Of a stretch of DNA of 64,000 bases, positions 1 through 64,000 are shown in pieces. The stretch lies in the NCBI RefSeq assembly GCF_023702675.1, contig NZ_CP098478.1, positions 3,410,001 to 3,474,000 on the forward strand, given 5' to 3'. Each line of letters starts with the position of its first letter. The stretch's first letter is position 1. A program made the position numbers and the translations under genes. The notes beneath the pieces were generated by a model. It did not search any database. It was not told the DNA's origin and saw nothing but the letters and a program-made list of their open reading frames with translations. Source of the stretch: Acinetobacter sp. C26M (GTDB lineage Bacteria > Pseudomonadota > Gammaproteobacteria > Pseudomonadales > Moraxellaceae).

Positions 1-605
1 TAATTCAATGCTACCGTGATCTACCACAAATGGTTTCGCATTTGCACTTGCCAGTACAAAGCGGTTCAAATGATGTACTACAAGCCATGAAACGTAATCA
101 TACGATTGATGTCTACATCGATAAAATTGCCAAGTTACGTAAAGTCCGTCCAGATATGCATTTATCTAGCGATTTCATCATCGGCTTCCCAGGGGAAACA
201 GATGAACACTTTGCTGAAACCTTACAATTCATTAAAGACCTAGATTTCGATCACTCTTATAGTTTTGTCTATTCTAAACGCCCTGGTACACCTGCATCTG
301 ACTTACCAGACAATACCCCTGAGCAGGTGAAAAAAGATCGTTTGGCTCAAGTACAAGAAGTGATTAAACGTTCTAGTATTGATAAGACTGATGCAATGCT
401 CGGTAAAATTGAGCGTGTCTTGATTGAGAAGGTTTCGGATAAAGATCCGAATGTTTTAATCGGTACAGCAGACAATACACGTTTAGTGACATTTATCGGT
501 GATGCCACGTGGATTGGACGTTTCGCAGAGATTGAGATCACTGAAATTAAAACTTTAAATTTAGTTTACGGAGAACTCTTGAATCTTGAACCTGACGTGG
601 CGTAA
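1..605 (+). CDS. miaB: tRNA-2-methylthio-N6-dimethylallyladenosine synthase MiaB, C-terminal part
   Basis: This is the 3' part of a radical-SAM methylthiotransferase that adds a methylthio group to i6A37 of tRNAs. The reading frame is open from base 3, so the gene begins outside the window. The N-terminal iron-sulfur domain and the radical-SAM CxxxCxxC are missing for that reason. Visible parts are the LPVQSGS and MKRNHT segments of the radical-SAM barrel, the DFIIGFPGE motif, and a C-terminal TRAM-like RNA-binding domain of about 65 residues. The next gene, a PhoH-like ATPase, follows after 39 bp, and ybeY comes after that. This is the usual gamma-proteobacterial order for RNA maturation genes. 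Confidence 0.95.
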
Positions 606-644
606 TGTAAGGGTATTCCTACAGAGCAACAAAAAGGGTTTATC

Positions 645-1721
645 TTGACTGCAGCGATTCGACGTACAGTAACGTTCCCTGAGATTCAATTGGAACGTTT
701 GAAAAGCATGCTCGGTGCGTATAACGGGCATTTAAAACAAATCGAACAACGTTTAGATGTCAAAATTACTCACCGTGGCGATGCCTTTTATCTCGATGGT
801 GATATAGAAGCGGTCGAAAGAGCCGAAGCACTACTGCAACGGCTCTATCAAGAATCAGAAATTTCCTCACAAATTAGTGCCGATGTCATTCATTTGATGA
901 TCCAAGGTTCACAGACAGATCGTGAACTGATGGATGATTCAGATCAAGAGCATACAGGTTTAGATAGCGTTTGGTTACAGACCCGCAAAGGGCGAATCAA
1001 TCCACGTGGTGCCAATCAAAAACGCTATGTACAACGTATTTTACAAAGTGATATCTCCTTCGGTATTGGCCCAGCAGGGACAGGTAAAACTTATCTGGCG
1101 GTTGCTGCTGCAGTTGATATGCTGGAACGTAACGAAATTCAACGTATCTTGCTGGTTCGTCCAGCAGTTGAAGCCGGTGAAAAGCTCGGTTTCTTACCCG
1201 GTGATCTCACCCAAAAAATCGATCCCTACTTGCGTCCGCTTTACGATGCCCTCTATGAAATGCTGGGCTTTGAAAAAGTAGCCAAACTGATTGAACGCCA
1301 AGTGATTGAGGTTGCGCCGCTTGCTTATATGCGTGGACGTACGCTAAACCACTCTTTCGTGATTTTAGATGAAGCACAAAACACTACTCCTGAACAGATG
1401 AAGATGTTCCTCACCCGTTTAGGTTTTGGTTCACGTGCCGTGATTACTGGTGATGTCACACAGGTTGACTTGCCGCGTGGGCAGCAATCTGGGTTAGCAC
1501 AAGCATTACGTGTACTTGAAAACGTCCATGAAATTCATATCACCCGTTTCCATTCGCGTGATGTGGTCCGACATCAATTGGTACAAAAAATTGTTGAAGC
1601 TTACGAAGGTTGGGACAGTGAACAGCAACGCCTGTCTGCTGAAGCCCGTGCCGAACGCAAAGCTAAACAAGAAGCGCTGATTGCAGAAAATGATTCTGCT
1701 GCAGATGCGCAACACATTTAG
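645..1721 (+). CDS. ybeZ: PhoH-like ATPase (YbeZ type)
   Basis: This 358-residue cytoplasmic P-loop ATPase belongs to the PhoH family, which pairs with the endoribonuclease YbeY in rRNA maturation. A Walker A motif GPAGTGKT lies at residues 142-149 and a Walker B motif VILDEAQ at about 239-245. The N-terminal 80 residues look like a small KH-like RNA-binding domain. The start is TTG at 645, chosen because an AAAAAGGG ribosome site lies just upstream and no ATG fits better. The C-terminus is charged and Ala/Lys/Glu rich. It sits between miaB and ybeY and is probably cotranscribed with both. Confidence 0.93.
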   Translation: MTAAIRRTVTFPEIQLERLKSMLGAYNGHLKQIEQRLDVKITHRGDAFYLDGDIEAVERAEALLQRLYQESEISSQISADVIHLMIQGSQTDRELMDDSDQEHTGLDSVWLQTRKGRINPRGANQKRYVQRILQSDISFGIGPAGTGKTYLAVAAAVDMLERNEIQRILLVRPAVEAGEKLGFLPGDLTQKIDPYLRPLYDALYEMLGFEKVAKLIERQVIEVAPLAYMRGRTLNHSFVILDEAQNTTPEQMKMFLTRLGFGSRAVITGDVTQVDLPRGQQSGLAQALRVLENVHEIHITRFHSRDVVRHQLVQKIVEAYEGWDSEQQRLSAEARAERKAKQEALIAENDSAADAQHI

Positions 1722-1795
1722 AAAAATCCCCCTCACTCCCCCTTTCGTTGTGACGCTTTAGTCGCATCTCAGGGGGACGATTTTAAGGATCTACT

Positions 1796-2281
1796 TTGAA
1801 AATCAATTTAAGTCTTCAACAAGACTTTCAAGCTGTGGAATTGCCACTTAAACGTGGTCAAATCAAAAAAAATATCGAAACTGCACTGCGTCATGTCGGT
1901 TTTGATGTCAATTGTGAAATTGGAATTGCCTGTGTTGATCTAGCTGAAAGCCATGAGCTCAATCTGCAATACCGCGAAAAAGACAAACCAACCAATGTGC
2001 TGTCTTTCCCAAGTGATATTCCTGAGGAAATGCTGAGCTTACTCGATGCAGAGCCTTTAGGTGACTTGGTTATTTGTATTCCTGTGGTTTTACAAGAAGC
2101 GGCTGAACAGCAAAAGATACCAAGCGACCATTTCACTCATTTACTGGTCCACGGTGTTCTACATTTGCTTGGTTTCGATCATGAAACCAGTGAAACTGAA
2201 GCTGAAGAAATGGAAGCTTTAGAAATTGAGATTCTAAAAAAATTGGGTATCGCCAACCCTTACCAAGCCGATGAAAGCTAA
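1796..2281 (+). CDS. ybeY: endoribonuclease YbeY, rRNA maturation factor
   Basis: This is the single-strand-specific metallo-endoribonuclease needed for 16S rRNA 3'-end maturation and ribosome quality control. The zinc signature H-x3-H-x5-H is visible as H119, H123 and H129 in the stretch [11 protein letters not shown]. The length of 161 residues is normal. The start is TTG at 1796, supported by AAGGAT about 8 bases upstream and by the conserved N-terminus. A 74-bp gap with no clear terminator separates it from the PhoH-like gene, so the miaB-phoH-ybeY operon is probably continuous. Confidence 0.94.
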
Positions 2282-2292
2282 TCCAAGGTCCT

Positions 2293-2592
2293 ATGTATAT
2301 CGTTATTTTTAAAGCCACGATCAAACAACTTGATGCAACTTACTCAGAAATGGCACAAATGCTGAGAAATAAAGCCTTGAGTCAATTTAACTGTGTCAAA
2401 TTTGAAGCGTGTAGCGAAAATGGTTTTGAAATAGCGCTGTCCTACTGGAACAGCCTAAACGATATTAAACTTTGGCAACGCGATGCAGAACATCTGGTTG
2501 CTCAGCGTTTAGGTAAAGAAAAATGGTATCGAGACTTTAGCGTCGAAATCTGCAAAGTTGAACGAGCTTATTCGAATCAAAATGGCTTGTGA
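2293..2592 (+). CDS. antibiotic biosynthesis monooxygenase (ABM) fold protein
   Basis: This is a small 99-residue protein of the dimeric alpha/beta-barrel ABM type. The pattern is a short first strand (YIVIFKATI), a helix, the strand FEIALSYWNS, a tryptophan-containing helix (LWQRDAEHLVAQRLGKEKWY) and a last strand. Members range from true monooxygenases to heme-binding or stress proteins, so the substrate cannot be given. It starts 11 bp after ybeY and is probably the last gene of that operon, since a strong terminator follows 30 bp downstream. Confidence 0.75.
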   Translation: MYIVIFKATIKQLDATYSEMAQMLRNKALSQFNCVKFEACSENGFEIALSYWNSLNDIKLWQRDAEHLVAQRLGKEKWYRDFSVEICKVERAYSNQNGL

Positions 2593-2621
2593 ATAACTCA
2601 AAACTTATCCACATCTTCAAT

Positions 2622-2653
2622 AAAAAAACGGCTGAATTCAGCCGTTTTTTATA
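2622..2653. terminator. bidirectional intrinsic terminator
   Basis: The palindrome ACGGCTGAATTCAGCCGT is flanked by a run of A on the left and T on the right, so it works on both strands. On plus it ends the ybeY/ABM transcript. On minus it lies 11 bp after the stop of the TonB-receptor remnant, where that gene's terminator would be expected. Confidence 0.88.
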
Positions 2654-2664
2654 TCTCAAGAGAA

Positions 2665-2814
2665 TTAGAATTGGTAGCGTAAAGCTAAAGTTGCATTACG
2701 TGGCTTTCCCCATGTCGTTTGGCCATATGCTGGGAAAATTCCATAGTACTCTTTATCAAATAAATGAGAGTTAATAAAAACACAGGTTAAATAGTGATCA
2801 TTTTTATTATCAAT
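2665..2814 (-). pseudogene. remnant of a TonB-dependent outer-membrane receptor (C-terminal end)
   Basis: The minus strand encodes about 49 residues ending at a TAA at 2665-2667. They contain LFDKEYYG, then GKPRNATLALRYQF at the very end. This is the typical last two strands of a TonB-dependent siderophore receptor: an NLFDKxYY segment, GxPRN, and a terminal aromatic F for BAM recognition. Upstream the frame meets a stop at 2815-2817 and no further receptor sequence is evident, so only the gene's 3' end survives. Its own terminator is still present at 2622-2653. It lies directly downstream of a TonB-like gene on the same strand. The overlapping plus-strand frame is a shadow. Confidence 0.82.
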
Positions 2815-2953
2815 TCAAGTTTCAAGAAATAAATTCAACTAACTGTTTTATTTGAGTTTAAATCTTGATTGATAGGAAATATATTTATGATTTTCACCAA
2901 TATTTAATTCTTATCTTGTACATCATTATTTTATTATAAGAAGTACACCTTAA
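2815..2953. other. AT-rich gap between TonB-like gene and receptor remnant
   Basis: I see no open frame, no clear terminator and no strong palindrome here. It is probably degraded receptor sequence or simple spacer. Any homology to receptor-encoding DNA was not recognisable by eye. Confidence 0.5.
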
Positions 2954-3841
2954 TTAGTGTACTTCAAATTCAGCATCGACAGGATCAAAACGCCATGTAC
3001 GAATGATGCGTAACTCAGAAATATCCTTTTTCATCTTGGCATCAAAAGGTCCAAATGGTGCACCACGGCGCACTGATGCTTTAGCTGCTTCATCTAAAAT
3101 TGCATGCCCAGAACTTTCAATTAAACGGATTGCTCGAATTCCACCTTCTGCATTCAAAATCACCATTAGACGCACTTCCCCCGCCAATCGTTGTTGTTTG
3201 GCCTCATCAGGATAATAGCGGTTCCCGTATAACTCGACTTTTTGACGAAACTTATCCAGATAAGCAGCTGATGCATCTTGTTTAGCCTGAATACCATCGA
3301 CCGTTTTAATGCGTTGTTTGCGGCTAAAGTTTTGTTGGCGTTGCAAATATTGTGCTTCTAAGCTTGCGACCATCGCCGCTTTAGCTTGAAATTGGCTTTG
3401 TAGGTCATCTAGAGTCTTTTTCCGTTCACTCTGTTCTGCTTGCTTTTGCCAGCTTAAAACAGTCATTAGAACCTTTTCTTCGAATTTTAATTCTCGTTTT
3501 TGCTGAATTTTTTCTAGACTATCTAGCTCTTTTTCACCTGTAGTGGCATCTGTCTGCATTGGGGAAGGCATATCACTCGACATCCGATGTGCTTCACGAA
3601 ACTCACCAGAACCTTGTTGATCAGCTTGTGCCAAAAAATCTGCGTCTTTAACTTTTTCCTGGCTTGGTCGAACAGTGACAGCTATTTCTTTGGTTGAAGT
3701 ATCAGATGGCGACGGCATGGTAAATTGAATAGCCAGTACAGCGCCATGCAGCAACATCGCTAAAGCTACAGCCCCAACAAAGATAGGGTCTTGCCACCAA
3801 TAAGGAGGCAGTTCTGAACGAAAATTTATTTTATTCAACAT
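2954..3841 (-). CDS. TonB family protein (C-terminal TonB domain)
   Basis: This is an inner-membrane-anchored periplasmic protein of about 295 residues. From the ATG at 3841 it has a short cytoplasmic end, one membrane helix at about residues 20-40 (FVGAVALAMLLHGAVLAIQF), a long charged linker with a Gln/Lys-rich coiled stretch, and a C-terminal TonB domain with GEVRLMVILNAEGGIRAIRLIESSG and a final TWRFDP. TonB domains pass proton-motive energy to outer-membrane receptors. This one has no Pro-Lys spacer and no exbBD next to it, unlike the tonB at 12180. An upstream ATG at 3901 would add 20 residues. Neither start has a strong ribosome site, and 3841 fits the family N-terminus better. Confidence 0.8.
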   Translation of the reverse strand: MLNKINFRSELPPYWWQDPIFVGAVALAMLLHGAVLAIQFTMPSPSDTSTKEIAVTVRPSQEKVKDADFLAQADQQGSGEFREAHRMSSDMPSPMQTDATTGEKELDSLEKIQQKRELKFEEKVLMTVLSWQKQAEQSERKKTLDDLQSQFQAKAAMVASLEAQYLQRQQNFSRKQRIKTVDGIQAKQDASAAYLDKFRQKVELYGNRYYPDEAKQQRLAGEVRLMVILNAEGGIRAIRLIESSGHAILDEAAKASVRRGAPFGPFDAKMKKDISELRIIRTWRFDPVDAEFEVH

Positions 3842-4082
3842 GGCATTTAAGTGACAAAATGTCCCATCCCCAACGGCAGCACCGTATAAAAACCCAACCA
3901 ATATTCAAATTTTTACAAAAATGTGATCCACTTATAGTTACAGTGTTTCCATACCATCATTTTATGAAAATGTAGCAATTAATTTTGCTACACTGCAAGT
4001 CAGAAATTTATTTTTATTTTTTAGTGAATACAAAGATCGTGGCATTGCTTTACTCATCAATTCACTTTCTGGAACAACTTTT

Positions 4083-4763
4083 ATGCAAACGCTAATTTCA
4101 TCTGTTGTTAAACGTCTACGTAAAGTTTACCAAAAAGCAGAAGAATTCATCGAAGAAGAAAGAGAATTTTCACTTTCACAAGTATTTGTGAATGCCACCA
4201 TGGAACGTTATGTCACCGAAAATGTTGGCATCATGCAAGACCTGCATGCCGATCTTTATGATGGTTGGTTACGCTTATACACGACCCTCGATGTCAAAGG
4301 TCTGCATACCACCTTATCAGTTGATTTAAAATTGATTCAAATGGAAATGAATCAAAATGTACAATTAATGGTATTCGAGCAAATCAGCAACACCCAAGTG
4401 ATTGAAGCCAAGTTTAAAAACATTTTTCAAAAATGGGGCTTTTATATCGCAATCTGGTATTACCAGAAATTCCGTGAAGAAGATCCACTCGGCAAAATCC
4501 TAGAGCATTTTGAAGTGGTCAAAGTCCAAGATGATTTACTTTATCTTGATTTAAACCGCTGGTTGGGAAAAAAGGCCAGCATTATCGAAACTTTGAGTAA
4601 AGTGCATGTCAATCGCGCTCGTGTCCGCCCTGCGGAGCTAATTGTTTGGGGCAATGTCAATCTTACTGCAATTTTATCGCCTTCCAATGATGATGACTTT
4701 GATGAAGATAATGTTAACGATAGCGCAGTCACGCCAATTCAACAAAAAGACGGTAAAAGATAG
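4083..4763 (+). CDS. conserved protein of unknown function
   Basis: I do not recognise a named domain in this 226-residue soluble protein. It has no signal peptide or membrane segment. The N-terminus is a charged helix (VYQKAEEFIEEEREF), followed by mixed alpha/beta sequence with repeated DLHADLYDGWLRLYTTLDVKG-like strands. It ends with an acidic, disordered-looking tail rich in Asp (NDDDFDEDNVND). Codon use matches the neighbours, so it is probably an old genus-level gene. It stands alone, divergent from the TonB-like gene, with no operon partner to hint at its role. Confidence 0.75.
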   Translation: MQTLISSVVKRLRKVYQKAEEFIEEEREFSLSQVFVNATMERYVTENVGIMQDLHADLYDGWLRLYTTLDVKGLHTTLSVDLKLIQMEMNQNVQLMVFEQISNTQVIEAKFKNIFQKWGFYIAIWYYQKFREEDPLGKILEHFEVVKVQDDLLYLDLNRWLGKKASIIETLSKVHVNRARVRPAELIVWGNVNLTAILSPSNDDDFDEDNVNDSAVTPIQQKDGKR

Positions 4764-4957
4764 CCACTCGCTATTGTGGCCTACCCGTTCTCACGATATA
4801 TCATTGAAATATATATCTTCATGATTTATACGAAAAATTAACAAGTACCTCATAAAAAGCCTGATCTTTTCTTCATAATCTACGAGCATAATAGATTTAT
4901 TGAATGGTAAAGATAAATGAGTAATGACTGATTGCATCACTCAAAGGATATAGTGTT

Positions 4958-5662
4958 ATGACAAAGCAATTATTGAAAGTACTAGGTATTACGTCAGCTA
5001 CGCTTCTAAGCGTTAGCTTATCTAGTCATGCGCTGGCAATGGCACCTTTTCAGGCGAGTTATCAGTTTAGCTACAACAATAAAAACTTAGGTTCTGCCAC
5101 ACGTACCCTTTCCCAACAAGGCAATAACTGGACTTATCAATTCAGTGCCAAAGCGGGTGCAATCGCATCCGCATCTGAAACCAGCCAATTTGAATTTGTG
5201 AATAGTAAAATTAACTCACAAAAATTTAGCCGTAGCAGTAAAATTTTGATTCACAACAACACAATGAGTATCGATTTCAACCCAAGCAGTAAAGTTGTGA
5301 ATACTCAAAAAGATAAGACGTCTAACTCATTTGCATGGCAAGCAGGTGCATTGGATGAACTCAATGCTGAATTGCAAATCCGAGAGGATTTAAAAAACAA
5401 TTCACTAAAAACCAAATATCTCATTGCAGATGCGAAAGCATTGGATGAACGTCGTTTTGTGAAACAAGGAAACGAAAGTGTCAAAACCCCTTATGGCACA
5501 TTCAATACGATCAAAGTCGTGATGCAACACGATAAAGCTGAGCGTAATACCGTGTTCTGGTTAGCTCCAAAATTGGATTACTTACCAGTGAAAATGGCAC
5601 ATAATGATGGAAAATCATCATATGGTCTGTTATTAACGGGTTATTCAGGTAAAACAAACTGA
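4958..5662 (+). CDS. DUF3108 domain periplasmic protein
   Basis: This 234-residue exported protein starts with a clear Sec signal peptide (residues 1-27, cleavage after SSHALA). The rest matches the DUF3108 family pattern: FQASYQFSYNNKNLG-type opening, repeated beta strands, and the late TPYGTFNTIKV and TVFWLAPKLDYLPVKM segments. The family is periplasmic and of unclear function. Some members are thought to act at the envelope. An AAAGGATAT ribosome site precedes the ATG. It is monocistronic, and the gap before it is about 190 bp. Confidence 0.83.
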   Translation: MTKQLLKVLGITSATLLSVSLSSHALAMAPFQASYQFSYNNKNLGSATRTLSQQGNNWTYQFSAKAGAIASASETSQFEFVNSKINSQKFSRSSKILIHNNTMSIDFNPSSKVVNTQKDKTSNSFAWQAGALDELNAELQIREDLKNNSLKTKYLIADAKALDERRFVKQGNESVKTPYGTFNTIKVVMQHDKAERNTVFWLAPKLDYLPVKMAHNDGKSSYGLLLTGYSGKTN

Positions 5663-5704
5663 GCATCTGGTCAATTTTGGCTTGCATTTTTTTAGATGCT
5701 TTTT
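5662..5704 (+). terminator. possible intrinsic terminator after the DUF3108 gene
   Basis: AGCATCT at 5662-5668 can pair with AGATGCT at 5694-5700, followed by TTTT. The loop is 25 bases, which is long, so the call is modest. The left arm overlaps the gene's stop region. Confidence 0.45.
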
Positions 5705-5723
5705 AAAATATGCCTTTGCTTGA

Positions 5724-6326
<603 letters not shown>

Positions 6327-6342
6327 GATTTAAAACCTAGAG

Positions 6343-6376
6343 AAAAGGCGGATGAAAACTCATCCGCCTTTTTTAT
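6343..6376. terminator. intrinsic terminator shared by xpt and the convergent YwqG-like gene
   Basis: AAGGCGGATGA and TCATCCGCCTT form a perfect stem around a short AAAAC loop, with A and T runs on the two sides. It can end both the plus-strand xpt transcript and the minus-strand gene at 6377. Confidence 0.88.
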
Positions 6377-7201
6377 TTAACAACAGTCCCAGTTATACAA
6401 CACCTTAGAGAAGTCTCGCTTCTTTAAATCCTCTGGGTGAATAAAGAAATTTCCTACTCCCGAATCGCCCCACATAATCTCGTTTTCAGCATCATCGGTA
6501 TCCAGTTGAAAAAGTAAAATATAATCCTGCACCTTTTCATTATATTGACGTGGATCTGTCTGAGTAAAATAAGGGTATCCCCCTAAACGATGCCCACTTG
6601 CGGAAGCCACTTCATCATATGGCTCGATAAAATCATCTTCGAAATCACCACCTTTAAATTGATCTTCAAAATCATACAGTTCATCGACACCTAAAATCTT
6701 CGGTGCAAAGGCAAAATCACCAAGACTAATTGGCTGAGAAGTCCGACTAAATTCAATCGCGTATTGCCCCGTAAATGGCAAATAATCATCTTCACCTAAC
6801 TGAACTTCAGAGAAGTCCTGTTTTAATTGTGATGCATCTTCAAGCACTTGATCAAAGTACAACACTTTAAAGCCCGATTGCTGCTGTTGGTCATCAAAGT
6901 TCATCCCGTACAAATCATCGGCAGCGATATAGAACTGTAGAATCCCCTGATCCGGGAAATTGGGCAAACTTGGAATTTCAGCAAAATTAAACTGTGCTAG
7001 CAAAGCTAACGGATTGCCATCAGTGTCGACTGGATAAGTCGCATCTAGCGGTAAGTAAGGTTGTCCCCCAATTTTACTTTGCCATAAAGTTAATTCATCA
7101 CTGGGAGTCAGTTGCATGGTGATGGTTGGCAGAACAGTCACCGAGATTTTTTCTAAATATGGCTGCACACTGTTCGGCAATGTCTCTGGTTTAAAATTCA
7201 T
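6377..7201 (-). CDS. YwqG family protein (DUF1963)
   Basis: This 274-residue cytoplasmic protein belongs to the YwqG/DUF1963 family. Typical features are the early SKIGGQPYLP segment, LLAQFNFAEIP, the strand GILQFYIAADD, and the near-C-terminal HRLGGYPYFTQTDPR and LLFQLDTDDAENEIMWGDSGVGNFFIHPEDL. The family is widespread and of unknown biochemical role, and is often picked up in polymorphic toxin or immunity contexts. No such context is visible here, where it stands alone between xpt and thyA. Confidence 0.85.
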   Translation of the reverse strand: MNFKPETLPNSVQPYLEKISVTVLPTITMQLTPSDELTLWQSKIGGQPYLPLDATYPVDTDGNPLALLAQFNFAEIPSLPNFPDQGILQFYIAADDLYGMNFDDQQQQSGFKVLYFDQVLEDASQLKQDFSEVQLGEDDYLPFTGQYAIEFSRTSQPISLGDFAFAPKILGVDELYDFEDQFKGGDFEDDFIEPYDEVASASGHRLGGYPYFTQTDPRQYNEKVQDYILLFQLDTDDAENEIMWGDSGVGNFFIHPEDLKKRDFSKVLYNWDCC

Positions 7202-7373
7202 TCTACTGCTTATCCCTCTACTTATTTGTAGAATGTAATATAAAACAAGCAGCTAAATTTAAACAGAGAACAAAGTCTGCACTACGACAGCTAATGACGC
7301 TTAATTGCCACATTATTTATCACATAAATTCTGATAAGATTAGCCCGATAAAAATTTGCGATTAGGAATCACG

Positions 7374-8216
7374 ATGCGCACTTACTTAGACCTTTTACAA
7401 CATATCCTCGACAATGGCGGCGACAAAGGCGACCGTACTGGCACAGGTACACGTTCAGTATTTGGTCATCAGATGCGCTTTGATCTTTCTAAAGGCTTTC
7501 CGCTGCTCACCACCAAGAAAGTCCATTTTCGCTCTATTGCCATAGAATTACTTTGGTTTCTTAAAGGTGATACCAACGTTCAATATCTCAAAGACAATAA
7601 AGTTTCGATTTGGGATGAGTGGGCAACCGCAGAACAAACAGCCCGTTTTGGCCGTCCTGAAAGTGAGCTTGGTCCAGTTTATGGTCATCAATGGCGTAAC
7701 TTTGGCGCAACTAAAAATGAAGATGGTAGCTACCAACAGGATGGATTTGACCAGATCAAATGGTTGATCAATGAAATTAAAACCAATCCCAACTCACGTC
7801 GCTTGATTGTGTCAGGCTGGAACCCAAATGAAGCAGGTAAAGTGGCATTACCACCTTGCCATACCCTGTTCCAGTTTTTTGTACAAGACAACAAACTGTC
7901 ATGCCAGTTATATCAACGCAGTGCCGATGTATTTTTGGGTGTACCTTTTAATATTGCGAGTTATGCCCTACTTACACACATGATTGCTCAGGTCTGTGGT
8001 TTAGGCGTAGGTGATTTTGTCTGGACAGGTGGAGATACGCATTTATATGCCAATCACTTTGAACAGGCGCAATTACAGCTTAGTCGTGAGCCGCTAACGT
8101 TGTGTCAATTAAAACTAAATCCTGAGATCACTGATATTTTCGACTTTAAATTTGAAGATATTGAAATTGTTGGGTATGAATCACACCCAGCAATCAAAGC
8201 ACCTGTTGCAGTTTAA
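7374..8216 (+). CDS. thyA: thymidylate synthase
   Basis: ThyA makes dTMP from dUMP using methylene-tetrahydrofolate, yielding dihydrofolate that the next gene's product recycles. The protein of 280 residues has the active-site Cys162 in [12 protein letters not shown], the phosphate-binding RTGTGT loop near residue 21, and the conserved GDTHLYANH region. The ATG at 7374 is preferred over an in-frame TTG 18 bases earlier because TAGGAA sits 5-10 bases upstream of the ATG. folA follows after 25 bp, so the two are probably cotranscribed. Confidence 0.97.
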
Positions 8217-8241
8217 ATCGATTAGTTAGAGAGAATATAAA

Positions 8242-8751
8242 ATGGCATGGCAAGGCACTGAAGTTGTCCACGTAGTTGCAATGGATAAAAAGCACTGTAT
8301 CGGTAAAGGTAATGCGTTGCCGTGGCATATCTCTGCTGACCTGAAACATTTTAAAGCCATTACCCAAGGTGGTGTGGTGATTATGGGGCGTAAAACCCTT
8401 GAATCTATGGGACGTACCCTACCGAATCGTGTCAATTGGGTGATTACACGTGACCCTGAATGGCATTTTGACGGGGTTAAAGTCGCTCTCAGTATTGAAG
8501 ATGCACTCAATGGTGCACTTACAGACGCACAACACGCCGAAAAAGCATCCTTATTTATTATTGGTGGTGGGGAGATTTTTACCCAAACGCTCGCTATTGC
8601 TGATCGCTTAGAACTAACTCACGTTGATCTCGATGTTCAAGGCGATGCGCATTACCCAAAAATCTCCGCTGACTTTCGCAAAATACACTCGGAACAACAT
8701 ACTGATGAGAAATCAGGGGTTAGTTTTGAGTTTGCGACCTACCAGAAATAA
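8242..8751 (+). CDS. folA: dihydrofolate reductase
   Basis: FolA reduces dihydrofolate to tetrahydrofolate and is the trimethoprim target. The 169-residue protein shows the family pattern: VVAMDKKHCIGKGNALPWHISADLKHFK (substrate site, W and D conserved), VVIMGRKTLESMG (NADPH binding), and IIGGGEIFTQTL. It has a short N-terminal extension relative to E. coli FolA. It lies 25 bp after thyA, a functional pair, and 18 bp before a membrane-protein gene. Confidence 0.96.
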   Translation: MAWQGTEVVHVVAMDKKHCIGKGNALPWHISADLKHFKAITQGGVVIMGRKTLESMGRTLPNRVNWVITRDPEWHFDGVKVALSIEDALNGALTDAQHAEKASLFIIGGGEIFTQTLAIADRLELTHVDLDVQGDAHYPKISADFRKIHSEQHTDEKSGVSFEFATYQK

Positions 8752-8769
8752 AAATGGATCGCACTTGTC

Positions 8770-9825
8770 ATGCAGAATATTGGATCACGTGAGTTTTTCA
8801 TCGCTTTAGGCATCGGGCTTTTACACAGTCTGTTTGCCTTGTGCGTGATCCTTTCAAGTATCTGGCTCTGTCTGGCTTTATGGATTCAGCAACCCTTAGG
8901 TAGTTTTTTTAGTCGTGCAGCCATTGTGCTATGGATCTTATTTGCACTCAGCTTAATTGGCGTCTATGTCAGTGGCCATCTTTTTAGCCGCCGCACAGAT
9001 ATCATGATTTACTGTGTTGCCTTTGCCTGCTCCTTAGTCTGGTATTTTTCCTTAGATGCAAGACAAGATCGAGATTGGAACCCAGAAGTTGCAGAACAGC
9101 TCCATTACGAAAAGAATGGGGATATTGTACAGCTACATAATGTACGGAATTTTGACTGGCATGCTGATGGAAGTTACGACATTCATTGGGAAGATCGCAG
9201 CATTGATCTCAATAAAATTACGGGCATCAATGTCATCACTTCTTATTGGATGGGCCCACAAATTGCGCATACGCTGGTCAGCTTCAATTTTTCAGATCAA
9301 AAGCCACTCGTATTCTCCATTGAAATTCGTAAGGAAAAAGGCGAAGATTTTTCTGCGATTGGTGGCTTTTTCCGTAAATACGAACTCAGTTTAGTCGCTT
9401 CAGATGAAAAAGATTTGATCTATACGCGCAGCAATATTCGTCATGAGCAAGTCTATTTATTCCCGATCAGAATGCCTGCACCTGAACGTAAAGCCCTATT
9501 TATTGAATATCTACACAAGGCTGATGAACTCCGTGCAGAAGCCAAATGGTACAACACGCTTACCAGTAACTGCACCACACTGGTCTTTGACATGGTTCAA
9601 GCGATTAATCCGCAACGTTTACCCAAAGATTACCGTTTATTGGCCTCAGGTTATTTACCCAATTACCTCTACGATTTGAAAGCGCTCAATCAAAATTACA
9701 GTATGAAAGAATGGTATCGCTTGGCACATATCAATCCACGTGCTGAGCAATATGAACAACAACCGAACCAAAGCAGTGAATATTTTTCGGATGTCATTCG
9801 TACAGGGCTTCCTAAAACTGAGTGA
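8770..9825 (+). CDS. membrane-anchored DUF4105 protein
   Basis: This 351-residue protein has three hydrophobic segments in its first 100 residues (about 10-35, 43-65 and 75-92), followed by a large extracytoplasmic domain. The domain matches DUF4105 (Lnb N-terminal periplasmic type), with the signature NTLTSNCTTLVFDMVQ containing the Asn-Cys-Thr that is thought to form a papain-like thiol centre, and a following LLASGYLPNYLYDL. The role is unknown in Acinetobacter. It lies 18 bp after folA and may be the third gene of that transcript, though folate synthesis gives no obvious link. Confidence 0.82.
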   Translation: MQNIGSREFFIALGIGLLHSLFALCVILSSIWLCLALWIQQPLGSFFSRAAIVLWILFALSLIGVYVSGHLFSRRTDIMIYCVAFACSLVWYFSLDARQDRDWNPEVAEQLHYEKNGDIVQLHNVRNFDWHADGSYDIHWEDRSIDLNKITGINVITSYWMGPQIAHTLVSFNFSDQKPLVFSIEIRKEKGEDFSAIGGFFRKYELSLVASDEKDLIYTRSNIRHEQVYLFPIRMPAPERKALFIEYLHKADELRAEAKWYNTLTSNCTTLVFDMVQAINPQRLPKDYRLLASGYLPNYLYDLKALNQNYSMKEWYRLAHINPRAEQYEQQPNQSSEYFSDVIRTGLPKTE

Positions 9826-9951
9826 TTTTTCCACTAATTTCATTAAAAACATCTGAACATTTACAAAAGGATACCGAATATCCTGCTCAGCTCCACGTTG
9901 TTTTATTTTAATACTAAGCATAGAAACACAATGATTCGGATTTAAAATCTT

Positions 9952-10428
9952 ATGTTAAAGCCTTTTTTAGCTTCTTGTACTTTGGCAGTTGCCGTAGCAA
10001 TGACGGGTTGTGCAACCACAGAATCTCTCCAAACCTCACCGAATGCATCTCAGAAAGAAAGCACGGGGCTGTATAACCGCAACTGGATCGCAACACAGAT
10101 CAATGGTGTGGAGATTAAAAGTAATGATCTTTCTGGCAAGCGCCCTGCGATTCAATTTGATGCGAAAGGCAAACGCTTCTTCGGTGCCGATGGTTGTAAC
10201 CAGATTCAAGGCAGCTTTGAAAGCCAAGGCTCTGTCTTACGTTTAGGTCCAATTGCCTCAACAATGATGGCATGTATCGGTAAAGACAACAGCGCACTCT
10301 CTCGTCAATATGCAAGCGCATTGGCAAGCACAACCAGCTACGAACTTAAAGGCCATGAACTGAAGTTATTAGACACCTCTGGTAAAGTTGTAGTGAGTTT
10401 TGTGACTGTGATTCAACCACTTCCTTAA
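9952..10428 (+). CDS. META domain lipoprotein (HslJ-like)
   Basis: The 158-residue protein has a lipoprotein signal peptide ending in the lipobox AMTGC, so Cys20 should be acylated. The mature part is one META domain with the hallmark sequence FGADGCNQIQGSFESQGSVLRLGPIASTMMAC. The E. coli relative HslJ is linked to heat-shock and novobiocin resistance, but the molecular function is not known. It has its own downstream terminator and is probably monocistronic. Confidence 0.88.
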   Translation: MLKPFLASCTLAVAVAMTGCATTESLQTSPNASQKESTGLYNRNWIATQINGVEIKSNDLSGKRPAIQFDAKGKRFFGADGCNQIQGSFESQGSVLRLGPIASTMMACIGKDNSALSRQYASALASTTSYELKGHELKLLDTSGKVVVSFVTVIQPLP

Positions 10429-10440
10429 TTCCTTATCGTA

Positions 10441-10481
10441 AAAAAGTAAAAGCTCGTTTCGAACACGGGCTTTTACTTTTT
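10441..10481 (+). terminator. intrinsic terminator of the META lipoprotein gene
   Basis: AAAAAGTAAAAGC pairs with GCTTTTACTTTTT around a GC-containing middle, followed by T residues. The 13-base arms are complementary and lie 12 bp after the stop codon. Confidence 0.85.
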
Positions 10482-10534
10482 CAATACTTCGTTTACTTTA
10501 GTAGCATTCTTAAAATTAAAAATTGGGGAATCTC

Positions 10535-11059
10535 ATGCAACAAGCACTCGTTGGTGGTGGATGTTTTTGGTGTGTAGAAGCGGTATTTCTACAGCTTAAA
10601 GGTGTAGAAAAAGTCGTTAGTGGTTATGCCGGTGGAATTAGCCAAAACCCAACCTATGAACAGGTATGCCAAGGTAATACTCAACACGCTGAAGTTGTCC
10701 TCATCGATTTTGATGAACAGCAGATCAGCTATACGCAATTGTTAAATGTGTTCTTTACCACGCATGATCCAACCACTTTAAATCGCCAAGGTAATGATAT
10801 TGGCACGCAGTATCGCTCTGTTATTTATTATTTTAATGAAGATCAAAAGCAACAAGCAGAACAGATTATTCATGATCTGGACGATGAAGGTCTAAATATT
10901 GTGACTGAACTGAGTCCAGTACCCACCTTCTACCCTGCTGAGGAATATCATCAAAACTTCTTTGCACGCAATCCATCACAAGGTTACTGCAACTTTAGCA
11001 TTCCTCCGAAGCTTTCTAAATTACGTGCTAAATATCTCGACCTCCTCAAAACAGACTAG
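10535..11059 (+). CDS. msrA: peptide methionine sulfoxide reductase MsrA
   Basis: MsrA reduces the S-epimer of methionine sulfoxide in oxidised proteins. The 174-residue protein has the catalytic motif GCFWC with Cys10 as nucleophile, and the conserved segments [18 protein letters not shown] and [12 protein letters not shown]. The ATG at 10535 is chosen over an in-frame TTG 12 bases upstream because GGGGAA lies at the right distance before the ATG. It stands alone between two terminators. Confidence 0.96.
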
Positions 11060-11061
11060 GC

Positions 11062-11097
11062 GTAAAAAAAGCAACTCTGAGAGTTGCTTTTTTCTTT
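11062..11097. terminator. bidirectional terminator between msrA and exbD
   Basis: AAAAAAGCAACTC and GAGTTGCTTTTTT form a hairpin between the convergent msrA and exbD genes, with A and T tracts that suit either direction. Confidence 0.87.
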
Positions 11098-11110
11098 CTA
11101 ACACGTTGTT

Positions 11111-11515
11111 TTAGTTTTCACTCACAAACGCAATATCACTTAAGCCTGCTTCGCTGGCACGAGACATCACTTGTGCAACCGTGTCGTATCTTGATTCTTT
11201 ATCTGCACGTAGCTGTACAGTCGGTTTAGTCGCAGCCTGTCCCGCCTCTTGGAAGCGCTTCTCTAGCTCTTCCAAGCTAATAATCTGTGCATCCCAAGCC
11301 ACTTCACCTTTGTCATTAATACTAATGGTGATCGCTTTTGGTGGTGGATCTACAATTTCAGCAGTGGTTTTTGGTAAACTTAATGGAATTGATGGGTTAG
11401 CAACCGTTGCTGTGACTAAAAAGATAATCATCAATACCAACATAATGTCGATCAGAGGAATGAGGTTCATCTCATTCATGCCACTGTCGTGGTCTTCACC
11501 CAATTGAAAGCCCAT
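11111..11515 (-). CDS. exbD: biopolymer transport protein ExbD
   Basis: ExbD is the single-span subunit of the ExbB-ExbD proton channel that energises TonB. The 134-residue protein has a membrane helix at about residues 18-38 with the key Asp in NLIPLIDIMLVLMIIFLV, then a periplasmic domain. A TTG at 11533 would extend it by six residues and overlap exbB. The ATG at 11515 is preferred, with GGAGG 11 bases upstream inside the end of exbB. It is the last gene of tonB-exbB-exbD. Confidence 0.94.
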   Translation of the reverse strand: MGFQLGEDHDSGMNEMNLIPLIDIMLVLMIIFLVTATVANPSIPLSLPKTTAEIVDPPPKAITISINDKGEVAWDAQIISLEELEKRFQEAGQAATKPTVQLRADKESRYDTVAQVMSRASEAGLSDIAFVSEN

Positions 11516-11516
11516 T

Positions 11517-12137
11517 TTAAGCTTGACCTCCAACTAAACTTTGTTGAGTCGCTTTAGTTTCAGTCTTTGCTGCGCTGTCTTGCTGCAACATGGTATCGAT
11601 TAACAAGCTATGTGCTTGATCTTGTAAATCATGCGCCAAGCCACGATTGAAACGTACACAGATGTTATACGCCATAACCGCAGGAATCGCGACTGCCAGA
11701 CCAAGACCGGTCATGATTAGTGCCTCACCCACTGGGGTTGCGACTTGAGCTAAACCAGCTTGACCACTTTTACCTACTGCTACAAGTGCGTGGAAAATCC
11801 CCCATACTGTACCGAATAAACCCACAAACGGTGCAAGTGAAGCAATTGTTCCAAGAACGGATACACCTTTTTCTGCTTGTGATTTTTCAGCAGAGATTTG
11901 GCGAAGCAATGCTTGCTCAGCGACAGCTTTACGTTGTTCAAACGATAAAGGCTGTAGCTTTGATTTAAGTGCAGCCAAAGCTTGAACAAGTTGAGTATAA
12001 GCTTGTTGTTTTAATTGGCGTGTTCCTAATAGGCGCAGAATGAAAATAGTCCACGTCGCAATCGACATTGCTAAAAGGATGAAATACAGTGTTTTACTTA
12101 CTGCATCTGCATGTTGCCAATAAACTGAAAAGTTCAT
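11517..12137 (-). CDS. exbB: TonB-system proton channel subunit ExbB (MotA/TolQ/ExbB family)
   Basis: This 206-residue inner-membrane protein has three membrane helices: one near the N-terminus (TLYFILLAMSIATWTIFIL), and two in the conserved block SLAPFVGLFGTVWGIFHALVAV and GEALIMTGLGLAVAIPAVMAYN. Together with ExbD it forms the proton channel that drives TonB. An AGGAG ribosome site precedes the ATG. It follows tonB by 42 bp and is adjacent to exbD, so the three are almost certainly one operon. Confidence 0.95.
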   Translation of the reverse strand: MNFSVYWQHADAVSKTLYFILLAMSIATWTIFILRLLGTRQLKQQAYTQLVQALAALKSKLQPLSFEQRKAVAEQALLRQISAEKSQAEKGVSVLGTIASLAPFVGLFGTVWGIFHALVAVGKSGQAGLAQVATPVGEALIMTGLGLAVAIPAVMAYNICVRFNRGLAHDLQDQAHSLLIDTMLQQDSAAKTETKATQQSLVGGQA

Positions 12138-12179
12138 ATACGAACTCCTGATTTAATCTGTCGCAAGGACTCAAATTTA

Positions 12180-12929
12180 TTAAGGACTAAGATCAAACGG
12201 CTGCTCTGCTCGAATCGGGTAAGCAACACCATTTTCCATATACGGTTTAAATTTCGCACTTCTTACAGCGCGTAAAACTTTTTCATCGAGATTCGGTATG
12301 CCGCTACTACGTGTAACACGTGCATTGGTAATTTTACCTTTCTCATCAGCTTCAATCAGTACCATCACTGAGCGTGTTTGGTTATCTAAATCTTTTGCTG
12401 TAACAGATAATTTCGGTGAACGACTCCACTGAACCCCTGAACCCCCAATCGATACACGTTTTGGTGATGGATCAGCAGCAGGTTGAGGTTTCGTTACTTC
12501 CTGAACAGGTTGTGGTTTTTCAACCACTTTTTCAGTGACTGTAGTAACGACTTTGGTCTCAACTTTAGGTTCAATCTTTTGTTCAGTTTTTTGAAGAACA
12601 GGTTTTGGTGCCTCTTTTACCTGTTGAACCTTTTCAATCTTTTTCGGTGGAGGTAAAGGTTTTTCAACGACTTTAACTTCCTTCACTTCTTTTTTAGGTT
12701 CAGGTTTCGGCTGTTCTTTTGGTTTAGGTGGCTCTGGTTTAGGTGGTTCTTTAATTTTAACGAACTTCACCTTAAGCGGTTCTTTTTCGATTGGTCTTAA
12801 CTCAATCGTTTTCATGTGGCTAACCGCCCACAAAACTCCTACATGTCCAATCACAACGGCAACTAATGCAGTGATGATTTTCTTTTTCATCGGGTGTGGC
12901 GTATTGAATGTGGCAGGAGATTGACTCAT
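12180..12929 (-). CDS. tonB: energy transducer TonB
   Basis: TonB spans the periplasm and passes energy from ExbBD to outer-membrane receptors for iron-siderophores and vitamin B12. The 249-residue protein has one membrane anchor (about residues 17-37, ITALVAVVIGHVGVLWAV), a long Pro-Lys/Glu-rich spacer (about 45-160), and a C-terminal TonB domain with LIEADEKGKITNARVTRSSG and PIRAEQPFDLSP. The gene is first in tonB-exbB-exbD and has a candidate Fur-controlled promoter at 13011-13040. A second, linker-divergent TonB-like protein is encoded at 2954-3841. Confidence 0.95.
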   Translation of the reverse strand: MSQSPATFNTPHPMKKKIITALVAVVIGHVGVLWAVSHMKTIELRPIEKEPLKVKFVKIKEPPKPEPPKPKEQPKPEPKKEVKEVKVVEKPLPPPKKIEKVQQVKEAPKPVLQKTEQKIEPKVETKVVTTVTEKVVEKPQPVQEVTKPQPAADPSPKRVSIGGSGVQWSRSPKLSVTAKDLDNQTRSVMVLIEADEKGKITNARVTRSSGIPNLDEKVLRAVRSAKFKPYMENGVAYPIRAEQPFDLSP

Positions 12930-13010
12930 AAGAATCTAAGTACCAATATAGATGGTCAAACCTTTAAAAAAACGATTTCACTCATCGGATAGAACAATGA
13001 AAGTGCCGTA

Positions 13011-13040
13011 ATAATAAATGAGAAGTGTTTTCATTTGCAA
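13011..13040 (-). promoter_or_regulatory. candidate promoter and Fur box of tonB-exbB-exbD
   Basis: On the minus strand TTGCAA (13035-13040) and TATTAT (13011-13016) are 18 bases apart and could be the -35 and -10. The interval contains an inverted repeat, AAATGA...TCATTT, at 13016-13036. Its central 17 bases, ATGAGAAGTGTTTTCAT on plus, match 12 of 17 positions of the Fur consensus core ATGATAATCATTATCAT. A Fur box lying over the promoter fits iron repression of tonB, which is known in many gamma-proteobacteria. Confidence 0.6.
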
Positions 13041-13083
13041 CTGTTTTTTTATTGTATATTCACTAACCATTGAAAAATAAATA

Positions 13084-13110
13084 TAAAAAAACATGCCTTT
13101 CGACATGTTC
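13084..13110 (-). terminator. intrinsic terminator of purU
   Basis: On the minus strand GAACATGTCGAAAGGCATGTT is followed by seven T. It lies about 30 bp after the purU stop. Confidence 0.8.
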
Positions 13111-13138
13111 TCTTTACATACTGAAACAAAGTGATGGA

Positions 13139-14002
13139 TTAGAACACCACTGTTTTGTTTCCATCAACAATAATACGGTCTTCTAAATGCCATTTTACTG
13201 CACGTGCCAATACGTTACGTTCAACGTCTTCGCCTAACTCGCGTAACTGTTCCACATTATAATCATGGCTAACACGTTCAACATCTTGCTCAATGATTGG
13301 GCCTTGATCGAGATCAGCTGTCACATAGTGTGCTGTTGCACCAATCAGTTTCACCCCTTTCTCATAGGCTTGCTTATATGGATTTGCGCCAACGAAAGCA
13401 GGCAGGAAAGAATGATGGATATTGATGATCTTCATTTCCCACTTGGCAACAAAGTCTTCACTCAAAATCTGCATATAACGCGCCAAGATCAATAGATCAT
13501 TGCCCTGCATCATTTCATCAATTTGAGCATAAGCCTCAACTTTATTGTCTTTATTGACTGGAACAACATGGAATGGGATACCAAAGTTTTCAACCGATTC
13601 ACGCAAATCTGGATGGTTTGAGATAACTTGGGTAATTTCACATGGCAATGAACCACGCGCATGACGCCATAACAATTCCAATAAAGCGTGGTCCACTTTA
13701 GAAACTAAAATACCGACCTTTTTCAACTCACCAACAAAAGTAAGCTTCCATTGCATCTCATAACGTTCAGCAACATTGGCAGCAAAGGTCTGCATCAGCG
13801 CTTCTTTACGAGATTGCAAATGATCAATCTCAAACTCAACACGCATGAAATAACGCCCGCCCTGAGCTTCTGTTGCGTACTGATCAAGTGCGGTAATGTT
13901 TGCTCCCTGATGATACAAAAAGCTCGATACGGCTTGCACGATCCCAGGCTTGTCTTCACAAGTAATCAGTAATCGCGCTGTGTGGGCTGTAGTCGTGTTC
14001 AT
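13139..14002 (-). CDS. purU: formyltetrahydrofolate deformylase
   Basis: PurU hydrolyses 10-formyl-tetrahydrofolate to formate and tetrahydrofolate, supplying formate for purine synthesis and balancing one-carbon pools. The 287-residue protein has an N-terminal ACT regulatory domain (LLITCEDKPGIVQAVSSFLYHQGANI) and a formyltransferase-fold domain with IINIHHSFLPAF and the catalytic Asp in TADLDQGPIIEQD. The ATG at 14002 is preferred to an in-frame TTG at 14029, since the family begins close to the ACT domain. Confidence 0.93.
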   Translation of the reverse strand: MNTTTAHTARLLITCEDKPGIVQAVSSFLYHQGANITALDQYATEAQGGRYFMRVEFEIDHLQSRKEALMQTFAANVAERYEMQWKLTFVGELKKVGILVSKVDHALLELLWRHARGSLPCEITQVISNHPDLRESVENFGIPFHVVPVNKDNKVEAYAQIDEMMQGNDLLILARYMQILSEDFVAKWEMKIINIHHSFLPAFVGANPYKQAYEKGVKLIGATAHYVTADLDQGPIIEQDVERVSHDYNVEQLRELGEDVERNVLARAVKWHLEDRIIVDGNKTVVF

Positions 14003-14090
14003 TTGGTTAATATCACTTATTCGAATCAAATTAAAATCAAGCCGAGCATTCTAACCCTTTTTTGCTATTGACTAAATAGCTGCTGACGAT

Positions 14091-14789
14091 CTATTCGTCA
14101 TCATTTTTAAGATTAGACAAACTCGCGAACAAGTCTGATGGTCCAAGTGATTTCAGTAACTGTTCATAGGTTTGGCGACTTTCACCCATTAAATATGGAC
14201 CTTCTAGGAACACCATTTGGCGCAATGCTTGCCAAACCCATTTTTCTTCCAGACGATTGTTATCGCTGATATGACCTGACATATATAAGAAATTGGTCCA
14301 GTTAGTCAGCACAATCCACAAGTTGATGATCAAGGCTTCAATCTCTGAATCGGTCATTTTCATCAAGCCAGCATCTACAAAGGCACGATAGATTTTTTGC
14401 CCCTGCTGCATCACCTGTCCAGCAAAACGTGGATAAATTTTTCTAAAGTCTTCATTATTTTCAACTAGATGATAGACATCGCGATGAATAAAACGATATG
14501 CCCACAACTGATTGCTGAGTACTTGAAAATAGCTAATTTTATCATTTGCATTCAATGGACGATCCGTTGGCAAAGCCAACATCTCCAAAGTTTCTGCCTG
14601 ATATTGCTGTGCCAGTTCTTTAATAATTTCCTGTTTATTACGGAAATGATAATACAAGTTGCCTGGGCTAATCCCGAGTTCAGCCGCGATGTGATTGGTT
14701 GTGACCGAACGCTCTCCACGCTCATTAAACAACTGCAAACTGATTTGCAGAATTCGATCTTTTGTTTTATTCGGTTTAGCGTGCGACAT
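14091..14789 (-). CDS. TetR family transcriptional regulator
   Basis: This 232-residue repressor-like protein has an N-terminal helix-turn-helix at about residues 25-55 (TTNHIAAELGISPGNLYYHFRNKQEII), followed by an all-helical ligand-binding domain with many aromatic residues (YRFIHRDVYHLVENN, LWIVLTNWTNFLYMSG). It is divergent from the aldehyde dehydrogenase gene, with a 121-bp shared gap that holds two inverted repeats. Related regulators often control alkane, fatty-acid or aldehyde metabolism, so control of the neighbour by a hydrophobic ligand is likely but inferred. Confidence 0.9.
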   Translation of the reverse strand: MSHAKPNKTKDRILQISLQLFNERGERSVTTNHIAAELGISPGNLYYHFRNKQEIIKELAQQYQAETLEMLALPTDRPLNANDKISYFQVLSNQLWAYRFIHRDVYHLVENNEDFRKIYPRFAGQVMQQGQKIYRAFVDAGLMKMTDSEIEALIINLWIVLTNWTNFLYMSGHISDNNRLEEKWVWQALRQMVFLEGPYLMGESRQTYEQLLKSLGPSDLFASLSNLKNDDE

Positions 14790-14816
14790 TGATTTTAACC
14801 ATCTATAACATAATCA

Positions 14817-14838
14817 ATAGGTTATAAAACAAACCTAT
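14817..14838. promoter_or_regulatory. inverted repeat, possible second TetR operator
   Basis: ATAGGTT and AACCTAT are separated by 8 bases in the gap between the divergent TetR regulator and aldehyde dehydrogenase genes. It lies nearer the regulator and could serve autoregulation. Confidence 0.45.
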
Positions 14839-14846
14839 AAAGCGAC

Positions 14847-14875
14847 TTGACACTTTAGAGTATTTACTCTAAAAA
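14847..14875 (+). promoter_or_regulatory. aldehyde dehydrogenase promoter with palindromic operator
   Basis: A consensus -35 TTGACA lies at 14847-14852 and an A/T -10-like sequence TAAAAA at about 14870-14875, 17 bases apart. Between them lies TTTAGAGTATTTACTCTAAA (14854-14873), a palindrome with perfect 9-base arms and a 2-base centre. The size and symmetry fit a TetR-dimer operator placed to block RNA polymerase. The divergent TetR gene is the obvious candidate regulator. Confidence 0.7.
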
Positions 14876-14910
14876 TTAAAAAATAATAAGCTTTCTTTTG
14901 GTCCACTCCT

Positions 14911-16365
14911 ATGAACAGTCAAACAAAAACAACCGCTATGACACCTCATGTTGATGTGAAACGGCTACATGATTTGCTTGAGCAGCAAAAAGCAGCTTAC
15001 CAGCGCCATCCTGTGCCAAGCGCCAAAGAACGTATTGAACGCTTAGCTCGACTTAAAAACATCTTGATAAAGTATCAAGATCAATTTGCTAACGCAATTA
15101 GTCAAGATTATGGCAACCGCGCCATTATGGAAACCAAAATTGGCGAAGTTCTGACTTGTCTAGAACATATCAAATACTATAGCAAGAACTTAACTGAATG
15201 GATGAAACCATCTAAACGCCATATCAGCATGTTACACCAACCAGCAAAAGGCTGGGTAGAATATCAACCATTAGGTGTAATCGGGGTGATTGCACCATGG
15301 AACTACCCTTTATTACTTTCAGTCGGCCCATTGATCTGTGCTTTGGCTGCAGGTAACCATACCATGATCAAAATTTCGAGTGCTTCTTCAAATTTTGGTT
15401 ATGTGCTTGAAAATGCCCTTTCGGAAGCATTTCCACAAGAATTGGTTGCTGTCGTGAATGGTGGTGGCGTCATTTCAGATGCATTCAGTCATCTTGCTTT
15501 TGATAAAATGATCTTCACAGGCTCAACCTCTGTCGGTAAAACGGTGATGGCAGCGGCAGCAGAGAATCTCGTTCCAGTAATTTTAGAATTAGGTGGCAAA
15601 TCGCCTGCGCTGGTTCATTCAGCCATGAATATTCGCGATGTGGCACAACGTATTGCCGTGGGTAAACTCTGGAATGCGGGGCAAACCTGTGTTGCGCCAG
15701 ACTATATGTTCTTGCCTAAAGGTAAAACAGCCGAGTTCACCAAGCACTACAATGACTTTGTGACCACGATGTACCCAAGCTTGCGTGACAATAACGACTA
15801 CACCTCTATTGTGAATGACAAGCAATACAACCGCCTACAAGGTTATTTAGAAGATGCTCGTGACCAAGGTGCCACGATTGTTGAATTGAATGCCAAACAT
15901 GAGTCTTTAACTGAAGTTCGTAAGATTGCACCGACCCTATTAACGGGCGTGACCACTGAAATGGAAATTATGAAGAATGAGATCTTTGGTCCAATTTTGC
16001 CTATTTTAGAATACGATCATATCGACGATGCGCTGCAATTCATTAATAGTCGTCCACGTCCATTGGCTTTCTATTACTTCGATATCGATAGTGCACGTGC
16101 TGACTATGTCGCAGGACGTACCCATTCAGGGCACTTTGGTATCAATCAAGTGTTAACGCATGTGGCACAAGATGACCTACCATTTGGGGGCATTGGTGCA
16201 TCGGGTATGGGCAAATATCATGGTAAAGAGGGCTTCTTTAGCTTCTCACATGAACGGTCAATGATGTCAAATCCTGTCAGCCCTAAACTTTACAGTTTAA
16301 AATTCATCCTACCGCCTTATAATAAAGCAACGCACAAACTGCTTTTAAAAACACTATTTCGTTAA
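14911..16365 (+). CDS. aldehyde dehydrogenase, coniferyl-aldehyde-dehydrogenase-like
   Basis: This 484-residue NAD(P)-dependent aldehyde dehydrogenase has the active-site Cys260 in NAGQTCVAPDY and the general base Glu226 in LELGGKSP. The cofactor region reads IAPWNYPLLLSVGP and FTGSTSVGK. The short form and hydrophobic C-terminus (FILPPYNKATHKLLLKTLF) are typical of the subgroup that includes coniferyl and fatty aldehyde dehydrogenases, where the end may touch the membrane. Control by the divergent TetR repressor through the operator at 14854-14873 is likely. The true substrate, long-chain or aromatic aldehyde, cannot be decided from sequence. Confidence 0.88.
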   Translation: MNSQTKTTAMTPHVDVKRLHDLLEQQKAAYQRHPVPSAKERIERLARLKNILIKYQDQFANAISQDYGNRAIMETKIGEVLTCLEHIKYYSKNLTEWMKPSKRHISMLHQPAKGWVEYQPLGVIGVIAPWNYPLLLSVGPLICALAAGNHTMIKISSASSNFGYVLENALSEAFPQELVAVVNGGGVISDAFSHLAFDKMIFTGSTSVGKTVMAAAAENLVPVILELGGKSPALVHSAMNIRDVAQRIAVGKLWNAGQTCVAPDYMFLPKGKTAEFTKHYNDFVTTMYPSLRDNNDYTSIVNDKQYNRLQGYLEDARDQGATIVELNAKHESLTEVRKIAPTLLTGVTTEMEIMKNEIFGPILPILEYDHIDDALQFINSRPRPLAFYYFDIDSARADYVAGRTHSGHFGINQVLTHVAQDDLPFGGIGASGMGKYHGKEGFFSFSHERSMMSNPVSPKLYSLKFILPPYNKATHKLLLKTLFR

Positions 16366-16372
16366 GCTGGTT

Positions 16373-16411
16373 AAGGCATGAGCTATCACACCAGTTCATG
16401 CCTTGTTTTTA
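16373..16411 (+). terminator. intrinsic terminator of the aldehyde dehydrogenase gene
   Basis: AAGGCATGA (16373-16381) pairs with TCATGCCTT (16396-16404), followed by GTTTTTA. It lies 7 bp after the stop codon. Confidence 0.78.
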
Positions 16412-16421
16412 CTAAATTCGC

Positions 16422-16450
16422 TTGTCTTTTAATCGTATTTTTGGTATAAA
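16422..16450 (+). promoter_or_regulatory. promoter of rpmB-rpmG
   Basis: TTGTCT at 16422-16427 and TATAAA at 16445-16450 are spaced by 17 bases, a good sigma-70 promoter, about 80 bp before the rpmB start. Confidence 0.7.
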
Positions 16451-16533
16451 ACGCCCCTTGAATGATTTCATCCGTTTACTTGAATGGCTAGTTGCACGAA
16501 ACAGTGCTATATAAACTAGCAATGGAGTTCACC

Positions 16534-16770
16534 ATGTCTAAGGTTTGCCAAGTTACCGGCAAGCGTCCAATCGTTGGTAACAACGTATCGCACGCAAACA
16601 ACAAAACCAAACGCCGGTTCGAGCCGAACCTGCACCACCACCGTTTTTGGTTAGAAAGCGAAAAGCGTTTTGTACGTCTTCGTCTAACTACTAAAGGTAT
16701 GCGTATTATTGATAAATTGGGTATCGAGAAAGTTGTTGCTGATCTCCGTGCTCAAGGTCAAAAGATCTAA
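16534..16770 (+). CDS. rpmB: 50S ribosomal protein L28
   Basis: L28 is a small basic protein of the large ribosomal subunit. The 78-residue sequence starts [12 protein letters not shown], as in other gamma-proteobacteria, and contains [19 protein letters not shown]. An in-frame ATG at 16492 would add 14 residues not found in the family. The ATG at 16534 has TGGAG 6 bases upstream. rpmG follows 12 bp later. Confidence 0.97.
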
Positions 16771-16782
16771 GGAGTCTGAACA

Positions 16783-16938
16783 ATGCGTGATAAGATTCGC
16801 CTCGTTTCTACAGCTGGTACTGGTTATTTCTATACCACTACTAAGAACAAACGTACTATGCCGGAAAAAATGGAAATCAAAAAATTTGATCCAAAAATCC
16901 GTCAACACGTAATCTTCAAAGAAGCTAAAATTAAATAA
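16783..16938 (+). CDS. rpmG: 50S ribosomal protein L33
   Basis: This short gene codes for 51 residues starting [20 protein letters not shown] and ending EAKIK, the standard L33 sequence of gamma-proteobacteria without zinc cysteines. An AAGGAG ribosome site precedes the ATG. It forms the usual rpmB-rpmG operon. Confidence 0.97.
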
Positions 16939-16950
16939 TTTTAGTTCTTT

Positions 16951-16984
16951 AAAAAAAGCGACTTCTTTTGAAGTCGTTTTTTTT
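16951..16984 (+). terminator. intrinsic terminator of rpmB-rpmG
   Basis: CGACTTC (16959-16965) and GAAGTCG (16970-16976) form a stem with a TTTT loop, followed by eight T. Confidence 0.88.
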
Positions 16985-17164
16985 GCCTAAAAAAAAGGTC
17001 ATAATGCAAAAGAAATGAAACTGTGGTTTACATGATTTTTTTTGATAAATAAAAAAATTGTCATCAACAAATTCGATTTTACTTGTTACAATTTATTCGC
17101 TGTTTTCTTGGCATGTTTTATGCTCATTTATTTCTACCTTAACCGCAACGATTAAGGAACCGCA

Positions 17165-18880
17165 ATGCCACATGATGTTGATTTAATTATATTACTTGCT
17201 GTTGGTTTTGGTATGGCCCTTATTTTTGGCTATATCGCAGCACGTCTACGTCTACCTCCTTTGATTGGTTATTTAGTTGCAGGCATTATTATTAGTCCAA
17301 ATACGCCTGGCGTGGTCGGCGATATGCAACTTGCCAATCAGTTGGCTGAACTCGGGGTAATGTTCCTCATGTTCGGTGTGGGAATGCATTTCTCCCTCAA
17401 AGATTTACTGCAAGTACGTCGTATTGCTGTACCTGGAGCAATTTTACAGATTGCGGTAGCAACCTTACTCGGGATTGCAGTTTCTATGTTTTGGGGATGG
17501 AGCTTTGGCTCGGCACTCATCTTCGGCTTAAGCCTGTCTTGTGCCAGTACTGTTGTTCTGCTCAAGGCATTGGGTGATCGTGGCTTACTCGATTCCGTAA
17601 ATGGAAAAATTGCTGTCGGCTGGCTCTTGGTTGAAGACCTTGTGATGGTTTTAGCCTTGGTACTTTTACCCGCAACAGCAGTATTACTCGGTGGACAAGC
17701 GCTGCCGGGGACAGATACATCACAAAGTATCTGGATGACCATTGGCATTACCCTACTTAAAGTCACAGGTTTTATCGCCTTCATGCTGATTATTGGTAAA
17801 CGACTTGTGCCAATGATCATGCAATTCGTGGCACGTCTGGGCTCTCGTGAGCTGTTTACACTGACTGTCGTTGCAGCTGCGGTTTCGATTGCATACGGCT
17901 CTTATGCCGTGTTTGGCGTATCAATGGCACTTGGTGCATTCTTTGCGGGGATGGTGGTAAAAGAATCTGACTTTAGCCATCGTGCTGAAGAAGAAACCCT
18001 CCCCTTACGTGAAATCTTCTCGATTTTATTCTTTGTTTCAGTCGGTATGCTGTTTGATCCAAGCATCTTGCTTGAAGAGCCGTTACGTATTTTAGCCGTC
18101 GTTGCTATTATCATGATTGGCAAAACGCTAGCTGCAATGGCTTTAGTCCTGTTCTTCCGCTACCCAGTCAATACCGCCTTAACCGTAGGCGCCAGTTTGG
18201 CGCAAATTGGTGAGTTCTCCTTCATTTTGGCGACACTTGGCTTATCATTAGGTTTATTGACACCTGATGCACAAAACCTGATTCTTGCTGGTGCATTATT
18301 CTCAATTACCCTGAACTCTTTCGTGTTCTCTGCGATTGAACCTGTACAACGCTGGATTCGTGAGCGTTCGCATTTGGCACGGTTATTAGAGCGTAGTGGT
18401 GATCCACTGGCAATGTTACCAGATGAGGTAGATCAAGCTTATCTACGCGATCAGGTGGTAATTATCGGTTATGGGGGCGTCGGTCGTCGGATCAGTGAAA
18501 ACCTGATGGAGCAGAATATCAAAGTGGTGATTGCTGAAGAAAATCGTGAAATTGTTGAGAAGTTACGCGCTCAGGGCATTGCTGCTGTCAGCGGTGAAGC
18601 AACTGAACCCAATGTTCTGATTCAAGCTCATATTCAACATGCACGTCTATTGGTGATTTCACCGATGGATATTTTGGATATTCACCGCATTGTAGATATT
18701 TCTAAACAACTCAATCCTGAGATTCAGGTACTCATCTGCGCAGAAAGCAAAGAAGAAGCCGTGGTGATTCGCGAAGAAAATATTGGTGAAGTGTTCTATG
18801 CCAAAGAGGAAATGGCCAAGAACATGAGTCATCACATTCTCAACCAGATTGAACTTGCACATCAATCCGAAGCCCATTAA
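17165..18880 (+). CDS. ybaL: monovalent cation:proton antiporter-2 family protein, YbaL type
   Basis: This 571-residue inner-membrane transporter has about 12 hydrophobic segments in residues 1-390 with CPA2 features (LPPLIGYLVAGIIISP, SCASTVVLLKALG, GWLLVEDLVMV). A cytoplasmic RCK/TrkA-N domain follows from about residue 430, with the nucleotide motif VVIIGYGGVGRRISENL. Such proteins are relatives of KefB/KefC and exchange K+ or Na+ for H+. The lack of a separate KefF/KefG partner gene and the overall length favour the YbaL/RosB subgroup. Confidence 0.87.
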   Translation: MPHDVDLIILLAVGFGMALIFGYIAARLRLPPLIGYLVAGIIISPNTPGVVGDMQLANQLAELGVMFLMFGVGMHFSLKDLLQVRRIAVPGAILQIAVATLLGIAVSMFWGWSFGSALIFGLSLSCASTVVLLKALGDRGLLDSVNGKIAVGWLLVEDLVMVLALVLLPATAVLLGGQALPGTDTSQSIWMTIGITLLKVTGFIAFMLIIGKRLVPMIMQFVARLGSRELFTLTVVAAAVSIAYGSYAVFGVSMALGAFFAGMVVKESDFSHRAEEETLPLREIFSILFFVSVGMLFDPSILLEEPLRILAVVAIIMIGKTLAAMALVLFFRYPVNTALTVGASLAQIGEFSFILATLGLSLGLLTPDAQNLILAGALFSITLNSFVFSAIEPVQRWIRERSHLARLLERSGDPLAMLPDEVDQAYLRDQVVIIGYGGVGRRISENLMEQNIKVVIAEENREIVEKLRAQGIAAVSGEATEPNVLIQAHIQHARLLVISPMDILDIHRIVDISKQLNPEIQVLICAESKEEAVVIREENIGEVFYAKEEMAKNMSHHILNQIELAHQSEAH

Positions 18881-18896
18881 ATTATTTTAAAGGCAC

Positions 18897-18927
18897 AAAA
18901 AAGCGTACCTGAAGTACGCTTTTTTTC
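18897..18927. terminator. bidirectional intrinsic terminator
   Basis: AAAAAAGCGTAC and GTACGCTTTTTTT form a stem around CTGAA between the convergent antiporter gene and the minus-strand gene at 18936. Confidence 0.88.
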
Positions 18928-18935
18928 TTGGGAGA

Positions 18936-19214
18936 TTAGCTCAAATGAGTGGGTTGCTCGTCAATCACTTCAGCTTGCCATTGATTCATTTGCTTTTCTA
19001 GCAAACCAAACAATGCCGCCTGAATCATATGCTGTGCGACAGTTGGTGTTTGGTCTCCGAGTATAGCTTTTACCTCGTCACTAAACTGTATTTTGACTAA
19101 AGGCTCACCATCAGAACCCGCATTACGCAAAGCAAGCTCACCACCTTCGAGTTGAACCAGTTCAAGCACTGCTTCCTGATTACCAAATAATTCTTTTAAC
19201 TGTTGCATTGACAT
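18936..19214 (-). CDS. small conserved protein of unknown function
   Basis: I do not recognise a family for this 92-residue soluble, acidic protein. It has no cysteine and no membrane segment. Its features are a Leu/Glu-rich N-terminal half (LFGNQEAVLELVQLEGGELALRN) with a likely beta hairpin, and a C-terminal helix (VAQHMIQAALFGLLEKQMNQWQAEV). It is an orphan gene ending at a shared terminator, with a GGAGAAA ribosome site before the ATG. Confidence 0.72.
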   Translation of the reverse strand: MSMQQLKELFGNQEAVLELVQLEGGELALRNAGSDGEPLVKIQFSDEVKAILGDQTPTVAQHMIQAALFGLLEKQMNQWQAEVIDEQPTHLS

Positions 19215-19317
19215 AAATTTTCTCCATGTTTCAACATGGTGGCAAAGTATTTTGCGCTCACGTCCTATTTATATAAGTACTGTTAGCAAAGATTTCAAGT
19301 CATGTTTAAGATTTGAC

Positions 19318-19821
19318 TTAGAACTCCACCATTTCATTACGAAAACCATCAATTAAATGACTCAGTTCACGGTGCCACTCTCGTAGGATTTTAGCATCGG
19401 GCAACCAAGCCTGCGGGCTTTGCGTCACTTTAATAATCAGATTTGAAGAAGTCTCATTTTCAGGCTCTGGTGCTGTTGGCTCTGGTGCATATTGACACAT
19501 ACGGTATGCACGTTTTAGCTCTGCCACAAACCCATCTTTTGCCAGTTGCTGCAAGACTAAAACTTCGGGTGAGACCTGCCCTTTATCCGCCATGTGCTCT
19601 TCAATTGATTTAAAGGTCGGCTGTAAATCATTCAAACGGTAATAACGTACTAGTTCCTGCAAAAAAGCTAAAATTGCACCATGCAAATGGAAAACAGCAG
19701 CTTCGCGATAAGCCTGTGCCTGTTGAATATGTTCAGTTTTCTCAGCTTGTTGACATGCGAGACGAGCAAAATACAGTTTTTGATTGGTACGATCAGCATG
19801 ATAACGAGCAACACGGGACAT
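19318..19821 (-). CDS. DUF6586 family protein
   Basis: The 167-residue protein starts MSRVARYHADRTNQKLYFARLACQQAE, which matches the DUF6586 family seen in Pseudomonas and Acinetobacter. A conserved AAVFHLHGAILAFLQELVRYYRL follows. It is mostly helical, cytoplasmic and of unknown role. An ATG at 19887 would add 22 residues. The one at 19821 has GAAGGA at good distance and fits the family start. It is divergent from the EF-hand gene, with 84 bp between them. Confidence 0.75.
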   Translation of the reverse strand: MSRVARYHADRTNQKLYFARLACQQAEKTEHIQQAQAYREAAVFHLHGAILAFLQELVRYYRLNDLQPTFKSIEEHMADKGQVSPEVLVLQQLAKDGFVAELKRAYRMCQYAPEPTAPEPENETSSNLIIKVTQSPQAWLPDAKILREWHRELSHLIDGFRNEMVEF

Positions 19822-19905
19822 AATATTTTCCTTCAAGATCCTTTCGCTTGGATAGCTTAAGATTAAATGCTTTAATGATAAAATCAATATCTTTTGAGCC
19901 TACCC

Positions 19906-20250
19906 ATGCGTCATATTCAACAAGCCATACTGAGCTTAATATGTTGTATGGTCATTCCCATCGCTTATAGCTGCGAACCTGCTGGATTAGACTGGGAAAA
20001 GCTCTATGCCGATTATGATCTCAACCGAGATCAAATGATTGATCAAAATGAATGGAAAAAACTGATCCTGTTACAAGGCCAACCCGTTACTTGGCAAAAA
20101 CAGGTCCTCACAATCGACTCCAAAAGAATAAAAATCTTTAAAGCCTTAGATCTTAATCACAATGGCCTGATCGACCAGCAAGAAATGATCAATATTTATC
20201 AATATTTTACGAACCCTTGTCAGGGTTGGGGTTCAACTTGGGGTAAATAA
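19906..20250 (+). CDS. exported EF-hand protein
   Basis: This 114-residue protein has a signal peptide (about residues 1-22, LSLICCMVIPIAYS) and two canonical EF-hand loops: D38-x-N40-x-D42 through E49, and D82-x-N84-x-N86-G through E93. Both carry the Gly/Ile/Glu pattern of calcium-binding loops. Two further cysteines (C23 and C104) could form a disulfide in the periplasm. A TTG 12 bases earlier is a weaker start. The role is unknown, but calcium binding in the envelope is a fair inference. Confidence 0.78.
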   Translation: MRHIQQAILSLICCMVIPIAYSCEPAGLDWEKLYADYDLNRDQMIDQNEWKKLILLQGQPVTWQKQVLTIDSKRIKIFKALDLNHNGLIDQQEMINIYQYFTNPCQGWGSTWGK

Positions 20251-20265
20251 CAGTAGGATAAGTTA

Positions 20266-20626
20266 TCAGATATCCAACTCAAGTAGATAGAGTTTTCGCT
20301 TGGCAATGGCTTGAACCGTTGGATCAATCGGACGAATATTGCGAATAACCCAAGCAAAATATCCTTCAACCCAATACGTCGCACAAGCTGCGTCAACTTC
20401 ATCAAATTGCCACTGATCTACCTGATTCAATATCCACCAGTGTAACTGCAAAAACTAACGCCTTCACCCCATCATTCAAAAGAATTTTTTGATTCTCTAC
20501 AATCATCAAATCCTTCAGCGGCAACATTTCAGGTTGCCATGAGCGAACTTCAAGAGTTTTAATTTTCTTCGCTATTCGCTCAGCATTTGGCGCAACAATT
20601 GATAAAGCCGTATATTGCTTTAGCAT
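20266..20626 (-). pseudogene. ASCH-domain-like protein, broken by a one-base frameshift
   Basis: Two minus-strand frames together give one protein of about 119 residues. The 5' part (20626 to about 20420) reads MLKQYTALSIVAPNAERIA, then KTLEVRSWQP and KALVFAVTLVDIES. The 3' part continues VDQWQFDEVDAACATYWVEGYFAWVIRN in another frame. Removing one G (one C of the plus-strand CC at 20421-20422) joins them as ...DIES-VDQWQFD... . The total length of 361 bases is 3n+1, which agrees. The K-x-x-EVRSW motif and the C-terminal YFAWVIRNIRPI are ASCH-like, a fold that binds RNA or modified nucleosides. It may be a true pseudogene or a sequence error. Confidence 0.75.
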
Positions 20627-20632
20627 TGATAA

Positions 20633-20878
20633 TTAAGCTTTATCATCCGCAGCTTTGACACGGATGCCTTGGCTTTTTACTTTCAAGGTATTTAAACCTT
20701 TAATTGCTTTAATCGCTTCACGTGGATTTGGCATTTCAACAAAACCAAAACCTTTCGATTTACCCGTTGCTTCGTCTTTGACCACGACACAAGACTCAAC
20801 TTTTCCATATGCTTTGAATAAGTCGAGAATTTCCACATCAGTTACATTACGGTCTAAATTACGAACTAAAATTTTCAT
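20633..20878 (-). CDS. RNA-binding protein with one RRM domain
   Basis: This 81-residue protein is a single RNA recognition motif. RNP-2 is ILVRNL near the start and RNP-1 is KGFGFVEM in the middle, with the usual beta-alpha-beta spacing and a short charged C-terminus. Bacterial RRM proteins of this kind often bind single-stranded RNA and are cold- or growth-phase-regulated. The ATG at 20878 has AGG upstream. An upstream start would add eight residues outside the fold. It precedes the broken ASCH gene by 6 bp on the same strand. Confidence 0.9.
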   Translation of the reverse strand: MKILVRNLDRNVTDVEILDLFKAYGKVESCVVVKDEATGKSKGFGFVEMPNPREAIKAIKGLNTLKVKSQGIRVKAADDKA

Positions 20879-20942
20879 GCTAAAACCTAAAAGATGATTC
20901 ATTGTTTAATCAATGAATCAAAAGAAATTGAATCTGCCTAGT

Positions 20943-22922
20943 TTAATCGAAATCAATCCCAAAACCTAAATTGATTGCGGTAGTACGAGAACGATTGCTT
21001 TGGCCATAGGCACGTGGAATATCCCGATGAATCTGAACATCGACTAAATGTTGAGGTAAATCATTGAGGAAGTAACTTTCTATTTTTCTTCCTAACTCGT
21101 CATATTGATCTTGTGACCATAAATTTAAATTCTGTTTGGTCAAAATCAATTCATCTTCTGCACGAGTTAAGGCCACATACAGTACACGACGCTCTTCCTC
21201 CACATCATCAAAATCACCTTGTGCACGGGCATGTGGATATTGATTCGGAGAAACATGTGGGACATAACAGACTTTTTGTTCAGCACCCTTAGCAGAATGG
21301 ATGGTAATCAGCGTTACTAAATCTTGGTCAGGCGTTTTATCAATTTCTGAGATAGAAATTGGATCCAGTACATATTCCTCTAAGAACTCCCCAAGAGCAC
21401 TGTATTTACGTGCCAATTGCTTGACCAAATCAAAGTCTTTGACACGACGTGACCAATCTTTAGTTTTATAGTTATTTTCCAGCTGTTCATTCAGTGCATC
21501 CAGTGCGAGGCCAATACAAGCTTCGACATGCTGCTGTAATACATCGAGTTGCATCAAAATTAAAATCGCCTGTTGTGGTACTTTGCCATGCCGCTCTAAA
21601 CGTTGGCAACGGGCTTCGATATCAGGCAGTTGAATCAGTTCTTGCGCCAACTTACTGGCACCTACATCGCCCACGCCATCCCAAAGCGTCAGGAAACGCA
21701 TCCAGGCTAAATCATCCTGTGGGTTAACGCTGACCCGAAGTAAGCTCAATACGTCTTTAACATGTGCCGATTCAAGCAGTTTTACCCCACCAACAAAACG
21801 ATAGGGGATATTGGCTGCAATCAAAGCACCTTCCAAATAGCGTCCACTAAAACCTGAGCGCAGCAACACCATATGTTCTGCCCAAGCTGCACCTTGCATA
21901 TGACGACGATTCAAATCCTGAATAATCCAATTGGCTTCTTCAAACTCATTGCTCAAGATATGCAATTGTGGCTTTAAACCTTTGCCCCGATAAGCTCGTA
22001 GATGCTTGTCATATCCAATTTGGCTCTGCTCTAGCAGCCAATTGGATAAATCTAAAATACCTTGGGTCGAACGATAATTCATTTCCAAAGTCATTACTTC
22101 GGCATCAGGTACACGTTCTTTAAAGTGATGAATATTTTCAAAGTCTGCGCCACGGAAGCCGTAAATGGATTGTGCATCATCTCCGACACAAAACAGTTTT
22201 ACTTTGCCAACTAATGGCTGAAGCAAAGCCCACTGCAAAGGGTTAGTATCTTGCATTTCATCAACTAACAAAGCAGAGCAGAAACCTGTCACCCATTTCA
22301 CCAACTCTGGTGAACTTTGCAAATGCACTGCAACAATAGATAGGATGTCATCATAATCAAGAAAATTACGCTCTTGTTTGCGTTGCTCATAGGCTTTCAT
22401 CAATTCAGCAATTTGAGCTTTATACTCAACCGCTTGGGGTAACTGCTCAACCAATGCATCTGACAATTTGGTTTTGGTATTCCGCGCATAAGAATACAGA
22501 TCACACAACTCCGCAGCCTTCGGCAATACATTGCCCTTATCTTTGCCGCGCAATAAGCGGAACATCAGCAATTGATCATCTCGATCAATAATACTGAACT
22601 GACTTAGCCCAAAAGCACGTGGATTGCGACGTAGTAAATACATACAAAAAGTATGGAAGGTTGAAGCGCGTAAGCCCTTGGCCTGTGCACCCATATGCTG
22701 TTCAACACGAGTCACGATTTCACTTGCTGAACGTCGAGTAAAGGTCAAAATCTGAATTTGTTGTGCTGGCATACCTTGGTCAATTAAGTATGCTGCTCTT
22801 GCCACGATGGTTTTGGTTTTGCCACAGCCCGCCCCTGCCAAGACTAGACAATTCTGTGCTGTCGTTGTGGCTGCTTGTTTTTGTTGTGGATTCAGTTCAT
22901 CAATTAGCTTGGCAAGCGTCAT
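20943..22922 (-). CDS. UvrD/Rep-like superfamily 1 ATP-dependent DNA helicase
   Basis: This 659-residue protein carries SF1A helicase motifs: Q motif LNPQQKQAA, Walker A AGAGCGKTKT at about residues 29-38, motif II LLVDEMQDTN (DEMQD in place of the usual DEFQD), motif III GDDAQSIYGFRGAD, motif IV MNYRST, and motif VI VALTRAEDEL. It is shorter than UvrD and Rep (about 670-720) and lacks their long C-terminal tail. The start is ATG at 22922, since the longer frame begins with TTG. Confidence 0.9.
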   Translation of the reverse strand: MTLAKLIDELNPQQKQAATTTAQNCLVLAGAGCGKTKTIVARAAYLIDQGMPAQQIQILTFTRRSASEIVTRVEQHMGAQAKGLRASTFHTFCMYLLRRNPRAFGLSQFSIIDRDDQLLMFRLLRGKDKGNVLPKAAELCDLYSYARNTKTKLSDALVEQLPQAVEYKAQIAELMKAYEQRKQERNFLDYDDILSIVAVHLQSSPELVKWVTGFCSALLVDEMQDTNPLQWALLQPLVGKVKLFCVGDDAQSIYGFRGADFENIHHFKERVPDAEVMTLEMNYRSTQGILDLSNWLLEQSQIGYDKHLRAYRGKGLKPQLHILSNEFEEANWIIQDLNRRHMQGAAWAEHMVLLRSGFSGRYLEGALIAANIPYRFVGGVKLLESAHVKDVLSLLRVSVNPQDDLAWMRFLTLWDGVGDVGASKLAQELIQLPDIEARCQRLERHGKVPQQAILILMQLDVLQQHVEACIGLALDALNEQLENNYKTKDWSRRVKDFDLVKQLARKYSALGEFLEEYVLDPISISEIDKTPDQDLVTLITIHSAKGAEQKVCYVPHVSPNQYPHARAQGDFDDVEEERRVLYVALTRAEDELILTKQNLNLWSQDQYDELGRKIESYFLNDLPQHLVDVQIHRDIPRAYGQSNRSRTTAINLGFGIDFD

Positions 22923-22990
22923 ACAATCGGTCAATTAGAAGCGAAGTGTTATTTTAGCAGACTCAAGCCATTGAAATGTTTCCGACTGCA

Positions 22991-23019
22991 AAAACAAAAA
23001 GAGCATGTAAAATACATGC
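22991..23019 (-). terminator. intrinsic terminator of the HdeD-like gene
   Basis: On the minus strand GCATGTATTTTACATGC is followed by TCTTTTTGTTTTT. It lies about 20 bp after the stop of the gene at 23041. Confidence 0.75.
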
Positions 23020-23040
23020 CCTTGCTCTCAGGCTAACCCG

Positions 23041-23613
23041 TTAGACTGTGGTTGAACTATGTGGTAACTGTTTAATGGCACCAGCAAAAGTCAGGTAATT
23101 AATTCCTTGAAATAGAATATCAATCGCAAGGAACATACCAAGTACCCAGAAAGGTGAATCTGGTGATGATAAAATGAGAATACCTGTTAGTAGTGTCAAG
23201 ATACCTGAAAACAGTACCCAGCCCCAACCTGAAATAGGTCTGAGAATAAACGCGTTTACTGTACGAATAATCCCAGCAATGATTAATGCCACGGCTAAGA
23301 AACTGGTGAGCACCACCGCGGTAATCACGGGTGTGGTAAATGCAAAATAACCTGCGGCCAGATATAACACGCCAAACAAGGCCCATAACCACCGTGTGCC
23401 GCCTTTAAACACCATAAATGCAGCAACAAAATGCAAAATACCACCCAACATCATTAATACACCAAACAGCAATACTGCTGATAATGTAGCAAATGGTAAG
23501 GCGGCCAAAAGAACTAAGCCAAAAACAACCAATAATACGCCCAATAACAGATACCATTTACGATCAGCATGCAGCTGATTGCGAATCAGATCGTTACCCA
23601 CTGTTTTCATCAT
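23041..23613 (-). CDS. HdeD family membrane protein
   Basis: This 190-residue protein has six hydrophobic helices arranged as three hairpins, with short loops and the HdeD-type pattern WYLLLGVLLVVFGLVLLAALPFATLSAVLLFGVLMMLGGILH. In E. coli HdeD is linked to acid resistance at high cell density, but here no hdeA/hdeB neighbours are present, so the name gives family only. A second ATG lies at codon 2. AAGAG lies upstream. Confidence 0.88.
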   Translation of the reverse strand: MMKTVGNDLIRNQLHADRKWYLLLGVLLVVFGLVLLAALPFATLSAVLLFGVLMMLGGILHFVAAFMVFKGGTRWLWALFGVLYLAAGYFAFTTPVITAVVLTSFLAVALIIAGIIRTVNAFILRPISGWGWVLFSGILTLLTGILILSSPDSPFWVLGMFLAIDILFQGINYLTFAGAIKQLPHSSTTV

Positions 23614-23791
23614 TATTTACTCTTTTATCATCAATGTTATATCTCTATATTGATCGTGTTTTTCGCTGAGTTCTGTATAAGGCATGTTGAGAATTAATGA
23701 CGGAATGTCAGAAAATTGATGTTTAAACTGATCTTTTTTCAGTTGAATTATTATTTTTAGAGATATGGATAAGTCGAAACTTATCCACAAT

Positions 23792-24550
23792 TTATTTGAC
23801 CCAACCTATTTCTTGTGCGGTGAGTACACTTATTACCGTCTGCTCTAAACCGTTTGGCATTTTACTTTTGTGCTCCGAGAGAGGAATACGCCCCCCCATA
23901 ATTTCAGCTTCGGTTTGTGGATAGAGCGGCTGTTTATCTGCCTGTGCATAGCCAATCGGGAAAATAGGTTGACCATTGCTTAAATTATATTTATCGGTCG
24001 CGCCAAAACCATGCAATAACTCATGTACCAGTACCACATTGTTCTGTTCTGCTTGTTTTGCTGATGCAAATAAATTGACTGAACCAATACGTCCACGCTC
24101 CAATGCAGTCGAGTGTTTTAACTCACGTGTTTGCTTCGGATCATAGAAATTCAGATATAGAGTTAAGCTCGGTGAACCATCTGAAGATTGATGCTGCTGC
24201 CATGCATAAAAGCGAAACTTTAGACTCCACAGAATATTCTTCAGAATACTCGGCTGTTCAGACATCTTCGGTGGTGCTTGCTGCAATTCCCGTCCGATTT
24301 GAACCATAAAGTAGCTGCTTTGCCCTCGATATTGCTGGCTGTTTTTTTCCAGATACTGCTTCACCTCAGCAAAATCATCTTGCTGCAATTGTTGAATATA
24401 TTGCTGTGTTGTAGGCAACCCATCGGCGTTAATCGGATGCAACAATACATTAATCGGCTGATTCCAATCCTGATTTTGATCACGATAAGCATTGATCGCA
24501 ACGATCAACAATACCAGTAGTAAGCAAGCGACTCGGATATTTTTCCACAT
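23792..24550 (-). CDS. putative membrane-anchored zinc metallopeptidase
   Basis: The 252-residue protein has one N-terminal membrane segment (about residues 6-20) and then a soluble domain. The sequence HELLHGFGATDKY at residues 176-188 fits the extended zinc motif HExxHxxGxxD, with H176, H180 and possibly D186 as ligands and E177 as catalytic base. The last part contains a methionine-rich turn (AEIMGGRIPLSEHKSKMPN) that could be a Met-turn. I do not recognise a named family. The ATG at 24550 is preferred because GGGGAAG precedes it. The protease call is an inference from the motif. Confidence 0.7.
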   Translation of the reverse strand: MWKNIRVACLLLVLLIVAINAYRDQNQDWNQPINVLLHPINADGLPTTQQYIQQLQQDDFAEVKQYLEKNSQQYRGQSSYFMVQIGRELQQAPPKMSEQPSILKNILWSLKFRFYAWQQHQSSDGSPSLTLYLNFYDPKQTRELKHSTALERGRIGSVNLFASAKQAEQNNVVLVHELLHGFGATDKYNLSNGQPIFPIGYAQADKQPLYPQTEAEIMGGRIPLSEHKSKMPNGLEQTVISVLTAQEIGWVK

Positions 24551-24597
24551 GAACTTCTTCCCCAACCCAAAGTCATTATTATTTTTCTTTACTCAAT

Positions 24598-24622
24598 AAA
24601 AAATGCCAGCAATTGCCAGCAT
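24598..24622 (-). terminator. probable intrinsic terminator of topA
   Basis: On the minus strand ATGCTGGC-AATT-GCTGGCAT can form an 8-bp stem with two wobble pairs, followed by six T. It lies about 20 bp after the topA stop. Confidence 0.65.
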
Positions 24623-24641
24623 TCTCTTAACACTTAAATAA

Positions 24642-27281
24642 CTAAGCTTCTACCCATTTTCCATTTTGGAAAACTAGACTCCACTTGGTTTGTTTCCCTT
24701 CCACTGTCTCAGAACCTACATACTGTGCTTGGTTCTTACGGCTAAATTTCACCACCGTCGGATTGCCTTCAGGATCGACATCTGGCGCTTCCAACAAAAA
24801 TTGGTACTTCGGATCAAGTTGCTCAGCCACACTGCGTAATTCAGCCACTTTCGGTGCACGTGTTTCACGAATTTTCGGGAATTTGCTGGCTGCTAGGAAC
24901 AGACCTGCCGCGCCATCGCGTAACACGAAGAAATCATCATGCTTGGCTGAACGTAAGTGTTCCATTTTGATTGGATCAACACGCGGTGGCGCTGGTTGAC
25001 CGCTCTTTAATACTTTACGGGTATTGTCACAGCTTGAGCAGGCAAAGTAAGGTCCAAAACGACCTGTCTTTAACTGCATTTCACCATCACATTTATCACA
25101 TGGAATGGTTGGACCATCATAGCCCTTAATCTTGAATTCGCCTTCCTCGACTTCGTAACCATCACAATCTGGGTTATTACCACAGACATGCAATTTACGA
25201 CCACCATCGACCACATAGCTGTCCATTGCTGTACCGCATTTAGGACAACGGTGTTTCGACATCAAATCAGCAGTTTCAGCACCATCATCATCCGACAAAG
25301 CTGCTAAAGACTCGACTGGTGTTAAGTTGAGTGTGCCTTTACAGCGCTCTTTCGGCGGCAAGTTATAACCTGAGCAACCCAAGAATACACCTGTTGTTCC
25401 GGTACGAACTTGCATTGGACGCGAACATTCAGGACATGATACATCGGCAACTTCGACTGGCTGATTACGGCGCATGCCACTTTCACCCTGTGCATTGGTC
25501 AAACGTTTCTTGAAATCACCGTAGAAGGTATCCAGTAACTCTTTCCAATTACGCTCACCCATTGCAACACGGTCTAATTGACCTTCTAAATCAGCGGTAA
25601 AAGCATAATTCATCAGGTTATTAAAACTTTCATCCAAACGGTCTGTAACGATCTCACCCATCTTCTCTGCAAAGAGACGACGATTTTCCAGTTTTACATA
25701 ACCGCGTTCTTGAATAGTCGAAATAATCGCAGCATAAGTCGATGGACGACCAATCCCTTTTTTCTCTAATTCTTTCACCAAAGATGCTTCAGTAAAGCGT
25801 GCAGGTGGCTTGGTAAAATGCTGACTCGGATCAAGTTTTTCTAACTTAAGTACTTCACCGACTTTCACCGCAGGCAATAAAATATCATCATCAGATTTAT
25901 TGGCACCACGAACACGGGTAAAACCATCAAATACCAGTGTACGACCTTTCGCCTTTAACTCAACATTTGATGCTTCAACAGTCAATGTTGAAGATAAATA
26001 TTCTGCTGGTGTCATTTGACAGGCAACAAATTGACGCCAAATCAAATCATATAAACGCTGTGCATCACGCTCTACGCCCGCCAGTTTATCGCCAGTCAGA
26101 CCTACATCAGAAGGACGAATTGCTTCGTGGGCTTCTTGTGCACCCGCTTTATTGCCATAGCGATTTGGCTTGGCAGGGACATATTTTTCACCAAAATTTT
26201 GTTGTATATGGTTACGCACCATATTCACAGCGTCATCACTCAAAAAGGTGGAGTCTGTACGCATATAGGTAATAAAACCACCTTCATACAAGCGCTGCGC
26301 CAGCATCATGGTTTTCTTCACAGAAAAACCTAAACGCGTACTCGCTGCTTGTTGTAAAGTTGAAGTGATATACGGAGCGCTCGGATTAACTTTGGTTGGT
26401 TTATCTTCACGCAACGCCACTTTATATTCAGCATCTTTTAATACGCTGAGTAAGGCATCCGTTTCAGCTTTATTTTTAAGCTTGAGTGTTTTACCCGCTT
26501 GCTTAACCGCTTCAAGACGAATGTCTTCTTTCTTTGAAATGGTATCTGCAAAAACTTGCCAGTATTCTTCTGGAATAAATGCACGGATTTCACGTTCACG
26601 TTCAACCACCAGTTTCACAGCAACGGATTGCACACGTCCTGCTGATAAACCACGGGCAATTTTTTCCCACAGTAATGGCGACACCATAAAGCCCACTACA
26701 CGGTCGAGAAAACGACGCGCCTGTTGAGCATTAACACGGTTTAAATCAAGTCGTGTTGGCTGTTTAAAGGCTTCCTGAATGGCATTTTTGGTAATTTCAT
26801 TAAAGACCACACGATGGTAGCGACTATCATCGCCACCAATGACTTCTCTTAAATGCCAAGCAATTGCTTCCCCTTCTCTATCCAAATCCGTTGCGAGATA
26901 GATTGCATCTGCATCTTTGGCGAGTTTTTTTAGTTCGGCAACCACATGTTCTTTGCCTGGGAGCACTTCATAATGTGCGATCCAGTCATGCTCGGGATCG
27001 ACACCCATACGATTGATCAGTGCAGACTGTGCTTTTTCGGCTTTCTGTTGATCCGTTAATTTGGCACGGGTTGCAGGCTTCTTTTCAGTGGATTTCGCCC
27101 CGCCTCCTGTCGGTAAATCACGCACATGACCGACCGATGACTTCACCACATATTGTGAACCCAAATATTTATTAATTGTTTTCGCTTTTGCAGGCGACTC
27201 CACAATCACTAAGGCACGTTTCTTTGCAGCAGATGCGGAAGCTGCTGTGCTTTCTGAAGCAGAGCGTGGAGTATTCGCCAT
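24642..27281 (-). CDS. topA: DNA topoisomerase I
   Basis: TopA relaxes negative supercoils and is essential for chromosome topology. The 879-residue protein begins with a short Ala/Ser-rich extension, then the TOPRIM domain ([19 protein letters not shown], and [20 protein letters not shown] with the DxDxE metal site). The catalytic Tyr lies in [12 protein letters not shown]. The C-terminal part has zinc-ribbon repeats with [18 protein letters not shown] and CDKCDGEMQ, followed by tail domains that bind single-stranded DNA. The gene lies 33 bp after a small membrane-protein gene on the same strand. Confidence 0.96.
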
Positions 27282-27314
27282 AATAAATCGTTTTTCCTAT
27301 GATCAATCAGAGAG

Positions 27315-27764
27315 TTAGCGCTGTGCTAACTCATGTAAATAAGCTTTCATATCTTCAAGCTGTGTGGCTCTTAGGTCAGTTTCTTCATCCCAATACAGTC
27401 CGACACAGTTTGCCTGCATATCAATAGCATAAACTCCTTTTAATGCAATGGTTAAATCATTAAATTTCTGATCACCCTGCACAACCTGAAGCTTGCCATC
27501 AACCACCCGTGCGCGCATCAAAGCTAAACGAGCATCTGGAATCAGCACACTATAATAAGCCACCATACTGGCACGTTTTTCCGATGCCATTGGAATCTTG
27601 GTCCATTCTGGCGCAGCGATTAAGCGTGGATGCAACCCCATTTTACGCGCCTGATCACGCATCATACCCAATGCTTTTTCTCGTGGACTGACACGCAAGC
27701 CAAAAATCGAGCCAAGTACAAACAGTACAATCGCAACGGTGATCCAAATTCCAATATTACTCAT
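27315..27764 (-). CDS. membrane-anchored protein of unknown function upstream of topA
   Basis: The 149-residue protein has one N-terminal membrane helix (about residues 4-22, GIWITVAIVLFVLGSIFGL) and a cytoplasmic-looking basic and aromatic domain (SPREKALGMMRDQARKMGLHPRL, VVQGDQKFND, GLYWDEETDLRATQLEDMKAYLHEL). I do not recognise a named family. It ends 33 bp before topA with no terminator between, so the two are probably cotranscribed. The ATG at 27764 is taken over an in-frame start four codons earlier. Confidence 0.75.
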   Translation of the reverse strand: MSNIGIWITVAIVLFVLGSIFGLRVSPREKALGMMRDQARKMGLHPRLIAAPEWTKIPMASEKRASMVAYYSVLIPDARLALMRARVVDGKLQVVQGDQKFNDLTIALKGVYAIDMQANCVGLYWDEETDLRATQLEDMKAYLHELAQR

Positions 27765-27922
27765 AAAGTAGCCCAAAACTTTCTTTTATTAGCGTTACAT
27801 AAGTTGAATCCAAAAGGCAAGTTACAACGTAAAAAATAATCTTGTATTCAATTGCACTCTTTAAAGCATCCTTTTTCAGGCTGCCATAAACCCAAAGTAA
27901 AAATGCTTCTAACGCGCTTACT

Positions 27923-28285
27923 TTAATCGACTAAGGTTAATTTTCCGAATTGATCAAGATGTGCATCGCCCCAATTCTTTAATGCAACAATAATATGCTC
28001 CAGACTACGACCTAAATCAGTTAAACAATATTCAACTTTTGGAGGAACCTGAGGATAGACCTCTCGATGCAAAATGCCATCTTGTTCTAATTCACGTAAC
28101 TGATTGGTCAGCATTCTCTGAGTAATACTCGGTACGCGCTTACGAATTTCATTAAAGCGCAAAGTACCTTCGTTAAATAAATGCCAGAGAATGACACATT
28201 TCCATTTACCATCAATCAAACTGATGGCGGCTTCAACGGAACAGCCTGGGGAACAATCAAAACTCGAATGTCGCATTTTAGCCAT
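27923..28285 (-). CDS. HxlR family transcriptional regulator
   Basis: This 120-residue winged-helix regulator has the HxlR signature: a Cys near the N-terminus in SFDCSPGCSVEAAISLIDGKWKCVILWHL, then the helix-turn-helix RFNEIRKRVPSITQRMLTNQLRELEQDGIL and the wing with REVYPQVPPKVEYCLT. Two Cys near the start could sense redox or electrophile stress, as in several members. It is divergent from the zinc-type reductase at 28385, which it probably controls. Confidence 0.9.
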   Translation of the reverse strand: MAKMRHSSFDCSPGCSVEAAISLIDGKWKCVILWHLFNEGTLRFNEIRKRVPSITQRMLTNQLRELEQDGILHREVYPQVPPKVEYCLTDLGRSLEHIIVALKNWGDAHLDQFGKLTLVD

Positions 28286-28290
28286 TTTAC

Positions 28291-28308
28291 AGTATCCTTT
28301 TTGACACT
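28291..28308. promoter_or_regulatory. imperfect inverted repeat, possible HxlR operator
   Basis: AGTATC and GACACT (five of six bases complementary as inverted arms) flank a 6-base spacer, just before the HxlR gene start in the divergent gap. Size and place fit an HxlR-dimer site, but the match is imperfect. Confidence 0.4.
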
Positions 28309-28384
28309 ATGAGCGTTATTTGTCTGTAGTCACTAAAATTAAGCTTAAGTTATGCTGAGATTCCAATCAAGTGGAAGCAAAACC

Positions 28385-29395
28385 ATGAAAGCTGTGGCAT
28401 ATCAAAATGCAGGTGCAATTACATTAGACGATGCGCTTGTAGACATTGAAATCGACTCACCAATTGCACAGGGATACGATTTACTCGTTCGTGTACAGGC
28501 GATTTCTGTTAATCCAGTCGATACCAAGATTAGGAACAATAAAAATGCAGAAGCTCATCAATGGAAAGTTTTAGGCTGGGATGCAGTGGGTGTTGTTGAG
28601 GCGATTGGCGAACAAGTCACTCAATTCAAAATTGGTGACCTAGTCTGGTATGCAGGCGCACTCAACCGACAAGGCAGTAATAGTGAATTACAATTGGTTG
28701 ACGAGCGTATTGTTGGGCATAAACCCAAGTCACTCGATGCAAGTGAAGCAGCAGCACTACCTTTAACCGCAATTACCGCATGGGAAATGCTGTTTGATCG
28801 CTTACAAGTTCCACAAACTGCCGCTGAGAACACTTCGATCCTCGTCATTGGCGGTGCTGGTGGGGTGGGTTCAATTACCATTCAATTGCTCAAACAATTA
28901 ACCAATCTCACTGTGATCAGTACCGCATCTCGACCAGAACCGTCTGAATGGGTAAAACAGTTGGGTGCAGATTATGTGTTAGACCATCGTCAAGCTTTAG
29001 CCCCACAAATTCAACAGCTTGGCTTAAATGCCCCTTTATATGTATTTTCAACCACACAAACTGATCAGCATCTGGCTGATATTGCAGAACTGATCGCAGC
29101 ACAAGGCCATTTCGGTTTAATTGATGATCCTGAGCAACTCGATATTAAGCTCTTTAAATCAAAGTCAGTTTCGGTTCACTGGGAGTTTATGTTCACACGC
29201 TCTATGTATCAGACTGATGATATGATCCAACAGAGCCAACTTTTGAATCAAGTTGCAAGCTTAGTTGATGAAGGAAAGATTAAAACCACAGTGAGTCAGG
29301 TATTTTCGCCAATCAATGCAGAAAACCTAAAACGTGCACACCAACAAATCGAAAGTGGCACGACCAAAGGAAAAATAGTCCTGCATGGTTTTTAA
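28385..29395 (+). CDS. zinc-type alcohol dehydrogenase / NADPH:quinone reductase family protein
   Basis: This 336-residue member of the medium-chain dehydrogenase/reductase superfamily starts MKAVAYQNAGAITLDDAL. It has the GroES-like fold (ISVNPVDTKIRNN, LGWDAVGVVEAIG) and a Rossmann domain with LVIGGAGGVGSITIQLLKQ. The segments WYAGALNRQGSNSELQLVDERIVGHKP and SVSVHWEFMFTRSMYQT are typical of the zinc-free quinone/enone reductase subgroup. The divergent HxlR regulator suggests induction by quinones or electrophiles. The ATG at 28385, with TGGAAG upstream, is preferred to one 33 bases earlier. Confidence 0.87.
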   Translation: MKAVAYQNAGAITLDDALVDIEIDSPIAQGYDLLVRVQAISVNPVDTKIRNNKNAEAHQWKVLGWDAVGVVEAIGEQVTQFKIGDLVWYAGALNRQGSNSELQLVDERIVGHKPKSLDASEAAALPLTAITAWEMLFDRLQVPQTAAENTSILVIGGAGGVGSITIQLLKQLTNLTVISTASRPEPSEWVKQLGADYVLDHRQALAPQIQQLGLNAPLYVFSTTQTDQHLADIAELIAAQGHFGLIDDPEQLDIKLFKSKSVSVHWEFMFTRSMYQTDDMIQQSQLLNQVASLVDEGKIKTTVSQVFSPINAENLKRAHQQIESGTTKGKIVLHGF

Positions 29396-29453
29396 ACGCG
29401 ATCATTCAACGTAAATCTTCCAGCAATACAATTCAGCATTGCTGGATGCTTTA

Positions 29454-29699
29454 TTAATAATGTGGTGGTTTATCACTCACTGGGTCAAAAGCAGCAATTC
29501 CTTCCGATAAATCTGAAGATTCAACTCGACGATATAAAAGCTGCATTTGTTTTTTTAAATCAGCAATTTCTTGCGTTTGAATTGCGAGCTGTTGATTTAA
29601 TTGCTCAACTAAATCATCCAAAAATGCAATTCGGACTTGCAAATCTTCAATGGGTGCGGAAAATGACGCGTGATCATCAAAATTTTGTGGTTTAGTCAT
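29454..29699 (-). CDS. slyX: SlyX family protein
   Basis: This 81-residue protein has a coiled-coil core (DLQVRIAFLDDLVEQLNQQLAIQTQEIADLKKQMQLLYRRV) and the family C-terminal PPHY. SlyX function is unknown. The ATG at 29699 is used because GAGG lies 6 bases upstream. The longer frame starts without such a site. It is divergent from the Uup-type gene, and only 32 bp separate the two starts. Confidence 0.88.
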   Translation of the reverse strand: MTKPQNFDDHASFSAPIEDLQVRIAFLDDLVEQLNQQLAIQTQEIADLKKQMQLLYRRVESSDLSEGIAAFDPVSDKPPHY

Positions 29700-29731
29700 T
29701 TCAGACCTCATCTGAACTCTTAGGAAACATT

Positions 29732-31639
29732 ATGGCCTATATTACTTTAAGGGATGTCCATCTCGCATTTGGCGGACCTGCCTTACTCGACGGCGCGAAC
29801 TTTAACCTAGAACGTGGCGAGCGAGTCTGTTTAATTGGTCGTAATGGAGAAGGTAAGTCTACTTTATTAAAACTAATTGAGGGAAGCTTGTTACCCGATA
29901 ACGGTGAAGTTTCGATTCAAAATGGTTTAACTGTTTCAATGTTAGCCCAAGACGTTCCGATGGACTCAGGCAAAGTTGCAGACATCGTTGCCGATGGCGC
30001 AGGCGAAGCATCTATTGTATTGAAAGAATATCATGAAGCCAGTGATGCCTGCGTCTTAGGTGATATGGAAGCCTGTGACCGCATGGGCATGCTACAGCAC
30101 AAACTGGATCAGTTGGATGGCTGGGCATTAGAAAATAAGGTCAACTCGATTCTCAGTAAAATGGGACTTGATCCAAATGCGGATCTAGCTGATTTATCAG
30201 GTGGTCGTAAACGTCGTGTACTCTTAGCACGTGCCCTGCTCACTCAACCAGATGTGTTGTTACTCGACGAACCGACCAACCATTTAGATGTCGAAAGTAT
30301 CGAATGGTTAGAAAAGTTTTTATTGGATCAAAATAATCTGACCCTACTATTCATTTCGCATGACCGTTCATTTGTTGACAGCATTGCAACTCGTATCGTT
30401 GAGCTTGATCGTGGAGTTTTGCGTAGTTACGAAGGTAACTATTCACGCTATCTCGATCTAAAAGCACAACAAATGGAAGCTGAAGAAAAACAAAATGCTT
30501 TATTTGATAAAAAGTTAGCTGAAGAAGAGGCTTGGATTCGTCAAGGTATTAAGGCCCGTCGTACTCGTAACGAAGGTCGTGTCCGTGCATTAAAAGACTT
30601 ACGTGAGCAATCTAAGGCACGCCGTTCACAGCAAGGCAAAGTCAGCATGGCAACCCAAGAAGCACATCGCTCTGGTAAATTGGTGTTTGAGATTGAGAAT
30701 CTCAGCGTCAGCTACGGTGAACAGCCATTAATTAAAGATTTCTCGGCCATTGTCCTACGTGGCGACCGTATCGGTTTAGTCGGTGACAACGGTGTCGGTA
30801 AAACCACTTTGATTAAAGCGATTCTAGGTGAGATTGAGCATGGTGGTTCTGTGAAAACAGGAACACAGCTCGAAGTCGCTTATTTTGACCAGTTGCGTAA
30901 TGCCTTAGACCTTGAAAAAACCGTGATGGCCAACGTGTCGGAAGGTTCTGACTTTGTCGATGTGAATGGTAACCGCCGCCATATCTATAGTTATTTACAA
31001 GACTTTTTATTCTCTCCAGAACGTGCCCGCACACCAGTTAAAGCGCTTTCAGGAGGTGAAAGAAACCGTATCTTATTGGCAAAACTGTTACTCAAGCCAT
31101 CGAATTTAATCGTGATGGATGAGCCAACCAATGACTTGGATATGGTGACACTTGAGCTACTTGAGGAAATGCTGTCTGACTATAAGGGTACTTTGCTGTT
31201 GATCTCGCATGACCGTGCCTTTATGGACAATGTCGTGACCTCGACATGGGTATTTGATGGTAAGGGTAACATTGATGAATATATCGGTGGCTATCAAGAC
31301 TATTTGGAACAGCGCCCAGATCAGAAAGTGGTGGATCAAAAAAGTGATGTGAAAAAGGCACAAGCCAAAGCTGAGGCAGCGGCTGCCGCAGCATCAGCTC
31401 CGAAGAAGGTGAAGCTCAGTTATAAAGACCAGCGTGAGCTGGAACAACTCCCTGCTGAAATTGAAAAACTGGAAACTGAACAAGCAGAATTATCAGAAAA
31501 GTTAGCTGATGGTTCATGGTTTGTTTCAGATGCCAATGCAGCAACTGCAGCGAGTCAACGTCTGGCTGAAATTGAAGAAGTATTGCTTGAGAAATTGGAA
31601 CGTTGGGACATTTTAGAAAATATGTCTAAAGGCAACTAA
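29732..31639 (+). CDS. uup: ABC-F family ATPase, Uup-like
   Basis: This 635-residue cytoplasmic protein has two ABC ATPase domains and no membrane segments. Walker A motifs are GRNGEGKST at residues 36-44 and GDNGVGKTT in the second domain. The signatures are LSGGRKRRVLLARAL and LSGGERNRILLAKLL, and the Walker B motifs are LLLDEPTNHLD and IVMDEPTNDLD. A linker and a C-terminal coiled coil (about residues 560-630) fit Uup, which acts on ribosomes or branched DNA. Starts of this gene and slyX are nearly back to back. Confidence 0.92.
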   Translation: MAYITLRDVHLAFGGPALLDGANFNLERGERVCLIGRNGEGKSTLLKLIEGSLLPDNGEVSIQNGLTVSMLAQDVPMDSGKVADIVADGAGEASIVLKEYHEASDACVLGDMEACDRMGMLQHKLDQLDGWALENKVNSILSKMGLDPNADLADLSGGRKRRVLLARALLTQPDVLLLDEPTNHLDVESIEWLEKFLLDQNNLTLLFISHDRSFVDSIATRIVELDRGVLRSYEGNYSRYLDLKAQQMEAEEKQNALFDKKLAEEEAWIRQGIKARRTRNEGRVRALKDLREQSKARRSQQGKVSMATQEAHRSGKLVFEIENLSVSYGEQPLIKDFSAIVLRGDRIGLVGDNGVGKTTLIKAILGEIEHGGSVKTGTQLEVAYFDQLRNALDLEKTVMANVSEGSDFVDVNGNRRHIYSYLQDFLFSPERARTPVKALSGGERNRILLAKLLLKPSNLIVMDEPTNDLDMVTLELLEEMLSDYKGTLLLISHDRAFMDNVVTSTWVFDGKGNIDEYIGGYQDYLEQRPDQKVVDQKSDVKKAQAKAEAAAAAASAPKKVKLSYKDQRELEQLPAEIEKLETEQAELSEKLADGSWFVSDANAATAASQRLAEIEEVLLEKLERWDILENMSKGN

Positions 31640-31644
31640 GCCTA

Positions 31645-31678
31645 TGAAGCATTTACCCTATCGAGGGTAAATGCTTCA
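31645..31678. terminator. long perfect hairpin after uup
   Basis: TGAAGCATTTACCC and GGGTAAATGCTTCA form a perfect 14-bp stem with a TATCGA loop, 5 bp after the uup stop. There is no U tract on either strand, so it may end transcription weakly, protect the 3' end, or serve the convergent macrodomain gene. Confidence 0.5.
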
Positions 31679-31694
31679 CTTCTTCCGATTGAAT

Positions 31695-32225
31695 TTATAG
31701 CAAATCAAAATCTTGTTGTAGTGATTGATAAATATTAAAATTTTCATCATCAAAACAAACAAAAATGACCTGTTGTACAAGCACTGCCTTACTTAATTCT
31801 TCAGCAATGGTTTTTAGTGCGATCTGTGCAGCAAACAGTTTGGGAAAGCGATAAATCCCTGTTGAAATATTGGGAAATGCAAGGCTTTGTAGCTTCATCT
31901 CTTCTGCTAACTTAAAACTATTGCGATAGGCACTTTCCAATAGCTTCTCTTCCTGATGTTGCCCATCTACCCAAGTCGGTCCAACCGTATGGATGACATA
32001 TTTAGCAGGCAGATTTCCTGCTGTGGTCACGACCGCTTCGCCAACTGCACAACCACCTTGCTTGGCACGAATCTTTTGACAATCTGCCAAAATCGATACA
32101 CCACCACGACGATGAATTGCACCATCTACACCTCCACCACCTAATAGCGAAGTATTGGCCGCATTAACAATTGCATCTACCGTGATTTGGGTAATATCTC
32201 CTTTCATTATTTTTATACTTTTCAA
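31695..32225 (-). CDS. macrodomain protein, O-acetyl-ADP-ribose deacetylase (YmdB-like)
   Basis: This 176-residue single macrodomain protein has the ADP-ribose binding motif [27 protein letters not shown] at about residues 16-42, and [10 protein letters not shown] plus [13 protein letters not shown] further on. Family members remove acetyl from O-acetyl-ADP-ribose or ADP-ribose from proteins. The E. coli YmdB also modulates RNase III. The start is TTG at 32225, decided by an AGGAG site 6 bases upstream. The later ATG at codon 7 has no such site. Confidence 0.9.
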
Positions 32226-32362
32226 AATCTTCTCCTCTTTATCAGAGCTGTTTAATGGCTGATTTACGCTACAACAACTGCGGTTTTATTTAACATTTAA
32301 ATTACTAAACCGACTTCATGCTACACTGCTTCAAAATTCAACGTTATTCATATTTCGAGTTT

Positions 32363-33298
32363 ATGAGTCAAAAGCAGTCTTATATCCCTGGCGAGTTTCA
32401 ATGGGAATTTCTATTACCTAAATATTGGAAGATTTGGATCGCCATCACTTTTCTGATGCTATTGGCTATTCTTCCATGGGCAATTCAATGGCGCTTGGCG
32501 CATGGCTTAGCCAGTTTATGCTGGCATTTGCTCAAGTCACGCCGTAAAACCACACTGCGAAATTTAGAACTGTGTTTCCCTGAGTGGTCACCTGCTGAGG
32601 TTGAGGCACAAGCTAAACAAGTGTTTGTCGATATGATGCTCGGTGTGTTTGAAACACTGAATGCGTGGTACTGCCCCAAATGGTTTAAAGGTCGCCATAG
32701 CATTGAAGGCTTAGAGCATCTCAATGATGCAAAAGCACAAGGTAAAGGCATATTGCTACTTGGTACACACAGTACTCTACTCGATGCTGGTGGTTATATT
32801 TGTGCTCAATATTTCGAGCCTGATGTGGTTTATCGCCCACAGAATAATCCTATGCTGGACATGCTGATTTATCGTTGTCGTGCCACGATTTATCAACATC
32901 AAATTGACCATGATGATATGCGTGGTTTGATTCGTCGACTGAAAGAAGGCGGCGCAATTTGGTATAGTCCAGATCAAGATTTTGGTTTAAAACAAGGGGT
33001 GATGGCCCCCTTCTTTGGTGTACCTGCGGCAACCGTTACCGCGCATCGCCGTTTACTCAAAATATCGAAAGCCGTTGCGATTCCCTTATATTTCTATCGT
33101 TATGGCGATATCCGCAATCCACAATATAAAGTACTGATCGAACCGATTGTGGACAATATGCCAAGTGAAGATGAAGTTGATGATGCGATTCGAGTAAATC
33201 AAATTATCGAAGCCCAATTGCGTATTGCACCAACACAATGGATGTGGTTCCACCGTCGCTTCAAAACCCGTGCTGAAGGTTACGATAAAATTTATTAA
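32363..33298 (+). CDS. lipid A biosynthesis acyltransferase (LpxL/LpxM family)
   Basis: This 311-residue inner-membrane protein transfers a secondary acyl chain to lipid A. It has one membrane segment at about residues 22-42 and the catalytic H-x4-D motif at H136-D141 (GTHSTLLDAGGY). Further conserved parts are IWYSPDQDFGL and MAPFFGVPAATVTAHRRL. The ATG at 32363 is preferred to an upstream in-frame ATG at 32318, which would add a stretch with no family likeness. LpxL-type is more likely than LpxM from the overall sequence, but I am not sure. Confidence 0.88.
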   Translation: MSQKQSYIPGEFQWEFLLPKYWKIWIAITFLMLLAILPWAIQWRLAHGLASLCWHLLKSRRKTTLRNLELCFPEWSPAEVEAQAKQVFVDMMLGVFETLNAWYCPKWFKGRHSIEGLEHLNDAKAQGKGILLLGTHSTLLDAGGYICAQYFEPDVVYRPQNNPMLDMLIYRCRATIYQHQIDHDDMRGLIRRLKEGGAIWYSPDQDFGLKQGVMAPFFGVPAATVTAHRRLLKISKAVAIPLYFYRYGDIRNPQYKVLIEPIVDNMPSEDEVDDAIRVNQIIEAQLRIAPTQWMWFHRRFKTRAEGYDKIY

Positions 33299-33302
33299 TA
33301 CA

Positions 33303-33334
33303 AAAAAAGCCGCTTCATTCAACCATGGAGCGGC
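33303..33334 (-). terminator. intrinsic terminator of the minus-strand lipoprotein gene
   Basis: AGCCGCT and AGCGGCT flank an inner complementary middle. On the minus strand the hairpin is followed by seven T. It lies about 25 bp after the stop at 33359. Confidence 0.72.
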
Positions 33335-33358
33335 TCTTTACTAAAACAAGAACAACAA

Positions 33359-34874
33359 TTAGTTAGGGAAAATGACGCCCGTATTTAAATCAAAATAAGT
33401 CGATGTATTGCTATACACTGAGCCCAGTTTGACATTAATAAACCAACCTAAATTACCTTGATCTTGTAAGCGATTCTGAATTTCGCTCGGTAGATCAAGT
33501 TTATAAATTGCATCTTCTTTAAATACTTTGGATTCAATCGTGGCTGTACTTGCACTATCACGTTCAAATAAATAGCCTTTAGTATTATAGAATTCAACCG
33601 CATTGTCTTTATCAATCAAGTGATAACCTTCAGCTGCTTGTTGTTTAAGTAATAAATCAAGTTTGGTTGGATTATCCTCATAAAAGCCTGCGGGTGTGGT
33701 TGGCATTTCAAAATAACGATAACTATAAGTACCATTATGAGTACTACTGTTTACGCAGGTAGGGACATAAAACATATCATTGGTTGTGCCATTATTAGTA
33801 TACGTGCTCCCAGCAAAAACTAGCTTACAACCCTGTGCCCCTAAAGTATTAAAAGCCTCTAAAATAACAGATCGGGTCGCCTGACTGGCGAATATGAACC
33901 GATTATCATAAGTATAGATTGCTGGTTTTTTTATCATTTTTGACAAATAAATGTTTATAGGTATTGCTTGGATCTTCTCTCAGGTATGACTTATACGCAA
34001 AACCTAATGCACCTTGTTTTTTCATTTCTGCCAAACGCAGTAAATACCTATCTGCAACAACTTTGGTGGTTACATCTACAATTTTATAACTATAGGTATC
34101 CGTTGAAGCATTGTTTTTAACATACAAGTTTTTAGGTTCAGGGAAATCACTATTTGCTTTTTTCACATCCAAAGAAGTACCTGCCAAAGCAAAACCTTGT
34201 GTACCCTGCTCATTGGCTTGAGCCAAGAAGTTCGACCATGAACTTTGGTTATCTAACAAACGATAGCTTGCCGTTGCCTTTTTCGCTGTCGGTTTGAATA
34301 AACTATAACCTTCAACATTGGTGCGCGTATAGCAAGTAACAACTTTTGAAGGATCTATTGCATCCATAATGGTTTGGATGTCTTTGATCGTTGCGGTTGC
34401 TGGAACATCACACATTCCATCACCTTTAAAAGCATAAGCAGAAGCAATAGCATTGCGGTATCTATCAGTATATTTCACCCGATTCGCTGTAGTTGTACCA
34501 CTGGTTTCAGTCGGTGCGATATCAGTAATTAACGCGTCATCTGAAGCAACAGCATAGTTTTTAATGACTGCACCCGTACAATCCTCTTTTTCAAACTGAC
34601 GAGTTTCAATAGTAAAACGAACACTGTTTTCGGATGCTTTATGTACCGTTAAATTGGTTCGTGCGCCTTTATTGCAGAAACCACCCAACCAAGATCCCAC
34701 AAAACGATCAGCTACGACTGGAGTTGGTGTAGGGGTTGGTGTCGGCGTCGGAGTCGGTGTAGGCGTTGGCGTCGGTGTAGGCGTTGGGCTTGAATCCGAA
34801 TCATTATCCGATCCACAACCCACCAGGATTGCACAAGTTACGCTGAGTGCTAGTTGTGTCCATATATTTTTCAT
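33359..34874 (-). pseudogene. exported lipoprotein of unknown function, interrupted by a +1 frameshift in a poly-A tract
   Basis: The 5' frame (34874 to 33906) codes for a lipoprotein signal ending in ILVGC, a Ser/Asp stretch, about 11 Pro-Thr repeats, and a domain with several Cys (WLGGFCNKG, ITDIAP, CYTRTNVEGYSL). It ends at a TGA after HLFVKNDKKTSNLYL. The second frame (from 33946) begins in the same place and reads KNDKKPAIYTYDNRFIF onward for about 190 residues. Removing one A of the A7 run at 33926-33932 fuses them. The total of 1516 bases is 3n+1, as expected. The intact product would be about 504 residues. The cause may be slippage or error. Confidence 0.78.
34719..34788 (-). repeat. 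tandem hexamer repeat coding for Pro-Thr
   Basis: About eleven imperfect 6-base units of the form GGNGTN (plus strand) code for alternating Pro and Thr between the lipid anchor and the globular part of the lipoprotein. The number of units may vary between strains by slippage. Confidence 0.8.
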
Positions 34875-34895
34875 TGCATCACCCTCTGTGTGATT

Positions 34896-34921
34896 TTTTC
34901 ACATATTTGTGTATGTGAAAA
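34896..34921. promoter_or_regulatory. inverted repeat upstream of the lipoprotein gene
   Basis: TTTTCACATA and TATGTGAAAA form perfect 10-base arms around a 6-base spacer, 22 bp upstream of the lipoprotein start and about 90 bp from the JmjC-like gene. It looks like a regulator site. No matching family could be fixed. Confidence 0.5.
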
Positions 34922-35010
34922 TTTAACACTTTTATGCTTGAGTGCAAATATGTTTATGCGTAAATTAATAACGAAAGGTCAAAATTATTTTTTATTGATG
35001 GTTCGAAAGT

Positions 35011-36246
35011 ATGGATGCTCAAGAAAACCTAGCAAGACAATTTAGTGAGTTACCTGAAGCATGGCGTGCGTGGTTAGAGGAAAATTTAGAACGCGGCTGT
35101 GCTCCAATTGATTTGGCCAATATTCTGTTGCGTGAAGGTTTGATTGACCTGAATAAGGATTTTTCTGCTCCAATACATGTTGAAGAGCAACACTACCGCG
35201 AACTTGAACAGGCAGCTGCTGCTAGACAAACTCAATTCAGCAGTGTGTTTGCGCCTGAACAAAAGAAATGGTTGGCTCAGGCGGTACTTGATAACGTAAG
35301 CAAAGCAAATATTTATCAGTCATTAAGCGCACAAGGATTGAGTGAAATTGATATTGCCCTCGAATGGGTGCAACTCAAACAAGATCCTTATTTTCAAATT
35401 GCCCAAGAGCAGCATTTTTTAGTTAGAAAGCGCAATTGGCTACTGCATACCCTAGATCGTTTTGCCCGTTTAAATCCTGAATATCGGCAAATTACTCGAA
35501 TTTCAAAGCCTGAATTTACAGATTTTATTCAACATTATTACAGTCGAAATTTGCCTGTGATTTTGACCGATGCCATTCAACATTGGCCTGCTTTACATAA
35601 ATGGTCACCGCAATATTTCAAACAGACTATAGGCACTCAAGAAATTGAAGTGCAGTTTAATCGTGAACAGGATCCTTTATTTGAACGCAACTCAATTCAA
35701 CATAAAACCCAAATGCGAATGGATGAATATGTCGATCTAATTGAACAAACCCGACATTCCAATAATTTTTACATGACGGCAAATAATGCCAAGGCCAGTC
35801 AGTCCAGTCTGGCAGTATTGTTTCAAGATATCGGTCATTTTCATGGTTATACAGACCACTCGCAGGTCTATGATCGTAGCTTCATTTGGTTTGGACCCAA
35901 AGGGGCATTTACCCCTCTACATCATGATTTGACTAATAACCTACTGGTACAAATTTACGGACGAAAAAAAGTCACCCTGATCCCTGCACTACAAACGCCA
36001 CATCTCTATAATGATGTCGCAGTATTTAGTAAAATTGCCAATCCTCATCTTCCCAATACAGTTGAGTTATTTCCAGATTTTGCTCAGAGCAGCAAAATCG
36101 AATGTATCCTGAATGAGGGGGAGGCTTTGTTTATCCCTCTCGGCTGGTGGCATTGTGTCGAAAGTTTGGATATTTCCATGAGTGTTTCTTTTACTCATTT
36201 TAGTATCGATAATACTGGGGCTGAATCATTTCCATCTCCAGCCTAA
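35011..36246 (+). CDS. JmjC/cupin-like 2-oxoglutarate oxygenase family protein
   Basis: The 411-residue cytoplasmic protein has an N-terminal helical region of about 150 residues and a C-terminal cupin-8 (JmjC) domain. The iron-binding triad can be seen as H304-x-D306 in PLHHDLTNNLLVQIYG, with the distal His381 in LGWWHCVESLDISMSV. LPVILTDAIQHWPALHKWS is the usual domain start. Relatives hydroxylate ribosomal proteins or other substrates. The helical N-terminal part is unusual and may bind the partner. The gene is followed by the DUF6502 gene after 55 bp. Confidence 0.85.
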   Translation: MDAQENLARQFSELPEAWRAWLEENLERGCAPIDLANILLREGLIDLNKDFSAPIHVEEQHYRELEQAAAARQTQFSSVFAPEQKKWLAQAVLDNVSKANIYQSLSAQGLSEIDIALEWVQLKQDPYFQIAQEQHFLVRKRNWLLHTLDRFARLNPEYRQITRISKPEFTDFIQHYYSRNLPVILTDAIQHWPALHKWSPQYFKQTIGTQEIEVQFNREQDPLFERNSIQHKTQMRMDEYVDLIEQTRHSNNFYMTANNAKASQSSLAVLFQDIGHFHGYTDHSQVYDRSFIWFGPKGAFTPLHHDLTNNLLVQIYGRKKVTLIPALQTPHLYNDVAVFSKIANPHLPNTVELFPDFAQSSKIECILNEGEALFIPLGWWHCVESLDISMSVSFTHFSIDNTGAESFPSPA

Positions 36247-36301
36247 TGTTTAAATAAAGTCAGTTTGTGGCTCATAACGAATCCGTTCTTAAGGTGATTT
36301 A

Positions 36302-37183
36302 ATGGTAAAACCAACAACCCAAGTCATGATGAACAATGAACAATCTACACTGAATACACAAGGTGTGATTCCGCAAGAAGCAGAAACAACATTGGAGAGT
36401 ATCTTTCCAATGATGCAGCATATTGCACGTTGGCTCATCCATTCGGGTGTTGGCTATACTGATTTCGTAGCTGCACTTAAACCCATTTTTTATCAACAAG
36501 CATTAGTAGAATTAGAACGAATCCAACAAAATAAAACCGACTCAGCCGTGAGTTTGTTATCTGGTCTACATCGCAAAGATGTCAGTGCGTTTAGATTACA
36601 GGCCAATCAAACATCAACTGAAGCCCCCAATTTTGCCATTAGTGTGCCTGCCCGCGTCATTGCCCGCTGGATTGCACTCGACCTACCCCATCAAATTCCT
36701 GTTTCTGGTGAAGACAACAGCTTCGAGGCTTTGGTTAAGCATATTTCAACCGAGAAACATCCACGGTCAATCTTATTTGAGTTACAACGTCTAGGCGTGG
36801 TTGAGCAAATAGGCCAAGATGTACTGTTGCAACAAAATAGCTTTACCCCAGATAACCAAATGCAAGAAAGTAAAGCCCTCTTCTCAGCCAATCTCACAGA
36901 CCATTTGGCTGCTGGTGTGGATAACTTTATTAGTGAGAAACCTTTTACTCATCTTGAGCAAGCTGTACATGCCGAAAATTTAACACCCCAATCGGTTGAA
37001 GCACTTCGACAGTTAAGTATCGAACTTTGGCAAGACATGGCAAAACAACTCTTAAATGCCGCGATCCAACATTGTGAACAAGACCAAGAAAAAGATGATG
37101 CACATTATCAATTTCGATTTGGCGTTTACCAATACGATAGTCAGATAAAACTACAAGTGCCTTATATCTTTAAGGAAAAATAA
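36302..37183 (+). CDS. DUF6502 family protein
   Basis: This 293-residue protein matches the DUF6502 pattern: MMQHIARWLIHSGVGYTDFVAALKPIFYQQALVEL, then TDSAVSLLSGLHRKDVSAFR. That is a helix-turn-helix-like start of a helical protein seen in Pseudomonas and other Proteobacteria. Function is unknown. DNA binding has been suggested by the fold but is not shown. It is followed by a lipoprotein gene only 3 bp downstream, so the two form an operon. Confidence 0.78.
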   Translation: MVKPTTQVMMNNEQSTLNTQGVIPQEAETTLESIFPMMQHIARWLIHSGVGYTDFVAALKPIFYQQALVELERIQQNKTDSAVSLLSGLHRKDVSAFRLQANQTSTEAPNFAISVPARVIARWIALDLPHQIPVSGEDNSFEALVKHISTEKHPRSILFELQRLGVVEQIGQDVLLQQNSFTPDNQMQESKALFSANLTDHLAAGVDNFISEKPFTHLEQAVHAENLTPQSVEALRQLSIELWQDMAKQLLNAAIQHCEQDQEKDDAHYQFRFGVYQYDSQIKLQVPYIFKEK

Positions 37184-37186
37184 AAA

Positions 37187-37921
37187 ATGCGAAGCTTACT
37201 GCTCCCTCTCGTTTCTCTCATTCCAGTGCTTAGCCTTACGGCTTGTGGAGAAAATTTTTCTGTCGCCAATGTCAGTCTGGGTGGAAGTGGATCTGGTACC
37301 CAAAAGCCACTTCCTGGTGGTGACACTGGGGGAATTTCAAACCCATCTACGGGTGACAAGGATGAAGTCTATGAATATGTGGTCACTGTTCCACAGGAAA
37401 CACAAGACACCTGTATGGGCATACAACGCAATATGCGCTTGATCGATTGGGAAACCAAACAGGCTTTGCCAATAGGTCTCACTCAGCCGATTAACATCAC
37501 ACCATTACAAATTGAGATTAAAAACACCACCCCGAATTATGTCTATCAACTGGTTCCACTATGCAGCCCTATCGAGTTTCAGCTTGACCAAACACCTATG
37601 GCCTTTGGGCAATCGTTAAGATGTGGCGCCGATCAAGATGAACTGCAATTACTTCGGCCATACGAAACACGTACCTACGAGCTGAGCTTAAGCTTTGCAG
37701 AAACTGAACTTCCGTTCATCGTAAGTTACAACGCCTTTTATCAGACAGAATTACCAAAGGCTGACACGGTATGGAAAAAATGTGATGCCGTAAAAATGGT
37801 CGTCCCTATTCATAAACGTCGTGTTCCAAAAGTGATTGGAACAGAAGAGCCACCGATCACTAACCCAGAGATACCTACAGGTGAACATCCTGAAATACCT
37901 GCTGGGGAAACTGCGGATTAA
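37187..37921 (+). CDS. lipoprotein of unknown function, downstream of DUF6502
   Basis: This 244-residue protein has a lipoprotein signal with lipobox SLTAC, so Cys20 should be lipidated. A Gly/Ser-rich linker follows, then a beta-rich domain with several cysteines (C at TQDTCMGIQ, PLCSP, LRCGAD, KKCDA) that could form two disulfides. The C-terminus is Pro/Glu-rich with EIPTGE/EIPAGE repeats and looks disordered. It starts 3 bp after the DUF6502 stop, and a pair of these genes is found together in related genomes in my recollection. No function can be assigned. Confidence 0.75.
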   Translation: MRSLLLPLVSLIPVLSLTACGENFSVANVSLGGSGSGTQKPLPGGDTGGISNPSTGDKDEVYEYVVTVPQETQDTCMGIQRNMRLIDWETKQALPIGLTQPINITPLQIEIKNTTPNYVYQLVPLCSPIEFQLDQTPMAFGQSLRCGADQDELQLLRPYETRTYELSLSFAETELPFIVSYNAFYQTELPKADTVWKKCDAVKMVVPIHKRRVPKVIGTEEPPITNPEIPTGEHPEIPAGETAD

Positions 37922-37936
37922 TATTTACTAAGACCA

Positions 37937-38103
37937 AAAATTAAAACCCGAGTTTTGCATCCTGCAAAACTCGGGCAAATGAGGTTGTGCTTTCAAACTT
38001 TTTATTATCCTGCGTCCATCGCATGCATCATATCCATGATGACTTTTCCATCTCAGCGTCTCTATCCCTAAGCGGAAGTCCATTCCTGCGTCCTTGTGCT
38101 GAT
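37937..38103 (-). ncRNA. candidate CsrB/RsmY-type small RNA that binds CsrA
   Basis: The minus strand of this gene-free stretch holds nine GGA motifs in about 165 nt, four of them as ATGGA and one as AAGGA. Several are presented in hairpin loops: GGAA-TGGAC-TTCC (38074-38086), CATCAT-GGAT-ATGATG (38026-38041) and TGCG-ATGGA-CGCA (38011-38023). The fourth is the 3-base GGA loop of a perfect 13-bp terminator stem (37947-37975), followed by TTTTAATTTTT. A -10-like TATTCT lies at 38110-38115, giving a start near 38103. GGA in hairpin loops is the CsrA target, so this is the expected build of a CsrA-titrating RNA. The upstream palindrome at 38159 supports its own promoter. Confidence 0.75.
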
Positions 38104-38158
38104 GTATTTAGAATAAACCTTTTATCAAGGTCCGGCTATTCGTTGCAGACTTAAATCC

Positions 38159-38178
38159 ATGTACGAAATAACGTACAT
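38159..38178 (-). promoter_or_regulatory. candidate GacA upstream activating sequence
   Basis: ATGTACG and CGTACAT flank a 6-base spacer. The core TGTACGTTATTTCGTACA (minus strand) fits the GacA box TGTAAG-NNATNN-CTTACA at 10 of 12 arm positions and has the central AT. Its centre lies about 65 bp upstream of the proposed RNA start. A similar distance is known for rsmY and rsmZ of Pseudomonas. Confidence 0.65.
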
Positions 38179-38231
38179 TAATTAGTTAAACTTTAAAATC
38201 AGTCGATTGCACGAGTACTCCAGACATTGTG

Positions 38232-39362
38232 TCAATTTTGCATTTGTTGCTTATGTGGTTGAGCTAAAGAATCTGTCACCTGCTTTTCCTCTTGTTCCGC
38301 CTTTTCGATTCCGTCTTGTATTGCTTGTTGAGCTTCTTTTTCATCCTCTGCTGTCTGTTCCAATGCCTCTTGCTGCTGTTCAAAGACACGCCCTGTTTGT
38401 AATACCACATAGACTGGAAAATGATCAGAACCGATATGTGGCAGGCGCTTCATCTCAACTAAACCAAAATCGGTACTATGAAAGATATGATCAAGCGACC
38501 ATCTCAATAAAGGATAATCTGCATGAAAGGTATTCATAAAATAGCGTCCGACTCGAGGATCAAGCAAACCACTAATACGCTGAAATAAACGCGTTGTTCT
38601 CGACCAAGCCACATCGTTTAAATCCCCCATCACAATACAACTCTGATCCAAATCTTTAATTTGATCACCAACAATTAACAATTCTGCATCTCTTAGTGTT
38701 GAATCTTTTGCTTCTGTTGGACTTGGTGGTTTTGGATGCAAACAATACAACTGCACCTGCACGCCCGATGGCAAAGTCAAACATGTATGAATAGAAGGAA
38801 TTTCATCACTTAAGATAAATTTAACTTCAGTATTATTTAAAGGTAAACGGCTATACAGATGCATTCCGTACAAATTTTCTAAGGGAACAGGTACTCGAAA
38901 TGGATAATCTTGCTCAATCTTACTCAAGGCTTGTTGCCAAGCTGAATTAGATTCAAGTGTAAGAACAAGATCAGGTTTTAACGTTTCAATATGCTCGATC
39001 AGCAGATGATATTTATGATTTGGTGTCAGGACATTTGCAACCAGTAGTGAAATTTGTTGCTCAGGATTGAATTGTTCCTTTTTCACTTTCTGGACTTGTT
39101 TTCGCCATAACGGGGTATAAGGCAGAACCATTTTTAATTGATAAGCAAGCGCAGCCACTAGACCAATAAACAGTAATTCTGTACTCAAAGTCCAATCAGA
39201 AAGCACAAATAACATTGCAAAAAATGTGATGATGCCGAGTGCCAATATTTGTAATCTGGGAAAGTCTGCCCCACGAAACCACCATTCATCTCTGGGGATC
39301 AAAGACCAAAATGAAAGCCATATCACCAGTGCTGCACAAATCTGAATCCATATCATGTTCAT
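38232..39362 (-). CDS. membrane-anchored endonuclease/exonuclease/phosphatase family protein
   Basis: The 376-residue protein has two or three N-terminal membrane segments (about residues 6-22, 38-55, 60-77) and then an EEP hydrolase domain. Key residues are visible in LLVANVLTPNHKY, the catalytic GDLNDVAWS, and the distal GSDHFPVYV with Asp-His. The C-terminal 50 residues are Gln/Glu-rich and look like a disordered or coiled tail. The substrate, nucleic acid or phospholipid, is unknown. Its 3' end lies 54 bp upstream of the candidate RNA control region on the same strand. Confidence 0.85.
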   Translation of the reverse strand: MNMIWIQICAALVIWLSFWSLIPRDEWWFRGADFPRLQILALGIITFFAMLFVLSDWTLSTELLFIGLVAALAYQLKMVLPYTPLWRKQVQKVKKEQFNPEQQISLLVANVLTPNHKYHLLIEHIETLKPDLVLTLESNSAWQQALSKIEQDYPFRVPVPLENLYGMHLYSRLPLNNTEVKFILSDEIPSIHTCLTLPSGVQVQLYCLHPKPPSPTEAKDSTLRDAELLIVGDQIKDLDQSCIVMGDLNDVAWSRTTRLFQRISGLLDPRVGRYFMNTFHADYPLLRWSLDHIFHSTDFGLVEMKRLPHIGSDHFPVYVVLQTGRVFEQQQEALEQTAEDEKEAQQAIQDGIEKAEQEEKQVTDSLAQPHKQQMQN

Positions 39363-39544
39363 TTTTCTCTTTGGGGTAGCATAGATTTACAATAAAGTTT
39401 CCGCTTTATCAATTTTCTATCTAATATAAACAAGTTATTCCACTCAATAAACGCACTGTTTTATTTCAGTAAAGCTTGCAGTTGTGGGCACTTTTGATAC
39501 ACTCAAACCCCTTTAAATTTTTTTACATACCGAGGCACAATGAC

Positions 39545-40663
39545 ATGAAAGTAGGTCTGGTCGGTTGGCGTGGGATGGTTGGTTCTGTCCTGATGCAACG
39601 TATGGTTGAAGAGAATGATTTTGCTCATATTGAGCCATTCTATTTCTCTACCAGTAATGCAGGTGGCGAAGCACCTTCATTTGGTGGTAAGACTGCCCCA
39701 GCACTTATGGATGCAACAGACATTAACAGTCTGAAGCAAATGGATGTCATTTTAACCTGCCAAGGTGGTGATTATACTTCAGAAGTTTTCCCTAAGCTTA
39801 AAGCTGAAGGTTGGGATGGCTATTGGATTGATGCAGCCTCTACTCTTCGTATGGCAGATGACGCAATCATCGTTCTTGATCCAGTTAACTTGAATGTGAT
39901 CAAAGATGGTTTGGTCAATGGCACTAAGACTTTTGTTGGCGGTAACTGTACCGTTTCATTGATGTTGATGGGCTTAGGTTCACTATTCCAAAATAACTTG
40001 GTGGAATGGGCAACTTCAATGACCTATCAGGCAGCGTCTGGTGCAGGTGCGCAGAACATGCGTGAACTAATCACTGGTATGGGCTATTTGTATAACAATA
40101 CTAAGACATTATTGGATGACCCTAAATCTGCAATTCTTGATATTGACCGTCAAATCGCAGAGTTACAACGTGGCGAAGGCTTCCCGAAAGCAAACTTTGG
40201 TGTGCCATTAGCGGGTTCATTGATCCCGTATATCGACAAACAACTCGAAAGTGGTCAATCAAAAGAAGAATGGAAAGGTCAAGTTGAAACCAACAAGATC
40301 TTGGGTAACCAGCAAATCGTTCCGATTGATGGTCACTGTGTCCGTATTGGTGCAATGCGTTGCCATTCTCAAGCGATTACTTTGAAACTGAAAAAAGATG
40401 TCCCGCTTGATGAAATCGAAGATATGATTCGTAACTCTAGCCAATGGGCAAAAGTGGTTCCAAACACCCGCGAAGCATCAATGACTGATCTAACCCCTGT
40501 TGCTGTAACTGGTACCTTAACTGTTCCTGTAGGCCGTTTACGTAAACTAAATATGGGTAAAGAATACCTCGGTGCATTTACTGTAGGTGACCAACTGCTT
40601 TGGGGTGCTGCTGAGCCATTACGTCGTATGCTTCGTATTCTCGTAGAATACAAGAACGCTTAA
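39545..40663 (+). CDS. asd: aspartate-semialdehyde dehydrogenase
   Basis: Asd reduces aspartyl phosphate to aspartate semialdehyde, the branch point to lysine, threonine, methionine and peptidoglycan diaminopimelate. The 372-residue protein starts with the NADP-binding [18 protein letters not shown], has the active-site Cys in [14 protein letters not shown] and the His in [15 protein letters not shown]. The length and the [10 protein letters not shown] motif mark the gamma-proteobacterial type. The ATG at 39545 is preferred to one at 39476, which would add 23 residues with no family match. Confidence 0.96.
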
Positions 40664-40682
40664 GCAAAAATTCCTAAAAATC

Positions 40683-40712
40683 AAAAGCCGATCACATTTG
40701 ATCGGCTTTTTT
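40683..40712 (+). terminator. intrinsic terminator of asd
   Basis: AAAAGCCGATCA and TGATCGGCTTTTTT form a stem with a short loop, about 20 bp after the stop. Confidence 0.88.
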
Positions 40713-40804
40713 CTTGCGATGAAAGATGAATAATTTACAATTCATTTACATCACGGTAATGTATACTTTTTCCTGACTATAACATCACTTTTTCATGGAT
40801 CGAG

Positions 40805-42274
40805 ATGACTGTTTATAACAAATTAAAAATTGCCATTTTAGCCATCATTTCTTCGCAACACCTTTATGCAATTACGCTTGATCCAATTCAAATCCAGTCT
40901 GCACCTGGTGAACTTCTCTATGCAGAAATGAGTTTCCACCAAGCAGATGCCAACTCCAAATTAGACGTCAGTTTGGCAACACCTGAAGATTTACTGATGA
41001 TTGGTGCTGCACATCAGCCGCCCTCTAGTCTCAATTTTTTTACGCGTCGCAATAATCAAGGCGAAGGTGTGATTGTGATCACCTCTACACGCCCAATGAC
41101 CGATGCGGAATTGAATATTATTTTAAAAATTCAAGAAGGTGGTGCATCTCATTTAAAACATATTCGCCAACCGATGCGCCAAGTCGCGAAAGCACCTTTA
41201 GCAAAGAATGCCAATGAAAAATCACTGACGCCCAAATTTATTGTTAGTGAAAAAGATATTGCTTTAAACCTTCCTGAAAGTACACGCTTTAATGTTGCGA
41301 ACTCAAATCCGCAGGTGCAAAGTTTAAAACAAGAAAAACTCCTGAATGCACCATTTACCCTTCCACCGGTATTAGAAACACCGAAAGCAACGGCTACAGC
41401 AGCAGTTAGTGCCAGCGCTGTTTCGATTGTTCCACCTGTAAAAGTAGAAACAACAACAGCAGCCATTACTTCGCCAATGCCACAACCAGCGAAACCTATC
41501 GCAGAAAAAGCACAACAGCAACCGAAAGCAGCGCCGCTCAAGCAGGAAATGAACCAAACTGCAAATGCGGCGACCACCGCCAAGCAAAATGCGGCAGTGG
41601 ATCAGGAACAGAAAGCAGCAGACCTAAAAACAATCGAAACCAAAGAGAAAAATAAAGCTGCTGATCCAGTTAAACAAACTGTACAAGCAACTAAGAAAAA
41701 AACGCCATCTACTACACCAAGCAACGACAAAGCCCAGCAACATGTGGTGCAGCGTAATGAGTCGTTATGGAGTATTGCACAACATGTTGCAGCACAAACA
41801 CAGCAACCTGTTGCTCAGGTCATGAATCAAATCAAAGCACAAAATGAACATGCCTTTATTGGTGGTAATGCCAACCGCCTTAGACAGGGCTCACATTTAA
41901 ACTTTAATCTCGCTGCAACATCTACACAGCAAAATAAAAACACCAATCAAATTGCAACACAAACACAGCGTCCTACCTCTGGAAAAGCCAAATATCGCTT
42001 ACAACAAGCTGAAATGTCTCTGCTGGCTGAGAGTAATCAAGATTCCAGTACTGGAAGTGCCAAAAAAGACACATTACAGCAAAAAACCAGTGCTGATTTA
42101 TCATTAAAAGTTATGACAGCACGAGAAAAAACCGTTACATTACAAAGAAACGTAACACAGTTAGAATTGGCACTACGTCAGAAGGAACAACGTATTCAGC
42201 TGTTAAATGCTCGGCTTGCCGAACTGCAAGATCAGTTGAAAGCGCAACAGGACACTAAAAAGCCAACACGCTAG
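40805..42274 (+). CDS. FimV-like protein, N-terminal half (signal, FimV domain, LysM)
   Basis: This 489-residue exported protein has a signal peptide (about residues 1-22) and an N-terminal FimV domain (ITLDPIQIQSAPGELLYAEMSF, DLLMIGAAHQPPSSLNFF). A long Ala/Gln/Lys/Pro-rich linker comes next, then a LysM-like peptidoglycan-binding segment near residue 310 (QHVVQRNESLWSIAQHVAAQTQQPVAQVM), and a C-terminal coiled coil. Full-length FimV of Pseudomonas also has a membrane segment and a cytoplasmic TPR end. Here those parts are in the next gene, 61 bp downstream. Confidence 0.85.
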   Translation: MTVYNKLKIAILAIISSQHLYAITLDPIQIQSAPGELLYAEMSFHQADANSKLDVSLATPEDLLMIGAAHQPPSSLNFFTRRNNQGEGVIVITSTRPMTDAELNIILKIQEGGASHLKHIRQPMRQVAKAPLAKNANEKSLTPKFIVSEKDIALNLPESTRFNVANSNPQVQSLKQEKLLNAPFTLPPVLETPKATATAAVSASAVSIVPPVKVETTTAAITSPMPQPAKPIAEKAQQQPKAAPLKQEMNQTANAATTAKQNAAVDQEQKAADLKTIETKEKNKAADPVKQTVQATKKKTPSTTPSNDKAQQHVVQRNESLWSIAQHVAAQTQQPVAQVMNQIKAQNEHAFIGGNANRLRQGSHLNFNLAATSTQQNKNTNQIATQTQRPTSGKAKYRLQQAEMSLLAESNQDSSTGSAKKDTLQQKTSADLSLKVMTAREKTVTLQRNVTQLELALRQKEQRIQLLNARLAELQDQLKAQQDTKKPTR

Positions 42275-42335
42275 GTTACGAGATTATTCTCATAAATTTG
42301 CACAAAAGCGGCTCTATCTTTAAGGGGTATAGATC

Positions 42336-43589
42336 ATGTCAACTATAATCATTGTACTGCTCGTCATTGTACTGATTGTAGCTATCGTTTTAAAAAAACG
42401 TGAAAGCAATCAAGCCAATACTGCACCTAAAAAAGGTGCAAGTAAAACGACAAAAAAAACAGCGACACGATCTGCTTCACGAACCACACTGGTACGTGAA
42501 GAGCAAGAGCCAGCAGCACTACCAACGACTACAGCCATCTCTGAAAGCTTACGCCAAAAACTTGAACAACAAATTCAAAGTGGTAACTTTCAATCTGCCG
42601 AGGCACAAATTAATCAAGCCTTAAAACAAGACAATTCTCAACATGAACTGTATTTGTTTTTACTTGATATTCACTTAAAGCAAAAAGATGATTTGGCAAT
42701 TGATCAGTTGATCAAGCATATTCATGCCTTAAAACTTGAAGATATTGCGCAAGCAGCTGAAGCGAAGTACCGTGAATATGAGCAGAATAAACAACCTGAC
42801 TCAATTGAATTTAACTTAGCATCGCATAGCTTTCAGCAAACACCTGCATCTGAACCACAGGTTCAAAGCAACATCGCTGACTTTGATGCTTTAGTCCAAA
42901 CACCAGCAGCACAATCATTTGATGACCTACAATCAGAATATGTTGCTCCTGCGGAAGAAACCAAGCCAACTGAACCTGTACCAGACGTACAACCTTTAGA
43001 CTTCAACTTTTCTTTTGAACAAAAACAAGCAGTTGAATCGGTGCCTGCACCCGTTGAAGCATCTGAAAGCAAAGAACAGCAACCACTTGAGTTTTCTTTT
43101 AACTTAGAATCAACAACACCAAGCGTTGAAGAACCGAAAGTTGAAGAAATAAAGCCAGAGTTAGATTTTGACTTCGCCAACTTAGAAGTAGCGTCAAATC
43201 AAACCGGAGAAAAAACACCTGTTGAAGAAGCTGCACCAAGTTTAGATTTTAATTTTGAACCAACAATTGAGAAAACTGAGCAGCCTGCATCGCTAGAGAC
43301 AGCAGAATTTTCATTTGAAGTTGAAAAACCTGTAGCAGTCGTTGAACCTCAACCTGAGTTTATCGCCCCTGTAGCTCCAACTCCTACTGTTGCTATCCAT
43401 GATCCATTGGCACAATCTTTCCCAGACCTACAACAGCTTGACGAAGCCCAACTGAATTTAGAGCTTGCAGAGCAGTATATTGAATTAGGTGCATATGATT
43501 CTGCGCGTGAATTGTTAAAAAACAACTCGTCGTTTAACGCAGAACAACAGCAACGTTCAGAAAATTTACTGAATAAAATAGCTTCCTGA
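42336..43589 (+). CDS. FimV-like protein, C-terminal half (membrane anchor and cytoplasmic domain)
   Basis: This 417-residue protein starts with a strong membrane helix (residues 2-19, TIIIVLLVIVLIVAIVL) followed by basic residues, which fits an N-out, C-in anchor. The middle is acidic, with repeated EFSF/DFNF-like motifs. The last 50 residues (LDEAQLNLELAEQYIELGAYDSARELL) are the conserved FimV C-terminal domain that contacts cytoplasmic partners of type IV pilus and polar signalling systems. AAGGGG lies 7 bases before the ATG, so it is translated on its own. Confidence 0.85.
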   Translation: MSTIIIVLLVIVLIVAIVLKKRESNQANTAPKKGASKTTKKTATRSASRTTLVREEQEPAALPTTTAISESLRQKLEQQIQSGNFQSAEAQINQALKQDNSQHELYLFLLDIHLKQKDDLAIDQLIKHIHALKLEDIAQAAEAKYREYEQNKQPDSIEFNLASHSFQQTPASEPQVQSNIADFDALVQTPAAQSFDDLQSEYVAPAEETKPTEPVPDVQPLDFNFSFEQKQAVESVPAPVEASESKEQQPLEFSFNLESTTPSVEEPKVEEIKPELDFDFANLEVASNQTGEKTPVEEAAPSLDFNFEPTIEKTEQPASLETAEFSFEVEKPVAVVEPQPEFIAPVAPTPTVAIHDPLAQSFPDLQQLDEAQLNLELAEQYIELGAYDSARELLKNNSSFNAEQQQRSENLLNKIAS

Positions 43590-43607
43590 ATTTGATCAGT
43601 CTAATAT

Positions 43608-43633
43608 AAGCAGTCTCTCAGACTGCTTTTTTT
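43608..43633 (+). terminator. terminator of the FimV-like pair, abutting ansA
   Basis: AAGCAGTCT and AGACTGCTT form a 9-bp stem with a CTC loop, followed by seven T that run right up to the ATG of the asparaginase gene. The position is unusual: the stem overlaps the place of the next gene's ribosome site. Confidence 0.82.
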
Positions 43634-44602
43634 ATGATGAAAACAATCGCTTTAATTTATATGGGTGGGACGTTTGGTTGTATTGGTGAGCCATTAATGC
43701 CAATGCCTGAACAGGATTTTTTGCCTTTATTGAGTCAGGTCATTCCCCCTCATTTACAAGTCGAATGTTTTGCGGCACCCAGTATTAAAGACAGTAGTGC
43801 CTGTACTGCAATAGACTGGTTAAAGCTGGTACAGCAAATCCAACAATTACAGCTCAATGGCTTCCAGCATTTTGTCATTATTCATGGAACAGATACCCTG
43901 AGTTATGCTGCAGCAACATTAGCACGTTTTTTAGGGCATTCTTGCCACGCGATTATTACTGGTAGTCAATATCCATTACTGAATACCGATGGTAACAATA
44001 CCCGAGAATTTACCGATGCGATTGCTAATCTTTATTTAGCACTGGAACAGGTTCTCTCCCTACCAAGTGGTGTCTATCTTGCGTTTCATCAGCAAGTCTT
44101 CCATGCTCAAACCACGTTAAAAGCACATACCACAGAATTAGATGCATTCGTCGGAGTCAAGGCAGAACAAAGCTGTGCAACCACCACTGACTATTTTATT
44201 GTACAGAACGAGCAGATTGAAAAAGCAGCTCAGCTCAGTGTGCTTAACCTAATGCTGCAACCGATTGCAAAAGAGCAGTTGATTGTACAGTTAAAAAATC
44301 TTCTATTTGCACCTCCAAACTTTTTAGTTCTACAGGGCTTCGGCACAGGCAATATTGCTGTGAATGATGAAGTTCTAGCATTATTTGAGCAACTCTATCA
44401 GCAGCGGTGTTTACCCATTATCAGCACCCAAGTGACTTTTGGGCACATCGATCAACGCTATGCTGTCAGCTCATGGATTCATTCTGCCAAAGTTTTAGTC
44501 AATGATTGCCATAGCCATGCCGATTTATATGCAAAAGTCTTGCAAATGTATTTAAAATACCCGACCCACGAACAATGGTTCGCGCATTGGCATCAACATT
44601 AA
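43634..44602 (+). CDS. ansA: type I L-asparaginase
   Basis: This 322-residue cytoplasmic-type enzyme hydrolyses asparagine to aspartate and ammonia. The active-site threonines are in YMGGTFGC near residue 10 and in IIHGTDTLSYAA at about residues 85-95, as in the asparaginase/glutaminase fold. No signal peptide is present. The ATG at 43634 or the next one at 43637 directly follows a terminator U-tract with no Shine-Dalgarno sequence, so translation may be leaderless or need an unusual start. truA lies 15 bp downstream. Confidence 0.88.
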   Translation: MMKTIALIYMGGTFGCIGEPLMPMPEQDFLPLLSQVIPPHLQVECFAAPSIKDSSACTAIDWLKLVQQIQQLQLNGFQHFVIIHGTDTLSYAAATLARFLGHSCHAIITGSQYPLLNTDGNNTREFTDAIANLYLALEQVLSLPSGVYLAFHQQVFHAQTTLKAHTTELDAFVGVKAEQSCATTTDYFIVQNEQIEKAAQLSVLNLMLQPIAKEQLIVQLKNLLFAPPNFLVLQGFGTGNIAVNDEVLALFEQLYQQRCLPIISTQVTFGHIDQRYAVSSWIHSAKVLVNDCHSHADLYAKVLQMYLKYPTHEQWFAHWHQH

Positions 44603-44617
44603 TTCTGAGGTTAGAAC

Positions 44618-45415
44618 ATGCAACGTTATGCAATCGGTATTGAATTTTGCGGTACTCAATACCGTGGTTGGCAAACCCAGCAGGCTGGCGTGATCACTGT
44701 TCAGGAAACCATAGAAAAAGTTCTCAGCACCATTGCCAATGAACCCATCATTTTGCATGGTGCTGGACGAACCGATGCAGGCGTGCATGCAACCAATATG
44801 GTGGCGCATTTCGATACCGAAGCCATTCGCCCAGAACAAGGCTGGATTCGTGGTGCAAACAGTCAACTACCTAAAGATATTTCAATCCAATGGATTAAAT
44901 CTATGGATGAAGATTTCCATGCGCGTTTCAAAGCAGTGGCGCGTCGTTATCGCTATGTAGTGTATAACGCTCCGACTCGCCCTGCCTTGTTATATAAACA
45001 GGTCACCCATCTTTATCAAACGCTTGATGTGCAAAAGATGATTGCGGCAGCAGCAAAATTTGAGGGTACCCATAATTTCGAGACTTTCCGCGCTGCAGCC
45101 TGTCAATCCAACCAACCAGTACGCCATGTAAAACACTGTCGTTTATTCGAACATGGTCGTTATCTGGTCTTAGATATTCAAGCAGATGGCTTCTTGCACC
45201 ATATGGTGCGTAATATTATGGGATGCCTGCTTGAAATTGGGCAAGGTATGTATGAGATTGATCATATTGATACTATGTTTGCAGCAGAAGACCGCACCGC
45301 TGCAGGCATAACCGCTCCACCTGATGGTTTATATTTTATTCAGTCTTACTATCCTGATGAGTTTGATTTACCACAGCTACCCTTAGGTCCACACTGGTTA
45401 AATTTAGCTGAATAA
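44618..45415 (+). CDS. truA: tRNA pseudouridine(38-40) synthase
   Basis: TruA makes pseudouridine at positions 38-40 of the tRNA anticodon arm. The 265-residue protein has the catalytic Asp in HGAGRTDAGVHATN, and conserved segments FHARFKAVARRYRY and DGFLHHMVRNIMGCLLEIG. TGAGG precedes the ATG at 44618. It lies 15 bp after the asparaginase gene and is probably cotranscribed with it. Confidence 0.96.
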   Translation: MQRYAIGIEFCGTQYRGWQTQQAGVITVQETIEKVLSTIANEPIILHGAGRTDAGVHATNMVAHFDTEAIRPEQGWIRGANSQLPKDISIQWIKSMDEDFHARFKAVARRYRYVVYNAPTRPALLYKQVTHLYQTLDVQKMIAAAAKFEGTHNFETFRAAACQSNQPVRHVKHCRLFEHGRYLVLDIQADGFLHHMVRNIMGCLLEIGQGMYEIDHIDTMFAAEDRTAAGITAPPDGLYFIQSYYPDEFDLPQLPLGPHWLNLAE

Positions 45416-45416
45416 C

Positions 45417-45448
45417 AAAAAAGCCTTATCACAATGATAAGGCTTTTT
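45417..45448. terminator. bidirectional terminator between truA and the AraC-type regulator
   Basis: AAAAAAGCCTTATC and GATAAGGCTTTTT flank a short loop between two convergent genes. Confidence 0.88.
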
Positions 45449-45460
45449 ATTTAGAATCAA

Positions 45461-46468
45461 TTAACGTTGTTTGCGCTTGCGATATTCGACTGGGGTTTCA
45501 TTGGTCCAACGCTTAAAGGCACGATAGAAAGTACTTGGTTCAGAGAAACCTGTTAAATATACGATACGCTCGACGCTTTCATTGGTATTTGCTAATAATT
45601 TTTTCGCTAAACGACAACGATAATCAGAAAGAATCTGCTGGAAGCTGGTATTGGCTTCACTCAATTGTGTTCTTAAACGACGAGGAGTGATATTCAACTG
45701 AGCTGCCACCGTTTCCAAAGTGGTTTCACCACTTTCAAGAGTTGATCCAATCGCTCGACGAACTTCACCCACCAGATCATACCGCGCCAGTTCTTGTAAT
45801 TTCTCAATCGCTAATTGTTCATGCAATTGTAGCAATTCAGGCTCTGCTTGCCAGAGTGGATAATCAAGTACGGCAGCATCAAAATAAAGACGGGTTTCTT
45901 TTTGCCCTAAACTAACAGGACAGCCATACACTCTAAAGTATTCATCATCAGCAGCACCCTCATTGAAGTTAAAATCAATGTAAATTGGATGAAACTGACC
46001 TTCAGTAATAAATTTAAAGAAACGTAAAATGCCTGACATAGCACATTCAGAAAAATGGCGATTCACCAAATTATCTGGCCAATACTGTTCACCATTACTC
46101 AGATAACAACGACCATCTTCGATCACCAATTTGGCATCGAAAGCATCACTAATCAGGCGTTGATAAGCCAAAGCTCGCTTTAAGCCTTCGCCAAAGGTTT
46201 CACTACTAATAAATAGATGTTCAATCACTTGCCCACGATAAAGAGGTAAGTGTTCACCAAGGTGAAGTCCGATATCAGGATCGTTACTGACATCCTGTGC
46301 AGCGATCCAAAACGCATTTTGTGCACTGAGTGGCGTTCTTGCATTGGTATCCACCTGATTTAATGCCACACCAGCCTTTGTTAAAATCTCTTCAGTTGGT
46401 AATCCTGCTTTACGAATTGCCTGATAACCAAAGCGCAATACAACTGATGCATCTGTTAGCTGACCCAC
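45461..46468 (-). CDS. AraC family transcriptional regulator
   Basis: The 335-residue protein has an N-terminal arabinose-binding-like domain of the OruR/ArgR type (about residues 1-200) and a C-terminal AraC helix-turn-helix pair. The latter is visible as TTLETVAAQLNITPRRLRTQLSEANTSFQQIL and RIVYLTGFSEPSTFYRAFKRWTNETPVEYRKRK. The start is GTG at 46468 with AAGGG upstream. The effector and targets are unknown. Confidence 0.9.
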   Translation of the reverse strand: MGQLTDASVVLRFGYQAIRKAGLPTEEILTKAGVALNQVDTNARTPLSAQNAFWIAAQDVSNDPDIGLHLGEHLPLYRGQVIEHLFISSETFGEGLKRALAYQRLISDAFDAKLVIEDGRCYLSNGEQYWPDNLVNRHFSECAMSGILRFFKFITEGQFHPIYIDFNFNEGAADDEYFRVYGCPVSLGQKETRLYFDAAVLDYPLWQAEPELLQLHEQLAIEKLQELARYDLVGEVRRAIGSTLESGETTLETVAAQLNITPRRLRTQLSEANTSFQQILSDYRCRLAKKLLANTNESVERIVYLTGFSEPSTFYRAFKRWTNETPVEYRKRKQR

Positions 46469-46636
46469 GCTGTGCCCTTCCCTGTAGATACGTTATTATG
46501 ACAATGAACAACAATTTTAGATTAACGTTGATTGACCAAACTGACAACAATATTCTGCTTATTTTGTTAAAAAAAATCATAGATTGTCTGACAGTTCCTT
46601 TCGGTTAATAACTGACAGCCTCTCACAGACTTGATC

Positions 46637-46665
46637 TTGTAAATTTTAAATAAATTGTCTATAAT
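46637..46665 (+). promoter_or_regulatory. promoter of infA
   Basis: TTGTAA at 46637-46642 and a perfect TATAAT at 46660-46665 are 17 bases apart, about 33 bp before the infA start. This is a strong sigma-70 promoter, as expected for a highly expressed gene. Confidence 0.8.
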
Positions 46666-46697
46666 TTGCGCCTTCCCAATTTGATCTCAGGTAGGCT

Positions 46698-46919
46698 ATG
46701 GCCAATAAAGAGGAACTCATTGAGTTCGAAGGCGTTGTCACCGAAACGCTTCCTAATACGATGTTCCGTGTACGTTTAGAAAACGGTCACGAAGTTATTG
46801 CTCACATTTCTGGTAAAATGCGTAAACACTATATTCGTATTTTGACAGGTGACAGTGTTAAAGTTGAAATGACACCTTATGATTTAACTAAGGGTCGTAT
46901 CACTTATCGTGCGCGCTAA
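46698..46919 (+). CDS. infA: translation initiation factor IF-1
   Basis: This 73-residue S1/OB-fold protein matches IF-1, with [50 protein letters not shown] and [11 protein letters not shown]. It binds the ribosomal A site with IF-2 and IF-3. It stands alone with its own promoter and terminator. Confidence 0.98.
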
Positions 46920-46936
46920 GTCAGATTAGTGAATGC

Positions 46937-46964
46937 AAAAAAGCCACATCATGTGGCTTTTTTT
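46937..46964. terminator. bidirectional terminator after infA
   Basis: AAAAAAGCCACAT and ATGTGGCTTTTTTT form a stem that can also serve the convergent gene at 46982. Confidence 0.86.
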
Positions 46965-46981
46965 ATACCAATTATTTGAGT

Positions 46982-47353
46982 TTATTCACTTAGGCGTGTG
47001 GTTTTACAGCCCACCGTCTGGCATTCACGTATACGTTCTTGCAACCAATTATTACGCTCTTGGGTCGTGGTTAAACGGCACTGAACATTAACTGAACTTT
47101 GTACATCATCAGTACATTCTGCATCACGATGGCGAATCCAGGCCAGTTGCGATTTTTTCAAAATTTTTTGTTGTGTGTCGTTCAGTTGCTTACGCAATTG
47201 CTGATAGTTTTTATTTAAATCGGCATCAGCACTGGCATAAATTTTATTGGTACAGTAGATATCATCATAAGTGTTGCGAGCATTGTCGCAATTATCTGCA
47301 TAGCTCAATGTCGCCATTGCCCCACAGATCAAGCCAAATATTATTTTGCGCAT
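46982..47353 (-). CDS. exported LprI-like (DUF1311) protein
   Basis: This 123-residue protein has a signal peptide (about residues 1-20) and a mature domain with six or more cysteines (NCDNARN, DIYCTNK, AECTDD, VQCRLT, ECQTVGCKTT), likely disulfide-bonded. The pattern, including the LKKSQLAWIRHRDAECTD segment, matches the LprI/DUF1311 family. Some of its members inhibit lysozyme. It has an ATG at 47353. A start four codons earlier is less likely. Confidence 0.82.
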   Translation of the reverse strand: MRKIIFGLICGAMATLSYADNCDNARNTYDDIYCTNKIYASADADLNKNYQQLRKQLNDTQQKILKKSQLAWIRHRDAECTDDVQSSVNVQCRLTTTQERNNWLQERIRECQTVGCKTTRLSE

Positions 47354-47505
47354 GAAATTGTCCAAATCGCTTAATTATCATTGCTATCTAAGCATATTTT
47401 ACTGAGCTTGAACATTGCCCAAAAGTAGGTAGCTTTATACATTTTTGTCTTTGCATTGTTCTGTCGTTAGAATAGTTAAATTGACTATACATTAAGGAAA
47501 ATAAG

Positions 47506-47916
47506 ATGGCGAATTATAAAATATACCTAGCTTCTCTCATTTTAGGACTACAAGGATGTGCAACTTCTGGATGGCAATCATTTCGACTTCAAGACTATTT
47601 ACAGCCTTATATTGGACAATCAGCAGATCAAATTCAGCAGAATCTCAATCTGAGAACTTTAGGTTTTCAAACCTTAAAACAACCTCAAAGAAGCGATGAA
47701 AATTTAGTCTTTACGGTGCTTCGCCCAATCAATATTCCAGTCCCTATTGCACAGTCTTATGGTGATGCCAGTTCACCTATGAGCGGTTCAGTCCGTTTAG
47801 GCTCCATTTCAACCAGCCAACAGTCCTATGACGTTAATTTTTATTGCCACATTATCTTTGAACTGGATCAACAACAAATTGCGCGCTCCATTCGTTATGA
47901 AGGTAAAGCCTGCTAA
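47506..47916 (+). CDS. small lipoprotein-like exported protein
   Basis: The 136-residue protein has a signal sequence with a lipobox-like LQGC (Cys18). The mature part starts with TSGWQSFRLQDYLQPYIGQSADQIQQNL and ends in KAC. I do not recognise a family. The two Cys in the mature domain (YCHII and the terminal KAC) may be paired. It is flanked by terminators on both sides and is monocistronic. Confidence 0.7.
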   Translation: MANYKIYLASLILGLQGCATSGWQSFRLQDYLQPYIGQSADQIQQNLNLRTLGFQTLKQPQRSDENLVFTVLRPINIPVPIAQSYGDASSPMSGSVRLGSISTSQQSYDVNFYCHIIFELDQQQIARSIRYEGKAC

Positions 47917-47923
47917 TCCATTC

Positions 47924-47957
47924 AATAAAAAACGCAGCTATAGCTGCGTTTTTTATT
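47924..47957. terminator. bidirectional terminator between two convergent genes
   Basis: AAAAAACGCAGCTA and TAGCTGCGTTTTTT form a perfect 14-base-arm palindrome between the lipoprotein gene and leuB. Confidence 0.88.
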
Positions 47958-47971
47958 GGCTTTAATGCTTC

Positions 47972-49051
47972 TTAGTTCAATGCTTTCACTACAGCTTCGC
48001 CCATCGCATCAGTACCGACCTTGCTCATACCTTCTGACATGATATCGGCAGTACGTACGCCTTGATCTAAAACCTGACCGACTGCATCTTCAATCGCTTT
48101 CGCAGCAGCTTCCTCACGGAAGGTATAACGCAACATCATCGCTACTGAAAGCACTGTTGCGAGTGGGTTAGCAATATTTTGACCTGCGATATCTGGCGCA
48201 GAACCATGACATGGTTCGTACATCCCTTTGCCATTTTCATCTAAAGACGCAGATGGCAACATACCGATTGAACCGGTTAACATCGCGGCTTCATCAGACA
48301 AGATATCGCCAAACAAATTGCCTGTGACGATCACGTCAAATTGCTTTGGAGCACGAACCAATTGCATCGCAGCATTATCCACATACATATGCGACAACTG
48401 AATATTTGAATACTGTGCTTGCTGTATATCCGTAACCGTTTGCTTCCACAACTCCGTCACTTCAAGTACGTTAGCTTTATCTACTGAACATACTTTACCA
48501 CCACGTAATCCAGCCAGTTCAAAAGCAACTTTAGCGATGCGCTTGATTTCACTTTCTGAATAAACGTCAGTGTTATAACCCTGCTTTTCACCATTTTCAA
48601 GTTCTCGAATACCACGTGGTTGACCAAAGTAGATCCCACCTGTTAATTCACGAACAATCAAAATATCAAGGCCTGCAACAATTTCTGGCTTCAAGCTTGA
48701 AGCATCTGCCAATTGCGGGTACAGAATTGCAGGACGTAAATTAGCAAATAAGTTTAATTCGCTACGAATTTTTAATAAGCCACGTTCAGGGCGGATTGAG
48801 CGTTCGATGGTATCCCACTTAGGCCCACCAACAGCACCAAGTAAAATCGCATCCGCTTTTTTTGCCTGTTCACTGGTCACAGTTGGGTACGGTTCCCCAT
48901 GTGCATCAATTGCTGAGCCACCCAGTAAACCATGTTCCCATGTCAAACCTAGATTAAATTTATCATTGACCTTGGTTAAAACCTTTTCAGCAGCAGCTAC
49001 GATTTCAGGACCAATGCCATCACCCGCTAAAATTAAAATATGCTTAGACAT
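47972..49051 (-). CDS. leuB: 3-isopropylmalate dehydrogenase
   Basis: LeuB oxidises and decarboxylates 3-isopropylmalate to 2-ketoisocaproate, the third step of leucine synthesis. The 359-residue protein starts [21 protein letters not shown] and has the substrate/cofactor segments [35 protein letters not shown] and [21 protein letters not shown]. The gene lies downstream of leuC and leuD on the same strand, with a lipoprotein gene between leuD and leuB. Confidence 0.96.
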
Positions 49052-49096
49052 CTATTTTTCCAGTTTCCTATGTGCAGCTTTGACACTGCGAGCCGA

Positions 49097-49672
49097 TTAA
49101 ATCTTTTTCTCAACAAACTCACCTAGTCCCGTACTCACGTCAAACGGACGGCAAAAACGGCGAATGGTGTGTTGCTCTTGTTGTAAATCCACGCACAACG
49201 GATCAGGTACAGAAACATTAAGTAAGCTGCCTGAACGACGTGTTCGGTCTCGGTACATTTTAAAGGTATAGCGCACATGCGGTTTAAATGCATGAATCAC
49301 ATGGAAAGTCTCAGCACGATCAGGTGAGATTGGGTAAAAACGAATCACAACTTCATATTGCTTGGCAGGCACACTTAAGTAGACCTGCTGTTTACGACTA
49401 AATACTGAGCCATGTAATCGTACAATGCCACGTTCCATTGCCTGTTGGCTAATTCGGTGGGTCTTTGCATCAATGACCGCAATATCACCGATTCGTTCAA
49501 ACTCACAATTCTCAACGCCTGAACAATATAAAGTTGTGTTGTCCGCCTTACTTTCTAACGTGTTTTGTGCGATACGAACTTGATCCACCACATTGGGTGC
49601 ATTTTGACACGCGGTCAATGTCGTAACAGCGCATAGACACAGTAAAATACTGCGAGCGAGTCTTCTTTTCAT
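49097..49672 (-). CDS. lipoprotein of unknown function inside the leu gene cluster
   Basis: This 191-residue protein has a lipoprotein signal with lipobox TLTAC (Cys22). The mature part is beta-rich with four further Cys (LYCSGVENCEF, LCVDL, RFCRPF). I do not recognise a named family. It sits 136 bp after leuD and 45 bp before leuB, on the same strand. It has no visible link to leucine synthesis. The inverted repeat upstream at 49694-49741 suggests that it has its own regulated promoter. Confidence 0.75.
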   Translation of the reverse strand: MKRRLARSILLCLCAVTTLTACQNAPNVVDQVRIAQNTLESKADNTTLYCSGVENCEFERIGDIAVIDAKTHRISQQAMERGIVRLHGSVFSRKQQVYLSVPAKQYEVVIRFYPISPDRAETFHVIHAFKPHVRYTFKMYRDRTRRSGSLLNVSVPDPLCVDLQQEQHTIRRFCRPFDVSTGLGEFVEKKI

Positions 49673-49693
49673 TATTCAAGCCCAGTCCTCATG

Positions 49694-49741
49694 TCTTGTT
49701 AACATGTAAGCAAAATATTATCCGCTAGCATGTTAACAAGA
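49694..49741. promoter_or_regulatory. paired inverted repeat upstream of the lipoprotein gene
   Basis: TCTTGTTAACATG (49694-49706) and CATGTTAACAAGA (49729-49741) are perfect 13-base inverted copies separated by 22 bases. Each arm also contains the palindrome GTTAAC, so the pair may be two sites for a dimeric regulator. It lies 22 bp upstream of the lipoprotein start. Confidence 0.6.
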
Positions 49742-49808
49742 GTTCAATCTCTGCGCTATGCCTATGTTAAAAATGTCTAAAACCCAGTTTTGTTTGTTGC
49801 CCCAAAAC

Positions 49809-50459
49809 TTAGGCTTGAATATCCTGAAATACCCAAGGACGTGCTTGTTTTGCTTTCTCTTCAAAAGCACGAATATCATCTGCAACCTGTAAAGTTAAAC
49901 CAATATCATCCAAACCATTCAATAAGCAATGTTTACGGAATGGATCGATTTCAAACTTAAATGCTTCACCTGCGGGCGTACGAACTTCCTGTGCTTCTAA
50001 ATCAATCGTAAGTTGATAACCTTCTGTTTCGGCACACTCTTTAAATAACTGATCCACAGTCTGTTCAGATAAGATCACAGGTAACATGCCATTTTTAAAG
50101 CAGTTATTAAAGAAAATATCGGCAAAGCTAGGCGCAATTACGGTACGGAATCCGTATTCATTCAATGCCCATGGCGCATGCTCACGGCTTGAACCACAAC
50201 CAAAATTGGTGCGCGCCAATAAAATACTTGAACCTTGATAGCGCGGTTGATTTAACACGAAATCAGGATTCTTTGGACGTTTACTAATGTCTTGGCCTAA
50301 ATAACCTTCATCCAAATAACGCAATTCATCAAATAAGTTGTCGCCAAAACCTGTCCGCTTAATCGACTTCAAAAACTGTTTTGGAATGATTAAATCCGTA
50401 TCAACATTGGCACGATCTAAAGGCCCAACAACACCTTGCTCTACAGTGTATTTTTCCAT
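49809..50459 (-). CDS. leuD: 3-isopropylmalate dehydratase small subunit
   Basis: LeuD is the small subunit of isopropylmalate isomerase. The 216-residue protein has the conserved [12 protein letters not shown] and [15 protein letters not shown] motifs with the substrate-binding Ser-Arg. It starts 12 bp after the leuC stop, with AGGGAG before the ATG, and forms the LeuCD heterodimer. Confidence 0.96.
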
Positions 50460-50471
50460 GATTTTGCTCCC

Positions 50472-51905
50472 TTAGAATGAACGAACGTCAACAAAATGGC
50501 CTGCAATCGCTGCAGCTGCCGCCATTGCTGGACTCACTAAATGGGTACGCCCGCCATTGCCTTGACGACCTTCAAAGTTACGATTAGAGGTCGAAGCACA
50601 ATGTTCACCTGGTTGCAACTTATCAGCATTCATCGCCAAACACATTGAACAACCTGGTTCACGCCATTCAAAACCTGCTGCCAAGAAAATTTGATCTAAA
50701 CCTTCTTGTTCAGCTTGCTGTTTCACCAAACCAGAACCTGGCACAATCATCGCTTGCTTAATGCTAGATGCTACTTTGCGCCCTTTTACCACATCCGCAG
50801 CTGCACGAATATCTTCAATACGTGAGTTAGTACATGAGCCAATGAAAACACGATCTAACTGAATATCAGCCAAAGCTTGACCAGCAGTTAAACCCATATA
50901 TTGATAAGCACGGGTCCAGTCATTGCGTTGGACATCATCTTTGGCTTGTTCTAAGGTTGGTACTGCCTGCGAAACAGGAATCACCATTTCTGGAGAAGTT
51001 CCCCAAGACACTTGCGGCTCAATCTCTGCACCGTTCAATACCACTACGGCATCAAATATGGCATCATCATCCGAATGCAAGGTATTCCAATATTCTACCG
51101 CCTGATCCCATTGCTCGCCTTTTGGTGCATAGTTACGGTCTTTTACATAGGCAATGGTTTTGTCATCGACTGCAACCATACCAACACGAGCACCCGCTTC
51201 GATCGCCATATTACATACGGTCATACGACCTTCAATCGACATATCACGGAATACTTGGCCACCAAACTCGATGGCATAACCTGTACCACCCGCAGTGCCT
51301 ATCTTGCCAATAATTGCTAACACAACATCTTTCGAAGTCACGCCTTTGCCTAATACACCATCAACACGAACCAACATGTTTTTCGACTTTTTCTGTACCA
51401 AGCATTGGGTTGCCAATACATGTTCAACTTCTGAAGTCCCAATACCATGTGCTAAACATCCGAAAGCACCATGCGTTGCTGTATGCGAATCACCACAGAC
51501 TACGGTCATACCAGGTAAAGTCAAACCTTGCTCTGGGCCAACCACATGGGCAATCCCTTGACGGATATCATTGATACCAAACTCAACGATATTAAAGGTT
51601 TTGCAATTGTCATCTAAGGTTTGTACTTGAATACGCGAGGTATCGTCCTCAATCCCTGCAATCCCCTGTTCACGTTCTTTTTTAGAGGTGGGTACATTAT
51701 GGTCAGGTGTTGCAACGTTGGCACTTAAACGCCAAGGTTGACGATCAGCAAGCTGTAAGCCTTCGAAAGCTTGAGGACTGGTCACTTCATGTAATAAATG
51801 GCGATCGATATAAATTAAGCTCGAACCATCATCACGTTGTTTTACTAAATGGTCATCCCATAACTTGTCATACAAGGTTTTGCCTGTTTGGGTCTTGCCT
51901 GCCAT
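50472..51905 (-). CDS. leuC: 3-isopropylmalate dehydratase large subunit
   Basis: LeuC is the iron-sulfur large subunit that isomerises 2-isopropylmalate to 3-isopropylmalate with LeuD. The 477-residue protein starts with the typical [11 protein letters not shown]. It carries the 4Fe-4S ligands in FIGSCTNSR and in [16 protein letters not shown] lies before the ATG. It is the first gene of the leuCD-(lipoprotein)-leuB string. A leuA gene is not in the window. Confidence 0.96.
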
Positions 51906-52183
51906 GTCCTCGCCTCCATCGTGCTTGCCATTGGTCTGGGTATTTTCATCTTGAATTAATTATAGCAACCACTTCACATAAATCTAATTTATCATTTTTA
52001 TAAATTAACAAACTTTTAGGAATGATAAATTGGAATTTTATATCTTGATCATCTCATTTTAAATTAAAAATTTAAATCATCTTGGCTTAGTGCATTTCAT
52101 ACACACCATAGCTTTGAGTGGCTTATTTTAAATGAATCATCTCACGATTTATAAATCCAATCGTCCTAAATTGAAATTTCTTT
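51906..52183. other. AT-rich gap upstream of leuC
   Basis: This divergent region between leuC and the DUF2061 gene holds the leuC promoter, but I see no clear leader peptide or attenuator. Several A/T-only words such as ATTTATAAATT and AAATTTAAAT suggest a curved or regulator-rich leader. No gene is visible. Confidence 0.5.
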
Positions 52184-52216
52184 TTTACATTTTATTCGAT
52201 AATGATTATTATTTAC
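52184..52216 (+). promoter_or_regulatory. candidate Fur-controlled promoter of the DUF2061 gene
   Basis: GATAATGATTATTATTTAC at 52198-52216 matches the Fur consensus GATAATGATAATCATTATC at about 15 of 19 positions. A -35 TTTACA (52184-52189) and a -10 TATTAT (52207-52212) are 17 bases apart, and the box covers the -10. Repression by iron-loaded Fur is the likely reading. Confidence 0.65.
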
Positions 52217-52244
52217 ATATATAGAGATTCTTAAGGGCATCCCC

Positions 52245-52484
52245 ATGACTCGTATTAAAAAATTTGTACATAACAATCGTCGAACTTTTAAAAAAACTTT
52301 AAGTTATTATATTGTGCATATCAGTGTTGCAATGATGGTTGCTTATGTGATTACAGGAAACTTTTGGATTGCAGCGACCTTAAGTTTGCTTGAACCAACG
52401 GTACAAGCCTTTGCTTTTTTCTTTCATGAGAAGATTTGGAATCATTTCGAATTTAAATTAAATAAAGATACTCAACAGCTTTAA
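52245..52484 (+). CDS. DUF2061 small membrane protein
   Basis: The 79-residue protein has a basic N-terminus and two membrane helices (about residues 20-38 and 42-60, with ISVAMMVAYVITGNFWIAATLSLLEPTVQAFAFFFHEKIW). That is the DUF2061 pattern, including the terminal FHEKxW. The function is unknown. A Fur box in its promoter suggests a link to iron limitation. LysR follows after 21 bp on the same strand. Confidence 0.82.
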   Translation: MTRIKKFVHNNRRTFKKTLSYYIVHISVAMMVAYVITGNFWIAATLSLLEPTVQAFAFFFHEKIWNHFEFKLNKDTQQL

Positions 52485-52505
52485 AATTTCTTTGGATACT
52501 CTTGT

Positions 52506-53369
52506 ATGAATCTCGCTGCTTTTGAAGCATTTGTAAAAGTCATGGAAACTGGTTCAATTTCCATTGCAGCAGAACAATTATTTATTACCCAACCCGCAGT
52601 CACCAAACGGATTCATAGCTTAGAAGACTACTTCGGGGTCAAGCTGTTTGAATCTGCAGGTCGGGGAATTCAGCCCACCCATGCAGCGCATTCTCTATTA
52701 CCTAAAGTTCGTACTTGGTTAAATGAATTAGGGGAAATTCACCATACCTTAAGTCATGAACAAGCTCAGGTCCAAGGCCGCTTAAAAATAGGTACCAGCC
52801 ACCATATTGGCTTACATCATCTAGCGGAACCACTTAAAAACTTTGTTCAGCATTATCCTCAAGTGACCTTAGATGTGCATTTTGTCGACTCTGAGCAAGC
52901 GCATGAACAAGTTTTGGCAGGTGAACTGGAACTGGCTTTTTTAACCTTACCACCCGTTGGAGATGATCGCCTTAAATACGTCACCATCTGGAATGACCCA
53001 TTGGTTTTTGTTACTGCTCCGTTTCATCCTTTGGCTCAGCAAGCACAACTAAAACTCGAAGACCTGATTGCCTACCCAAGCCTTTTACCAGCAGCACAAA
53101 CCTATACCAGTCAAATTACCCTTTCAGAATTTGAAAAAAACAACTTAAAACCGAAAATTACCATGAGCAATAATCCTCTTGAGTCAATCAGAATGCTGGT
53201 GTCGATTGGTTTAGGTTGGTCAGTTTTACCCAAAACTTTGGTCAATCAAGATTTAAAACAACTCGATTTAAAGCTGGATATGCAGCGTCAGCTCGGTATG
53301 GTTTGGCATCCTGCACGGATTCAATCTAAAGCGGCTGAGGAATTAATTCGAATGATGCATGTTGGCTAG
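52506..53369 (+). CDS. LysR family transcriptional regulator
   Basis: This 287-residue LysR-type regulator has the N-terminal winged helix (FEAFVKVMETGSISIAAEQLFITQPAVTKRIHSLEDYFGVKLFES) and a periplasmic-binding-protein-like effector domain. It is transcribed after the Fur-linked DUF2061 gene with 21 bp between, so both may share the promoter. leuC is divergent about 600 bp away, so control of the leucine genes is conceivable but not shown. Confidence 0.9.
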   Translation: MNLAAFEAFVKVMETGSISIAAEQLFITQPAVTKRIHSLEDYFGVKLFESAGRGIQPTHAAHSLLPKVRTWLNELGEIHHTLSHEQAQVQGRLKIGTSHHIGLHHLAEPLKNFVQHYPQVTLDVHFVDSEQAHEQVLAGELELAFLTLPPVGDDRLKYVTIWNDPLVFVTAPFHPLAQQAQLKLEDLIAYPSLLPAAQTYTSQITLSEFEKNNLKPKITMSNNPLESIRMLVSIGLGWSVLPKTLVNQDLKQLDLKLDMQRQLGMVWHPARIQSKAAEELIRMMHVG

Positions 53370-53377
53370 CGAAATCT

Positions 53378-54160
53378 TTAATCGCCACCGCCACCACCAC
53401 AGCTGCTGCAACTACTACAGCTACTGCTACTTCCGCAACTCGAAGAGGATGACGAAGACTGAGCTTGCAGATACTGTGCATAATCCTTGGTCATCAACTC
53501 TAAATTAAAATATTGCCCATCCTGCCAATTTAAGGCCTGATCAATCGCAAACAGTCTAGGTAACAGTGTGGTATTTCTTGGCTGATAGGCATGTAAACTA
53601 CAGCTATTTCGCCATGCTTCAAATAGCTGTTGGGCTTGTTGCTTAGACGTGATGTTGCCGTCATAAGGATTATGCTGTAGTTGACGACCAATCGTTTGTT
53701 GACATAACTGCTGATATTGTTTTGGAAACTCCAACATCACATGCCATAAAGAATCAACCGCATGTGAAGGCATGGCATACGCTTGTTTTTGCATAACATG
53801 CAAAGCCAAGTAATCCTTAAATCCTACTTCGATCAATTGTCGTTGTTTTAGCTCTAATTCTGGGTAGTAATATCTAAATTGACTCCAGAACATTGGATCA
53901 AATTTGAGTTGCTCAATCTTTTCTAGTTTCTTGAACTTGGAACGCGCAATCAAGGCAAGATTTAGCACAATCACAGTCCAAAGCAAAGGTAAGATTACCC
54001 AAGCAGTAAAAAGCTGTTGCTGCCAACTGTACATAACTATCAATAGCAAGATCGGGAGAGCGATCCATCGCTTTTTGATCATCGGTTGTTGTCGTTTTAA
54101 TTGCAGTAATGCATCAATTGAAATAGAAGTCGGTACTTCCTGATTTATTTTTATTTTCAT
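53378..54160 (-). CDS. membrane protein with a Ser/Cys/Gly-rich C-terminal tail
   Basis: The 260-residue protein has two adjacent membrane helices (about residues 30-47 and 50-70), then a cytoplasmic helical domain with MPSHAVDSLWHVMLEFPKQYQQLC, which resembles the glycine-rich-domain-containing protein type. The last 25 residues are nearly pure Ser, Cys and Gly, with five Cys and ending in GGGGGD. Such tails occur in a few membrane protein families and may bind metal or be a low-complexity anchor. Function is unknown. Confidence 0.75.
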   Translation of the reverse strand: MKIKINQEVPTSISIDALLQLKRQQPMIKKRWIALPILLLIVMYSWQQQLFTAWVILPLLWTVIVLNLALIARSKFKKLEKIEQLKFDPMFWSQFRYYYPELELKQRQLIEVGFKDYLALHVMQKQAYAMPSHAVDSLWHVMLEFPKQYQQLCQQTIGRQLQHNPYDGNITSKQQAQQLFEAWRNSCSLHAYQPRNTTLLPRLFAIDQALNWQDGQYFNLELMTKDYAQYLQAQSSSSSSSCGSSSSCSSCSSCGGGGGD

Positions 54161-54284
54161 AAAATGATATTAAAAATAAATGATGACATTAATATGACAA
54201 AAAAATCCACCTTTGAGGAGACCCTCTTCAAGTTAAGTAAGCGATCGAGTCATTTATTTTGTTGATGCTAACACCTGCCTATTA

Positions 54285-55721
54285 TTAAAGAGCATCCTCT
54301 CCAGCGAGCTGAATTTTAGCATCCGCAATCGCATGCATAAATTGCTGATAGTCATTTAAGTTACGAGCCTCATACTGTAATGCATACTCCTGCAGTACCT
54401 TGATAATGGTATCACCCTCACCTAAATACCCTCTCAAGACATCAGCATTACCTGCTTTGGCGTGTGCATGGGCCAAAGCCAGACCACAACTATCCGCATA
54501 TTCTTGAAAAAAAGCATCATCCATGCCAGCCAAATCAATAGACACTTTCATATCACGCAGTTGGCGAACCAAATAATCTTGTTGTTGCGCACTTGAATAT
54601 CCTAAGAAAATATCACTGGCTGCTTGCATCAATTGCTGACCATGAACCACTCGCTCACCTTCATGTGAAACTTTCTGTAAAAAAAGTGGAGTTAAAATCG
54701 AAGGATTGGCTTCTTTCATCTGTAAAATAAGAGGTTCACGATCCGCATCTTCAAACAAGGCAATGGCTGAGCGCGTCCCGACACTCCCCACGCCAACAAC
54801 TTTCAAAGCCACATCAGTACATTGATAGCGGTCAAATAAAACTTGGCGATCATATTTCAGTGTGCTGCGATATTTCTCAAAAAAAGCATCCACACCTTCA
54901 GCAAAGGGCTCATCTGTTTGAGGATGCCAAAGTAAAGGTTCATCATCAATAAAATGGCGAAACCCTGTGGCTTCATCCTGTTGCGTCAATTTTGGTAAAA
55001 TCGAAGAACTATCCCGACGTGATGCTGTACTGACTTTTTTTTCTAATTTTTTACGGACTTTCTGGTTTTCAGTTTTTTCCAATAAGGTTGTGGCATCAAT
55101 TTTTTCATACCAAATTTGTAAAGGAGATAATACGATTTGTTGTTCTAAATGAGTGATATATGCATTTAGCATCCGTTGAATTGCCTTTAAACCAGCCTCC
55201 TCTCCCAAACCTATATCTTTCGCGGCAATCACAAAGCTGGTCACCAAGCGCTTTAGATCCCATTCAAACGGCGCAACCAATGTTTCATCAAAGTCATTAA
55301 TACCAAATAACAGATTACGCTCTGGACTGGCAAATCCCCCAAAGTTGCTCAAATGGCAATCGCCACAAATTTGCTGAAACAGGCCTGAATTGCTCTGCTC
55401 CCAAACTTGGTCAAATAGCATCAGAGCTGGCATCCCTCGATAGAAAGTAAATGGCGAAACGCTCATCCGCTTGGCACGAATTGGTTTTAGCCGCTCCAAG
55501 CGCCCCTCATTACTCCAATCATAGAGGGTTAAAGCTGTAATCTCTTTTGGGCGTTCTGATAACTGTGCCAGTTGTTCACGTGAAATTCTTTTCCGTTGCG
55601 ATTTCCCCAAAGCAAAACCTTCACTTTTGGTCAGCAACTTACCTTGATAGCGGTGTCGTGTCAGATCAATGCTTTGTTCTGTCCACAGTTGTTTTGGTAA
55701 TTTAATATGTGGTTTTGACAT
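54285..55721 (-). CDS. DUF2252 domain protein
   Basis: This 478-residue protein matches DUF2252, a family with a kinase-like fold. It has FYRGMPALMLFD, the metal/nucleotide-type GDCHLSNFGGFASPERNLLFGINDFDETLVAPFEWDLKRL, and late RDMKVSIDLAGMDDAFFQEYADSCGLALAHAHAKAG. Its reaction is not known. It is monocistronic, with a GGGGGTGTT ribosome site. Confidence 0.87.
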   Translation of the reverse strand: MSKPHIKLPKQLWTEQSIDLTRHRYQGKLLTKSEGFALGKSQRKRISREQLAQLSERPKEITALTLYDWSNEGRLERLKPIRAKRMSVSPFTFYRGMPALMLFDQVWEQSNSGLFQQICGDCHLSNFGGFASPERNLLFGINDFDETLVAPFEWDLKRLVTSFVIAAKDIGLGEEAGLKAIQRMLNAYITHLEQQIVLSPLQIWYEKIDATTLLEKTENQKVRKKLEKKVSTASRRDSSSILPKLTQQDEATGFRHFIDDEPLLWHPQTDEPFAEGVDAFFEKYRSTLKYDRQVLFDRYQCTDVALKVVGVGSVGTRSAIALFEDADREPLILQMKEANPSILTPLFLQKVSHEGERVVHGQQLMQAASDIFLGYSSAQQQDYLVRQLRDMKVSIDLAGMDDAFFQEYADSCGLALAHAHAKAGNADVLRGYLGEGDTIIKVLQEYALQYEARNLNDYQQFMHAIADAKIQLAGEDAL

Positions 55722-55859
55722 AACACCCCCGAATCACTTCAATAGTGTTATAGCAATAAACTTAAGCGATCGGCTTAGTATTTTTGTTTTTAATTATTCT
55801 TGATTAAAGGCCAAACATTTCCAATTCCCATTAGACGTCTTTGGCCTTTGAGACTCAAA

Positions 55860-56510
55860 CTAGATTGACCAATCTTGAATATCCCAAGCTTGTTGTTGTG
55901 CCAGTTTTTCTAAACGATCATCTGGATTCACTGCAATCGCATGCGTGGCATACTCAAGCAAGAAACGATCATTAATTGAATCAGAATAAGCCCATGACTC
56001 GTTCACGCTTCGCCCAGCCAGCCATTGATCTAAACGTGCGAGCTTGCCTTTTTGATAACACGGAATCCCAGTCACTTTGCCTGTATATTGACCATCCACC
56101 ACTTCAGCATTGGTTGCAATAATTTCAGTAATGCCAAATTCACGGAAAATCGGTGCGGTAATAAAGTCACTTGTTGCGGTAATTCCAACCAGCACATGTC
56201 CTAGATCCTGATGTCTTTTAATCGCATCAAAACCCTGAGGACGCATTTGTGGACGGATTACTTTTTGCATAAACAACTGATGTAACTCAGTTAAATAATT
56301 ATTATCGTGTTTAGTCAGAAATTCAAAAACAAATTCGTTATAGGCAATTGGGTCAAGTTGCCCTGCTTTATAATCCTCATAGAACTTGTCATTCATTTGA
56401 CGATGATGAACTGGATCAACCAAACCTTCATTGACCAAAAATTCACCCCAAGAGTGATCAGAGTCAGTATTTAACAGGGTGTGATCTAAATCAAACAAAG
56501 CCAATTGCAT
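55860..56510 (-). CDS. HAD-IB family hydrolase
   Basis: The 216-residue cytoplasmic protein has HAD motif I FDLDHTLL at residues 6-13, motif II GITATSDFIT, a basic motif III around KGKLARLDQWL, and motif IV SDSINDRFLLE. The subgroup is close to the SerB-like phosphatases of unclear substrate. An RppH gene is divergent upstream. Confidence 0.88.
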   Translation of the reverse strand: MQLALFDLDHTLLNTDSDHSWGEFLVNEGLVDPVHHRQMNDKFYEDYKAGQLDPIAYNEFVFEFLTKHDNNYLTELHQLFMQKVIRPQMRPQGFDAIKRHQDLGHVLVGITATSDFITAPIFREFGITEIIATNAEVVDGQYTGKVTGIPCYQKGKLARLDQWLAGRSVNESWAYSDSINDRFLLEYATHAIAVNPDDRLEKLAQQQAWDIQDWSI

Positions 56511-56693
56511 AGAATTTCTCGTTTAAACTGAAAATTAAGAAAAAAAATGTAAATCTATCTCCGCTAGTCGATAGAAATTCGTTAAGATCATAGCAATTTT
56601 TAAACATTTTACTTTGACCTTTTTCGAGTTGGGCAAAAGAGTGACTGTCCCCGAGATCAAAGTCAACGATATAGACAAAATTTAGGTAGCCAA

Positions 56694-57173
56694 ATGATCG
56701 ACTCAGAAGGTTTCCGACCCAACGTCGGGATCATTTTGGCAAACGATGACGGACAAGTTTTATGGGCAAAGCGCATTGGTCACAATGCTTGGCAATTTCC
56801 ACAAGGAGGTATCCAATTTGGAGAAACCCCTGAACAGGCACTTTTTCGTGAACTGAGAGAAGAAGTCGGTTTATTGCCCGAACACGTCCAAATTATAGCG
56901 CAAACAAAAGGCTGGCTGCGTTATCGTTTGCCACATCGGTACATTCGGTCAGATTCAGATCCGGTATGTATTGGTCAAAAGCAAAAATGGTTTTTACTGA
57001 AATTAACGGCATCGCCTCATCATATTCAGTTAAACCTCTCAGACCCACCCGAATTCGATGAGTGGCAATGGGTGAGTTATTGGTATCCATTAGGTCAAGT
57101 GGTCAACTTCAAACGAGATGTTTACCGAAAAGCCATGATGGAGTTATGTTTACAACTACCTCAGCGACAATAA
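56694..57173 (+). CDS. rppH: RNA pyrophosphohydrolase RppH
   Basis: RppH removes pyrophosphate from mRNA 5' ends and so starts RNase E decay. The 159-residue protein has the Nudix box [23 protein letters not shown] at about residues 38-60 and the N-terminal [15 protein letters not shown], typical of the family. It precedes ptsP by 154 bp, a conserved gamma-proteobacterial order. Confidence 0.95.
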
Positions 57174-57327
57174 GCTTCAGTTGATATTTCAACCACTCTC
57201 GTTGCAGCAAACATCTGTAAAAAATCAATAGTGTCTCTTGTTAAATCATCATTTTAAGCAATGATTTTTAGCAAGAGAGCTGTTATAACTAGGCCTATAA
57301 TGATTCAATAAATTGGAGTAAACATCC

Positions 57328-59622
57328 ATGTCAAACATGCAACTCGACACGCTTAGACGCATTGTGCAAGAAATAAATGCGTCCGTCAGTTTGCATGATT
57401 CTTTGGATATTATGGTCAATCATGTGGCCGATGCCATGCATGTCGATGTTTGTTCAATCTACTTGTTGGACGAGCGTAATCGTCGTTATGTGCTCATGGC
57501 CTCTAAAGGCTTAAAACCTGAAGCTGTGGGTACCGTCTCACTCAGTGTTGGTGAAGGTCTGGTGGGACTGGTCGGTCAACGAGAAGAAATCGTTAACTTA
57601 GACAATGCACCCAAACACGAACGTTTCGCTTATTTACCCGAAACAGGTGAAGAGCTATTTAACTCTTTCCTTGGTGTGCCTGTCATGTACCGCCGTAAGG
57701 TGATGGGTGTTTTAGTCGTTCAAAACAAAGAGTCTCAAGATTTTAGTGAAGCTGCTGAATCCTTTTTAGTGACGCTTTGCGCGCAGCTTTCAGGTGTTAT
57801 TGCCCATGCACATGCGGTAGGAAATATTGATGTATTCCGCAAACCCAGCAATGGTCCTAGCTATAAAACCTTCCAAGGTGTTTCAGGTGCTGGCGGTGTC
57901 GCTTTAGGTCGTGCCATCGTGTTGTACCCTCCTGCTGACCTTGCTGCGATTCCAGATCGTGAAGCAGAAGACATTAGCGATGAATTAGAATTATTGGATC
58001 AAGCTATTGCTGCGGTACGTTTAGAGATTCAGTCCTTAGACGAGAAAATGCAAGACTCACTGATGTCCGAAGAACGTGCCTTATTTAGCGTGTTCTTGCG
58101 CATGTTGGATGAAAATGCTTTACCAAGTGAAATTAAAGACCATATTCGTGTCGGTAGTTGGGCTCAAGGTGCTGTACGCAAAGTCATCGATAAACATGTT
58201 GCGCTGTTTGCACAAATGGAAGATGACTACCTGCGTGAACGCGTCTCTGATCTGAAAGACCTCGGTCGTCGAATTTTGGCTTGCTTGCAAGAAAATGATA
58301 CCAGCCACCGTGAACTCAGCCCTGACAGTATTTTGATTGGAGAAGAAATCAGTACTGCAGCCTTAGTTGAGCTCCCTGTAGATAATATTGCTGCGATAGT
58401 GACCTCAGAAGGTGCCGCCAACTCTCATATGGTGATCGTGGCACGTGCTCTCGGTATTCCAACTGTAGTCGGCGTGACTGAATTACCCATCACCACACTT
58501 GATGATATCGAGATGATTGTCGATGCCTATCAAGGACGTGTCTTCGTCAATCCACCGCGTCGCCTACGTCAACGTTATAAAGAAGTACAAAAAGAAGAAG
58601 AGCAAATTGCTAAAGATTTGAAACAATACGAAACCAAAGATGCGATTACGCCTGATGGTGTATCAATTCCTTTATTCGTCAATACAGGCTTGATGATTGA
58701 CGTTGTTCGTGGTGTACAACGTGGTGCCAAAGGTGTCGGTTTATATCGCAGTGAAATTCCTTTCATGCTACGTGAACGTTTCCCTGGTGAAGAAGAACAA
58801 CGTGCTATCTACCGTCAACAGTTGAGTCATTTTGCGAACAAACCTGTGATTATGCGTACCCTCGATATTGGTGCGGATAAAGATTTGCCTTACTTTAGCA
58901 TTGAAGAGGAAAACTCAGCATTGGGCTGGCGTGGCTTACGCTTTACCCTAGATCATCCTGAAATTTTCTCTGCGCAAATTCGTGCGATGCTGAAAGCCAG
59001 CATTGGTCTAAATAATTTGCATATCCTATTGCCGATGGTGACCAGCGTCAGTGAAGTCGAAGAAGTACTGTATCTGTTAGAACGTGACTGGATTGCGGTA
59101 CAAGAAGAAGAGCAAGTCAAAATCACCAAACCAAAAATCGGGATTATGGTTGAAGTACCAAGCGTACTTTTACAGATCGATGAATTTGCTGAATTAGTCG
59201 ACTTTTTCTCGGTGGGTTCTAACGATTTGACCCAGTATTTACTGGCTGTGGATCGTAATAACCCACATGTTGCCAACGTCTATTCGCACTTCCATCCATC
59301 CGTACTACGTGCCTTAAAACGTTTGGTTCAAGACTGTCATATCCATCAAAAACCAGTTAGCGTTTGTGGTGAAATGGCGGGGGATCCATTATCAGCAATT
59401 CTACTCATGGCAATGGGCTTTAATACCCTTTCAATGAGTTCGAGCAATATTCTCAGAGTACGCAAAGCGATTTGCCATGTACCAATGACTGATGCAAAGA
59501 AACTATTGGATGATGTGTTACAAATGAATAATCCACTGGTGATTAAAAGCTGGCTTGAACATTATTTTAAAACACATGGTCTTGCCGACATGGTCAAATC
59601 TAATCGTATGTTGAATGTCTAA
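57328..59622 (+). CDS. ptsP: nitrogen-related PTS enzyme I (PtsP)
   Basis: PtsP passes phosphate from phosphoenolpyruvate to the nitrogen PTS protein NPr. The 764-residue protein has an N-terminal GAF domain (about residues 1-165, starting LRRIVQEINASVSLHDSLDIM), then the enzyme I domains with the phospho-His segment EGAANSHMVIVARALGIP, the PEP site GVGLYRSEIPFMLR, and the catalytic MVEVPSVLLQIDEFAELVDFFSVGSNDLTQYLLAVDRNN. TTGGAG precedes the ATG. Confidence 0.95.
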   Translation: MSNMQLDTLRRIVQEINASVSLHDSLDIMVNHVADAMHVDVCSIYLLDERNRRYVLMASKGLKPEAVGTVSLSVGEGLVGLVGQREEIVNLDNAPKHERFAYLPETGEELFNSFLGVPVMYRRKVMGVLVVQNKESQDFSEAAESFLVTLCAQLSGVIAHAHAVGNIDVFRKPSNGPSYKTFQGVSGAGGVALGRAIVLYPPADLAAIPDREAEDISDELELLDQAIAAVRLEIQSLDEKMQDSLMSEERALFSVFLRMLDENALPSEIKDHIRVGSWAQGAVRKVIDKHVALFAQMEDDYLRERVSDLKDLGRRILACLQENDTSHRELSPDSILIGEEISTAALVELPVDNIAAIVTSEGAANSHMVIVARALGIPTVVGVTELPITTLDDIEMIVDAYQGRVFVNPPRRLRQRYKEVQKEEEQIAKDLKQYETKDAITPDGVSIPLFVNTGLMIDVVRGVQRGAKGVGLYRSEIPFMLRERFPGEEEQRAIYRQQLSHFANKPVIMRTLDIGADKDLPYFSIEEENSALGWRGLRFTLDHPEIFSAQIRAMLKASIGLNNLHILLPMVTSVSEVEEVLYLLERDWIAVQEEEQVKITKPKIGIMVEVPSVLLQIDEFAELVDFFSVGSNDLTQYLLAVDRNNPHVANVYSHFHPSVLRALKRLVQDCHIHQKPVSVCGEMAGDPLSAILLMAMGFNTLSMSSSNILRVRKAICHVPMTDAKKLLDDVLQMNNPLVIKSWLEHYFKTHGLADMVKSNRMLNV

Positions 59623-59654
59623 AACAGACTTCAACTGGTAAAAAATGCAAACAT

Positions 59655-59690
59655 AAAAAAGGCGACTTTCTATAAAGTCGCCTTTTTTAT
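59655..59690. terminator. bidirectional terminator between ptsP and the YbaY-like gene
   Basis: AAAAAAGGCGACTTT and AAAGTCGCCTTTTTT form a stem with a short CTAT-type loop between two convergent genes. Confidence 0.88.
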
Positions 59691-59698
59691 TACAGTAT

Positions 59699-60148
59699 TT
59701 ATTTAGCTGAACGCAGGTAAATCTGCTGTTTACCGCCATTCAAAGTCACGCTTGGAAATTTACGATCGTAATCAATCACAATCGCATCTTTACCAGTTAG
59801 ATTCTTGGCATCCGATTCCCAAGTCACATAGTACTTGATTTGAGCATCATCTCGAACTGAAGGTTGAATAAGCTTGCGGTGATCTGCTGGGACAGTAAAA
59901 TCAACTGCAAATGGTACTTGAGAAATCTGGACTTTTTTCTGCTGAATCAAAGTCGCTGGAACATCTGCGATCTGACTGTCCACTGCATATAAACTTACAG
60001 TACCCTGCTGTTGCGTAACCGTATAATTACCTTGTCCAACAAACTCAACATTCAATGAATTTGCTTTAGTCTCATCTTTTTGTGGCATGGAAGTACAACC
60101 TGCTAAAACAGTTAAAGACAACCCGAAACTCAATGCTAACTTCTTCAT
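59699..60148 (-). CDS. YbaY family lipoprotein
   Basis: The 149-residue protein has a lipoprotein signal with lipobox VLAGC (Cys18). The mature domain matches the YbaY pattern, with VSLYAVDSQIADVPATLIQQKKVQ, PFAVDFTVPADHRKLIQPSVRDDAQIKYYVTWES. YbaY-like proteins are outer-membrane-anchored and of unclear role; some structural relatives are secretion pilotins. An ATG with a nearby purine tract lies at 60148. Confidence 0.82.
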   Translation of the reverse strand: MKKLALSFGLSLTVLAGCTSMPQKDETKANSLNVEFVGQGNYTVTQQQGTVSLYAVDSQIADVPATLIQQKKVQISQVPFAVDFTVPADHRKLIQPSVRDDAQIKYYVTWESDAKNLTGKDAIVIDYDRKFPSVTLNGGKQQIYLRSAK

Positions 60149-60772
60149 TTTTTTAATCTCTTAAAAGATAAGCACAAAATAACATAGCGCACATTAAAAT
60201 CCTGAGGATTTACATATCTCCTACCGAGCATATCGTTTCAGACAGTCGAATCGTTTGAATAAAGTGCAATCGTTTAAAATACGGCAGTTAAAGCCAGTCT
60301 AAATTCAACCGAGGTAAAAGGATTACGGAAATGTCCTAACTTACTTTTACATAACTCCAACATGTAAAAGTAGCTGCTCCTCATGCACGTTAAGCCATTT
60401 TTGTTTCTTCTAACCAAGTCTTATATTGATACTCGATCAAAACCAAGTAATACAGTAAGTCTTTATTTTTTATTTATCTTTTATCTTTTTTTAACAAATC
60501 TAACATTCAAAAAAACCCAGTTCATGTTTAAGATTTAGACAGCTTCAATCGAATAAAGCATTTATGACATCAACTTTAATCCATTGGAAAAAAAGCTTTC
60601 ATCAACCTAGAGTAAAAATACAAAGGATGTGAACTTGATCATGATAAATCGCACTTAGGCATCTGAAATTTCGATACCCAATTTGCACATGAAATAGTTA
60701 AACATTCATATCTTTGAACGGTCCAATAGTTGAGATGATCTCACTCACAGGTCATCTTGATGGAGATAGAAC
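60149..60772. other. 624-bp gene-free region upstream of the catalase gene
   Basis: I see no open frame or RNA gene here. It holds the promoter and 5' leader of katA, with GATGGAGATAG as its ribosome site. A perfect inverted repeat, TACTTTTACAT and ATGTAAAAGTA, lies at 60342-60372 with a 9-base loop. AATCGTTT occurs twice near 60248-60275. I could not find a convincing OxyR site. The length is unusual for this compact genome. Confidence 0.55.
60342..60372. repeat. perfect 11-bp inverted repeat in the catalase upstream region
   Basis: TACTTTTACAT (60342-60352) and ATGTAAAAGTA (60362-60372) are perfect inverted copies around a 9-base loop. There is no U tract, so it is more likely a protein site or RNA structure than a terminator. 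Confidence 0.6.
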
Positions 60773-62293
60773 ATGAGCCAAGACGATAAAAAATGTCCTT
60801 ATAGCCACTTAACCACTGATTTTGGTGCCCCTGTCGTTGATAACCAAAACAGTATGACCGCAGGAGCTAGAGGACCATTATTAGCCCAGGATTTATGGCT
60901 GAATGAAAAACTTGCCAACTTTGTCCGTGAAGTCATTCCTGAGCGTCGTATGCATGCCAAAGGTTCTGGTGCATTTGGCACATTCACCGTAACCCATGAC
61001 ATTACCCAATATACTCGCGCTAAAATTTTTAGCGAAATCGGTAAAAAAACTGAGATGTTTGCACGTTTTACTACGGTTGCAGGGGAACGTGGTGCAGCGG
61101 ATGCAGAACGAGATATCCGAGGTTTTGCCTTAAAGTTTTACACTGAAGAAGGTAACTGGGACATGGTCGGGAACAATACTCCTGTGTTCTTCTTACGTGA
61201 TCCACGTAAGTTCCCAGATTTAAACAAAGCGGTAAAACGCGATCCTAAAACCAACATGCGTAGTGCAACCAACAACTGGGATTTCTGGACATTACTTCCA
61301 GAAGCCTTGCACCAAGTGACGATCGTGATGTCTGATCGCGGTATTCCTTCAAGCTACCGCCATATGCATGGATTTAGTAGCCATACCTATAGTTTTATTA
61401 ATGCAGACAATGAACGTTTCTGGGTGAAATTCCATTTTAGAACACAGCAAGGTATTAAAAACCTAACTGATGCTGAAGCTGGCGAATTAGTTGGTCAAGA
61501 TCGTGAAAGTCATCAACGAGATTTATTTGATGCAATTGAGCGCCAAGATTATCCAAAATGGACGCTTTTTGTACAAATTATGCCAGAGCAAGATGCAGAA
61601 AAAGTTCCTTACCACCCATTCGACTTAACCAAAGTGTGGCCTCACGGCGACTATCCATTGATTGAAGTTGGTGAGTTTGAATTAAACCGCAATTCAGAGA
61701 ACTTCTTCTTGGATGTGGAACAATCTGCTTTTGCACCAAGCAACTTGGTGCCAGGTATCAGTGTTTCACCAGACCGTATGTTACAAGCACGTTTGTTTAA
61801 CTATGCGGATGCTCAACGCTACCGTCTCGGTGTGAACTACCAACAAATTCCAGTCAATGCAGCGCGTTGCCCTGTGCACAGTAATCACCGCGATGGTCAA
61901 GGTCGTACGGATGCAAACTATGGTGGCTTACCACACTATGAGCCAAATAGCTTCGGTCAATGGCAAGAGCAGCCTCAGTACAAAGAGCCACCATTGAAAA
62001 TTAATGGTGATGCTGATTTCTGGGACTATCGTGAAGATGACAGCGACTACTTCAGTCAACCACGTGCCTTGTTTGAATTGATGACACCAGAGCAACAACA
62101 AGCATTGTTTGGCAATACTGCACGTGCGATGGGCGATGCTTTAGACTTCATCAAGTATCGTCATATCCGTAACTGCTATGCTTGCCATCCAGCTTATGGT
62201 GAAGGTGTTGCAGCAGCACTAGGGCTTAGCGTTGCCGATGCTCAGGCAGCACGTGAAACTGATCCAGCACGTCATTTGCCAAGTTTTCTCTAA
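60773..62293 (+). CDS. katA: catalase (small-subunit, heme type)
   Basis: This 506-residue enzyme breaks down hydrogen peroxide. The distal catalytic His61 is in [12 protein letters not shown], the heme-proximal region is [45 protein letters not shown], and the heme ligand Tyr is in [14 protein letters not shown]. The length and the N-terminal MSQDDKKCP...T-DFGAPV pattern fit the monofunctional clade of small-subunit catalases. Acinetobacter has several catalases, so the gene letter is tentative. A terminator follows. Confidence 0.94.
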
Positions 62294-62311
62294 ACTTTAA
62301 ACCTCGAAAAC

Positions 62312-62339
62312 AAAAAGCCATCTTCGGATGGCTTTTTTT
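62312..62339 (+). terminator. intrinsic terminator of katA
   Basis: AAAAAGCCATC and GATGGCTTTTTTT form a stem with a TTCG tetraloop, about 20 bp after the stop. Confidence 0.9.
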
Positions 62340-62386
62340 ATGGAACTGGGTGACAATTTATTCAAAACAACATCAGAAAAATAACC

Positions 62387-62826
62387 ATGCAAAATCGATT
62401 AGAACAACTGATTCAAACTCATAACATCATCCTATTTGATGCCGAATGTGTGTTGTGCTCAGCATGGGCTGACTTTATGATCAAACATGATTTGAGTACC
62501 TGTTCAAACTGGTTTCTGTTCAATCCAATATTGGGCAGCAACTCCTTACCTATTGCCATCTTCCTACTGATCATTTTGAAACAATGGTCTTACTGGAAAA
62601 TGGTCAATGCTATACCGAATCGACCGCATTTCTACGCATCATTCAACGGCTAGACTCCCCCTACACCAGTTTAAAATATGCACGTGTTATCCCTAAAGTC
62701 ATCCGTGATTTTGCTTATCGTCGTATTGCACTCAATCGTTATCGCTTATTTGGTCAAAATGAACAATGCTATCGAGTGACACCTGAAACTCAGCAACATT
62801 TTCTCTTGGATGAGGTCTTCACATGA
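62387..62826 (+). pseudogene. DCC family (DUF393) thiol-disulfide protein, broken by a one-base deletion
   Basis: The first frame reads MQNRLEQLIQTHNIILFDAECVLCSAWADFMIKHDLST, the DCC family start with its DxxCxLC motif. It then leaves the family sequence. From the base at 62500 a second frame restores it: LFKLVSVQSNIGQQLL, then HLPTDHFETMVLLENGQCYTESTAFLRI, up to the stop at 62826. The span of 440 bases is 3n+2, as one lost base would give. The loss lies near 62498-62500 (ACC). A DoxX-like gene overlaps by 4 bp, the usual partner. It may be a real pseudogene or a sequence error. Confidence 0.82.
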
Positions 62827-63194
62827 ATCACGAGAACCTGACCCTTCAACGGATTTTGAAGTTTTGTCAGTTGATTATTGCAAGTCTCTGGATTTATCAA
62901 GGACTCATTCCGAAACTGATTTTTCAAGTCGAAGGTGAACAATATGTTTGGCAGCAACTTCATGTGCCTGCGCCTTATATTGCATGGATGATTTCACTGT
63001 CCGGCATTGCCGAGATCATTTTTGGTAGTCTGTTTTTATTTTTAACTCATAAATATTTGCATTGGCTCAGCATTATCAGCCTGATTGGGCTATTTATTTT
63101 CGTTTTGTTTATTTATCCCAATCAGATCTATCAAGCCTTTAATCCTGTAGTCATGAATATTGCGCTGGCAAGTCTTTCGATGATTTCAATTTAG
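62823..63194 (+). CDS. DoxX-like family membrane protein
   Basis: This 123-residue protein has four membrane helices (about residues 12-30, 50-68, 75-93, 100-118) and belongs to the DoxX-like group, with ILKFCQLIIASLWIYQGLIPKLIFQVEGEQYVWQQLHVP. Its start ATG overlaps the stop of the DCC gene in an ATGA junction, so they are translationally coupled. The pair probably acts together in a membrane redox or thiol process, which is an inference from the pairing alone. Confidence 0.84.
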   Translation: MNHENLTLQRILKFCQLIIASLWIYQGLIPKLIFQVEGEQYVWQQLHVPAPYIAWMISLSGIAEIIFGSLFLFLTHKYLHWLSIISLIGLFIFVLFIYPNQIYQAFNPVVMNIALASLSMISI

Positions 63195-63216
63195 TGTCTT
63201 GAGACCCTTCAAGATA

Positions 63217-63996
63217 CTAAGCACGAATAAAGTGCCCTTCGCGGATACAATAGAAGGGATTCACCAATTTCGAGGATGATTTCATTGCTTGTTGAAGTTC
63301 ATGCTCAGGAGCATCTCGATCTTCGTCAGTCAGTTGAAAAGTTCGATAATGAATCGCCAGAGAACGGTGAGCGTGTAAGTCTAAATGGGCATGGAATGCA
63401 TCTTGAGGGTTCATATGGACATATCGCATCAACATCCGCGGTTCATAAGCCCCTATCGGCAATAATGCCACCCGAACATCGCCATAACGCTCATGGATTT
63501 GTTTGAAGTGTGTGGAATAACCCGTATCCCCAGCAAAGAAACAATGTCCTGTTTTAGCAAGTAAGGAAAAACCACCCCACAATGCTCTGTTCTGATCACG
63601 CACCCCACGTCCAGAAGTATGCTGTGCAGGTGTATAGGCAATCTTCAACTCATCATGAAACGGGATTTCCTGCCACCAATCCATTTCAATCACATGCAAA
63701 TGTTTAGGTAGGTAATAACCATTGCCTAAGCCTGTATAAATCGGCATTTCAAATTTTTGGTGCAACCACTCTAAAGTTGCCAAATCCATATGATCATAAT
63801 GGTTATGACTGAGTAGCACTCCATGAATGGTCGGCAAGTGCTCTAAGGCAATCCCTGCTGGGCAAACACGCTGTGGGCCATTGCCCTGTTTCGGGCTAAC
63901 ATACTCACACCAGACTGGATCGGTCAGAAAATTATAGGGCCCGATTTGAATTAACACCGTCGCATGACCGACAAACCAAATTTGCCAATCATTCAT
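63217..63996 (-). CDS. MBL fold metallo-hydrolase, likely 5'-truncated by the window end
   Basis: This 259-residue piece has the metallo-beta-lactamase zinc motif SHNHYDHMD, with FLTDPVW and VGHATVLIQ before it and FFAGDTGYSTHF and LPIGAY further on. This is the UlaG/NAPE-PLD-like subgroup. The frame stays open to the window end at 64000, and family members usually have about 60-80 more N-terminal residues. The ATG at 63996 is therefore probably internal, and the gene continues outside. Confidence 0.87.
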   Translation of the reverse strand: MNDWQIWFVGHATVLIQIGPYNFLTDPVWCEYVSPKQGNGPQRVCPAGIALEHLPTIHGVLLSHNHYDHMDLATLEWLHQKFEMPIYTGLGNGYYLPKHLHVIEMDWWQEIPFHDELKIAYTPAQHTSGRGVRDQNRALWGGFSLLAKTGHCFFAGDTGYSTHFKQIHERYGDVRVALLPIGAYEPRMLMRYVHMNPQDAFHAHLDLHAHRSLAIHYRTFQLTDEDRDAPEHELQQAMKSSSKLVNPFYCIREGHFIRA

Positions 63997-64000
63997 ATCG

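Follow-up and report, generated by a model that had tools for sequence, protein, structure and literature searches.

A proposed small RNA conserved in Acinetobacter, with GGA hairpins and a GacA-type box, as a probable decoy for CsrA

From the minus strand of an intergenic gap in Acinetobacter sp. C26M, an earlier note had read a candidate CsrA-titrating small RNA with a GacA-like control site. This raises the question whether the gap gives rise to a free RNA that keeps CsrA from its targets, or whether its motifs serve another purpose or none at all. According to the accessible parts of the literature, CsrA and GacSA have been studied in Acinetobacter with regard to metabolism, drying survival, and virulence; a literature search of partial coverage returned no experimentally shown CsrA-titrating RNA of this genus.

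The locus and its GacA-type box

The window, by which we mean the whole analyzed stretch of 64,000 nucleotides, covers positions 3410001–3474000 of a 3.93-Mb single-contig Acinetobacter genome; the features of the locus are collected in Table 1. Over the 10 kb round the RNA locus, the closest of the 98 loci compared is that of Acinetobacter sp. Ac_5812 (87.4% over 5768 aligned bases), followed by that of A. dispersus (85.9% over 7903 aligned bases). The minus strand of the RNA region holds no open reading frame of at least 60 aa, and an ATG-initiated frame of at least 40 aa occurs in 4 of 95 RNA homologues: Judged by its sequence, the window RNA is free-standing, non-coding, and equipped with an intrinsic terminator, as is characteristic of the Csr/Rsm functional class. 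Elsewhere in the window, a putative lipoprotein (33906–34874, minus strand) carries a Pro-Thr repeat run after its signal sequence, which is coded by a short repeat and could vary in length.

Table 1. Coordinates of the proposed RNA, its parts and neighbors (window numbering) and of the shorter copies (genome numbering).
Feature	Position	Strand	Remarks
Proposed small RNA, ~160–167 nt, nine GGA	37938..38104	-	5' end placed by -10 and conservation
GacA-type palindrome TGTACG-TTATTT-CGTACA	38160..38177	-	centre ~64 bp before proposed start
Putative -10 hexamer TATTCT	38110..38115	-	TANNNT conserved at same place
Outer stem, TCAGC (38098–38102) with GCTGA (38053–38057)	38053..38102	-	encloses hairpin 1 and open GGA sites
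Hairpin 1 GGAA-TGGAC-TTCC, loop GGA	38074..38086	-	three pairs within tested structure
Hairpin 2 CATCAT-GGAT-ATGATG	38026..38041	-	covariation and GGA retention
Hairpin 3 TGCG-ATGGA-CGCA	38011..38023	-	GGA retention; sequence differs between species
Conserved, rather open GAAAGCACAACCTCAT just 5' of terminator	37979..37994	-	conservation across loci
Terminator, perfect 13-bp stem, loop GGA, then interrupted U tract	37947..37975	-	sequence and covariation
Endonuclease/exonuclease/phosphatase family gene, upstream of RNA	38232..39362	-	PF03372, 109.7 bits
Convergent gene beyond terminator, reads like lipoprotein	37187..37921	convergent to RNA	sequence reading
Short copy (R2 match)	G000:C1 26265-26388	-	124 nt
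Short copy (R2 match)	G000:C1 97414-97538	+	R2
Short copy (R2 match)	G000:C1 101453-101588	+	R2
Short copy (R2 match)	G000:C1 102872-103008	+	R2
Short copy (R2 match)	G000:C1 3716065-3716188	+	R2
Short copy (R2 match)	G000:C1 3716943-3717066	+	R2
Short copy (R2 match)	G000:C1 3885511-3885634	+	R2

CsrA-titrating RNAs typically have a GacA/UvrY-type palindrome upstream at a fixed spacing, and the GacA site follows the consensus TGTAAG-NNATNN-CTTACA. Against this consensus, the palindrome of the window matches at 10 of the 12 arm bases plus the central AT, just as the earlier note had put it, and it is the sole occurrence of TGTAMG-N6-CKTACA in the window. Taken alone the box is weak evidence, since the 32 genome places that fit its pattern with at most one mismatch (7 are exact) fall below the 50 of a reversed-pattern control. 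It is the combination of position and conservation that turns the window box into strong evidence: The distance of about 65 bp to the start that had been proposed recurs across species, with the box present in 30 of 30 loci and its centre lying 63 nt before the start in 29 of them and 64 in one. Among the 98 loci the best upstream site, scored against the same consensus, agrees at 14 of 14 positions in 17 loci, at 13 in 52, at 12 in 22, and at 11 in 3, so that 94 loci reach at least 11; the remaining four score 7–9, which would agree with truncated upstream DNA, as six of the loci are represented by fewer than 330 nt on that side. A TANNNT occupies the -10 place in all 94 loci (of the 98) with enough upstream DNA, in 93 at identical spacing and in one a base off. 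At the level of sequence, the window RNA thereby shares the fixed-spacing GacA/UvrY-type palindrome of the Csr/Rsm functional class, and GacA would be expected to bind it. Palindromic sequences upstream of rsmX, rsmY, and rsmZ are called potential GacA sites, with no letters given, in the accessible part of PMC2375449. A further GacA-type palindrome with one mismatch, TGTAAGGGTATTCCTACA, lies at window positions 606–623.

Base-paired structure and GGA sites

The nine minus-strand GGA motifs that the earlier note had counted in about 165 nt are present (nine in 166 nt). Of 2000 dinucleotide shuffles of the RNA stretch, 9 reach this number, as do 5 of 2000 base shuffles. A 166-nt frame moved along both window strands in steps of 10 nt contains nine or more GGA in 8 of 12,768 placements, and every placement with at least eight sits at the RNA locus, which is the densest GGA cluster of the window. 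Two elements of the proposed fold stand with reservations. Hairpin 1 with its GGA loop has comparative evidence on its side, but it measures only 4 bp here and is disfavored by the single-sequence fold, in which its GGA is unpaired with a probability of 0.35. The terminator has the perfect 13-bp stem and the loop GGA that had been claimed, but its U tract is interrupted (TTTTAATTTTT). In this species one of the nine GGA is predicted to be paired and another mostly paired; the GGA at position 57 (counted from 38105) is unpaired with a probability of 0.04, that of hairpin 2 with 0.94. Across homologues, the GGA triplets are predicted to be more open than other G and A residues in 93 of 95 cases (mean 0.727 vs 0.525), and the placement of several GGA in predicted loops or unpaired stretches is again what characterizes the Csr/Rsm functional class.

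The structure was evaluated on three alignments. A1 consists of 24 rows from 30 aligned loci, with five near-duplicates and a short form, L015, left out; it was aligned by MAFFT without structure, but A1 was already in view when the structure was chosen: RNAalifold put hairpin 1 elsewhere, and the structure was assigned manually on the basis of rows showing compensatory changes, after which it was tested. A3 (98 rows, 95 distinct) and A4 (34 rows, 32 distinct, no motif selection) were fitted to R1, a covariance model of 24 sequences and 28 pairs, and their counts therefore lean towards the structure. In A1, 96.0% of the cells pair, compared with only 32–42% for slid structures, and double changes are found in 8 pairs as opposed to 2.9 in shuffles (0/500). 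The corresponding values are 97.1% and 12 pairs vs 5.5 for A3, and 96.0% and 18 pairs vs 4.8 for A4, each with 0/500 shuffles. Further pair types were significant on A4 (0/500) and not significant on A1 (35/500 shuffles) and A3 (76/500).

The pairing counts can also be given for single elements. All five positions of the outer stem are paired in 24 of 24 A1 rows, two of them with double changes; the stem varies as A-U, G-U, and G-C, and in A3 99.3% of its cells pair, with a change from A-U to G-C in 15 rows. Within A1, hairpin 1 is paired in 89.6% of the cells (G-C to A-U or C-G in 3 rows), hairpin 2 in 91.7% with no double change, and the terminator in 98.4% with 5 double-change pairs; in A4, hairpin 2 shows three double-change pairs.

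For the retention of GGA sites we relied on loci that had been found independently of these motifs. A pattern scan had yielded 98 loci, 97 from Acinetobacter and one from a Moraxellaceae MAG, and it required GCACAACCTYAY and a terminator start with AGGA; the near-perfect conservation of those two parts in the 98 loci is thus partly built in. Retention of GGA sites and of the conserved element was therefore re-measured on 33 loci obtained by blastn or covariance model, with no motif required. The earlier note had staked its proposal on GGA loops being conserved across species, and they are retained in these 33 loci: All 33 have a GGA both 5' of hairpin 1 and in its loop zone. The GGA after hairpin 1, that of the hairpin 3 zone, and that of the terminator loop are each present in 32 loci, the one in the loop zone of hairpin 2 is present in 28, and those in the stem side of hairpin 1 and in the linker are each kept in 26. 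Single sites are lost in some species, e.g. that of hairpin 2 in 5 of 33, and overall the GGA sites stay while the stems change. The 30 loci first aligned have six to nine GGA per RNA, the window RNA having nine.

Distribution and shorter GacA-box RNAs

With blastn, the intergenic stretch finds a match in 31 of 58 genomes, namely its own, 30 of 36 other Acinetobacter, and none of 21 from other genera. The R1 search detects the RNA in 163 of 175 Acinetobacter genomes, own included. Under laxer filters, one of the 12 misses (G179) gives a match with 40 bits and E 4.5e-6, and the other 11 give nothing below E 0.16. This divergent form, L208, differs in the sequences of hairpin 1 and terminator and has GGA in both loops. 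The 11 genomes without the RNA are all at least 90% complete and all have GacA, and because of this the window RNA is regarded as dispensable; redundancy would fit, although absence in 11 genomes does not prove it. A test for co-loss counts for neither side, GacA being present in 12 of the 12 genomes missed by R1. Among 299 genomes of the family, R1 matches 124 from 3 of 16 genera: 119 belong to Acinetobacter, four to genus g31, and one to g26. In the four g31 loci, the palindrome reads TGTAAGCAATTACTTACA and the start CATCAGCGCAGGA; nine GGA follow from that start, and the terminator contains GGCAGGACGCC, for which reason we take these loci as real homologues; the g26 locus has no palindrome within the 110 nt read upstream. 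Species with pattern-scan loci include A. baylyi, A. pittii, A. nosocomialis, A. calcoaceticus, and A. seifertii. One locus labeled A. baumannii (L098) has an RNA that differs from the A. nosocomialis and A. pittii forms, so its label is not relied on. The 98 pattern-found loci and the model-searched genomes overlap in part and are not independent sets.

Two variants deserve a brief description. L015 (genome G030) is a natural short form of 127 nt up to the end of the terminator stem, which is devoid of the hairpin 2 and 3 stretch and retains box, terminator, and GCACAACCT. L143 and L144 (G129 and G015) are weak extra R1 matches in stretches that also hold tRNA genes; they represent a second, shorter RNA type with an ATCAGC start, a GacA-type box, and GGA sites.

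The genome of the window contains seven further units in which a box is followed, after 65–67 nt, by 125–136 nt with four to six GGA, GGA hairpins, and a GGA-looped terminator (Table 1, short copies). These seven shorter RNAs look built for the same CsrA-titrating job. Ten of the 32 box places mentioned above are accounted for by the window RNA, the seven GGA-rich units, and two units beside recD, and 21 have few GGA or no such layout, as judged in a scan whose terminator test was too strict and missed real units too. R2, a model built from the seven short units, finds a match with E <=0.001 in 38 of 40 Acinetobacter genomes, at 1 to 11 copies. Each of 20 R2 hits from four other genomes (22 listed, 35 counted) has a box with at least 10 of 12 arm positions, centred 59–61 nt before the model start; 8 of 1000 shuffled upstream sequences reach 10 and none more. 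Genome G018 combines eleven short copies with the long RNA. In the accessible part of a review (PMC7366521), the number of functional RNAs is put at up to seven, with nine listed for Azotobacter vinelandii, and G018 would stand at the top of reported numbers by a count of sequences rather than of tested RNAs. The short copies stay below the gathering score of Rfam RsmY (RF00195): Four of the seven loci scanned (L154, L155, L159, L160) give 19.8–27.8 bits vs 57, and of 20 short copies of relatives, one gives a sub-threshold RsmY hit and another 18.5 bits vs 71 with CsrB. We discounted these sub-threshold RsmY hits as support, as unrelated models (plastid 3' UTR, threonine leader, and others) produce similar E-values.

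Two GacA-box units of the own genome lie between recD and a convergent gene. The first (L158, G000:C1 ~3527795-3528018, minus strand; relatives L231–L242) has the box TGTAAGTAAAGGCTTACA and a conserved, GGA-poor unit, the 3' part of which, terminator included, hardly varies among the 12 best loci aligned. Of 38 genomes searched, 24 (own included) match its region; the unit gave no Rfam hit up to E = 1 and is possibly a Gac-controlled RNA of another kind. The second box (L157, G000:C1:3527584-3527601, minus strand) is followed by a unit that has some GGA and, ahead of a T run, a GCCCAAGTTCAACTTGGGC hairpin; matches over nearly the whole recD region occur in seven genomes, own included. In evolution experiments with A. 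baylyi, the accessible text of PMC11426457 reports frequent mutations in csrA, hfq, and rnd, as well as mutations in a predicted small RNA between the convergent recD and ACIAD0400.

Function, alternatives, and known systems

In the mechanism that we favor, phosphorylated GacA would bind the palindrome and activate the promoter about 64 bp downstream; the resulting RNA of about 165 nt would end at the GGA-looped terminator, and its GGA sites in loops and open stretches would bind several CsrA dimers, which would thereby be withdrawn from their target mRNAs. The observed sequence and its conservation, the base-paired structure, the fixed box spacing, and the presence of the pathway genes are the grounds from which we infer transcription, GacA control, CsrA binding, and a physiological effect. 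That the locus encodes such a free-standing small RNA, activated by GacA and working as a decoy for CsrA like CsrB/RsmZ, is in our estimation very probable. The claim of the earlier note to this effect is backed by GGA retention, box score, and constant spacing; in a wider sense, conservation within the genus, covariation in three alignments, retained open GGA, and the constant spacing of box, -10, and start all argue for it, as does the very divergent L208, which keeps both GGA loops despite its changed sequences. The genome further provides the partners, as is usual for the Csr/Rsm functional class: one CsrA (NCBIfam CsrA 118.5 bits, cut-off 73), a GacA candidate, which scores 267.1 bits with the UvrY/SirA/GacA model as against 162.5 with the next family and has an orthologue in all 18 Acinetobacter genomes tested (own included), and a GacS-like hybrid kinase with HisKA, HATPase, receiver, and Hpt domains. 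Together with the seven loci of the same plan in this genome, they strengthen the decoy reading. The same holds for published genetics: In A. baylyi a phenotype caused by the loss of gacA depends on csrA, and the authors build their model on noncoding RNAs that would sequester CsrA, none of which is named in the accessible part of the paper (PMC12455638). Against the decoy reading speak the score of the GacA candidate just under its NCBI cut-off (280) and that of the kinase well under its own (568.1 bits vs 890), the lack of an Rfam Csr/Rsm match up to E = 10, the one GGA predicted to be paired and the other predicted to be mostly paired, the loss of single GGA sites in some species, the absence of the RNA in 11 of 175 genomes, and the unexplained CACAACCT.

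This last element, which has no GGA, is not explained by CsrA titration. In the 33 motif-unselected loci, CACAACCT is kept in 32, GCACAACCT in 29, and AAGCACAACCT in 26; GCACAACCT has a mean unpaired probability of 0.616 over 95 rows (lowest 0.24), and genus g31 reads GAGAGCACAGCCGC at this place, retaining GAGAGCACAGCC. It may be a site for a ribonuclease or for a protein, or else a seed for pairing. One might therefore imagine a two-handed regulator, in which the GGA hairpins remove CsrA and AAGCACAACCTCAT acts separately, by pairing with mRNA starts or by way of another protein, beside an unusually large Gac-driven decoy set (seven further copies in this genome and as many as eleven in a relative) that acts as a graded dose. 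If so, one Gac signal would set two outputs; we regard this as rather unlikely, and slightly more so since L208 turned out to be without the element.

Improbable, in turn, is that the RNA is in the main a base-pairing regulator whose business lies in AAGCACAACCTCAT, which contains the anti-Shine-Dalgarno-like ACCUC, with CsrA binding secondary or absent. The rather open state of the element and its retention, also in another genus, would suit such a role, but the GGA sites, needless for pairing, are kept as well, and L208 has GGA loops in the absence of the element. Moreover, the complement RTGRGGTTGTG, searched as one exact pattern, occurs 7 times in the genome, as does its reversed control (7); one occurrence is the RNA gene itself, and the remaining six, none of which is at a start codon, comprise five within longer frames and one outside any frame of at least 60 aa.

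Still less probable is a cis-acting leader, 3' UTR, or attenuator of a neighboring gene in place of a free RNA. The nuclease gene lies directly upstream on the same strand in 88 of the 89 loci (of 98) with at least 700 nt upstream, so that read-through could reach the RNA, but the latter has its own conserved box, -10, and terminator, and the gene beyond the terminator is convergent in this genome: Its protein, which has no Pfam or NCBIfam match, is found there in 16 of 90 loci. A chance GGA cluster next to a fortuitous palindrome, for which one could adduce that such palindromes are not enriched genome-wide and that nine GGA are only moderately rare for this composition, is refuted by conservation, covariation, and spacing across species.

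We thus return to the decoy reading and to the systems with which it invites comparison. The covariance models of CsrB, RsmY, and RsmZ to which the earlier note had looked did not recognize the window RNA, nor did that of CsrC: Rfam RsmY, PrrB_RsmZ, CsrB, and CsrC give no match at gathering score and none up to E = 10, and no Rfam Csr/Rsm match up to E = 1 was found in 20 loci, 13 of which are Acinetobacter homologues of the window RNA. For this reason the RNA fits the functional class and not the Rfam sequence families. It resembles RsmZ, RsmY, and RsmX of Pseudomonas in the GacA-type palindrome upstream, in the GGA of hairpin loops and open stretches, in being free-standing with a terminator, and in the occurrence of several RNAs per genome. 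It differs from RsmY and RsmZ by the outer stem round hairpin 1 and the conserved CACAACCT, neither of which has, to our knowledge, a counterpart there. CsrB and CsrC of enterobacteria (RF00018, RF00084) have many GGA loops, a terminator, and control by a GacA-family regulator, all of which they would share with the window RNA, whereas CsrB, besides the missing Rfam match, is set apart by its model of 356 positions as compared with about 165 nt. McaS of E. coli, which according to the accessible part of PMC3971182 titrates CsrA and base-pairs, offers a model for a possible double role of the window RNA, with the difference that the one exact complement pattern searched yielded no pairing partner.

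Closest in kind and genus are published predictions. The accessible part of the review lists RsmX, RsmY, and RsmZ as predicted for A. baumannii with reference to Kulkarni 2006, bracketed RNAs there being found by genome inspection and not characterized by experiment (PMC7366521), and Table 2 of PMC5568370, likewise seen in part, gives ACIAD0018/0019 and ACIAD2750/2751 as locations of predicted RNAs of ADP1. An ADP1 prediction (25 kb, minus strand, ~119 nt) resembles a short copy of the present genome (26.3 kb, minus strand, 124 nt) in place and size. The kind of RNA is well known and predictions for A. baumannii and ADP1 are already in print; possibly new are the structure with its covariation support, the distribution across the genus, the phasing of the promoter, the range of copy numbers, and the conserved unpaired element. 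With concrete loci, boundaries, and structures for a genus-wide family, which comprises a long RNA in single copy and a set of short ones in several copies, it becomes possible to test directly how GacA and CsrA are linked in Acinetobacter.
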